Virus record (IMG/VR): IMGVR_UViG_3300031957_003827
Coordinates: 1-37,081 of that record
Length of the DNA stretch: 37,081 bases
DNA from: a virus
Direction: 5' to 3' (one strand)
Position 1 is the first letter of the stretch; each line of letters starts with the position of its first letter. Position numbers and translations under genes: made by a program. The notes under the pieces are model-generated. The model saw nothing but the letters and a program-made list of their open reading frames with translations, was not told the DNA's origin and made no database searches. Positions 1 through 37,081 of this stretch are shown here, piece after piece.

Positions 1-525
1 TCAAAAGAAAAGTGCCTCACGCATCATCGTGTCCGTGACACCAATATAGCTCTGCGTGGTCGCGATGCTGCTATGACCTAACACCTTGCTTACCACGGCT
101 ATGTTCACTTTGTTGTCCACCATACGAGTAGCCATAGCGCGGCGACCCGAATAGCAGCTACCCTGAACACCTGCCAGCCTGTAGATGCGGCGGATTGCTT
201 CGCTGATACCATTGGCAGTGAATGCTTCGCCAGCAGCATTGCGAAACACCCTGCCCGTCTGCCCACCCATATGCCCGGCGAGCGCCTCCTCAATCTCAGC
301 ATCGACGGGAAGTGACCGACCCTGCTTGCGTTTGGAATGACCGAGCGGAATGCGGAGTTCGCCTCCAACAAACCAGCCGGTTTCCATTCCCGCCATCTCC
401 ATGGGACGGAGGCCCAACTTCTTCGTCAACAGGATCATGAGCCGATACATTGCGGCCCGTTCCATCCCATCGGTATAAGCGAACAACTTCTCGAAATCGG
501 TGTTGCTGATGATCGGTGCGCGCAT
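1..525 (-). CDS. Tyrosine recombinase, catalytic domain only (integrase-like)
   Basis: The 174-residue protein matches the catalytic half of phage integrases and XerC/D-type recombinases. Visible active-site residues are Arg40 (in LGLRPMEM), a likely beta-hairpin Lys66/67, Arg128 in YSGRR, His151 in LGHSS and the nucleophile Tyr160 in TQSYIG. The first His of the usual HxxR box is Tyr125, a variation seen in the family. Typical phage integrases have 300-400 residues with an arm-binding and a core-binding domain; both are absent, so this resembles short invertase-type or orphan recombinases. AAGGAG at 534-539 lies 8 bases before the ATG. It is the leftmost of a group of leftward genes, as expected for an integration module. 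It could integrate the phage, perhaps with a separate DNA-binding partner, or invert or resolve DNA. Family assignment is firm; the biological role is inferred. Confidence 0.85.
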   Translation of the reverse strand: MRAPIISNTDFEKLFAYTDGMERAAMYRLMILLTKKLGLRPMEMAGMETGWFVGGELRIPLGHSKRKQGRSLPVDAEIEEALAGHMGGQTGRVFRNAAGEAFTANGISEAIRRIYRLAGVQGSCYSGRRAMATRMVDNKVNIAVVSKVLGHSSIATTQSYIGVTDTMMREALFF

Positions 526-568
526 TGCTGAACTCCTTGTTGTCCAGCTTTTGTGTAGTCACCTGATC

Positions 569-580
569 CCTGCGTCATCC
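569..580. repeat. 12-bp direct repeat, copy 1
   Basis: CCTGCGTCATCC lies just upstream of the recombinase gene and recurs in direct orientation at 2048-2059. An overlapping 11-base piece (GTCATCCTAAG) is shared between 2053-2063 and 8281-8291. The function is unknown; a recombinase or regulator site is possible, but chance cannot be excluded. Confidence 0.3.
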
Positions 581-621
581 AAAACCAGACCTGACAGTCA
601 GAAGAGCGACGAACAGTTGCG

Positions 622-1164
622 CTACCTACAGATCGGCGATTGCTGATTGAACTTGGGCCAGATCACGGTCGTCCCGCTCCGCACCATGGCGCAGTTGATT
701 TCGACCTGAGCCTCATTGCGGCAGATCGCGGTCACTCGTTTATAGCTGGTGCCGGTCTTCTGACATTGGAGCGTCTGGCCACTGGCCAACTCAGATAGCT
801 TGGCAGTAGCAGATGCGGCGCTCGCAGAAGGGCAAGGATGGCCGGGCGAGCATGTCTCGTCGCTCTCACGAGCAGCGACCGCATGGAGGCGAATTCGCGT
901 TCCGTCCGCGCAGCGCAGTGTATCGCCATCGGTGATGGAACTGACACGGCACGAAAAGTCGGATGCGAAACTGCCCTGACGGTCATTTGACATGGACGAC
1001 GAGGGCCAAAAGAACACAGTGAACCCAACGGCAACGACGAACACCACAGAAAGCAGGAGGACGACGGGATCATTATCCTGCCGTCCCCTACGCTTTCGCG
1101 TCTGCCCCATCTGCGCCCGGTGATGAGCATTCGCCCAATCACGATGTCCGCTATCCCGCTTCAT
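622..1164 (-). CDS. Membrane-anchored staphylococcal-nuclease-like (SNase fold) protein
   Basis: The 180-residue protein has a basic N-terminus, one membrane segment (about residues 34-53) and a C-terminal domain with thermonuclease landmarks. These are SITDGDTLRC (Asp79 and Asp81 of the calcium site), RIRLHAV (Arg92, equivalent to Arg35), Glu100 (equivalent to the general base Glu43) and YKRVTA (Arg143, equivalent to Arg87). The position equivalent to Asp40 is Ala97, so one metal ligand is missing, and the domain is short. Several cysteines (72, 85, 105, 111, 134, 148, 158, 179) suggest disulfides outside the cytoplasm. The orientation would place the domain in the periplasm. It may be a weak or altered nuclease acting on incoming DNA, or a binding protein. 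Upstream there is only a G-rich possible ribosome site. The fold is fairly sure; activity is uncertain. Confidence 0.65.
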   Translation of the reverse strand: MKRDSGHRDWANAHHRAQMGQTRKRRGRQDNDPVVLLLSVVFVVAVGFTVFFWPSSSMSNDRQGSFASDFSCRVSSITDGDTLRCADGTRIRLHAVAARESDETCSPGHPCPSASAASATAKLSELASGQTLQCQKTGTSYKRVTAICRNEAQVEINCAMVRSGTTVIWPKFNQQSPICR

Positions 1165-1207
1165 GGCCCCCGCTTAGCATGACCCGCTTAGGAGGGCGTT
1201 AACGGCA

Positions 1208-1471
1208 TCAGTGAGCCGTGGCCCTGAGATAGTCCCGTGCTTCTTCATAGGAAACGCCATAATCGCGCATCAGCAGTTGGACCTTACCCGGAGTCAGCTT
1301 ATCCGCACGAGCAGCGGCAGCGATATTCATGCGACCATCGCGCCATGCCATTTTCTGCACTGGAGTCTGGGTAGCCTGTCGGGCAGTCCATCCAAGACCA
1401 TTCATTCTGCTGTAAACGGTGGTAGTGTGCAGGAGTTCGCCCGACATAAGTTCGATCCATTCTGTGTTCAT
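1208..1471 (-). CDS. Small hypothetical DNA-binding-like protein
   Basis: This 87-residue protein has a very good ribosome site (AAGGAGG, then four bases, then ATG). Residues 20-40 (YSRMNGLGWTARQATQTPV) resemble the short helical repeat with the pattern R..GWS..EAL..P, which recurs in phage proteins beside HNH and AP2 nucleases and is thought to bind DNA. The C-terminal part (DYGVSYEEARDYLRA) resembles a three-helix UBA or helix-turn-helix unit. It sits between the recombinase/nuclease pair and the promoter-like gap to its right, reading leftward with them. A small hairpin (CCGCA, tetraloop, TGCGG at 1491-1504) lies in its leader. It could be an excision or directionality factor, or a regulator. 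No family is firmly recognised. Confidence 0.6.
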   Translation of the reverse strand: MNTEWIELMSGELLHTTTVYSRMNGLGWTARQATQTPVQKMAWRDGRMNIAAAARADKLTPGKVQLLMRDYGVSYEEARDYLRATAH

Positions 1472-1504
1472 AAAGCCTCCTTCAATAAGCCCGCATCAGT
1501 GCGG

Positions 1505-1917
1505 CTATGAACTCAGGCTGTCACAGTTTTGGAATCTGTCTACCAGAATCTGCATCTATCTCTCGTGTTAACTATCTATGCTGATGTTACCACCCGAAAG
1601 AAAAACGCATTTGGCAGATTCCACGGGATCGCAGGGCAAGCGGGATCGACCCCACACCGATCTAAAGTCTAGATCGTGCCGCCTTCAATTCTAGCGACTA
1701 AATATCGGGCAAGAAGGCAGCCGCATTTCTCCTTAAGGTCCGTTTGTCGCGGGATCGTCCAGGCCATTGCTGCGCTTCTCTGCCTCCTCCCGATGTTTGA
1801 ATACGAGGGGCTTGAAGCGTCAACGCGGGGCGGCTGATCCGTAAGGGAGCATAGCCCGTCTAAGCACATGGAATAGACACTGATGGCCGGGTGGCCCCGG
1901 CCATCTGCTTCGCGAGA
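1505..1917. other. Intergenic region, no convincing gene
   Basis: About 410 bases hold no gene I can support. A 66-codon leftward frame (1669-1869) has no ribosome site and an unremarkable composition. The part near 1550-1600 is relatively AT-rich and probably carries the leftward promoter for the genes at 1-1471, but no confident -35/-10 pair was identified. A lone TAAATA at 1699-1704 has no following gene or paired stem. Confidence 0.4.
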
Positions 1918-2007
1918 TTATTGCGTCGCGAGTAGCACAAGGCAAATAGCGAACGCGATAATCACCGATACCTCAACATAGGACCATGGGCGGAAGTTCT
2001 GAAACAT
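1918..2007 (-). CDS. 29-residue single-pass membrane peptide
   Basis: This small gene encodes MFQNFRPWSYVEV followed by a hydrophobic segment and ends in LLATQ. A strong ribosome site (GGAAGGAG, complement of 2016-2023) sits 8 bases before the ATG. The first 10 residues are polar or aromatic and the rest forms one membrane helix of about 18 residues. It lies at the divergence point between the leftward genes and the rightward gene at 2101. Small phage membrane peptides can act in exclusion, lysis timing or protease modulation; nothing in the sequence chooses between these. The strong ribosome site, clean membrane helix and correct stop support a real gene. Confidence 0.6.
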   Translation of the reverse strand: MFQNFRPWSYVEVSVIIAFAICLVLLATQ

Positions 2008-2047
2008 ACCTGCGTCTCCTTCCATAAGGATATGCAGCCATATGAGT

Positions 2048-2059
2048 CCTGCGTCATCC
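2048..2059. repeat. 12-bp direct repeat, copy 2
   Basis: CCTGCGTCATCC is identical to 569-580 and lies about 50 bases upstream of the rightward gene at 2101. The sequence running on from it (GTCATCCTAAG) reappears at 8281-8291. Confidence 0.3.
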
Positions 2060-2070
2060 TAAGACTTGGC

Positions 2071-2097
2071 TCCCTCTAAATATGCGGAATGGAGGGA
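2071..2097 (+). promoter_or_regulatory. TAAATA-hairpin leader element, copy 1
   Basis: TCCCTC (2071-2076) pairs with GAGGGA (2092-2097). TAAATA (2077-2082) directly follows the 5' arm. The 3' arm contains the GGAGGG ribosome site, and the ATG follows four bases later at 2101. The arrangement matches the other copies in the late genes. Confidence 0.65.
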
Positions 2098-2100
2098 CTT

Positions 2101-2511
2101 ATGACGACGAACCAGCCTGCACCTATCACACCCGAACAGATGGCTATTGCGGTTCAGGGCTTTGCTCAGGGTGATAAGATCAGCACCATCGCGGAGCAAA
2201 CCGGCCTGTCAGCTTATCGGGTTCGCGGCCTGCGGAAAAAGAAGGACGTCGCGGACGCCGTTGATCGGATGCGCCTGACCGACACGATCCCAACGCAGCT
2301 TACCGCGATCATGGGGATGATGAGCGCCCTATCTTCGTGGCTAGAGAACGCGGACTCACGGCTATCCGCGATTGAGGAGCAAACGCGCAAAGTCCGCGTC
2401 GCCATGCACCGCCTACAGGTGGAGAACAAAGACCTCCGCGAAACTCGACGCGATGCCCGAAAGCAACTCCGGGAGGCGAAGTCCGCTCTATGGAAAGCCC
2501 GTGGTTATTAA
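2101..2511 (+). CDS. Helix-turn-helix / coiled-coil protein, putative DNA-binding regulator
   Basis: The 136-residue protein starts MTTNQPAPITPEQ. Residues about 10-50 (AIAVQGFAQGDKISTIAEQT, then GLSAYRVRGLRKK) fit a homeodomain-like helix-turn-helix as in small terminase or resolvase proteins. The C-terminal half (about 70-130) is a long charged coiled coil (LSAIEEQTRKVRVAMHRLQ, then RETRRDARKQLREAKSAL), suggesting oligomerisation. The start at 2101 is preferred over the in-frame ATG at 2089, because GGAGGG overlaps the earlier codon and the leader hairpin ends four bases before 2101. It is the only gene outside the structural module with the TAAATA hairpin, so it may share or direct that regulation. 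It may be a regulator or a small-terminase-like protein. Confidence 0.65.
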   Translation: MTTNQPAPITPEQMAIAVQGFAQGDKISTIAEQTGLSAYRVRGLRKKKDVADAVDRMRLTDTIPTQLTAIMGMMSALSSWLENADSRLSAIEEQTRKVRVAMHRLQVENKDLRETRRDARKQLREAKSALWKARGY

Positions 2512-2591
2512 ACTCGTGCGCCCATCATAGCAGGATTGCACATCGCTCATTGGGCCTGATAGACCAGCTATCTTCGTGCAGGGGGGTATCG

Positions 2592-3548
2592 ATGAAGAAG
2601 TGGATTCTGATTGGCTTAGCGGCACTCGCTGTTCTTGGCGGGATATATTTCGGCTCTCCGTATCTAGCCTTCAACAGCTTTAAGGACGCTGCCTTGGAGG
2701 CCGACGCAGACAAGCTGGAAGCGAAGGTGGACTTCCCAGCAGTCCGCGAAAGCCTCAAATCCCAGATGAACGCCATGATGATGGCCAAACTCGAAAACGA
2801 CCCGACGATGAAGAACAATCCATTTTCGGGCTTGGGCGCGATGCTCATTCCTACGATGGTCGAGAAGGTGGTCGATTCATATGTGACGGCTGATGGAATT
2901 GCGGCATTGATGAGAGGCAAAAAGCCTAATGAGACCGCTGAGCGAGTTCCCACCCCTGACATCGAAGCCAGCGGGAGTTTCATCACATGGGATCGATTCC
3001 GATTCCGGCTTCAAAACAAAAAAACCGATCAGCAAGGACCATCACTTATTTTTGAGCGCAAAGGCTTCGCTTCATGGAAACTGGTCAAGATAGAGTTGCC
3101 TCCTGAATTGCTGAACAAAGATGAGACTTCAGGGACAGAGAGCATTGCCGCCGACACTGATAGGCCATCCGAACCAGCACCTGTTACTGATGATACCAAT
3201 GAGCCTTCATCTGCTGAACTCGGTGAACGGTTGGCTGCATTTGATACACCCATGACGGGGCAGTGCATGGTATCACTCAATGGGCAGGCCATCATGTCAG
3301 GGACTTGCAGCGGTAGGCGGCGCGCCAATGAAATTGTTGTTAGTTCAGAACACGATGGTTGCACTATAACCATTGATGCAGAAGGAAACACCGGAACCGC
3401 CACGCTGTATTCCTACCGCGACATCTGTTATTCGAATAAAGATACAGAGGAAATGATAGATAACGACATTAATTATGGCTCTGTTAAGCTCATCAATGGT
3501 TGCTGGATTGGGCGTGGCTTGAAGGCTTGCATAAAGCCTTCTTCTTAA
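2592..3548 (+). CDS. Secreted DUF2939-like protein with Cys-rich C-terminal domain
   Basis: The 318-residue protein starts MKKWILIGLAALAVLGG, a signal peptide or membrane anchor, after an AGGGGGG ribosome site. Residues about 24-130 match DUF2939-type proteins (YLAFNSFKDAALEADADKLE, then VDFPAVRESLKSQM). A low-complexity acidic linker around residues 175-215 joins a C-terminal domain of about 95 residues with six cysteines, starting near CMVSLNG and ending NGCWIGRGLKAC. This last domain resembles the C-terminus of the lipoprotein at 12725-13225, so the two appear paralogous. The start at 2592 rather than 2490 is chosen because of the signal sequence and ribosome site. It is probably exported and acts at the envelope. 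Function is unknown; a role in lysogenic conversion or exclusion is inferred from context. Confidence 0.7.
   Translation: MKKWILIGLAALAVLGGIYFGSPYLAFNSFKDAALEADADKLEAKVDFPAVRESLKSQMNAMMMAKLENDPTMKNNPFSGLGAMLIPTMVEKVVDSYVTADGIAALMRGKKPNETAERVPTPDIEASGSFITWDRFRFRLQNKKTDQQGPSLIFERKGFASWKLVKIELPPELLNKDETSGTESIAADTDRPSEPAPVTDDTNEPSSAELGERLAAFDTPMTGQCMVSLNGQAIMSGTCSGRRRANEIVVSSEHDGCTITIDAEGNTGTATLYSYRDICYSNKDTEEMIDNDINYGSVKLINGCWIGRGLKACIKPSS
3521..3546 (+). terminator. Rho-independent-like terminator overlapping the end of the DUF2939-like gene
   Basis: GAAGGCT (3521-3527) pairs perfectly with AGCCTTC (3535-3541) around a 7-base loop and is followed by TTCTT. It overlaps the last codons of the gene. 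The stem is short and the T tract imperfect, so efficiency is uncertain. Confidence 0.5.
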
Positions 3549-4195
3549 GGGCATTGCATGTGGGGCTGGTCGTCGGGACGGGAAGCTATCAGCCCCCATT
3601 TGTAAGCGATTAGTGTCTGGCTGAACTTAGCCCCAGATATTCGGCTGGCAGCCATTTTTACCCTGACCCAATCAACCAGAAAAGTGTCGTTTTCTCACCT
3701 TTTTCTGCCATTCTCTATCAGCCATGAGACCGCCCTGCCCCATCCGCTACCAGTCGTGGACAGCCTGCCCGTTGGACAACCCTGTTCAGGCGCTCTGTCC
3801 GCCCTGCTCGGGTAGTCGCTTTGCTACTCAACTGCGATATGCTCTACCTGTGTAGGATCAAAGAAGTATCTTTGGCGTTGACGAGATAAATCTACTGGTC
3901 CTGCCAGCAATCTTAACCAAGGTATGGACAATCTATGAAAACCATACCTTCTCCAGTCAGGTGTTGCCCTTTAGCAGTCTGATGTTAGCATGTGACTGTG
4001 GAGGTGTCAGTGGGATGAACCTGCCCGCAGGATACGGAAATCAGCAGTCAAGATCAAAGATCGGTTGACCTTTGGCGAGGGTGAAGAACCGAGGGGGTGC
4101 CCTACAGATGTCTGGTGGTGGGGTGAGGTTGCTCACGTTACCCACTACGACACACGATCCTCGATTTTGAGCCGGACCATATAGCCAACCCTTCT
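3549..4195. other. Non-coding region of about 650 bases
   Basis: No open frame here has a ribosome site or protein-like composition. The region is lower in GC than its surroundings in places. It contains a perfect 9-bp inverted repeat at 3919-3950 and smaller hairpins (CAAAGA/TCTTTG at 3859-3874 and GTGAG/CTCAC near 4130). It may hold promoters, an operator or a small RNA, or it may be a degenerated control region. No confident promoter was identified. Confidence 0.4.
3919..3950. repeat. Perfect 9-bp inverted repeat (operator or RNA hairpin candidate)
   Basis: AAGGTATGG (3919-3927) and CCATACCTT (3942-3950) are exact reverse complements separated by 14 bases. The arm centres are 23 bases apart, roughly two helical turns, which suits a dimeric repressor. 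It could also form an RNA hairpin. It lies in a gene-free stretch. Confidence 0.45.
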
Positions 4196-4216
4196 ATGCT
4201 TAGGTATGGCCGCGGC

Positions 4217-4744
4217 ATGAACGACGAACGTGCCGAACGGCTTGCCGCAATTGATCCCAAAAATCTCAAAAGCCTGATTGAGCGGATGCGCGCCACCAGT
4301 GACCATTCCAAGGCCGCGTTCACGCTACCTGAGTTGTTGGCAGAGCAACAGCGGCGCGAAAAGGTCGGCAGTTTTCCGACCATTGAGACGGCACAAAAGA
4401 TAATCGAGTTGGTGGCCGCCAGCGAGAGCGGCGTCACTACCTACCTTGATATTTGGGATGCGTTCCGGCCGGGTCAGCCGTGGGAAGCCCACAAGTCACG
4501 TCAGGAAGTGACCAACGCGCTGGATCGCGTCAACGCCTATTGTATCCGGCATGGCTTGCCGCTGCTCGTCACCCTCGTCGTCAACAAGCACCGTGGCAAG
4601 CTGACCGATGACGCGAAGGAAAATATCTTCAATTACGCAAAAGAGCGTAGCGTTGCCGTGGGCGAGGATCGGGATGCCTTCATTCTGGATCAGCAGGAGC
4701 GCGCAAGAGCGTTGACCTTGGCAGCTTTGCCAGTCGCGGATTAA
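4217..4744 (+). CDS. Hypothetical protein, winged-helix-like C-terminal region
   Basis: The 175-residue protein begins MNDERAERLAAIDPKNL (an in-frame ATG at 4196 is also possible); neither start has a good ribosome site. The middle (about residues 55-120: TAQKIIELVAASESGVTTYL, DIWDAFRP, then ALDRVNAYCIRHGLPLL and VTLVVNKHRGK) resembles a small winged-helix-like module with the pattern 'Y.dl...L..i...C...glPlL..LVVn', known from phage and restriction-associated proteins. The gene converges on the leftward nuclease-like gene with only 20 bases between them. The pair may be a defence or anti-defence unit, but this is inference. Confidence 0.55.
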   Translation: MNDERAERLAAIDPKNLKSLIERMRATSDHSKAAFTLPELLAEQQRREKVGSFPTIETAQKIIELVAASESGVTTYLDIWDAFRPGQPWEAHKSRQEVTNALDRVNAYCIRHGLPLLVTLVVNKHRGKLTDDAKENIFNYAKERSVAVGEDRDAFILDQQERARALTLAALPVAD

Positions 4745-4764
4745 TCTGATCGTCTCCTTTGAGT

Positions 4765-5184
4765 TCACCCTCCCGCTGCTTCCTCGCTTACTTCCTCCAG
4801 CGTCTCGAACTTGAACGGCTCCATGTCCTTGAGCATATGCTTGCTCAGGCGCGGACAGCTATATGCACCGCCGTCGATCCATGACGATGTGGCCGTGAAG
4901 CCGTAATCAGCAGCCATGCTTGCCAACTCATCATGGGGTGCCAGATACCAGTGACCGCGATCATGGAACGCGATCCATATGTCTCGGCTCAGATACTTTT
5001 TGTCGATCATCCAGCGCCCCTTTAGCTGGACTTTTCGCACGTCGCCGGTCTGCTCATTGTAGAGGATAAAATCTACGCCGCCGTCATAAACAGGCAAAAA
5101 AGCATTGAACCCCTTTGCCAGTGCAAGGCTTACAAGAGCATTGCGATTAATGACTTCGCGGATTTGAGATTTGTATCGGCTCAA
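4765..5184 (-). CDS. PD-(D/E)XK-like nuclease-fold protein
   Basis: The protein has 139 residues if it starts at the TTG at 5184, which has GGAGGA five bases upstream. A TTG at 5196 would give 143 residues but lacks a ribosome site. The N-terminal helix (IREVINRNALVSLALAKGFN) is followed by GGVDFILYNE, with Asp38, and VRKVQLKGRW, with Gln53-x-Lys55, fitting motifs II and III of the PD-(D/E)XK superfamily (D...QxK variant) as in Hjc-like and small PDDEXK proteins. Later strands (DIWIAFHDRGHWYLAPHDEL) match the usual 'W.....YliP...l' element of this group. It is probably DNA-binding or cleaving and encoded by a leftward accessory gene convergent with 4217-4744. Confidence 0.65.
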   Translation of the reverse strand: MSRYKSQIREVINRNALVSLALAKGFNAFLPVYDGGVDFILYNEQTGDVRKVQLKGRWMIDKKYLSRDIWIAFHDRGHWYLAPHDELASMAADYGFTATSSWIDGGAYSCPRLSKHMLKDMEPFKFETLEEVSEEAAGG

Positions 5185-5286
5185 TCCATCCTCCAATCTG
5201 TCGAGTAAGCCGCCATATTTTGACAGCCCCCATCATTTTCAGGCAGATACGCTCAGCGCAAGAAATTACCAACAGGGGGCTGTTGA

Positions 5287-6279
5287 ATGACGAACAAAAA
5301 TATAGCTTTAGCAGGCAGCGCGCTTGTCGCTCTGGGCCTATTTTTGCCGATAGCGACGCTGCCGGTGGTGGGCACCATGAATTTAATGGGTGGCGGCACG
5401 AACTGGTTCGCCCTCTCTGTGCTGGCTCTCGCCATCATCGCAGGCGCTTTGGCTTTTCGCGCGAACGAACGCGATGTGATTTTTCCCGGTGCGGCCATCG
5501 CAGTAATGCTGATCTACCGCTTCGGGATGCTACAATGGCATATTTCCGAGATGCGGAGCCAACTGGATGAACTAAAAGACAATCCATTCGCTGGCATCGC
5601 GGAAGCAGCTATGGGCGGAGTTCAACTTCAATGGGGCTGGCTGGTGCTGGCAGCAGGAGCGGCTGCCATCATCTATGCGGGTGTTCAGGCCCGAAAGGCG
5701 GAGGAGATTGGCGTCTTCGCACGTCCCGACAGCAACGCGACCAAGACAGCGGCTTTGTCCGCCGTTCTCATGTTGGCAGTGCTGGGCTATGAGATGGTCC
5801 TGATGGCGACGGCGATGACTAGTGACGGTGCCGCCCCACTTAGCTCAGATCCAACCTCCACGGCGGCGACCCCAGTTGACGCCCAGGCAGTGCAGGCCAG
5901 CCGCGAACAGGCCGAATACATCGCCAAATATCTCAAGGTCTATGATCTTCGCGCCCGCTATTTCGACAGTATGCTCGATGGCCGCGTTCCTGGCGTTGAA
6001 TTCAAGATCAAAAACAATGGCAATCGCACTCTCAACAAGGTCACTGTCCGCGTCGTTTTTCAGGATAAAGAGGGCCGTCCTATCGCCGAGGAAGAATACT
6101 ACCCTGTGCTCGTGACATCATCCGGCTTTGGGGACGATAACACACCGCTGCGGCCAAACTACATCTGGCAGCAAGAATCAGGTAAATTCTACTCTGCGAA
6201 GAAGGTGCCGAACGAATGGGAGCCGGGGCGCGCCACCGCTACCATTACCGAAATCGAGTTCGCAGACGCCGCAGAGTGA
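5287..6279 (+). CDS. Polytopic membrane protein with extracytoplasmic beta-domain
   Basis: The 330-residue protein has membrane segments at about residues 6-26, 38-57, 65-80, 112-131 and 152-173. An Ala/Thr/Ser-rich linker and a C-terminal domain of about 120 residues follow (VPGVEFKIKNNGNRTLNKVT, then VRVVFQDKEGRPIAEEEYYP), similar to FxLYD-type beta-sandwich domains. AGGGGGC lies 6 bases before the ATG. A strong hairpin terminator (6288-6320) separates it from the terminase genes, so it is a self-contained accessory unit. It probably sits in the inner membrane and could mediate superinfection exclusion or envelope change. No named family is recognised with confidence. Confidence 0.65.
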   Translation: MTNKNIALAGSALVALGLFLPIATLPVVGTMNLMGGGTNWFALSVLALAIIAGALAFRANERDVIFPGAAIAVMLIYRFGMLQWHISEMRSQLDELKDNPFAGIAEAAMGGVQLQWGWLVLAAGAAAIIYAGVQARKAEEIGVFARPDSNATKTAALSAVLMLAVLGYEMVLMATAMTSDGAAPLSSDPTSTAATPVDAQAVQASREQAEYIAKYLKVYDLRARYFDSMLDGRVPGVEFKIKNNGNRTLNKVTVRVVFQDKEGRPIAEEEYYPVLVTSSGFGDDNTPLRPNYIWQQESGKFYSAKKVPNEWEPGRATATITEIEFADAAE

Positions 6280-6287
6280 TCACTAGC

Positions 6288-6320
6288 CGGGGCGCTTTGA
6301 AGCGGCGGAAAAGCGCCCCG
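6288..6320 (+). terminator. Strong hairpin terminator between accessory and packaging genes
   Basis: CGGGGCGCTTT (6288-6298) pairs perfectly with AAAGCGCCCCG (6310-6320) around an 11-base loop. There is no long T tract, so it may act with Rho or as an insulating hairpin. It marks the boundary between the membrane-protein gene and the packaging module. Confidence 0.6.
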
Positions 6321-6345
6321 TCAACCTCATCACTATTCGTCGCTA

Positions 6346-6366
6346 GCCGGTCCAATAAATACCGGC
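6346..6366 (+). promoter_or_regulatory. TAAATA-hairpin leader element, copy 2 (small terminase)
   Basis: GCCGGT (6346-6351) pairs with ACCGGC (6361-6366) around a nine-base loop. TAAATA spans 6356-6361. The ATG (6367) follows the 3' arm with no gap, and no separate Shine-Dalgarno sequence is visible. Confidence 0.7.
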
Positions 6367-6906
6367 ATGGCAAAAAAGACAACACCGCCACCGCCGTCAC
6401 CTGAGCAGGTCGAAAAGCACTTTCAGGCTCAGCAGAAGAGCGTTTTCCAGAAGCCCTACTCCCGTGATCCCGGTGTCACGATCGTCAGCACGCAGGGCGA
6501 GGTTGCCCGTATCATTGATGCAGCCCGTGAGGGTGAGACGGTCCCCGCATTCAAGCTGCGAAATACCGACGAGATTCTGGCCGATCCGGTCGCCAGAACC
6601 AGCGATTTGCTCCGAAAAGCCCATCAGGGCATGGAGAAAGCGGACTTTGCTGCGCTCATCGGCTCTACGCTCGATCAACAATGCTATCTGGCCCTCTACG
6701 GCCAGATGTCGGATTACCAGCGCGCCCAGATATGGCAGCGCATCCACAAGCAGGCATTTGACGAGCAACAGGCCGCATTGGCTGAGGCGCATCGTCGTCA
6801 CCAGCTAGACCAGAAGAAGACCGACCAGCTTCTCAAGGCTCGTTCGCTACAGGAGCGTATCGCAGACGCCGCCGCCAAGCGCGGCAAGGTAATCGATGGC
6901 CAGTAA
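6367..6906 (+). CDS. Putative small terminase subunit (by position)
   Basis: The 179-residue protein has a Lys/Pro-rich start (MAKKTTPPPPSPEQ), a central mixed region and a highly charged helical C-terminus (about residues 115-179) likely to form coiled coils. It lies directly upstream of the large terminase and overlaps it by 11 bases, the standard place for the small terminase subunit that recognises viral DNA. No clear helix-turn-helix is visible, so the role rests on position. It has no Shine-Dalgarno sequence; its start codon abuts the leader hairpin. Confidence 0.55.
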   Translation: MAKKTTPPPPSPEQVEKHFQAQQKSVFQKPYSRDPGVTIVSTQGEVARIIDAAREGETVPAFKLRNTDEILADPVARTSDLLRKAHQGMEKADFAALIGSTLDQQCYLALYGQMSDYQRAQIWQRIHKQAFDEQQAALAEAHRRHQLDQKKTDQLLKARSLQERIADAAAKRGKVIDGQ

Positions 6907-8272
6907 GCTGGACGACTACCTAGACCTTATCTCCTTCGTTCGCGACCAGACCCTCTATTGCGGTGTCAATGCCTTCTGGAACGAATGGCTCCCCGCTCAG
7001 GACGATGAGTTTCGCGAAGCCATTCTAGCCGTCATGCAAGACCCGGCGTTCGCGCTGGAAGAGCATCAGCTTATGCCCCGCGTGGACTGGCGTATCTGGA
7101 TGCTCCGCATGGGACGTGGCGCGGGCAAGACCCACGCGGCTGCTACCAACTGCAATCTGCTGGCCGAATATGTCTTCCCCGGCGGCTATGGCATCCTCGT
7201 CGGCCCGACATTCAAGCATGTCCGCGACACCATGATCCTTGGGCCGAGTGGCCTCATCAATACCGCCCGCCCTGATTTTGTCCCGCACTTCAAACCCCAT
7301 GATGCGGCGGTCATCTGGCCCAACGGCACGCGTGCGACCATCTACACCGCCGACGATCCGCAGGGCATCCGTGGTCCATCGCTGAACTTCGGCTGGGGCG
7401 ACGAACTCACGCTTTGGCGAAATGAGCGCACCTTCGATAACCTGTTCCGCGCTGTCCGTGAGAAGCATCAGCACGGCACAAAGCTGATTATCACCACCTC
7501 GCCTATCAAGGCGCAGGAATGGGTGAAGGCCATTGAGACACGCCCCAACACGGTCACGTCCACGGCATCGTCCATGGCCAATATCCATCAGGACGCGGAC
7601 CACCTGGCCGAACTGACAGCGGAAGCTGCCGTGGGCAGCACCAAGGCTCGCGAAGAGATCATGGGCGAATGGACGACCGGCGAGAGCCAGCTATGGAGCC
7701 GTGATAATATCGAGGCCATGGCGCTGGAAACGAACCTGCTGCCCAGTGCCTATGCGGAAACATGCGGACGCCGCTTCCTCAGCATCGACCCTAGCGGCGG
7801 CGTGAACGACGAAACTGGCATCGTCCTGTTCGGCAAGAAGGGCAAACAGGCGATCATGCTGGACGACTTCTCGGATAAGATGGGTCTGGACGCCAGCTAC
7901 CGCTACATCGTGGAACTGGCGAAGCGCCATTTGAAGCCCGGTGACTTCGTGCTGTTCGAGGATAACAACCAGAAGTCCGGCCCTGCCCTACTCCGCAAGA
8001 TGGCGTTGGAAGCAGGTTTCTCACTTCGAGTGATCCCCGTGACCGCCGTGAAGAGCAAATATGCCCGTGCGGAGGAAGCGTTCATCCATTGCCAGATGGG
8101 CAAGGTGAAGCTGCTGCGCCGGTCGGATAAGCTGGAAACGCAGCTTGTCGAATGGGAGCCGGATATGAAGTCCAGCCCTGACCGTGGCGACGCCTTCACG
8201 CAAGGCGTGAACCATCTGCTCGGAACCAAGCCCAAGCAGAGATTCTCAGTCGTTGATCTAGGACGCCTGTGA
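6896..8272 (+). CDS. Terminase large subunit (packaging ATPase and nuclease)
   Basis: The 458-residue protein drives DNA into the prohead and cuts concatemers. Its ATPase shows Walker A MGRGAGKTH (Lys78), Walker B ending GWGDE (Asp169, Glu170) and a coupling motif LIITTSP (about 197-203). The C-terminal RNase H-like nuclease shows FLSIDPSGG (Asp298), VLFEDNN (Glu355/Asp356) and SPDRGDAF (Asp429/Asp432), matching the three acidic groups of the Terminase_6C type. The length is normal. The ATG overlaps the end of the upstream gene, so translation is probably coupled, and it has no TAAATA hairpin of its own. Confidence 0.95.
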   Translation: MASKLDDYLDLISFVRDQTLYCGVNAFWNEWLPAQDDEFREAILAVMQDPAFALEEHQLMPRVDWRIWMLRMGRGAGKTHAAATNCNLLAEYVFPGGYGILVGPTFKHVRDTMILGPSGLINTARPDFVPHFKPHDAAVIWPNGTRATIYTADDPQGIRGPSLNFGWGDELTLWRNERTFDNLFRAVREKHQHGTKLIITTSPIKAQEWVKAIETRPNTVTSTASSMANIHQDADHLAELTAEAAVGSTKAREEIMGEWTTGESQLWSRDNIEAMALETNLLPSAYAETCGRRFLSIDPSGGVNDETGIVLFGKKGKQAIMLDDFSDKMGLDASYRYIVELAKRHLKPGDFVLFEDNNQKSGPALLRKMALEAGFSLRVIPVTAVKSKYARAEEAFIHCQMGKVKLLRRSDKLETQLVEWEPDMKSSPDRGDAFTQGVNHLLGTKPKQRFSVVDLGRL

Positions 8273-8316
8273 GTATCTTTGTCATCCTAAGTCACCGATA
8301 CGGCAGGCGAAATTCG

Positions 8317-8532
8317 CTAATCGTAATCTGGTCCGAGATTGGCGTAGCCGTCTTCGGTGATATCGTAATAGCTGTTCGCGCAGTAGATTACATAACGGCT
8401 TTTAGGGTCGTAATCGGGTATTTTTTGCCGCTGCGACCACAGCAGTTGGCCCAGCGGTCCGGGTGATATTTTCATGTCCAGACTAATGTCATTTTTGAGA
8501 CGGTTTGGACCGATGTGGGTAAGTGACGGCAT
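8317..8532 (-). CDS. Small antisense-oriented hypothetical protein (moron)
   Basis: The 71-residue leftward protein has GAGGAG about 10 bases before the ATG. It ends in an acidic, Tyr-rich segment (YCANSYYDITEDGYANLGPD). It lies alone between the rightward terminase and portal genes, which are usually adjacent, and its AT content is higher than its neighbours. This fits a moron inserted into the structural operon. No family recognised. The start and stop are well placed, but the short length keeps confidence moderate. Confidence 0.5.
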   Translation of the reverse strand: MPSLTHIGPNRLKNDISLDMKISPGPLGQLLWSQRQKIPDYDPKSRYVIYCANSYYDITEDGYANLGPDYD

Positions 8533-8639
8533 GGGCGAATTGCTCCTCAGCTAAGGCGGCTCCCATTAGTGGTGACAGCCTCAAAGCCAAACAAGGGGCA
8601 ATTGAAAAAACAGAGGAAGGGGCTGAGGTCGCCTCGTGA

Positions 8640-8702
8640 CCACCGTCCACGCTTCGACCCTCGTCTCGCTAAATACCCTGTAGATCAACCAAATAACGGT
8701 GG
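8640..8702 (+). promoter_or_regulatory. TAAATA leader element, copy 3 (portal), imperfect structure
   Basis: CCACCGT (8640-8646) is complementary to ACGGTGG (8696-8702) and encloses TAAATA at 8670-8675. A competing pair, CCACGC (8647-8652) with GCGTGG (8710-8715), crosses it. The GTG proposed as the portal start is 5 bases after the 3' arm. The span between arms is longer than in the other copies, so the fold is less certain. Confidence 0.4.
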
Positions 8703-8706
8703 CACA

Positions 8707-10077
8707 GTGGCGTGGTTCTGGCAGAAATCTCGTGATTACGGAAAGGTCGAAAGGCCCAGCAGTCGCCGCAGCGTAGGCGGCATGTTCAGCACGGGCGGCC
8801 TTTCAGGCGTTTGGACGGACGAAGAGAACTTCGCAGCCCGCGCCAAGAAGCTGCTCTACAAATGCCCGGTTAGCCGTCGCTGCTTTGAAATCCGCGCCGA
8901 GAAGCTGGCCAGCATCACGATCAAGATCGAAGGCGCCAGCAAGGCGACCAAGAAAGTCCTGACCAAGCCCAATTTCCGCGACCGCACGATGAGCAACCTA
9001 CTCCGTGTGATCGAAACGGACCTTGGCATCGGCGGCGATAATTGGCTGTTCCTCAACAAAGAGATTGCCAGCAGGCCGGTCATTGAAGGGCTTCGCCCCG
9101 ACTTCATGTATCAGGAGCCGGATCAGAACCGCATCCTCTACGACCCGTCGAAACGCCTGACCGGCACCAGCAAGCCAGAACTCATCTTCACGATGGACCC
9201 TGACGATTTCGGCCGCACGCAGATGGTCGAACGCATCATCCACGGCACCAATCGCTATGAGGTCATCGACGGGGCCGTGCTGCAAATCAGCATCTATAAC
9301 CCGCTGAGCGCCTTACAGGGGTCAGGAGCCGGCGACGCTATCTTGGCCGATGTCTCGGCATATGCCGCCGCTACGAAACTCATGTATGCCCGTTTCGCCA
9401 ATGGCGGTCGCAAGGCAGGCTGGATCACGCTGCCAGAGATCGACGGCTTGGACGACATGACCGACGATGATTGGGCAAAGCTGCGCGACACGATGGAGCG
9501 CCTTCGCAGCGACGACGAACTCAAGGGTCTGGTCGCCGGGTCGAACTTCATCGAAAACCAGATGACCTTCGCGGAACTCGACATTGTTGATGTCGTGAAG
9601 GCTCTGGAACGCCGCATCGCAATGGCGCTTGGCGTCCAGCCGGTCATGCTGGGCTTTGAGGGCGAAACCACCGGCATGAACATGCGAACGGCGGATCGCA
9701 CCTTCTATACTGGCTGGCTCAAGCCCCGCGCCGAATTCATCCTTGGCCATCTTCAAGCCTTTCTGGCTGAAGAGATGGGCGACCTGAAGTTGTCCCTCAC
9801 GATTGATGAAACCCAGCTTCCATACCTCCAGGACGATAAGCTGGAGCAGGTCGACAAGATGGCCGGTCGCGGCGCGCTGACGTTCAACGAGTATCGAGAA
9901 TCGATGGGCTGGCCGCCCGTGGAATGGGGCAATGTCCCTATCCCGGTTGCCGGTGCTGGCGAAGCGTTCGCCACTTCTAGTGGTGACAAGGAACCCCAGC
10001 AGCAGCCCGAAACAGCCAAACCCCGCATCGTTGGCCACGGCGCAGATACCAGCCGCCGCGCCGATCAGCGCGGGTAA
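8707..10077 (+). CDS. Phage portal protein (HK97 gp3 type)
   Basis: This protein forms the dodecameric DNA entry ring at one capsid vertex. Typical portal segments are GVWTDEENFAARAKKLLY, a long central wing/stem region, LGVQPVMLGFEGETTGMN and GALTFNEYRESMGWPP near the C-terminus. The open frame extends back to 8569, but its first 46 codons look unlike a portal and cross the leader inverted repeat. I chose GTG at 8707 (VAWFWQKSRDYG), preceded by GGTGG, giving 456 residues, normal for this family. It sits between the terminase and the prohead protease, the expected order. Confidence 0.9.
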   Translation: MAWFWQKSRDYGKVERPSSRRSVGGMFSTGGLSGVWTDEENFAARAKKLLYKCPVSRRCFEIRAEKLASITIKIEGASKATKKVLTKPNFRDRTMSNLLRVIETDLGIGGDNWLFLNKEIASRPVIEGLRPDFMYQEPDQNRILYDPSKRLTGTSKPELIFTMDPDDFGRTQMVERIIHGTNRYEVIDGAVLQISIYNPLSALQGSGAGDAILADVSAYAAATKLMYARFANGGRKAGWITLPEIDGLDDMTDDDWAKLRDTMERLRSDDELKGLVAGSNFIENQMTFAELDIVDVVKALERRIAMALGVQPVMLGFEGETTGMNMRTADRTFYTGWLKPRAEFILGHLQAFLAEEMGDLKLSLTIDETQLPYLQDDKLEQVDKMAGRGALTFNEYRESMGWPPVEWGNVPIPVAGAGEAFATSSGDKEPQQQPETAKPRIVGHGADTSRRADQRG

Positions 10078-10093
10078 CGCAATAAATAACGGC
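10060..10093 (+). promoter_or_regulatory. TAAATA leader element, copy 4 (prohead protease), weak structure
   Basis: TAAATA lies at 10083-10088, between the portal stop and the protease ATG at 10122. The best pairing I see is GCCG (10060-10063) with CGGC (10090-10093), enclosing a 3-bp hairpin GCG/CGC (10068-10080). This is weaker than the other copies, and here the hexamer is on the 3' side of the inner hairpin. AGGAAC repeated at 10097-10113 may serve the ribosome. Confidence 0.35.
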
Positions 10094-10121
10094 AAGAGGA
10101 ACTGATAGGAACCAGACGCTT

Positions 10122-10826
10122 ATGACCATGCAATTTCTGACGAAGAGTTTCAAAGCCGCTCCTATCAGGGAGAACGAGGTCGAAGGTCTGGCGTCCACAT
10201 ATGGCAACATCGACCATGCCGGTGATATCGTGGAACGCGGGGCATATGCCCGAACCCTAGATCGCTTCAACGGCAGCAGAAAGGGAATGCCCTTCCTTGC
10301 CCACCACCGTCATGACCGCCCTATCGGTAAGATCGTTGAACTGCGCGACAGCGACGAAGGCCTGTATTTCAAAGCCCGCTTCTCAGAAAGCCATGATGGT
10401 CAGAACGTCCGCCAGCAGTTTCTTGATGGAACGCTGGACAGCTTCTCCATCGGCTATCGGGTGATCCAGAAGCAGGCCGACCGCGTGAAGGACCGTCGTG
10501 TCCTGCGCCTCAAGGAAATTGCGCTCCATGAGATCAGCGCAGTCACTTTCCCCTGCAACGAGCTGGCCGTCATCAGCGCCGTGAAGGGCAACATCGGCGA
10601 AAGCTACAGCGACCTGAGCCTTGAGGATCAGCAGCGCCTCGCGGATTTCGCGGAAACGCTGCGCGCCGTGGCGAACGGCACTGCCCATGATGACATGCTG
10701 GCAGAAGTCGCGCTCGATCCAACCGAGATAATCGAGGCGGCAGCATCAGAAGATGATGAACAGCTACAGAAGGCATTTGAAGATGCTTGGCTGTCCTACC
10801 GCATCAAGCAGGCTTTCGATCGATAA
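10122..10826 (+). CDS. HK97-family prohead protease
   Basis: The 234-residue protein belongs to the S78 prohead protease family that trims the capsid protein and itself during head maturation. The family signature is clear: EVEGLASTYGNIDHAGDIV near the start, LAHHRHDRPIG with the catalytic His, and LDSFSIGYRV with the catalytic Ser, then LKEIALHEISAVTFPCN. The C-terminal acidic tail (about residues 160-234) may serve as scaffold or a self-cleaved portion. It lies between portal and capsid as usual. A second in-frame ATG two codons later is possible. Confidence 0.93.
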   Translation: MTMQFLTKSFKAAPIRENEVEGLASTYGNIDHAGDIVERGAYARTLDRFNGSRKGMPFLAHHRHDRPIGKIVELRDSDEGLYFKARFSESHDGQNVRQQFLDGTLDSFSIGYRVIQKQADRVKDRRVLRLKEIALHEISAVTFPCNELAVISAVKGNIGESYSDLSLEDQQRLADFAETLRAVANGTAHDDMLAEVALDPTEIIEAAASEDDEQLQKAFEDAWLSYRIKQAFDR

Positions 10827-10927
10827 ATAAAGCGTCAGCAGGAATGCTGACCGGCACTCCGTTCAGGACTCGCCCTCTTATAACAGAAGGACTCGCTTTC
10901 GCCCTCCTCTGAACTCGAAATCAGAGG
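10824..10927 (+). promoter_or_regulatory. Structured capsid leader with TAAATA element (copy 5) and alternative hairpins
   Basis: TAAATA (10824-10829) is followed by a perfect hairpin, GTCAGCA (10834-10840) with TGCTGAC (10845-10851), loop GGAA. AAAGCG (10829-10834) can pair with CGCTTT (10894-10899). Further on, CCTCTGA (10906-10912) pairs with TCAGAGG (10921-10927) and hides the AGAGG ribosome site of the capsid gene. A mutually exclusive pair, GTTCAG (10861-10866) with CTGAAC (10909-10914), would free it. The leader has a short imperfect repeat, GGACTCG, at 10866-10872 and 10889-10895. Confidence 0.6.
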
Positions 10928-10933
10928 TGAATA

Positions 10934-12181
10934 GTGAACGAGAATATCCAGAAGCTGTTTGACGAACTGGCGACCAAGGCCAATTCGGCGGACGCTGTTA
11001 ACAAGGCAGAGGTCCAGACCCTCTATGCCGAAATCAAGTCCCTACAGGATAAGCAGGTTGAGCAGGAAGCCGCTATCGAAGCAGCGACCGAAGCACTGGC
11101 GCGCAAGTCCACTACCAAGTCCCAGACAGTAGATGCCTCCGACGATCTGCGCGTCGCGCAGTTCGCGTTCGTCAAGGGCCGCCACGCTGTCACCGATGGC
11201 GACATCAAGGCCGACGAATTCAGCCGCACGGTCAACGTGGAAGGTGGTCACACGATCCCTACCCACTTCGACAGCGAAATCACCCGCGCACTGAACAAGG
11301 CCAGCCCGATCCGCGCACTCGCTCGCGTGTTGTCTGTGTCTGGCAATCTGGAACGCATCATCAAGGTCAAGACCTCCGGTGCCGCGCTGACGAAGACTGA
11401 AAAGGCTGCCTACGACCTCAACACCGTCGATACCTTCGCCAAGCTGCGTTGGGGTTTCGCCGATGTCACGGACCAGCAGCGCCACACCGCATGGGTTTCG
11501 GACGAGCCAGAAAGCGTCCTGAATCTCGCGCAGGAACTACAGGACAGCATGGTCCTGAACATCTCCGAAAAGGAGAGCGACCAGTTCCTCAACGGCACGA
11601 CCCAGAACAGCGTTGAAGACGTTGCTGGCGTGACCTCCACCCGCATGGGCCTTCTGGCACAAACTCTTTCGACCGGCACCGTCAACAAGTTCACCGACAG
11701 CTTCGGCGTTCTGGCGAAGGTCGAGGCTCCAGCGGTCAACGAAGATGGCACCGGCGCTCTGAGCGATGCCGTTCTGGTCCTGCGTTCGACACTCCACAGC
11801 AACTACCTTGCTGGCGCGGTCCTCGTCATCTCGTCCGACTTTGAACTCAAGGTCATGCAGGAGAAGGACAAGAACGGTCGTCCAGTCTGGGCACCTGCTG
11901 ATGCATCGATCTCCGGTCTGCCCGGCGGCACCATCTACGGCGTCCGCTATGTCGTGGACGACATGATGCCAGACGTTGCGACGGCGATCAGCACGGCCAA
12001 GCCTGCTGCGATCCTCGCGGACTTCAAGAAGGCATACACCATCGCGGATTATGGCACGATGAAGTGGGTCGTTGACCCAATCACCGAACCACAGTTCGTG
12101 AAATATAGCGCCCGTCGCCGCACTGGTGCAGCGATTGTCGATTATAAGGCAATCCGCGCTCTGGTCCTGACCGCCGCGTAA
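10934..12181 (+). CDS. HK97-type major capsid protein
   Basis: The 415-residue protein starts at GTG with AGAGG six bases upstream. Residues about 1-60 form a charged coiled coil (the delta/scaffold domain normally removed by the protease). The rest matches the HK97 fold: VEGGHTIPTHFDSEITRALN (N-arm and E-loop region), KASPIRALARVLSVSGN, a P-domain helix around DSMVLNISEKESDQFLNGTT, and the C-terminal VDDMMPDVATAISTAKPAAI then ADFKKAYTIADYGTMKWVVD. It follows its protease and is followed by a strong hairpin (12202-12231). It builds the icosahedral shell. Confidence 0.95.
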   Translation: MNENIQKLFDELATKANSADAVNKAEVQTLYAEIKSLQDKQVEQEAAIEAATEALARKSTTKSQTVDASDDLRVAQFAFVKGRHAVTDGDIKADEFSRTVNVEGGHTIPTHFDSEITRALNKASPIRALARVLSVSGNLERIIKVKTSGAALTKTEKAAYDLNTVDTFAKLRWGFADVTDQQRHTAWVSDEPESVLNLAQELQDSMVLNISEKESDQFLNGTTQNSVEDVAGVTSTRMGLLAQTLSTGTVNKFTDSFGVLAKVEAPAVNEDGTGALSDAVLVLRSTLHSNYLAGAVLVISSDFELKVMQEKDKNGRPVWAPADASISGLPGGTIYGVRYVVDDMMPDVATAISTAKPAAILADFKKAYTIADYGTMKWVVDPITEPQFVKYSARRRTGAAIVDYKAIRALVLTAA

Positions 12182-12201
12182 GCCGTTCGGCATTAAAAAT
12201 G

Positions 12202-12231
12202 GAATGGCTCGTCCGTCAGGACGGGCCATTC
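12202..12231 (+). terminator. Hairpin terminator after the capsid gene
   Basis: GAATGGCTCGTCC (12202-12214) pairs with GGACGGGCCATTC (12219-12231), 13 bp with one G-T pair and a four-base loop. A weak T-containing tail follows. It separates the capsid gene from the accessory lipoprotein genes. Confidence 0.65.
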
Positions 12232-12302
12232 TGTCATCGAGCACGCGCCTCTAACCGCCAGCTATAGAATGATCCTAATCAAGCCACGATCGTTGGCACT
12301 TG

Positions 12303-12698
12303 ATGAAACAATCACCTGCCCTTCTCGCCCTCGCGTTCATCACAGCTATCGTCTCTGCTTGCTCGTCAGGAACGAGCGAACGACAAGATGAAGCTACCTC
12401 GTTTCAAAATGCGCAGATTAACGTCAATCCTGTTCCAGCGTCGATGCCAGAAAAGGACGCGCCCGAATGGACCGCAAAGGAAACCGCGCTGATCAATGAT
12501 TGGCGTCGCCTTAATGAACAATGCCGGGGAGGATCAGGCGATGATCCCGCAACGCTCAAGGCTTGCGAGGACCGTGAAGACGCGACGACTCGGCTGCAAA
12601 ATGCTGGTATTTGCTACGGCGAAGCAGGTCAGTCGGGCTACCAGATGACGATTCACCGCTGCAACGAGCGGTCAATCCGCATTGGCGGCGGCAAGTAA
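12303..12698 (+). CDS. Small lipoprotein (moron)
   Basis: The 131-residue protein has a classic lipoprotein signal: basic start MKQ, hydrophobic LLALAFITAI and lipobox VSAC, with Cys at about residue 20 as the lipid site. The mature part is polar, with four further cysteines (in EQCRGG, LKACED, GICYGE and HRCNE) likely to form disulfides. No strong ribosome site is visible. A TTG directly upstream is also in frame. It is convergent with the next lipoprotein gene; both sit between capsid and connector genes, where structural phages normally have none. It is probably expressed from the lysogen and alters the envelope. Exact function is unknown. Confidence 0.65.
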   Translation: MKQSPALLALAFITAIVSACSSGTSERQDEATSFQNAQINVNPVPASMPEKDAPEWTAKETALINDWRRLNEQCRGGSGDDPATLKACEDREDATTRLQNAGICYGEAGQSGYQMTIHRCNERSIRIGGGK

Positions 12699-12724
12699 TC
12701 CCTGCTGCGCCATCGACGAAATGA

Positions 12725-13225
12725 CTATCGCGCGCAAATTCGCGCTCGTTCGTTCACCCAGCATCCATCGACTTTTCGGACAACGCCGAGCGGATCAAAC
12801 GCGCGGGTATCGTCCGGGTCTTTATTCCATGTAGCAGTTGTCCGATCATCTGTATCGCGCGAGACGATGGCAAAATGGGATTGGGCAGGCTTGCCATCGT
12901 CCCATGTATTTAAAGTGTATTGGTCACCTCCCATCGGGAAAACCAGACAGGGTCCGTCAACGTGGATAACCCCATCCACTTCCAAATAGCAGGAACGCTT
13001 TTTGGATTGGCTACCCGACTGACCGTCTCTGTCGTCGGGTTCGGACTTAGGCAGATTTGCATTTAAGGCCTCTGACGCGACAGCAGCACCGGCATTATCG
13101 CCGGCGTCGTTCTGAACGTCAGCGGTAGGAACACGTCCCTCAGCATCCCCATTCGCTTGTGGGATCGGCTCCTGATTACAAGCCGCCAGGGCAAACAAGC
13201 AACTTAGTGCACCTACCAGTCGCAA
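12725..13225 (-). CDS. Lipoprotein with Cys-rich C-terminal domain (moron)
   Basis: The protein has 166 residues from the TTG at 13225, chosen because AGGAG lies 7 bases upstream and the product then begins with a short, normal lipoprotein signal (RLVGALSCLFALAAC, lipobox LAAC). The longer frame back to 13294 would put about 23 extra residues before it. After a Gly/Ala/Asp-rich linker, the C-terminal domain (from CYLEVDG to DGCWVNERARIC) repeats the cysteine pattern of the domain at the end of the protein encoded at 2592-3548. It is leftward, opposite to the surrounding structural genes. It is probably an outer-membrane lipoprotein of the lysogen. Confidence 0.65.
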   Translation of the reverse strand: MRLVGALSCLFALAACNQEPIPQANGDAEGRVPTADVQNDAGDNAGAAVASEALNANLPKSEPDDRDGQSGSQSKKRSCYLEVDGVIHVDGPCLVFPMGGDQYTLNTWDDGKPAQSHFAIVSRDTDDRTTATWNKDPDDTRAFDPLGVVRKVDGCWVNERARICAR

Positions 13226-13310
13226 CCCGTCTCTCCTGCTGTTCGACCATCGAACGAATGGATGGAGGGGATGTTGCAACATGACCGAAATCACTAATCG
13301 TCACCGCAAA

Positions 13311-13345
13311 TAAATAGCTGCGAACACTCAAAATGAGGGCGCAGC
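13311..13345 (+). promoter_or_regulatory. TAAATA-hairpin leader element, copy 6 (connector)
   Basis: TAAATA (13311-13316) directly precedes GCTGCG (13317-13322), which pairs with CGCAGC (13340-13345). The ATG at 13346 abuts the stem. The loop contains GAGGG, a possible ribosome site 6 bases before the ATG. Confidence 0.65.
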
Positions 13346-13945
13346 ATGGGATTGGAAACCTCCGGGGCAACCGCAAATAGTTGGCAGACCATCGTTCAGG
13401 CGAACCAGTTCCTGACCGATTTCGTCCATCCGCTGCTGGGCATCAGCCCGGAACTCAGCGACGGCGACGAACCCTACCTGATCGAGTCCGCGAAAGAGAT
13501 TTCGCGCATGTGGTCATTCAAGGGCCAGCCGGTTGATCCGCTCCAGCCTTTGGCATGGCCGCGCAAGGGCGTCGTCATCGAAGGCAGGACGCCCGGTTCC
13601 GACTGGTATCCTCGCAACTTCCCTCACCTTGATTCCTGCTACGAGGACTTTGCGCGCTTCATCCATTTTGAAAGCCCCGGCCTGTCCAACACGCCGGTCC
13701 TGCTGCCAAACGATTTAGTCCCGACAGAGGTTCTGGAAGCGCAGGCGATCCTAGCAGCCTTCAAGGTCCGCAACATCACGCTCTGGCAGGACAATGCGTT
13801 TAACGCATCGGAATTGAAGCTGGACGGCGTTGGCACGATCAAGCCCGCCAATGCTGTCGCGGCGGCCGATGCCGTGTTCATGCGCTTGTCCAAATGGGGT
13901 TCGTTCAGGGGCGCTTCAATCGTTCGTCCTGGCGGTGCGCGATAA
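13346..13945 (+). CDS. Head-tail connector, DnaT-like adaptor
   Basis: The 199-residue protein resembles the phage 'DnaT-like' head-completion/adaptor proteins: NSWQTIVQANQFLTDFV near the start, a Trp/Pro-rich middle (LAWPRKGVVIEG) and an alanine-rich helical AQAILAAFKV. Such adaptors bind under the portal and receive the head-closure protein. It begins a run of four overlapping genes (TAATG junctions at 13945, 14295 and 14696), so translation of the following three is likely coupled to it. Only this first gene has the TAAATA hairpin. Confidence 0.7.
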   Translation: MGLETSGATANSWQTIVQANQFLTDFVHPLLGISPELSDGDEPYLIESAKEISRMWSFKGQPVDPLQPLAWPRKGVVIEGRTPGSDWYPRNFPHLDSCYEDFARFIHFESPGLSNTPVLLPNDLVPTEVLEAQAILAAFKVRNITLWQDNAFNASELKLDGVGTIKPANAVAAADAVFMRLSKWGSFRGASIVRPGGAR

Positions 13946-14295
13946 TGGCGACCGTCTATGAGAATTTCGCGAGCGCGGTGACTACGCTCTATGCAGGCCC
14001 ATTGGGCGGCAGCTTCATTCTCCGTCGCACCAGCGGCGGCGGTTATGATGCCAACGGGGATGTTGTCCCTGTCACTACTCGCGACGTTCGCGTTCGCGGC
14101 GTCATTCGGGACAAGGAGTTCTGGAACGCCGGGGCGCTGCTAGGCGTCCGCACCGTCGCCATGCTGGACAATAGGCACGAGCCTTTTCCAGACGATGTGC
14201 TGATTGTTGGCCAGACCACGCATACCATCGATACCGTAAAGGCTGTCGCACCCAATGGCTTGACCGTCATCCGCTATGAAGCGGTGCTAAAATAA
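13945..14295 (+). CDS. Putative head-closure (stopper) protein
   Basis: The 116-residue protein starts at the ATG overlapping the stop of the connector gene (TAATG). The frame extends back to 13894, but that part lies inside the upstream gene. It is rich in beta strands (FILRRTSGGGYDANGDVVPV, then TRDVRVRGVIRDKEF) and ends with the 'VGQTTHTIDTVKAVAPNGL, TVIRYEAVLK' pattern of small phage neck proteins. It probably closes the head channel after packaging. Position between connector and gp10-like protein supports this. Confidence 0.65.
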   Translation: MATVYENFASAVTTLYAGPLGGSFILRRTSGGGYDANGDVVPVTTRDVRVRGVIRDKEFWNAGALLGVRTVAMLDNRHEPFPDDVLIVGQTTHTIDTVKAVAPNGLTVIRYEAVLK

Positions 14296-14696
14296 TGGCC
14301 CGCTCCGGCATCACGAACATGGGCGAGGTCGCGAAGAGCCTCGCGGACGCTAAGCGCAAAGCCATCGCGCACGCGGAGCGAGTGAACCGCGATCTAGCCA
14401 ATGCCGTCCTACAAGGGGTCGTAGAGGGCACGCCAGAGGATACGAGCGTCACAGTCGGCGATTGGCAGGTGGGCGTTAATACCGTCCCGCAGGGCACGCT
14501 TGATAGTCCCGATCCCGGCGGAGCAGGCGCGCTCGCACGGGGCCAATCTCAGATTGCAACCGCCAAGCTGGGCGGCACGATCAACATCATCAACAACCAG
14601 CCGCACATCGATGGTCTGAACGCGGGCAATGCCGTGACCAAGCCGTCAGGCTGGGTTGAGCGCAGCATCGACGCCGCCAAGGCGGGGGTGCGCTAA
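14295..14696 (+). CDS. HK97 gp10-like tail/neck protein
   Basis: The 133-residue protein has a helical N-terminus (GEVAKSLADAKRKAIAHAER, then VNRDLANAVLQGVVEGTPED), the conserved 'TPEDTSVTVGDWQVGVN' turn, a Gly/Ala-rich stretch and 'INIINNQPHIDGLNAG', the 'yi..LE.G.S' equivalent of the HK97 gp10 family. This family completes the head-tail joining region. It overlaps both neighbours by one base and is probably translated by coupling. Confidence 0.75.
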   Translation: MARSGITNMGEVAKSLADAKRKAIAHAERVNRDLANAVLQGVVEGTPEDTSVTVGDWQVGVNTVPQGTLDSPDPGGAGALARGQSQIATAKLGGTINIINNQPHIDGLNAGNAVTKPSGWVERSIDAAKAGVR

Positions 14697-15106
14697 TGGG
14701 CCATTCCACTGACATCGACATTCTCCGCAAGCGCATGATCGCGCTATGGACTGACAAGTCCGCGCCCCTGATCCATGACAACGCGAAGGCCGGAACTGCC
14801 CCCTTGCCGAGGTTCGTTCGCTTCGCTGTCCGCCCCGGCACCGAGACGAAAAGCAATCTCGGCAGCGACCGTCATAGGGTGATTCGTGAAGGTCGCGTTT
14901 GGGTGCATGTCGCTATTCCAATTGGCGAAGCCGATGCGAACGCTTGGGCGCTGGCTGATAAGGTCGCGGCTGTCTTGGCGCATTGGACTAATCCTGATGG
15001 CGCGCTGCGCTGCGGGGCCATCACCACCGATGTCATTTCCAGCACCACCCACTACATGATTGCAGTGAAAATCGCCTATCGGTCCAGCCGCGTCGAGCCG
15101 GTATAG
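14696..15106 (+). CDS. Tail terminator-like protein (DUF4128-like)
   Basis: The 136-residue protein starts at an ATG overlapping the preceding stop. The pattern (RFAVRPGTETKSNLGSDRHR, then GRVWVHVAIPIGEADANAWA, then LADKVAAVLAHW) fits phage tail terminator proteins of the DUF4128/gpU-like kind, which cap the tail tube and fix its length. It is the last gene of the neck cluster, followed by two accessory genes. Confidence 0.7.
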   Translation: MGHSTDIDILRKRMIALWTDKSAPLIHDNAKAGTAPLPRFVRFAVRPGTETKSNLGSDRHRVIREGRVWVHVAIPIGEADANAWALADKVAAVLAHWTNPDGALRCGAITTDVISSTTHYMIAVKIAYRSSRVEPV

Positions 15107-15207
15107 CCAGCAAATGCGGTTCGTCGCATAACGACCAGACTTTGCCGTTCGCCGGTCGATTTGTTGATGCCACTAGCGGACGTTCATTAGCTCGGTAATA
15201 TCGCCGG

Positions 15208-15456
15208 ATGGATGACGGCAGATACCGATGTGGCGGAACGCGGGGCGGCAAGTGGGGCTGCGGTATGTCGTTGCTCATCACCCTCCCGATCTTCACCATA
15301 CTCTTAATGGTGGAGGCCTTGGGTGACTGCGCACCTGATATTCCATGCGGTAAGGGCTTTTGGTCGCATGTCATGCTGCCATCCGCTGCAGTTGCGCTCA
15401 TCACAGGGCTTGCTGTTCGATGGCTGGTAAATCGGTTGGTCCGCAAAGGAGAATAA
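15208..15456 (+). CDS. Small two-pass membrane protein (moron)
   Basis: The 82-residue protein has two hydrophobic segments (about 20-36, SLLITLPIFTILLMVEA, and 55-72, VMLPSAAVALITGLAVR). A short Cys-containing loop (DCAPDIPCGKG) lies between them and a basic C-terminus follows. No good ribosome site precedes the ATG, and the first 15 residues could be untranslated. It lies between neck and tail-tube genes, outside the overlapping cluster, and may act in the membrane as an exclusion factor. No family recognised. Confidence 0.45.
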   Translation: MDDGRYRCGGTRGGKWGCGMSLLITLPIFTILLMVEALGDCAPDIPCGKGFWSHVMLPSAAVALITGLAVRWLVNRLVRKGE

Positions 15457-15563
15457 CGACCATTTTTGGTCACTCCTTCACACCATCCGTATCCTTGACA
15501 CCGGTCATTCATTTCGATGGCGATCCGAAGAGTGAATTGCAGAATCTGGTGGTTAGCTGCCGT

Positions 15564-15887
15564 TCAGTCCCGCTGAGCAACTGCCTCTCGACGTTGGTAT
15601 AAGCCGCGCGTGGGCCATACAGACAGAGAGAGCGGTCCGGACTCCACGATAGTTCGGACCTCACGTCGCACCGGTCCACTTTGCAACGCATCCCATTCGG
15701 TTTCGAAATCTTCAATTTCCTCACGATCTTCAGCATCTTCGCGCTCAAGCACGAAGTCTACCAACCACTGACTTCCGTCATGGCTAAGCGTGACGCGACG
15801 AAAATTTTGCGAAAGCATACCAAGCATTGCTTGCATAACGGCGACTGATTGAAAGTTCCATTCTTGGAGGTTCGGACCGGTAGACAT
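15564..15887 (-). CDS. Hypothetical protein on the opposite strand (moron)
   Basis: The 107-residue acidic protein has a mixed alpha/beta N-terminus (EWNFQSVAVMQAMLGMLSQN, then RRVTLSHDGSQWLVDFVL), an acidic helix (EREDAEDREEIEDFETEWDA) and a basic end. GGAG is 12 bases before the ATG, a weak site. The helix-then-strand start is like small immunity-type proteins, but no family is recognised. It reads against the structural operon, as do the morons at 8317 and 12725. Confidence 0.5.
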   Translation of the reverse strand: MSTGPNLQEWNFQSVAVMQAMLGMLSQNFRRVTLSHDGSQWLVDFVLEREDAEDREEIEDFETEWDALQSGPVRREVRTIVESGPLSLSVWPTRGLYQRREAVAQRD

Positions 15888-16038
15888 AGCAATTGTTTTC
15901 TCCGCTTCCGGATGACCGCAACGGGACGAATGTTGCCGAATATTTTTTACCGAGCAAGGTCATCTATCGTCGATCAACTCTCCAGAAGCTGACAGTCCGC
16001 TTCCCACCCATCGCGGCCGTTGCCGCCAACTCCTCATA

Positions 16039-16095
16039 CCTCCGCATAAATAGGCGGAGGCCAACGCGGCCTAGAAAATAATAATAGGAGGCCGC
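16039..16095 (+). promoter_or_regulatory. TAAATA-hairpin leader element, copy 7 (tail tube), double hairpin
   Basis: CCTCCGC (16039-16045) pairs with GCGGAGG (16054-16060); its eight-base loop contains TAAATA (16047-16052). A second hairpin follows: GCGGCCT (16066-16072) with AGGCCGC (16089-16095). Its 3' arm overlaps the AGGAGG ribosome site (16086-16091) of the ATG at 16099. Confidence 0.75.
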
Positions 16096-16098
16096 CCG

Positions 16099-17037
16099 AT
16101 GGCAATTAATCCATCAGATACCGAATTTGCGATTGTGAAGGAGACTGTTGCCGGGACAACGCCTGCAACTCCTGCCTTCGTCCGTCTGGAAACCATTGTT
16201 GGTTCCAACCTGAACGCTACCGCTGATCCAATCGTCAGCGCCACTCGACGCAAGGGCCGCACCAATGCCGGTCAGCGCCTCGTCAATCCCCGCGTTGAAG
16301 GCACTCTGAACACGGAATTCACTGCCGACGACGCGGCGACTGACTTCCTGCTGGAGAGCGCCTTTTCCGGCGAGTTCGATCAGGACGGCTTGCTCAAGGC
16401 AGGCACGAAAGAGACTGACCTGACCGTCGAGCGCAAGTGGATCGACGGCACCACCAATATGTTCACCCGCTATTTTGGCTGTCAGGTTTCGGAACTGGCC
16501 CTGACCGCTGAGTTCGGAGGCATCGTGACTGCCGACTTCACGGTTCTTGGTCGTGGCCGCGCTACCCCATCGAACAACGCCATTGCCGGTGCGACCTATG
16601 CGGATGCCAGCACTGCGCCGAAGTTCGCTGGTCCTGACGTGAAGAACATCGCCATCGGCGGTCTCGGCGAGGTCGATTATTCGACCCTGAACCTGACCGT
16701 AACCCAAGATCGTGCGACACAGGGCAAGCTGGGTTCGGCATTTGCGCGCGGCATCGGCACTGCCGGTAAGACCATCGAACTGGTCGCCCTGCTCTATCGC
16801 AAGGACTTCGGGCCTGAAAACCTGATCCAGAACGGCATTGAAAACCCAGCCGTCAGCATCTCGTTCGACGTGGAATTCAACGGCGCTGGCTACAGGTTCA
16901 TCATTCCAGCCGCACAGCCTAGCTTCCCTGAGGATAGCGAAGATGGCGCGAACCAGATGGTCAGCGTGACCTTCTCGCCGCTGGGCGATGCCGTGTCGGG
17001 CACCGACATCATGATCCAGAAGCTGCCTGTCGCCTAA
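16099..17037 (+). CDS. Major tail tube protein
   Basis: The 312-residue protein has features of lambda/HK97-type tail tube proteins: a start region DTEFAIVKETVAGTTPATPA, the RRKGRTNAGQRLVNPRVEG segment, NTEFTADDAATDFLLESAFS, and the beta-rich IELVALLYRKDFG and ISFDVEFNGAGYRFIIP. It assembles as stacked rings into the tail tube. AGGAGG is 7 bases upstream but lies in a hairpin arm. A strong hairpin (17058-17087) follows the gene, then the tail chaperone genes, the standard order. Confidence 0.85.
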   Translation: MAINPSDTEFAIVKETVAGTTPATPAFVRLETIVGSNLNATADPIVSATRRKGRTNAGQRLVNPRVEGTLNTEFTADDAATDFLLESAFSGEFDQDGLLKAGTKETDLTVERKWIDGTTNMFTRYFGCQVSELALTAEFGGIVTADFTVLGRGRATPSNNAIAGATYADASTAPKFAGPDVKNIAIGGLGEVDYSTLNLTVTQDRATQGKLGSAFARGIGTAGKTIELVALLYRKDFGPENLIQNGIENPAVSISFDVEFNGAGYRFIIPAAQPSFPEDSEDGANQMVSVTFSPLGDAVSGTDIMIQKLPVA

Positions 17038-17057
17038 TAGGCCAGAACAGCTTCTGC

Positions 17058-17087
17058 GGGGCGGTGGTTATCAGGTTCCACCGCCCC
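17058..17087 (+). terminator. Perfect 10-bp hairpin after the tail tube gene
   Basis: GGGGCGGTGG (17058-17067) and CCACCGCCCC (17078-17087) form a perfect stem around a ten-base loop. No T tract follows. It may reduce read-through from the highly expressed tube gene or protect the 3' end of its mRNA. Confidence 0.6.
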
Positions 17088-17101
17088 AACCCATGACTGA
17101 G

Positions 17102-17152
17102 CCTCAGGATAAATACTGGGCAGCAGAACGCTGCATGGTAAAAAACCTGAGG
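17102..17152 (+). promoter_or_regulatory. TAAATA-hairpin leader element, copy 8 (tail chaperone)
   Basis: CCTCAGG (17102-17108) pairs with CCTGAGG (17146-17152). ATAAATA (17109-17115) directly follows the 5' arm, then an inner hairpin, GCAGC (17120-17124) with GCTGC (17130-17134). The 3' arm contains the ribosome site GAGG, 7 bases before the ATG at 17159. Confidence 0.75.
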
Positions 17153-17158
17153 TGTTAC

Positions 17159-17593
17159 ATGGAATTTGATTTTGACCTCCCCAGCGTGGCTGACGATGAA
17201 GTCCGCGAGATTGAAGTGATCAAGGACGGCAAGTGCTATGGCGTTTTCCACGTCAAGCATCAGTTCGTAAACTCGCCCAAGTGGCTGCTGGAATGGAAGC
17301 GCGCCACTGCAAAGCTGAGCAAGCGCGAGAGGGATCGCATCGACAATCCCCAGACAGAAGATGACGTGATGCTGCGCCGTGGTGTCGTTATCCGCATGTT
17401 CGTGGAGAACTATGTCACTAAGAGTGCTGGCATCCCTGTGAAGGGTGACGGCGCTTGGAAGCATACCGCATCCAACCTCGTCGCATATCTCTCCGACAAG
17501 CGCGCCTACTGGATTTTTCAGGAGTTGGACGAGTTCAGTTCCGAAGAAAGCAACTTCCAAACAGAAGCCCTTGAGGACGATAAAAAAAACTAA
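17159..17593 (+). CDS. Tail assembly chaperone (gpG-like)
   Basis: The 144-residue protein starts MEFDFDLPSVADDEVREIEV. The frame extends to 17093, but the leader hairpin and its GAGG point to 17159. It lies between tail tube and tape measure, the invariant place for the two-part tail chaperone. It ends in GAT AAA AAA AAC TAA, and the heptamer A AAA AAC is a textbook -1 slippery site. The unshifted product would be the short chaperone; the shifted one fuses to the frame ending at 17958. These proteins hold the tape measure during tail assembly and are absent from the virion. Confidence 0.75.
   Translation: MEFDFDLPSVADDEVREIEVIKDGKCYGVFHVKHQFVNSPKWLLEWKRATAKLSKRERDRIDNPQTEDDVMLRRGVVIRMFVENYVTKSAGIPVKGDGAWKHTASNLVAYLSDKRAYWIFQELDEFSSEESNFQTEALEDDKKN
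17584..17590 (+). other. Programmed -1 ribosomal frameshift site
   Basis: A AAA AAC sits in the correct phase at the end of the chaperone frame, directly before its TAA (17591-17593). Slipping back one base continues as LTEYLRWQLSPDFARMERLE with no stop until 17958. The eight-A run also makes the site slippery for RNA polymerase. Confidence 0.75.
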
Positions 17594-17958
17594 CTGAGTA
17601 TCTTCGCTGGCAGCTTTCTCCTGACTTCGCCCGCATGGAGCGACTGGAGAAAGAGGCCAGCGCCGCCATCAAGGCAGGCCGTTTCGAGCATTCTTCCGTT
17701 ATCGAATTGGCCGAAGCGCAGGCCCATCAGCCTACCCTCCCCCAGCATTGCGAATTCTTCTGGAACGCCTTCCTCGCCATCGGGTCGATGCGCGATGTCG
17801 GCTTTGCTGCCAGTAAGCTGCGCTGGGACGACACCATGAAATATGCTGACAGGTATCGGCTCACTTTGCACGAAGCTGAAATGCTCTGGGCAATCATTCG
17901 GGCAATGGACGCTGTAGTCCTGTCAGAAGTCAAGGACGACAAGCCCAAGGCCAGTTAG
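17590..17958 (+). CDS. Tail assembly chaperone extension (T domain of a G-T-like frameshift fusion)
   Basis: This -1 frame segment adds about 122 residues to the preceding chaperone, making a product of about 265 residues. The first internal ATG is at 17635, without a ribosome site. Translating back from it to the slippery site gives protein-like sequence (YLRWQLSPDFARMERLEKEA), so the segment is better read as a fusion than a separate gene. The mostly helical domain (LRWDDTMKYADRYRLTLHEA, then EMLWAIIRAMDAV) should bind the tape measure, as the T domain does in lambda. It ends just before the tape measure leader. Confidence 0.7.
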   Translation, partial: LTEYLRWQLSPDFARMERLEKEASAAIKAGRFEHSSVIELAEAQAHQPTLPQHCEFFWNAFLAIGSMRDVGFAASKLRWDDTMKYADRYRLTLHEAEMLWAIIRAMDAVVLSEVKDDKPKAS

Positions 17959-17967
17959 CACCCCCGA

Positions 17968-18005
17968 TAAATAAGCAGACCCCAATAGCGCGGAGCCTGC
18001 TTATT
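17968..18005 (+). promoter_or_regulatory. TAAATA-hairpin leader element, copy 9 (tape measure)
   Basis: AATAAGCAG (17970-17978) is an exact complement of CTGCTTATT (17997-18005), and TAAATA (17968-17973) overlaps the 5' arm. The ATG at 18008 follows two bases after the stem. GGAG in the loop is too far (about 12 bases) to be a normal ribosome site unless the stem forms. Confidence 0.7.
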
Positions 18006-18007
18006 CG

Positions 18008-21000
18008 ATGTCTGACACAACCATCCGCATCACTATCGACGCAACTGGCGCTCAACGTGGTGGCTCACAGGCTGAGCGGGCACTTGATCGAGTAGGAAAC
18101 TCCAGCCGTCGCCTTAATGGTGCGCTTGGTTCGACGACCATCGGCATCACGACATTCAGTCGTAGCCTAGCCGGTATCAAGGGCGCTGGCGCTGCCGCGA
18201 TCCTCGCAGGCATCACCGCCAAATTCATCGAAATGGCCGACGCTTCCGCGAACATGGAAGCGAAGCTGCGCCTCGCGACCCGTGGCTTTGCCGATTATGG
18301 TCAGGCGCAGGAAGACGTTCGCAGGATCGCCGCTTCCACTCGTAGTGAGCTTACCTCGACCGCTACGCTTTACGGCAAGCTGATGACCAGCGGTAAGGGT
18401 CTGGACGCTTCCCAGCAGCAGATTGCCCGCGCGACCGAAACCGTCACCAAGTCCCTCAAGATCAGCGGTGCAACCGCGGGCGAAACGGCATCGACCGTCC
18501 TCCAGCTTGGTCAGGCATTGTCGTCGGGCAAACTGAACGGCGACGAGTTCCGCTCCCTTGCGGAGAACAGCCCTCGCCTGATGAAGCTGCTCGCAGACAG
18601 CATGAATGTCCCAGTCGGCGCACTGAAAAAGATGGCCAGCGAAGGCGAACTGACCGCCGACAAGCTGTTCCGTGCATTCACCGACACGCGCTTTACCGCT
18701 GCGCTGGACGAAGAGTTCAAGCAGATGCCGAAGACATTCGGCGATGCGTTCACGGCCCTGACCAACCTCGCGACCGTCACCTTTGGTGCGTTCGATCAGG
18801 GCGGTGGTTTCAGTCAGGCGCTCTACAATTTCGCCGATCAGGGCAATGACAATATGCGCTCCATCTCGGATGCCGCTGCCGATGCCGGTGCGGAAATCCG
18901 TGATAGCTTCGAGGGCCTGGTCGGCGCGTTCAAGCCCCTTGAGAATGAGGGTATCAACGCCGCCGATCTAATCTCTGCGCGCTGGCAGGGTCTTCGCAAT
19001 GAGATTGCAGGCGTCCTCGGCGTGATCGATGACGTTCGTAACTTCGGACGCGGCTACAGTCTCCTTGGCGGCAAGGACAGCGGTGCGGTGATTGAACTCG
19101 ATGCGCTGCCCACGAACAAAACCGCCCCCAGCGATTATCGCGGTCGTTTCCTCCGCAGTGCTGCCCAATCCCATCGTGATCGAGCCCGCGCCAAGTTGGA
19201 ACGTGCCTATCGTGAGCGCACGGGCGACAATGTGCCCAAGGACTGGAACGACCAGAAGCTCTTGAACGAATCTCGCAAGCTGGGTCCGCCCCCGCCGAAG
19301 AAGACAGGTGGCAGCGGTAACTTGCGACCAGCCGCAGGCACTCCGACCGAAAAGAACGGCGCAGGTAGAAAGACGGATGCAGAGCGCGAGGCCGAACGCG
19401 CGGCGAAGGCCGCTGCGCGTCAGCAGAAGGCCGCTGAGGAATTCTGGGCGGTCATGGAGGAGAACCGCACGATCGCGGCGCTCATGCCCGTAGAGGCTGA
19501 GAAATATACCGCGCAGATGGACCTACAACGTCTCGGCGGCAAGGAACTAACCACGACCGAAAAGGAACGACTGTCCACGCTGATGGACGAAACCCGTGCT
19601 GCCAAGCTGCTCACGGACATGCGTGTCGCCAACGACAATGGCAAAGCCGAACTGGATTTCCTGAAGCGCAAACTGACCATGACCGACAAGGAAGCGGCCA
19701 TGGCGGAAGCCGCATGGGAATTCGAAAGCCGCGCTCTTGAGGATAAGGTCGATATTACCGGCGACCTGTATCAGCAGCAGCTTGCCATTATTAAGGCCCG
19801 CGCTGGCGAGACGTTTGAGATCGAGCGCCAGAATAGGATGCTCAAGGACCGCGAAAGCCTGCTGTCGCAATATAGCGCCTTTGAAGCTGACCGCTTTAAG
19901 ATGGAGCAGTTCGATGTAGATCGTAAGCGTCTAGACGTCCTCCGTTCCAAGCCGGTCGCGGACGGCGGGATCACGGAAGAGCAGTATCGCCGCTCCGTTG
20001 ATGGCCTTGATCGCGCCGTGGCGGAAACTGCCACCCGCTTTGAATATGAGTTGGGTCAAAGCATCGACCAGTTGGGCAACCAGCTCACCGGCACGTTCGG
20101 GAAAGCCATTTCCAAATTCGGGCAACTTCTTTCCGGGTTGGCCAATGCCGCCAAGGGTGATTTTGCTGGCCTTGGTGCAATCGGCTCCATCATCGACATG
20201 CTTGGCAAGAATAGCGACGGCACCCTCACCGGCATTGGCCAGGCCGCCGCGAAGGCATCGCAGAACACGTTGGATTCCCTGCTTGGCCGCAACGGTCAGA
20301 AGTCTGCCCTGCTCAACCCATTGAAGAGCCTCAGCAGCGGCTTCGACGGCTTCAAGCGCGACATGAAGAAGATCTTCACCGGCAAGGGGCCGGGCAGCGT
20401 CGCCGGCGCGATCGGCAACACATTGGGCGCGGCGGCGAGCGGCGTTCAGATGGGCCAGATGGCTGACGGCCTGATGAAGACGCTCGGCATCAACAGCAGC
20501 AAAACTGGTGCATCCATCGGTGGCGGCATCGGTTCGGTTGTCGGCGGTCCTATTGGTGGTCTGATCGGTTCCATTGGTGGCGGCCTGATTGGCGGCATGT
20601 TCAAGAAGAAGCGATACGGCACGGCCGACATCACTCTTGGTGATGACGGCTATCTGGGCAGCAGCGTCACGGGCAACAAAGCGGCCTATGAGGCAGCAGC
20701 GGGCACGGCGGCTGGCGCGGTCATGGATAGCATCGGCGCTATCGCGGATCAGCTAGGCGGCAGCATCACCGGCAATCCCAATATCTCCATTGGCCAGTAT
20801 AAGGGCAAATGGCGCGTCTCGACCACGGGTCGAACGGGCAAGCTCAAAGGTGGCAGCGGTCGATCCGATATTGTTGATTTCGGCAAGGAGGGGGAAGAAA
20901 CCGCGATTGAATTCGCGATCAAGACCGCGCTCCAGAAGGGCGTCCTTACGGGCATCACCGATTTCTCGAAGCGCGTCCTGTCGGCGGCGCAGGACCTAGA

Positions 21001-21676
21001 CCGCGCCGTCACCCTCGCGACGAAATATGAGAACATCGTCAAGGAACTGGCCCGCATTGATGATCCTATCGGCGCTCCGCTCGCCGAACTGAACAACGAA
21101 TTCCGAAAGCTGCGCGACGAGATGGTCGCCAACAGCGCGACCGCTGCCGAACTGGCCAATGTGGATCGCTATTACATGATCCAGCGCGAAAACATGCTCA
21201 AGGATCAGCTATCGGACCTGAAATCCTTCCGCGACAAGCTGATGGGAGAAGGCTCTGGCCTTAGCACCAAGTCCCGTCTCGATAGTAAGCTGGCTGAGTT
21301 CGCGAATTATGAGAGCGCGTTGGCTTCGGGCAAGTCCGTCGATACCTCCGCACTGACCACTCTGGGTAGCGACATTTGGGACATGACCAAGGACATTTAC
21401 GGCACGGCTACCGCTCAGTCCCAGAACATCAGGAACCGACTGCTAGACGCCACCGATAGCGCGACGAGGTATGCCGAGAATATCTACGCGCAAAACTCGA
21501 CTGGCGTGGTCGAAGCCGTGGATACCCAGACCCAGCTTATCGCTGAACAGTTGAAGCAGCAGCAGATTGGCAACAGCCTGACCCAGCAGCTTTTGGTAGC
21601 TATCGAGCGTGGCCAGAACATCTCCGCCCTTTGGAACGGCTCAGCAGTGAACGGCAAGCAGGCTGGCACCGTGTAA
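18008..21676 (+). CDS. Tape measure protein
   Basis: The 1222-residue protein is the longest structural gene but one, as usual for the tail-length ruler. The N-terminal tape-measure domain has IRITIDATGAQRGGSQAERA and GAGAAAILAGITAKFIEMAD, then LATRGFADYGQAQEDVRRIA, ISGATAGETASTVLQLGQAL and LNGDEFRSLAENSPRLMKLL. Long Lys/Glu/Ala-rich helical stretches follow (about 440-690). A Gly-rich hydrophobic segment (about 820-865, GGGIGSVVGGPIGGLIGSIG) may enter the host membrane during DNA ejection. If the ruler is fully helical at about 0.15 nm per residue, the tail would be about 180 nm; this is an estimate. Confidence 0.93.
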   Translation: MSDTTIRITIDATGAQRGGSQAERALDRVGNSSRRLNGALGSTTIGITTFSRSLAGIKGAGAAAILAGITAKFIEMADASANMEAKLRLATRGFADYGQAQEDVRRIAASTRSELTSTATLYGKLMTSGKGLDASQQQIARATETVTKSLKISGATAGETASTVLQLGQALSSGKLNGDEFRSLAENSPRLMKLLADSMNVPVGALKKMASEGELTADKLFRAFTDTRFTAALDEEFKQMPKTFGDAFTALTNLATVTFGAFDQGGGFSQALYNFADQGNDNMRSISDAAADAGAEIRDSFEGLVGAFKPLENEGINAADLISARWQGLRNEIAGVLGVIDDVRNFGRGYSLLGGKDSGAVIELDALPTNKTAPSDYRGRFLRSAAQSHRDRARAKLERAYRERTGDNVPKDWNDQKLLNESRKLGPPPPKKTGGSGNLRPAAGTPTEKNGAGRKTDAEREAERAAKAAARQQKAAEEFWAVMEENRTIAALMPVEAEKYTAQMDLQRLGGKELTTTEKERLSTLMDETRAAKLLTDMRVANDNGKAELDFLKRKLTMTDKEAAMAEAAWEFESRALEDKVDITGDLYQQQLAIIKARAGETFEIERQNRMLKDRESLLSQYSAFEADRFKMEQFDVDRKRLDVLRSKPVADGGITEEQYRRSVDGLDRAVAETATRFEYELGQSIDQLGNQLTGTFGKAISKFGQLLSGLANAAKGDFAGLGAIGSIIDMLGKNSDGTLTGIGQAAAKASQNTLDSLLGRNGQKSALLNPLKSLSSGFDGFKRDMKKIFTGKGPGSVAGAIGNTLGAAASGVQMGQMADGLMKTLGINSSKTGASIGGGIGSVVGGPIGGLIGSIGGGLIGGMFKKKRYGTADITLGDDGYLGSSVTGNKAAYEAAAGTAAGAVMDSIGAIADQLGGSITGNPNISIGQYKGKWRVSTTGRTGKLKGGSGRSDIVDFGKEGEETAIEFAIKTALQKGVLTGITDFSKRVLSAAQDLDRAVTLATKYENIVKELARIDDPIGAPLAELNNEFRKLRDEMVANSATAAELANVDRYYMIQRENMLKDQLSDLKSFRDKLMGEGSGLSTKSRLDSKLAEFANYESALASGKSVDTSALTTLGSDIWDMTKDIYGTATAQSQNIRNRLLDATDSATRYAENIYAQNSTGVVEAVDTQTQLIAEQLKQQQIGNSLTQQLLVAIERGQNISALWNGSAVNGKQAGTV

Positions 21677-21693
21677 ATAGTGGGGAGGTGCTA
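21664..21693 (+). promoter_or_regulatory. TAAATA-hairpin leader element, copy 10
   Basis: TGGCACC (21664-21670) pairs with GGTGCTA (21687-21693), 7 bp with one G-T pair. TAAATA (21674-21679) lies in the loop and includes the tape measure stop codon. GGGGAGG in the loop and 3' arm is the ribosome site for the ATG at 21695. Confidence 0.6.
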
Positions 21694-21694
21694 A

Positions 21695-22069
21695 ATGGCC
21701 ATTGATGTAAATCGCGGTGCATTCGTGAAAGAGGAATACCGGTTTGAGGAAAGGTCCGCACCTGAGGTGCTTGCCGTCCAGCCGCAGGCGCGTGTCATCA
21801 AACTCGAAACCAATCTCGACCTAGCTGCCGCCGGTGCGCTGGCCGACGAAATCATGGATGAGCATAAGCATGTGTCACAGGCATATGAGGTCGTGCTGGC
21901 TGGCGTCGATGTTTGCGACGATCAGTCGTTCATCGGTTCCCCGCCCACATTCACCTGCAACTTCCCAGACTGGCCGGTCGATCAGACCGACCTCCTGCGC
22001 GTGGTCAGCGTCGTGGTCGACTACCAGAACTGGCTTACCACCATCACCATCAAGGGGCCGCAGACATGA
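21695..22069 (+). CDS. Minor tail protein
   Basis: The 124-residue protein directly follows the tape measure, with a clear ribosome site (GGGGAGG) 6 bases before the ATG. It contains IKLETNLDLAAAGALADEIM and a beta-rich end (VSVVVDYQNWLTTITIKGP). Its ATGA overlap with the next gene indicates translational coupling. Position and size fit a small distal-tail or tail-tip component. No family firmly recognised. Confidence 0.65.
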   Translation: MAIDVNRGAFVKEEYRFEERSAPEVLAVQPQARVIKLETNLDLAAAGALADEIMDEHKHVSQAYEVVLAGVDVCDDQSFIGSPPTFTCNFPDWPVDQTDLLRVVSVVVDYQNWLTTITIKGPQT

Positions 22070-22848
22070 TCGAGAACCCATTTTTCTTGGCTTCCGCCCC
22101 GCTGTCATTCGAGACGACCAGCTTTGAAATCCCCGCTTCGCCCGGTGCGAATCTCGCCAATGATAATATGGACATGGCGTGGCGCTCCATCGGCTTGGAT
22201 GGCATCTATGTCGTCATGCGTTGCTCAGCGCCCGTCGATACCGTGGCAATCCTTCACAGCAATCTGCGCGCCAGTGATACCGTCCGCATCCGTGCGGCCA
22301 CCACGGTTGATGGAACGCTCTCGGCTCCCGTCTATGATAGCGGCCCGGTGCCAGCATTTGAGGGGCAGAAGCTCGCCCCCTATACGACGAAGACCATGGT
22401 CGACCTTGGCCAGACCTTGCAATCGCTGTTCTGGCGTTTCGATTTCACGTCACCCGGCAATCCAGCCGGTCAGATTGAAGCCGCGCGCATCATCATGGGC
22501 GAGCGGATTGAAGTGCCATCGGGCATCGACTTCAATTGGGAAAAGGGTCAGGTCGATGACAGCATCCTGACCAGCGGCCCGAATTATGAGGATGTGCAGG
22601 AATATGCCGCTAGGCCGACCGTGAAGGCGACGCTTGGCGCTATGGACGAGGCGACGTTCAACCGCTTCGACGCTTTCATGATGACGGTCGGCAGGTCCAA
22701 GGCCGTGCTATTCGCGCCTGAACCCGACAACCTCGAAACCGCGCAGCATTGGACCGTCTATGGCCGCGTGAAGGTCGATTGGAAGGGCCAGAACCCTTAC
22801 CACAACTGGTGGGATACCGACATGCAGATCGCTGGATTGCGCGCTTAA
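22066..22848 (+). CDS. Distal/minor tail protein
   Basis: The protein has 260 residues from the ATG at 22066, which overlaps the preceding TGA. The frame runs back to 21913, but that part reads through the upstream gene and is compositionally odd. The N-terminal half has a jelly-roll-like strand pattern (GIYVVMRCSAPVDTVAILHS, then RASDTVRIRAATTVDGTL). The C-terminal half (VKATLGAMDEATFNRFDAFM, then SKAVLFAPEPDNLETAQHWT, VYGRVKVDW) resembles distal tail proteins that link tube to tip. It lies between the tape measure and tip genes, as expected. Confidence 0.65.
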   Translation: MIENPFFLASAPLSFETTSFEIPASPGANLANDNMDMAWRSIGLDGIYVVMRCSAPVDTVAILHSNLRASDTVRIRAATTVDGTLSAPVYDSGPVPAFEGQKLAPYTTKTMVDLGQTLQSLFWRFDFTSPGNPAGQIEAARIIMGERIEVPSGIDFNWEKGQVDDSILTSGPNYEDVQEYAARPTVKATLGAMDEATFNRFDAFMMTVGRSKAVLFAPEPDNLETAQHWTVYGRVKVDWKGQNPYHNWWDTDMQIAGLRA

Positions 22849-22942
22849 GGTCGCGCTTCAAAAAACGACCAGAAATCGCCATTGCGGGCAGGCCTGTGAT
22901 TTCTACATAGCGGACATGCCTTCGCTTCCATAAAGTGCCGTG

Positions 22943-23383
22943 ATGAACAAGCTCACACTCAAATATCAGTACGACTCTAGCTTCTTTGATCCGAAAAAGA
23001 CTCGAGATGACTTCGGTCGTCTTTCTGTGTCAGTCGTGACAGATGATTTTTCAGGAACCGGCGGCTTTTGGGTTCAATGGCAGGACGTCAAGGAGTTTGG
23101 CGAGGCGCTGAGCGTGTATCCGATTAAGGAAGATAGTCCCGTAGTTGCACAATGGGGCTTTGAAATGCAGCAAGGCGACGATCTCATCCTGCGGTTTGAA
23201 ATCTCGCCCGCTGATAAACGCGGGAATTTGGTGATGCGGTTTGAGGTGGCGGACGACCACAAACCTCATAACCGAGCACGCGGCATGTTCCAGACGAACT
23301 ATCCCAATCTCGACGCATTCCGCGTCAGCATCGCCCAGCTAATGGATAATCAGATCGAGGAAGCCATTTTGATGGGGGATTAA
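22943..23383 (+). CDS. Hypothetical protein, WapI-immunity-like (moron)
   Basis: The protein has 146 residues from the ATG at 22943 (a GTG directly upstream is also in frame); no ribosome site is visible. The pattern 'V.DDFSGTGGFWVQWQDVKEF', then LILRFEISPADKRGNLVMRF and 'MFQTNYPNLDAFRVSIAQL' resembles small bacterial proteins grouped with WapI-type contact-toxin immunity proteins. It sits alone between the distal tail and tip genes, without the TAAATA hairpin and with its own terminator-like hairpin. It probably serves the lysogen rather than the virion. The resemblance is a pattern match only. Confidence 0.5.
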   Translation: MNKLTLKYQYDSSFFDPKKTRDDFGRLSVSVVTDDFSGTGGFWVQWQDVKEFGEALSVYPIKEDSPVVAQWGFEMQQGDDLILRFEISPADKRGNLVMRFEVADDHKPHNRARGMFQTNYPNLDAFRVSIAQLMDNQIEEAILMGD

Positions 23384-23385
23384 AG

Positions 23386-23417
23386 TCGGTTTTTCGTTTT
23401 TTTGTAGCGAAAGCCGA
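23386..23417 (+). terminator. T-rich hairpin after the moron gene
   Basis: TCGG plus TTTTCG (23386-23396) can pair with CGAAAGCCGA (23408-23417) with a bulge and a wobble pair. The loop contains seven T residues. It may act as a terminator in either direction. Confidence 0.4.
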
Positions 23418-23460
23418 ATGTCGCCTAACCACCCAAGTATGACATTAACACATGCGAGCG

Positions 23461-23498
23461 GCCAGCCCCGCTAAATATCCGACAGGATATGGGGTGGC
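23461..23498 (+). promoter_or_regulatory. TAAATA-hairpin leader element, copy 11 (tail tip)
   Basis: The outer stem is GCCAgCCCC (23461-23469) with GGGGTGGC (23491-23498), one bulged G. The bulge GCTAA (23470-23474) begins TAAATA (23472-23477). The inner stem is ATATCC (23475-23480) with GGATAT (23485-23490), loop GACA. The GTG start is at 23502, and GGGGTGG in the 3' arm is its ribosome site. Confidence 0.8.
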
Positions 23499-23501
23499 AG
23501 A

Positions 23502-25756
23502 GTGAAAAGGGTTTTTCTCGCAGAGGTTACGGCGTTCGATCCGAAAGCGAAGCAGACGGTCGTGCTGCATATGTGTTCGCCCGGTCACGGCCCCGTCGCG
23601 TTCGATGATGACCACGAATATACGCCCTGCCTGATCGGTGCCCCTGCCCGCTCCATGGCGCTCACCGACAATGGCGTTCCCGGCGAAATTTCTATCGACT
23701 ATGGCACCATCGGTCTGCGCCTGAGTGCGGACATGCGTAACGCCCACTGGCCGGGTTATGATTTCGACGGCTATCCATGCCGTTTGATGTGGGGCGAATA
23801 TGGCGCACCGCTTTCCAGCTACCGACAGATCCCGGCTGGCCGTGTCGGCTCCATGTCGGTTGCCGCTGATATGGCCAACGCCCAGCTACCGTTGCTCGGT
23901 CCAGAAGCCGAATTGAAGAAGGAGGTTCTGAAATCCTCCTACGCAGGCACTGGTGCATCGGAGAGCCTTGCGGATTTCAAAGGCCAATTGAAGCCCTTCG
24001 CCATCGGCACTGTCGAGAACATCGAACCGCCCATGTTCGACATGGAATATCTGGTCTATCAGTATCATGGCTATGGCCCGACCGGCGATGTCTTGGCCGT
24101 TTACGAGAACGCTCTGCCCCTCGGTGCTGCGAGATATACCGTCGCCAGCTATGAGGAACTGATCGGCCTCACCGCTAAGCAGCTACCCCCGGGAACTTGG
24201 GCTAAGGCTCCAGCCGTCGGCATGTATCGCCTTGGTGCAGAGCCGTTCGGCAAGATCACCGCTGACGTGATCGGCGCAACCGATAGGGGCCAGCCACTCA
24301 GCAGCTTTGGCGCGATTGCCGCATGGATGCTGCGGGAAATCGCGGGTGTTCCTGCGGACAAGATCGACACGGATGGAGCAGAAGCCCTCGACCGCGATTT
24401 TCCCCACACATGGGGCAACTATCTCGACGGCCGGGACGAGCCGGAGGACGACAGTGATCCGGCGATCAGCGTCGGTGACTTCCTCCGCGAAGCGGCCTCG
24501 CACGTCGCGGCATATGTATTTCCTGACCGCGATGGCATCTGGCGCTTTGGCAGGAACGTCAGCAGCAAAGCCCCGATCATGCTACGCCAATCAAAAGCGT
24601 CGGCACCTGTCGTTCTCAGCATTGCAATGCCTGCGACCGCGACCCGCGCCCATAAGGTCCGTGTCGGTAGTCGCCGCTGCTTCGTCACTCATAGTGACGA
24701 CGAGATTTCGTCCGCATTGAAGGATGCAGTTGATGAAGCGGTCAATGGCGTCGGGCAAAAGGTCGATGAGGTTCAGGCTGGTGTCGATGACATCCGCAAG
24801 AACTTCAAATCGCTCGTCCTGCCCGCAATGGTCGAGCCGATTGCCGACCTGAAAGAACTCAATCTCAAATATGGCGAGGCTATCGGCAAGGCGCAGGGCG
24901 CACTCCATCGCGAGAACCACATCGCGATCACCGCCCTCGGGACCCGAGTAGATGAAAACGGCAATCTGGTAGCCGAGCAAATCACTCAGCTTACCAGCCG
25001 CGTCGAAAACGGCGAGGAAACGGTCGAGGCCGGGTTTAAGAATGTCCGCGAGACTATTGCGGGATTGGACTTCGCTTCGGCCTCCGAAGTGACGCAGATG
25101 ATCGCCGAATATGGCGAGGATGTGAGTGCCGCCTTCAGAGAGGAACGTCGCGTCCGTGCTGAGGACGACGAGGCGCTGGCGGAAAGCATCACTGACATGG
25201 GCGTCCGCATTGGAGACACGGAAGGCAAGATCAGCGAGCTGGAACGGATCGTCATCGATGAAGGTGGAGACGGAGCCCTCGCGGAGCGCATCGAGGAACT
25301 AGGCGTCAAGATCGAGGATGAGACAGAAGCCCGCGAAGCCGCCATTCAGGGAATTGAGCGGGCTTATATCGACGCAGACGGGGTGGTCGCAGAAAGCGTA
25401 AAAACCCTGAGCAGCAGTGTCTTCGATGAGGCAAGCGGCAACAGCATCGTGTCCATTATCAAGGCCAACGCCAAAACGCAGGTTGATGACAACGGCGCAA
25501 GGGCTGAGCAAATCAACGCGATTAACACTCGCCTCAATCCCCAGAACGGGGCCAGCTACGAACAGAATGTCCAGCTCATCAGCGACATCAACGGGCTGAT
25601 GAGCAGCCAAGTCACGTTCAAGGTCCAGACGGAAGTAAACGGCACCAAGGTCGTGGGCGGATTGGGCATCATCAACCAGAATGGCTACGTCGATACCGCG
25701 TTCACCACCGATGCGTTTTCCATCTGGACCCCGACCGGAAAGCAACCTCTGCTGAT
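23502..25756 (+). pseudogene. Tail-tip / host-specificity protein, 5' part (split by IS21 element)
   Basis: This encodes the first 751 residues of a tip protein that is 932 residues when the insertion is removed. The N-terminal part (about 1-380) is a globular hub-like region (FLAEVTAFDPKAKQTVVLHM, IPAGRVGSMSVAADMANAQL, ISVGDFLREAASHVAAYVFP). The remainder is a long coiled coil (VDEAVNGVGQKVDEVQAGVD, ITQLTSRVENGEETVEAGFK) leading to a gpJ-type DUF1983-like end (GLGIINQNGYVDTAFTTDAF, then SIWTPTGKQPLLI). In the present state, translation runs 16 codons into the insertion element and stops at 25770-25772, giving a 756-residue truncated product. The start is GTG with GGGGTGG upstream. Confidence 0.8.
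25750..25756 (+). repeat. Target-site duplication, left copy
   Basis: TGCTGAT directly precedes the left IS end and is repeated at 28246-28252 directly after the right end. Seven bases is within the 4-8 bp range of IS21-family elements. Confidence 0.85.
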
Positions 25757-25866
25757 TGTTGATTGCCACTGAGATGTGACCCGGGGGCGCTATAAGTTTC
25801 CACTGAGAATTGACCCATGTTTCCCTCCCCTCCGGCTGTCAGTCGGAGGGTCTCGGAGTGATCAAC

Positions 25867-27387
25867 ATGGACTTACTCAGTGTGATCCGCCGATGGCATT
25901 TCCGGCAGGAGATTTCCATTCGGGAGATCAAGCGACGGACCGGCCTATCGCGCAACACCATTCGCAAATACCTGCGTTCCGATGCGGTGGAGCCCAGTTT
26001 CAAGGTTCCGGTGCGCCCCAGCAAACTCGATCCCTTCGCGGACAAGCTGTCGGCTTGGCTGCGGGTGGAATCCAAGAAATCCCGCAAGCAGAAGCGGACC
26101 GCCAAGCAACTCTACGTGGATCTGGTGGAGCTGGGTTACGATGGCTCCTATAACCGGGTGGCCGCGTTGGCCCGCCGATGGCGGACCGAGCTTCAGTATG
26201 AACAGCAGACTAGCGGACGCGGGACGTTCGTTCCTTTGGCTTTCCAGCCTGGCGAGGCCTTCCAGTTCGACTGGAGCGAGGATTATGCCGTGCTGGACGG
26301 CAAAGTGACGAAACTGCAGGTCGCTCATACCAAACTCGCGCATAGTCGCGCCTTCATCGTGCGAGCCTATCTGCTTCAAACCCATGAGATGCTGTTCGAC
26401 GCGCTGACGCAGGCATTCCGGGTGCTGGGTGGTGTGCCGCAGCGCGGCATCTTCGACAACATGAAGACCGCTGTCGACAAGATCGGGACGGGGAAGGCGC
26501 GGCAGGTCAATGCCAGGTTCGCTGCAATGGCCAGCCATTATCTTTTCGAGACGGATTTCTGCAATCCGGCTTCTGGCTGGGAGAAGGGTCAGGTCGAGAA
26601 GAATGTCCAGGATGCCCGGCGCCGGTTGTGGCAACCGATGCCCAGCTTCCCTGATCTGGCTGAACTGAACGCCTGGCTGGAAGCTCAATGCATCGCCCAA
26701 TGGAGCGAGATCCAGCATGGCGCCATGCCCGGCACTGTGGCCGATGTGCATGCCGAGGAAGTGCCCTGCCTGATGCCGCTGGGCCGGCCCTTCGATGGCT
26801 TTGTCGAGCAGATCAAGCGCGTATCGCCAACTTGCCTTATCGCCTTCGACCGCAACCGCTATTCGGTGCCTGCTTCGTTCGCGAACCGTCCGGTCAGCCT
26901 GAGGATTTACCCGGATCGTCTTGTCATAGCGGCCGAAGGCCAGATCGTATGCGAACATGCCCGGCTTATCGATCGTTCTCATAACAAGCCGGGACGCACA
27001 ATCTATGACTGGCGGCATTATCTGGCGGTGATCCAGCGCAAGCCCGGCGCCCTGCGCAATGGTGCACCCTTTCTCGAGATGCCTGAGGCCTTTCGGGAGT
27101 TACAGGGCCATCTGCTCAAGCGCCCAGGCGGCGACCGAGAGATGGTCGAGATCCTGTCCCTGGTTCTTCATCACGACGAGCAGGCTGTCCTGAGGGCGGT
27201 TGAGTTAGCCCTGGAAGCTGGTGTCGCCACCAAGACCCACGTTCTCAACGTGTTGCACCGACTGATCGATGGCAAGGCGCCTCCAGCAGCGCCGATCGAT
27301 GCGCCTCAGGCACTGCGTCTGACGCAGGAGCCCGAGGCCAATGTCGTTCGCTATGACAGGCTGAGGGAGATCCGCCATGCGTCATGA
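25867..27387 (+). CDS. istA: IS21-family transposase IstA
   Basis: The 506-residue DDE transposase begins [20 protein letters not shown], with GGAG 8 bases upstream; the frame is open from 25810 but the family start is here. The N-terminal helix-turn-helix ([16 protein letters not shown]) binds the element ends. The integrase-core catalytic residues are visible in AFQFDWSED (first Asp), [13 protein letters not shown] (second Asp) and [11 protein letters not shown] (Glu). The C-terminal beta-barrel region begins near [20 protein letters not shown]. The length is normal. It overlaps istB by 11 bases. It cuts and joins the element ends with IstB as regulator. Confidence 0.95.
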
Positions 27388-28156
27388 CCCTGCCAGCGCT
27401 GCGGTCATCGTCATGTTGCGCAGCCTCAAGATGTTCGGCATGGCTCAGGCCGCCGACGAACTGATCCAGCAGGGCGCGCCTGCCTTCGATGCTGCCTTGC
27501 CGATGTTGGCTGGGCTCCTGAAAGCAGAAATGGCCGAGCGGGAGGTCAGGTCCATCGCCTATCAGATCAAGGCGGCCCGCTTCCCGGCCTACAAGGATCT
27601 GGCTGGCTTTGATTTTGCCGCCAGCGAGATCAATGAAGCCCTAGTGCGTCAACTTCACCAGGGCGACTTCATGGAAAACGCCGACAACGTCGTGCTGATC
27701 GGCGGGCCCGGAACCGGCAAAAGCCATATCGCAACGGCGCTGGGCGTCCAGGCTGTCGAACATCACCGCAAGAAGGCCCGCTTCTTCTCCACGGTCGATC
27801 TCGTCAATGCGCTTGAGCAGGAAAAGACCTTGAACCGGTCCGGCCAACTGGCAGAACGCCTGCTACGCCTCGACCTGCTCATCCTCGATGAGCTGGGCTA
27901 CCTGCCCTTCAGCCCATCAGGCGGCGCCATGCTCTTCCATCTGCTCAGCAAGCTGTACGAGCGCACCAGCGTCGTCATCACCACCAACCTGAGCTTCAGC
28001 GAATGGTCCGGCGTGTTCGGCGATGCCAAGATGACAACCGCGCTGCTCGATCGGCTTACCCACCACTGCCACATCCTGGAGACCGGAAACGATAGCTTCC
28101 GCTTCCGCGCCAGCACCGCTGCACCCAAAACCAGAAAGGAGAAGCCAGCATCTTGA
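27377..28156 (+). CDS. istB: IS21-family helper ATPase IstB
   Basis: The 259-residue AAA+ ATPase is related to DnaC. The N-terminal helical domain ([20 protein letters not shown]) is followed by Walker [10 protein letters not shown] (about residues 112-120), Walker [10 protein letters not shown], sensor-1 region [10 protein letters not shown] and an arginine-containing C-terminal part ([20 protein letters not shown]). It selects target DNA and activates IstA. Translation is coupled to istA by an 11-base overlap. It looks intact. Confidence 0.95.
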
Positions 28157-28245
28157 ACCTGCCGGTCATCGGCAGCACATAACCCGTACCCACCAGGGTC
28201 ACTTCTCAATGGAAACCCCGGGTCACATCTCAGTAGCAATCAACA

Positions 28246-28252
28246 TGCTGAT
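28246..28252 (+). repeat. Target-site duplication, right copy
   Basis: TGCTGAT is identical to 25750-25756. Removing the element plus this copy joins ...CTGAT to CTTGGAC and restores the reading frame PLLILDGNGLRV. Confidence 0.85.
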
Positions 28253-28796
28253 CTTGGACGGTAACGGGTTGCGAGTGAATAACGCCTTTATTGGCACCAT
28301 CACCGGCACAAATCTCAAGGTCACGAACGCCAGCATCGATAACCTGACCATCTCAGGCGATAAGTTCGAACCTGCGGCTGTTACAAGCGTCGGCAGCTTC
28401 GAACACAACTATAATGGCTACCGCAACAACTCCACTTCTGATTGGCAATATCTAGGAGGCAACGCATCGCTTGCGCCAAAGGCGCTAATCCGTTCGGGCA
28501 ATGGTGGGAGCAAGACGCTTATCACTTGTATGGGCGTTTATGCCCGCGATGGTGGCGATGACGATAACCTCAACACCTGTGTTGAGCGCCGGGGTGGCGA
28601 TGGAACGGTGCTCCTGACAGAACGCACCAATGTCCAAGTCCAAAGTGGCAATCGCACTTTTGCCTATCAGTGGGTTGATAACAATGTGAAGGATAATACC
28701 GATTACGAGTATATCTTCGTTCACCGCAAGATCGGCAGCGATGGTTCACCATACTGGTATAACGTGACTTTCAATGCCGTTTGTTTCAAAAAATAA
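28253..28796 (+). pseudogene. Tail-tip / host-specificity protein, 3' part (split by IS21 element)
   Basis: This encodes the last 181 residues of the interrupted tip protein. It starts inside the conserved LILDGNGLRVNNAFIGTITG segment, which matches the 'v.in.a.I..A.I....I' repeat after the DUF1983-like region of gpJ proteins. A receptor-facing C-terminal domain ends WYNVTFNAVCFKK or similar (YWYNVTFNAV). The frame is exactly continuous with 23502-25756. An ATG at 28245, straddling the IS end, could in principle start a short fragment, but no ribosome site is evident there. The downstream fibre accessory gene follows after ten bases. Confidence 0.8.
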
Positions 28797-28806
28797 GGAG
28801 AGATAG

Positions 28807-29571
28807 ATGAACTATCTCCAATACCACATCGCCAGCGGATCGGTGGTCGCACAGGTTGAAATGGACCCTCGCTTCGCGATTGACCGAGACGGATATGGTT
28901 ATGCGGCTGGCACGGGGACGCAGGATCGGCATTGGGTCGATAGTGGCGCAATTTGCGCGCGAAGCCCCTACGATGCTCATTCAGGCCCATCTTATATTGA
29001 GCAGGGCGCAGCCCCTATCCCCGTGATGACCCGCCTGCCTGACCCTTGCTGGGCACGGATCAGGGGCACAGGAAATCAGCCATTTAGTGAGCGATTTGTC
29101 CGCGTCGAAGGTGGGACGCTGATGTTCGTCCCTGAAATAACTGGAACCTATTCGGTCACACTTGAAGGGCAATACAGCTCAGCCGCGAAGACATTCGAGA
29201 TTGTCAGTCTCGATCAATTCAAGGTCCGCAGGAACGACGAGGTGTCCGATCAGAAAATGGTCGCGTTGTCGGGCGGTATGATCCTCGATGGCCACCGTTG
29301 GGATACTGATCCAGCCGCGCAATTGAGCATCAACAGTATGGCCAGTGCGGCAAACGCCGGTATCCCCCTACCCGCCGACTTTTACTGGACCACATACGAC
29401 AATGCCGATGTGCCATTTGCCAAAGATAATTTGTTGGCGTTGAGCGCGGCGGTCGCGGCTTTCAATTTCGCAGTCCATGACCGTAGTCGCGTCTTAAAGA
29501 GCCAAATTGCGGCAGCCACCACTATCGGCGAGGTCGAGGCCATCGACGTCACGGCAGGCTGGCCCAACTAG
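28807..29571 (+). CDS. Tail fibre accessory protein with DUF4376-like C-terminus
   Basis: The 254-residue protein has a strong ribosome site (AAGGAG, 8 bases before the ATG). The N-terminal two-thirds is beta-rich (ETFEI-type strands such as GTYSVTLEGQYSSAAKTFEI). The last 95 residues (GHRWDTDPAAQLSINSMASA, then FYWTTYDNADVPFAKDNLLA, ending IGEVEAIDVTAGWP) fit DUF4376, a domain found in fibre-associated proteins of many phages and thought to aid fibre assembly. It lacks the TAAATA hairpin and probably depended on read-through of the tip gene, so polarity from the insertion may reduce it. Confidence 0.75.
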   Translation: MNYLQYHIASGSVVAQVEMDPRFAIDRDGYGYAAGTGTQDRHWVDSGAICARSPYDAHSGPSYIEQGAAPIPVMTRLPDPCWARIRGTGNQPFSERFVRVEGGTLMFVPEITGTYSVTLEGQYSSAAKTFEIVSLDQFKVRRNDEVSDQKMVALSGGMILDGHRWDTDPAAQLSINSMASAANAGIPLPADFYWTTYDNADVPFAKDNLLALSAAVAAFNFAVHDRSRVLKSQIAAATTIGEVEAIDVTAGWPN

Positions 29572-29580
29572 GTGCCCGAC

Positions 29581-29613
29581 CCCGCATAAATATCAGCAAA
29601 ACTGATAGGCGGG
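29581..29613 (+). promoter_or_regulatory. TAAATA-hairpin leader element, copy 12 (large fibre)
   Basis: Outer stem CCCGC (29581-29585) pairs with GCGGG (29609-29613). The bulge ATAAA (29586-29590) leads into inner stem TATCAG (29591-29596), which pairs with CTGATA (29602-29607), loop CAAAA. TAAATA spans 29587-29592. The ATG is at 29626, with GGGAG 10 bases upstream overlapping the 3' arm. Confidence 0.8.
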
Positions 29614-29625
29614 AGCGATCCAAAT

Positions 29626-32600
29626 ATGGACTTTGATTTTGATACGGCGGGCACCGTCAGCGTTGCCAATGGATCGATTGCGGTTGTCGGCACCGGCACC
29701 AATTGGGTCGCAAACTATCCCGGCTTGGAACTCAATATCGACGGGCTGAACTACCCCGTCAAAAGCGTGAACAGCAAATCCAGCATCACGCTCGTTCACC
29801 CCTTCCCCGGCCAGACGGCAGCGAACAAAGCCTATACCATCGTCCCCGTGCATCCCAACCCGAACACCGTCACACAGTCGGTCACGACCATGATCGAGAA
29901 GTCGGCCGATCTCTATGACCGCGCTCTCGACATTATCGAGAATGGCGTCGATGGCGGCGATTCCGCTTACGAGACAGCGGTAAAGAATGGCTTCGTCGGC
30001 ACCGAACAGCAGTGGCTCGATAGTCTGAAAGGCCGCGATGGTTCGCAGGTCGGCCTTGGCGCGGTCGTCAACATCAAGGAGGTCGCGCCAATCCCTCCGG
30101 GCGCGTCTGGCTATCAGCTTATCGTTCCCGTGACTGTGGGCGATCCACCCCTGAACCTGACGCAGACAGCGCAGGTCATCATCCCGACCGACAAGCCAGA
30201 TTCTGGCATCGCAATCTGGGCCAAGTCCACAACGAGCGGCCTCGCTGTCGTGCTGGGTCTGGTCAATGCGCCCATCCCTCTGCCACCCGGTTCAGACGAA
30301 GAACTGGACCTGTCCGGTTCGGGCACCGTCTATGGCGATCCCGGCACGATCTTCCCGCTAGGGATCTACCTCGCCGGTTCGACCTCCAGCTTCACCCTCA
30401 CTGCGCCGTCCGGCTTTCCGCTCCGTATCGAGCGCCGCAATGACATCACGGTCCCGGTCGCAAGCGGCTGGACGATCACGAATGCCGGTAGCCCATGGCT
30501 GGTCAGCGGTGACGCCGTTGGCGCATCGAACGTCCTCTATAAGCGCGTCTATGGCTCCACTGATGACAGTGCCATGACAAATGGCCGTCTGCGTCTGATG
30601 AAGGGCGTCTATCTCATCACCGATCCGCTCGGCCTGACATTCAAGCAGACGACCGATGATGGCACGACGCAGACACCGCCCAGCATTCGCATGACCTTTA
30701 GCGGCGTGGTGAATGAGGAATATCCGATCCTCGCCACGATGTATGAGTATAACGTGGGCAAGTTCGAGTTGCGCCGCCATTGGGCTGGCTCCAGCACCCT
30801 CGTCGTCACGATCGGTCGCGGCAACTCCGAGACCCAGATTGTCAGCGCCGATGATCCGGCGTTCGCGGCTGGCTCGCTCAAATCATGGTCGGTAGAGTTT
30901 ATCGACAACGTGGGCGGCCCCGGCGGCACCGTGCGCTTCTACAGCGACGGCATCCAGATCGGGCCTGACCAGACCAGCGAAGTGAAGCTGCGCGTCACGC
31001 CCGCAATGTGCCTGGAGTGTAACTCGTCGGGCAACAACACTAGCGACAGCCAGAACAATCTGGAGGTCGCCTCGCTCAATGTGGCTTACGGGCGCCCCGA
31101 TGTTCAGAGTAGCTATGATGTCGCGGCTTCCGGCCCGATCAGCGCGGCAGACCTGCAAATGCTGTGCGTAGATGCGCGCGGATACTCGACGCCGCAGGCA
31201 CCCGTCACCATCCGCTATCAAGCGACTGGCCAAGACCCCTATGACCTTGAGGTAGTTGTCGGGGACATGATCGTTCCAGCCGGTCGCGCCTACAAGGTCG
31301 TCCTTGAGGACTGGTCAAGCGGTGAAGGCGTCGCTCATCCGAACGAACTCATCATGACGCGTCCAGCCGCGCAGAATTGCCGCTTTGAAGATAGCAGCCT
31401 CTATGGGGCGCAGGCTCCATGGACGGAGGTTCTGCCCAAGGGCGCTGTGCCCAATATCGGCGGCATCAACTATTACTGCGAAGGCATCCGAATGGGCACC
31501 TACGTCCAGTTCCAGCTTGGTTATGATTGGGACACGACGACCATGCCGTCCAACCCCTTTGGCGATCCGCAGGGCAAGAACAGCTACATGGTGCCGCACA
31601 AATGGCTGATCTACGACAATGCAGGCGCTCTGCTGGGTCGCATCGAACAGCCCAATGGCCAGCCGCTGAATACCGCAGCGTCGCCGGTATCGTGGAGCGG
31701 CACGCTCGACGGGCGCGCCAATCCCATGGTGACTGCCGCGAACAAATGGTATCCCAAGGGCACGGTGCGATCCGGCATTATCTGGCGTTCCCATGCACAG
31801 CCGCCAGCCTATAGCCAGCAGGACATTTGGAATCGCGTTCCGACCTATGATGTGGCGGTGCCGTTTGGATCGCAGGGCGCAGCATCGGTCAATGGCGGCG
31901 ATCTTCGCGCTGGCACGGGTGAGCAGCTAAACGGCTTTGCGAACTACCGCTGGATGCCTTGGGAAAGCAGCACCTACAACGATCTCATCGCGGCAGGCCA
32001 GAACACGCTAAACCCGTGGAAGTTCGGCAGCGACCAGAATGGCATGGTTCCCAACGCCAACGTCTGGCTCAAATATACGCCGTTCAACCAGATGGGCCGC
32101 TCGCCCATTACTGGTCCGGGCGGTGTGCGTGATGACCGCCAGATTATGGCTGAGCCGGTGGCCCGCTATGCGCGAGACGTGACGATCAAGCGCCCGCACG
32201 ACAATCGTGACATGAAGCAAATCGCGCTCGACTATCTGACCGGCTATGCGAGTGATCCCTTCCATTGCTTTGAGAATGGCAGGCTGACGCCGCTCTTCAA
32301 GGGCGATGCCCGCCGCAACATCACCCTGCGAAACCACTATTATGGTGGTGGTGAGAGCGGGACGCCCAATGAGCGCGCCTATTATATTCAGGGTGGTCGC
32401 CCCTATGAATTTGTGACGGCCAACAATCCGCTGCGCGTTCAGGTGCCCTATGGTGGCGTAGCGTCCGACAAGCCCTATTTCGGCACCAACCAGATTGACC
32501 AAGATCACGCACACCAGTTTCCGCACTGGGGGTCGTTGTTGTGGCAGTCGCCTGAGTTTGCGATGCTCGGTCACAAATTCGGCGATCAGGCCCGCCTCTA

Positions 32601-33453
32601 CCTGCCATGGATTTTGAACAACGCATGGGGTGAAGCCGGCGAGTTCGCATCGCGCGGCGCGGCTTGGAAATATATGCACGCCGCATTGGCGTGGAAGACC
32701 GGCTCCAGCAATTCGAGCAGGCTCTACAGCCGTGCGGAGATTCTCGATTGGGTCGTGTTCGACTTTGAGAGCTTCTTTGACGCCTTCTGGGACAGCACTC
32801 CCGGCTTCCTCAATCCGCCCGCCAATATCAGCGGCGGCGGCAACAATGCCATTTTCGCTGGCGCGCAACGCTTCGGCCCGTGCCTGTGGAGCGATGATTA
32901 TGGCCTCTGGCAGCACGACTTCATGATCGGCTATTGGATGAGCGCCCTTCATGCGGCTGAGAAGCTGGGCTTCAATCAGGCGCTTCGCGATGCGTCTGCC
33001 AAGGCTAAGGCTGTCGTGGATTGGCTCATCACCATGCACCAAAAGCGTATCACTGGCAGGCTCAACGGCGGGATGCAGGTCAACAGCGTCGATATTGAAT
33101 ATACGATGCCCCTGTGGCCCCCGCAGATGATCGCCGCCGCTGGGGGCAATGTCTCGGCCCTACCCCAGACTTATGCTGCTGTGGCAACCGCACAGGGCAA
33201 CGGCAAGGCTCCTAGCTGGGATGCTTGGAGCGGTGGCAGCCGTGATGGTCAGGCTATGGATCAGCTTTTGGCTGGTCCATCCTTGCTCCGCGATATGGGT
33301 CGCACGGATGGCGACCTCATCACAGCCGAGACTACCGCACTCGCCTACCGCCAGAGCAAAATCGACAGCGAAACGGCCAAGGGCGCGCAAGACGCTGGCA
33401 GCGGTTGGTTTTACTATCACCAAACGACCAACAATCCGCCAAGGAAGTCCTGA
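29626..33453 (+). CDS. Large tail fibre / putative polysaccharide-degrading receptor-binding protein
   Basis: This 1275-residue protein is the largest in the window. The start (MDFDFDTAGTVSVANGSIAV, then GTGTNW) and the segment AVKNGFVGTEQQWLDSLKGR are standard phage fibre elements that attach to the tail and link to the distal part. Residues about 340-500 look like a beta-sandwich lectin-like domain (IRMTFSGVVNEEYPILATMY). The C-terminal 550 residues are Trp/Tyr/His-rich with many helices (FPHWGSLLWQSPEFAMLGHK, RGAAWKYMHAALAWKTGSSN, MIGYWMSALHAAEKLGFNQA). This resembles an (alpha/alpha) toroid as in polysaccharide lyases and glycosidases. An enzyme acting on host exopolysaccharide is a reasonable inference, not a demonstrated match. 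Confidence 0.75.
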   Translation: MDFDFDTAGTVSVANGSIAVVGTGTNWVANYPGLELNIDGLNYPVKSVNSKSSITLVHPFPGQTAANKAYTIVPVHPNPNTVTQSVTTMIEKSADLYDRALDIIENGVDGGDSAYETAVKNGFVGTEQQWLDSLKGRDGSQVGLGAVVNIKEVAPIPPGASGYQLIVPVTVGDPPLNLTQTAQVIIPTDKPDSGIAIWAKSTTSGLAVVLGLVNAPIPLPPGSDEELDLSGSGTVYGDPGTIFPLGIYLAGSTSSFTLTAPSGFPLRIERRNDITVPVASGWTITNAGSPWLVSGDAVGASNVLYKRVYGSTDDSAMTNGRLRLMKGVYLITDPLGLTFKQTTDDGTTQTPPSIRMTFSGVVNEEYPILATMYEYNVGKFELRRHWAGSSTLVVTIGRGNSETQIVSADDPAFAAGSLKSWSVEFIDNVGGPGGTVRFYSDGIQIGPDQTSEVKLRVTPAMCLECNSSGNNTSDSQNNLEVASLNVAYGRPDVQSSYDVAASGPISAADLQMLCVDARGYSTPQAPVTIRYQATGQDPYDLEVVVGDMIVPAGRAYKVVLEDWSSGEGVAHPNELIMTRPAAQNCRFEDSSLYGAQAPWTEVLPKGAVPNIGGINYYCEGIRMGTYVQFQLGYDWDTTTMPSNPFGDPQGKNSYMVPHKWLIYDNAGALLGRIEQPNGQPLNTAASPVSWSGTLDGRANPMVTAANKWYPKGTVRSGIIWRSHAQPPAYSQQDIWNRVPTYDVAVPFGSQGAASVNGGDLRAGTGEQLNGFANYRWMPWESSTYNDLIAAGQNTLNPWKFGSDQNGMVPNANVWLKYTPFNQMGRSPITGPGGVRDDRQIMAEPVARYARDVTIKRPHDNRDMKQIALDYLTGYASDPFHCFENGRLTPLFKGDARRNITLRNHYYGGGESGTPNERAYYIQGGRPYEFVTANNPLRVQVPYGGVASDKPYFGTNQIDQDHAHQFPHWGSLLWQSPEFAMLGHKFGDQARLYLPWILNNAWGEAGEFASRGAAWKYMHAALAWKTGSSNSSRLYSRAEILDWVVFDFESFFDAFWDSTPGFLNPPANISGGGNNAIFAGAQRFGPCLWSDDYGLWQHDFMIGYWMSALHAAEKLGFNQALRDASAKAKAVVDWLITMHQKRITGRLNGGMQVNSVDIEYTMPLWPPQMIAAAGGNVSALPQTYAAVATAQGNGKAPSWDAWSGGSRDGQAMDQLLAGPSLLRDMGRTDGDLITAETTALAYRQSKIDSETAKGAQDAGSGWFYYHQTTNNPPRKS

Positions 33454-33469
33454 TCCGGGTCTGACGACA

Positions 33470-33516
33470 GCAGTCTCCTCATAAATATCCGACACCATAG
33501 TTGGATAGGAGACTGC
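33470..33516 (+). promoter_or_regulatory. TAAATA-hairpin leader element, copy 13 (small baseplate-like gene)
   Basis: Outer stem GCAGTCTCC (33470-33478) pairs perfectly with GGAGACTGC (33508-33516). A 7-base bulge ends in ATAAA (33481-33485). The inner stem TATCC (33486-33490) pairs with GGATA (33503-33507). TAAATA spans 33482-33487. The ribosome site AGGAG is inside the 3' arm, and the TTG start follows one base later at 33518. Confidence 0.8.
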
Positions 33517-33517
33517 C

Positions 33518-33877
33518 TTGGCAGATATGAAGGACATCGAAGTTCGATACATTCCCGCGCTCAGTGGTGATGCCATCGTGTTCGTGGACAAGATCGGCAT
33601 CGTAGACGCGGGCACAGGTCTGCCGGTCGAGTTCACCGCCGAGCAGGTGGTATTCAGCATCAGCGAAAACGAGCGATCCAAACTCCTGCTGCGCTTGGGC
33701 GATGGCATCGTTTGGAACGACACCGAGAAATCTATCTCCATCACCATTCGCAATGACCAGATGCGCTTCGTGCGCGCGGATGGCGAATATGATTATGCCC
33801 TCTCCGTCCAGTGGGTCGGGAATGATCTTGCGAGAACCATCAGGGAAGGAACCGTAACGGCGGTCAGGGTGGCCTAA
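33518..33877 (+). CDS. Small baseplate/fibre-associated protein
   Basis: The 119-residue protein starts at TTG (product [13 protein letters not shown]), chosen because AGGAG lies 6 bases upstream; the in-frame ATG at 33527 is too far from it. The sequence is beta-rich ([20 protein letters not shown], then [20 protein letters not shown], then [20 protein letters not shown]), like the immunoglobulin-like N-terminal domains that anchor phage baseplate or fibre proteins. It overlaps the collagen-like fibre gene by one base, suggesting coupled translation and a physical partnership. The family is not recognised. Confidence 0.65.
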
Positions 33878-35262
33878 TGACAACAGAAATCGGAACAACC
33901 GATCTGCTCAACGAGATTCAGACCAGCGTCGTCCAGTATGAGGCAAGGCTGGTCCCGATCCCCGGCCCCAAGGGCGAGCGAGGCGATATTGGACCTAGCG
34001 GTCCACAGGGAGAAACCGGTCCCGCTGGCCCCATGGGTGCGGTCGGCCCCAAGGGTGGCAAAGGTGATCGCGGCGAAACCGGCGCAGCCGGTCCCGCTGG
34101 CACTAAGGGTGATACCGGCGCGACCGGAGCAAAGGGAGACAAAGGCGAAACAGGCGACCGTGGCCCGCAGGGCTTGCCCGGTCAGACCGGCGCTACCGGC
34201 CCACAGGGGCCGAAGGGTGACACGGGTGCTACAGGTGCGGCGTCAACTGTTCCTGGCCCCGCTGGCCCCGCTGGCCCACAAGGGGAACGCGGCCCCCAAG
34301 GCCCGAAGGGCGACAAGGGTGATACTGGATCGCCGGGACCAAAGGGCGATGCTGGCGCGCAAGGTCCAATCGGTCTTACGGGTGCTACCGGCGCAGCTTC
34401 GACCGTAGCGGGTCCGGCCGGGCCAAAGGGCGACACAGGTGACGCGGGACCGGCTGGCCCCAAAGGCGATACCGGGGCACCGGGCCAGAAAGGCGACAAG
34501 GGGGATAAGGGCGACACTGGCGCAACCGGCCCTGCAGGCACACCGGGCACGCCCGGCCCTGCTGGCACCGACGTTGCCGATTTTCTGTTCGAGGACGGCA
34601 CACTCAAGCTGTCGATGAGCAACGGGTCCATCTGGGAAGCCTTCATTCCCACAGGCGGCGGCACCGGCAAGCCGTGGTATTTCGACGCGCCGTTGGCCAG
34701 CACGTTCACGCTCCAGAGCGGCAATGCCGTCCAGCTATCTTTGACCGACGACACCGATGCTGGCCTGCTGGTGAAGAGCGGCGCGAGCGCAACCGGCGAC
34801 ATCAGCCGTGTGGCCTACAGGACGCTGACGAACAAGGCTCTGGATTGGGACATCGTGATCCGCGCCCCAATCATCATGAACGACGCCGATTACCGCAAGG
34901 GCGGCCTGATGGTCATGGATAGCACGACGAACCGCCACATTATCTGCGGCCAGGTGAACGAGTATCAGCCATTCGGCATCATCAAGTTCACTGGCATGAC
35001 GGGTGGATATGGCGGCTCGATTTCCGCTCAGGCGTTCAAAACTCAGCCCGAATTCTACCGCGCCGCCTGTGTGGGATCGACCCTGACATTCTATGTCAGC
35101 CATTGCGGCAAGAACTGGCTCCAAGTCGGCGCAACCGCGATCGGCGATGCCTTCGGCGCGAGGCCGGACAGGATCGGCGTCGGCTTCAACATCAGCACAA
35201 CCGATCCGACGCAAGCGTCCATGACGGTCGATTGCTTCAAGCTCACTGGTCCGGCTGTCTAA
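33877..35262 (+). CDS. Collagen-like tail fibre with lectin-like tip
   Basis: The 461-residue protein has three parts. A short N-terminus (residues 1-29) probably attaches to the tail. A long Gly-X-Y collagen-like stalk (about 30-230; for example [20 protein letters not shown]) is interrupted twice by the same ASTV insertion ([14 protein letters not shown] and [14 protein letters not shown]). A C-terminal beta-sandwich of about 230 residues (from [20 protein letters not shown], through [20 protein letters not shown], to [11 protein letters not shown]) resembles concanavalin-like DUF1349 domains that bind sugars. Collagen repeats form trimers, as phage fibres do. The start overlaps the upstream stop (TAATG). 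Confidence 0.85.
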
Positions 35263-35297
35263 GGGCCAGCAATAACAAGAATGGGGGTGCCGGTCGC

Positions 35298-35489
35298 ATG
35301 GCGAAAATAAAGAAAACTGCCGAAGAAGGCAGCATCGGTTTCAAGCAGGCAGCGCAGGTTGCGCTTTTTATTGCGCGGAACTGGAAGATCATATCCACCG
35401 CGCTTGCTGTCTTCATTCCGGCCACAGCCGCTCTGACCGGCAAGCTACAGCCCGTGGCTGATGCCATTGCGACTGCGAACCCCCTGTGA
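35298..35489 (+). CDS. Small single-pass membrane protein (holin candidate)
   Basis: The 63-residue protein starts MAKIKKTAEEGSIGF; GGGGGTG is about 8 bases upstream of the ATG. The frame extends back to 35103, but only this part is protein-like. One hydrophobic helix (about residues 32-51, WKIISTALAVFIPATAALTG) is preceded by a basic start. It overlaps the next gene by one base (TGATG). The two small membrane genes after the fibre genes occupy the usual place of a lysis module. Holin function is inferred from size, topology and position. Confidence 0.55.
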   Translation: MAKIKKTAEEGSIGFKQAAQVALFIARNWKIISTALAVFIPATAALTGKLQPVADAIATANPL

Positions 35490-35830
35490 TGGCTGTCGTA
35501 GTGGATCAGGAAATGCGCGATCTTCTGATTCGTCTGGACCAACGGGTCGATGACGGTTTCAAGAATATCAACGCAAAGCTGGATGAAATGACCCGTCGAG
35601 CAGATGGGCATGAAAACCGCATCCGAAATCTGGAAACGTGGCAAAGCACGGTTGTCGGTAATGCTCAAGGCATCGGCCTAGGCTGGAAGATCGGTTCTGC
35701 GCTATTGGGTGGTGTGACTGGCGTTCTAGCTCTGCTGGGTTTTCAAAGCGCCGTCTTGCACAATGAAAAACCCAATGTGGCCAAGCAAGAAATGAACATC
35801 GAACGTAGCGTCTCCATGCCTCGCCACTAA
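35489..35830 (+). CDS. Coiled-coil membrane protein (XhlA-like or holin/antiholin candidate)
   Basis: The protein has 113 residues from the ATG overlapping the preceding stop (a GTG directly before is also in frame). An N-terminal coiled coil (MRDLLIRLDQRVDDGFKNIN, then AKLDEMTRRADGHENRIRNL) is followed by a Gly-rich membrane helix (about residues 68-86, IGSALLGGVTGVLALLGFQS) and a short polar tail. This layout matches hemolysin XhlA-type proteins and some holin partners. It is coupled to the upstream membrane gene. No endolysin follows, since the next gene is on the other strand. Confidence 0.6.
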   Translation: MAVVVDQEMRDLLIRLDQRVDDGFKNINAKLDEMTRRADGHENRIRNLETWQSTVVGNAQGIGLGWKIGSALLGGVTGVLALLGFQSAVLHNEKPNVAKQEMNIERSVSMPRH

Positions 35831-35856
35831 GAGTAAGCCCTACTCAACGAGCCGAA

Positions 35857-36333
35857 CTAAAGTCCCTCAATACGCTTCGGCGGCGCGGAATGGGTAATCG
35901 GCCGGTAGATTAACGACCATCTTTCACCGCCGATCTGCGAACGGTATTCGACCTCAATTCCACCCGCGATCCAGAAATAGAGATCATAAATCTCTTCGCG
36001 CTTAAATTGATTTCCGGGCACGGTGACGACCGTCCTATTCGCATCACCATATTTTTCAGTCAGGCTCGCCTTCATTGGCCCGATGCAATTGTTTTTCGAC
36101 GCAATCCACTTTGGAGTAATGACGACTGAATGCAGACGGTCATTCTGAAAGCGCGTCGAAACGATAGTGCGGCAGTCTGCCAGCAGGTCGATTTCCTTTT
36201 CAGGCAGAGCCTTCGCCACTTCATCTTTTGACATCCCTACGGTCAGGCCGCGCCATAAAACGGTAGGCTCTTGTCCATGAGCAGGAAGGGATAGCATCAT
36301 AACGCCAAGTGCTAGCGTCCGCAAAATCTGCAC
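35857..36333 (-). CDS. Secreted hypothetical protein
   Basis: The 158-residue protein has a cleavable signal peptide (MQILRTLALGVMMLSLPAHG, cleavage near AHG-QE). The mature part begins VLWRGLTVGMSKDEVAKALP, a common 'G.s.eev...lg' element of small periplasmic lipoprotein-like domains (similar to SmpA/BamE-type folds), and contains two cysteines likely to pair. It is leftward, opposite to the structural genes, and has no strong ribosome site in view. It is probably a lysogenic conversion gene. The function is unknown. Confidence 0.6.
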   Translation of the reverse strand: MQILRTLALGVMMLSLPAHGQEPTVLWRGLTVGMSKDEVAKALPEKEIDLLADCRTIVSTRFQNDRLHSVVITPKWIASKNNCIGPMKASLTEKYGDANRTVVTVPGNQFKREEIYDLYFWIAGGIEVEYRSQIGGERWSLIYRPITHSAPPKRIEGL

Positions 36334-36466
36334 TGAACCTATCCTTCAATTTAAGACATATCGGCGTTAACCGCCCTATGGAGATTTTTGCAAGCATTGA
36401 ACGGTTAAGCAGACATTCCCCTAACTACCCCTGTAAGACGCCCGCTGAGTGACTTGTCACCGCCAG

Positions 36467-37081
36467 CTAGTTGCGAATTCCCTTCCGCCCTAACATCGGC
36501 TGCAATTCACGGGACAGCCAATCCTCTACCCCCAAAACGACCAATCTCGACATGCCTTCATCGGCGGCTGGCGGAAACTGCCACGCTTGAACCGTTAGGC
36601 TCCCGGTGATGCCGGTCGCCCATTCACGCAGCGATAGAGCGTATGTGCCCTTGGGCGCGGACAGAAGATGCTGGCGCAGGCGAGTCCGCAACGTGCCCTT
36701 CCGCTTCTGAGTAGCGAAGGAACTGCCCACATAGAGCGTGGAAGAAGCGACTTTGTTGTCCTGAGGCAGCTTCAATATGCCCATGGATCGCGCTTCCGAA
36801 TATGCCGCGACGAGCTTTTGCCGATCTACGTCTTCACCAAGAGAAATGATGTAGATGCACCGATCACGATCAATCGCACTGGTCGGCGTCAGGCATTTGA
36901 TCGCTGCTTCGGCATGGATGGGAAGGTCTGAGAATTGCAACGTCTCCTTGCCCAACGACATGGGAGGTTCTGATCCAGCAACCAGATCAGCAGCCGCGCG
37001 CAATTCCTTCGCGGCAGATGAGGGCCAAGAGGACAAGTCAGGTATGTTCAAGTCGATCTCCTCTCCAACTGGATCGCCCAT
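36467..37081 (-). CDS. GIY-YIG-like nuclease-fold protein (starts at window edge)
   Basis: At least 204 residues. The ATG found is the last codon of the window, so the true start may lie outside. The C-terminal half carries GIY-YIG landmarks: IYIIS (about 76-80) as the first strand, LYVGSS (116-121) as the YIG equivalent, the LRTRLRQHL helix with Arg132-Arg136, and a Glu in GVEDWLSRELQPMLGRKG (Glu186) that could be the metal ligand. The region between strands is longer than usual. The N-terminal 70 residues are helical and unassigned. It may cut DNA in defence, exclusion or homing; activity is unproven. Confidence 0.6.
   Translation of the reverse strand: MGDPVGEEIDLNIPDLSSWPSSAAKELRAAADLVAGSEPPMSLGKETLQFSDLPIHAEAAIKCLTPTSAIDRDRCIYIISLGEDVDRQKLVAAYSEARSMGILKLPQDNKVASSTLYVGSSFATQKRKGTLRTRLRQHLLSAPKGTYALSLREWATGITGSLTVQAWQFPPAADEGMSRLVVLGVEDWLSRELQPMLGRKGIRN

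Follow-up and report, generated by a model that had tools for sequence, protein, structure and literature searches.

A conserved leader of the major capsid protein gene in sphingomonad phages, read as a probable two-state translational switch

The leader of the major capsid protein (MCP) gene in this phage, at positions 10,824 to 10,933 of the plus strand, is very probably a conserved cis-acting RNA of that gene. It contains two hairpins that compete for one strand, one of which covers the ribosome site, and we interpret the whole as the 5' leader of the MCP mRNA, conserved and cis-regulatory, which would work as a bistable translational switch, a model to which we assign a probability of roughly 60%. 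The properties on which this model draws were obtained by computation, and comprise the conservation of the leader, its non-coding nature, the two folds, their mutual exclusivity and the preference of the nascent chain for one of them.

A non-coding leader between the protease and capsid genes

The window, meaning the whole stretch of 37,081 nucleotides that was analysed, is a 37 kb virus record with a head-gene cluster of terminase, portal, prohead protease, MCP and head-tail genes, and the integrase at one end of the record indicates that the phage is probably temperate. Positions 33,877 to 35,262 (plus strand) encode a protein of 461 aa that contains collagen-like repeats and probably forms a fibre of the tail or virion. 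The prohead protease gene (Peptidase_S78, Pfam PF04586, E 1.3e-19) lies at 10,122 to 10,826 on the plus strand, and its stop codon TAA forms the first half of a TAAATA element (10,824 to 10,829, plus strand). The MCP gene (Phage_capsid, HK97 fold, Pfam PF05065, E 1.5e-29) follows at 10,934 to 12,181 on the same strand, beginning with a GTG start codon at 10,934 that is kept among relatives, and its Shine-Dalgarno AGAGG (10,923 to 10,927, plus strand) stands 6 nt 5' of this GTG and is invariant in 11/11 leaders. The leader fills the 107-nt gap between the two genes; the initial annotation had drawn it at 10,824 to 10,936, and the leader proper ends at 10,933.

Relatives gathered by MCP-based and pattern-based searches provided 11 distinct leaders. 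On viral contigs these are the leader of the window, which L002 and L003 share unchanged, and those of L004, L005, L006, L007, L008 and L037; in bacterial genomes they are those of Novosphingobium profundi (L012), Sphingobium ummariense (L013) and two genomes of the Sphingobium group (L057 and L059). All belong to one clade of sphingomonad phages and prophages, all are found immediately 5' of an MCP gene, and in each the first letters are TAAATA, at the stop codon of the protease gene. The part of the leader that spans hairpins P2 to P4 is more conserved in nucleotide identity than the MCP gene that follows it in every pair compared (45/45), with means of 0.82 vs 0.71, and the identity at the third codon position of the MCP gene is 0.54 in the same comparison. 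The distance from TAAATA to the start codon ranges from 107 to 113 nt by differences that are not multiples of three, which argues that the leader is non-coding.

To date the leader is known only from this single clade of sphingomonad phages. Model R1 of the leader matched in 1/399 Sphingomonadaceae genomes, in 3/94 genomes of the genus of G002 and in 1/196 of the genus of G001, and at the level of the order 399 genomes returned one real match together with one chance match in coding, GC-rich DNA (L085). A search of plasmids gave no match and a search of named phages none that was convincing. The pattern GGCACTCC..GGACTCGCC occurs in 28 stretches of viral contigs and was real only where it stood 5' of MCP genes, with L037 as the new case; the remaining stretches were not 5' of MCP genes and came without the rest of the leader. 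More distant MCP relatives (L049, L051-L056) have leaders of other kinds. In S. ummariense RL-3, the contigs C122 (L013/L060) and C70 (L058) have identical leaders and an MCP frame broken after 258 aa, as would be expected if the prophage has decayed or if the assembly contains it in duplicate.

Four hairpins, two of which exclude each other

The first hairpin, P1 (GTCAGCA-GGAA-TGCTGAC, 10,834 to 10,851, plus strand), is maintained among relatives through compensatory change. Two of its pairs are altered on both sides (U-A to G-C and C-G to A-U), two further variants are of the G-U type, and in one sub-clade GTCAGC/GCTGAC has become GGAAGC/GCTTCC; the exceptions are a single mismatch in L012 and a bulged outer stem in L005 and L057. 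Both this GGAA-loop hairpin and the TAAATA upstream of the capsid site, invariant in 11/11 leaders, had been picked out in the initial annotation, every quoted string of which lies at the position given for it. If TAAATA is a late promoter, then P1 is placed at or near the 5' end of the mRNA, where it would probably serve as a stabilising stem. On the minus strand of 10,834 to 10,851, P1 followed by GCTTTATTTA scores like an intrinsic terminator; no late genes run in that direction and the resemblance is probably incidental.

The second hairpin, P2 (GGC-AC-TCC-GTTCA-GGA-CTC-GCC, 10,853 to 10,874, plus strand), has an internal loop AC/CTC which, together with its stems, is invariant in 11/11 leaders, while its hairpin loop varies and measures 4-5 nt. 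The third, P3 (CAG(A)AGGA-CTC-GC-TTTC-GC-CC-TCCTCTG, 10,884 to 10,911, plus strand), is kept in 11/11 leaders with the consensus CAGnAGGA-CYC-GC...GC-MC-UCCUCUG. One asymmetric internal loop, GC-MC-UCC vs GGA-CYC-GC, is common to P2 and P3 with the strand order swapped, such that GC-MC-UCC comes first in P2 and second in P3. This motif occurs exactly twice in each of the 7/7 genomes or prophage regions examined and has no copies elsewhere in them, and the shared, swapped loop suggests a candidate binding site. The GGA of the leader bears no more than a resemblance to CsrA sites.

The fourth hairpin, P4 (CCTCTGA-ACTCGAAA-TCAGAGG, 10,906 to 10,927, plus strand), covers the Shine-Dalgarno. Its arms, CCTCTGA at 10,906 to 10,912 and TCAGAGG at 10,921 to 10,927, form a perfect 7-bp stem around an 8-nt loop; the loop varies and the stem is invariant in 11/11 leaders. 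A hairpin like P4 over AGAGG arose in 110/20,000 shuffles, which bears out the proposal of the initial annotation that CCTCTGA/TCAGAGG sequesters this site. The strand at 10,906 to 10,911 (CCUCUG) is common to P3 and P4, making their full coexistence impossible. Mutually exclusive helices, one of them sequestering the Shine-Dalgarno, are conserved across the 11 leaders, and the two-fold layout first proposed for the region is upheld in this form; the alternative to P4 is P3, formed through 10,884 to 10,891, a partner that the first reading of the sequence did not name.

Local folding energies across the 11 leaders are -7.4 to -8.2 kcal/mol for P3 and -9.9 to -10.1 kcal/mol for P4, so that P4 is the more stable by 1.7-2.7 kcal/mol and is the minimum-energy choice in 11/11 relatives. 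P3 contains an internal loop and a bulge, and the value for it depends on the energy model. Equilibrium folding of the full-length leader gives P4 a probability of 0.94-1.0 and P3 at most about 2%. In the nascent prefix, before the ribosome site has been made, P3 has a probability of 0.75-0.99 in 11/11 leaders and the CCUCUG strand is paired upstream with a probability of 0.88-1.0 in every one, a level reached in 0.5-10% of shuffles depending on the leader. RNAalifold, which is independent of the drawn model, recovers P2 in both cases, predicting P2 with P3 for the nascent prefix and P2 with P4 for the full leader. A partner for CCUCUG of 6 bp with one bulge is found by chance in 10% of single shuffled leaders, and the case therefore rests on conservation and not on any single sequence.

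That conservation follows the predicted structure. The alignment of P2 to P4 has 31 variable columns, 30 of them at positions that the model leaves unpaired and one at a paired position in P3, where a bulge shifts in L005 and L057 and the pair can still form; the Fisher p of 3e-12 for this distribution is optimistic, as the model was drawn after the alignment had been viewed. Among the invariant unpaired columns, 8/9 belong to the internal loops of P2 and P3. None of the stems of P2, P3 or P4 shows any variation, which leaves these hairpins without support from covariation. Invariance is to be expected of a strand that pairs with two partners, and direct recognition of the sequence by a protein could also produce it. 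Together these results lead us to regard P3 and P4 as probably the two states of a functional switch, P4 being the sequestor and P3 the anti-sequestor.

How the switch might operate, and competing explanations

During transcription P1, P2 and then P3 would fold in order, and P3, by holding the CCUCUG strand, would leave the emerging AGAGG free, the ON state. Once the ribosome site had been transcribed, CCUCUG could re-pair with AGAGG in the slightly stabler P4, hiding the site and turning the gene OFF. The twin internal loop of P2 and P3, which is compatible with an operator for a phage protein, would most likely be a paired binding site for a protein or another ligand. A binder at this loop would stabilise P3 and with it the ON state; in its absence P4 would form. 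The difference in stability between the two hairpins is of a size that binding or folding kinetics could tip. Of the steps in this switch model, the direction of the response, in which binding favours ON over OFF, is the one we hold with least certainty, and the existence of a specific binder at P2 and P3 is a question on which we stand slightly below even odds.

Hairpins at the initiation site of the MS2 coat gene with stabilities of about -9.5 to -10.5 kcal/mol cut expression to about 3-20% (PMC9894550 Table 1). As a hairpin of the strength of P4 lowers expression of that coat protein, it is plausible that an abundant coat protein needs an exit from P4. A permanent P4 would be odd for the most abundant protein of the virion, and from this we infer that the gene is ON in P3 and OFF in P4, with something deciding between them, either a binder of the twin loop or the rates at which transcription and ribosome loading proceed. 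Ribosomes on the protease gene terminate about 80 nt 5' of P4, too far away for simple translational coupling to be expected to open it.

More tentatively, the switch may sense a protein or the state of assembly, the twin permuted loop, with one copy inside the anti-sequestor, reading how concentrated a virion or assembly protein is and setting capsid synthesis accordingly. If true, this would constitute a new RNA family, and we know of no HK97-fold tailed phage in which a switch of this kind has previously been found on the MCP gene. Tailed phages must balance the amount of MCP with scaffold, protease and portal, and to our knowledge little is known of how this balance is set post-transcriptionally in HK97-like phages. 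A two-state leader located exactly at the MCP gene opens the control of MCP dosage to a direct test with reporters and RNA probing.

A rival reading is an operator with a single state, recognised by its sequence and through P2 and P4. The protein that binds it could be MCP, the protease or some other product of the phage, and it would repress translation of MCP in the manner of classical coat-protein operators; the cell would then never contain P3, and CAGnAGGACYCGC would be conserved for its contacts with protein. Stems and internal loops that are invariant and lack covariation fit this well, as does the dominance of P4 in full-length folds, and T4 gp32 and gp43 are known phage translational repressors that act in such a mode (PMC3014915). 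It leaves unexplained, however, the exact complementarity of a conserved upstream strand to the 5' arm of P4, the pair-preserving shift of the bulge in L005 and L057, and the copying of the P2 loop in P3 with its strands swapped, and we consider it unlikely.

Folding kinetics without any ligand could instead provide a timer, early P3 admitting the first ribosomes and the ageing mRNA then falling into P4 and being shut off. The finding that P3 is the nascent fold in 11/11 leaders and that P4 wins by a constant gap once the ribosome site is made would be accounted for with no need of a binder, and P2 would be just a spacer or stabiliser. Such a timer, however, offers no reason for the invariance of the bases in the P2 and P3 internal loops, which look like a recognition site, and its working interval would be short, as completion of P3 precedes that of P4 by only about 15 nt; we think it quite improbable.

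Stabilising hairpins are common near the 5' ends of mRNAs and between phage genes, and the leader could on these general grounds be an ordinary strong one in which P1 and P2 do no more than lend the mRNA stability or stop read-through, P4 arising incidentally from a strong Shine-Dalgarno. This is very unlikely to be all, as P4 is far above chance and would reduce rather than raise coat synthesis, and the conserved 5' arm of P3 would have no explanation.

The expression-platform layout noted in the initial annotation agrees with the sequestor and anti-sequestor arrangement found here, and its suggestion of a thermosensor does not: one hairpin over AGAGG is indeed the layout of a simple thermometer that warming would melt, but the accessibility of AGAGG predicted by the model stays at 0.000-0.003 (exposure at most 0.003) from 20 to 42 C in 11/11 leaders, the 7 bp of P4 are perfect, invariant and free of weak pairs, and P2 and P3 would be left unexplained, so we give this mechanism hardly any credence. 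Refuted by the relatives is the helix first proposed to release the ribosome site, GTTCAG (10,861 to 10,866) with CTGAAC (10,909 to 10,914), whose strings are present and whose pairing is complete in the window, L013 and L059 (3/11 leaders), but which is lost among close relatives, being broken in 8/11 (L057 retains 5/6 pairs), is paired in 64.5% of cells, equal to shuffled sequence, has an equivalent 6-bp alternative in 12.5% of shuffles and would break the invariant P2.

Related systems and a phage-wide TAAATA signal

The leader resembles sequestor/anti-sequestor expression platforms by mechanism and has no membership of an Rfam family. As in translational riboswitches, two exclusive helices share a strand, one of them hides the Shine-Dalgarno, and the anti-sequestor lies 5' and folds first. 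Unlike them, the leader is without a known aptamer, its putative sensor is a twin permuted internal loop with one copy inside the anti-sequestor, and the gene controlled is structural to the virion. Searches of the window and five relatives against Rfam 15 found no match at the gathering score, and the best matches below threshold were at chance level when permissive thresholds were tried. A metabolite riboswitch is a possible reading, and comparison with known aptamer families lends it no support. Other cis-regulatory RNAs are borne by phages, among them wcaG and manA (PMC2864571) and the glutamine riboswitch in Melnitz (PMC9004378). They share with the leader the character of a structured element carried by a phage, but belong to described RNA families and are placed on metabolic or tmRNA genes, whereas the leader stands 5' of MCP. 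The coat and replicase hairpins and coat operator of MS2 and Q-beta are similar in that the start of a coat gene lies in a hairpin, that the stability of the hairpin sets translation (in MS2, PMC9894550) and that a protein may bind; the differences are that this is a DNA phage with an HK97-fold capsid and no sequence relation to them, and that a second, competing hairpin is conserved.

The TAAATA that opens the leader is part of a wider signal. Among the 6-mers of the window it shows the strongest over-representation, with 14 copies on the plus strand vs 1.4 expected and one on the minus strand; the plus-strand copies begin at 1699, 2077, 6356, 8670, 10083, 10824, 13311, 16047, 17110, 17968, 21674, 23472, 29587 and 33482. 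In six relatives the observed and expected counts on the MCP strand are 17/3.1, 19/1.6, 8/0.7, 14/1.5, 17/2.5 and 9/1.1. Most copies lie shortly 5' of late genes, and 98 sites share the flanking consensus CCnnATAAATAnnnGnnA, that is CCnnA-TAAATA-nnnGnnA. The last A of this consensus is where a start site is expected for a -10 element, and we read TAAATA as a late promoter. On this sequence evidence it is likely to be a promoter, with the copy at 10,824 a probable -10-type late element of the MCP transcript, and the pattern suggests a late promoter lacking a -35 element, like the TATAAATA of T4. No other promoter-like sites were found within the leader. The sphingomonad phages have given both a compact RNA family that Rfam does not list and a signal, spread throughout the phage, that resembles a late promoter.

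In the T4 genes e, soc, 49 and I-TevI, inhibitory structures hold the Shine-Dalgarno in a helix and the late promoter is TATAAATA (PMC3014915). The MCP leader is alike in having its Shine-Dalgarno in a helix and a TAAATA-type late promoter element close by. T4 gene e has its late promoter within the structure, and its late transcripts lose the 5' arm (PMC3014915), whereas the TAAATA of the leader, at 10,824, is upstream of both arms of P4 (10,906 to 10,927). Its position 5' of the whole leader means that both arms would be present in the transcript and that release would need refolding. Other genes of the phage described here are closer to T4 gene e, as TAAATA lies between the arms at 33482 and 17110, for example. 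At six sites (2077, 17110, 21674, 23472, 29587 and 33482) it falls in a hairpin loop whose 3' arm is the ribosome site of the next gene, the arms being GCAGTCTCCT/AGGAGACTGC at 33482 (10 bp) and CCTCAGG/CCTGAGG at 17110 (7 bp). Taken over the class, pairing of the arms is significant, clearly exceeding shuffles, at only a few sites. The copy at 6356 ends 5 nt before the ATG at 6367 of the gene upstream of the terminase, with no ribosome site between, and if it is a promoter it would give that gene a nearly leaderless mRNA.

A search of three phage records for a sigma-factor domain found none. A 140-aa protein encoded at 2089 to 2511 of the window (plus strand) is kept in 5/6 relatives searched at 32-88% identity. 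Its N-terminus gives a weak helix-turn-helix signal and its C-terminus, coiled and conserved, ends in RGY; it is a candidate late-gene regulator.
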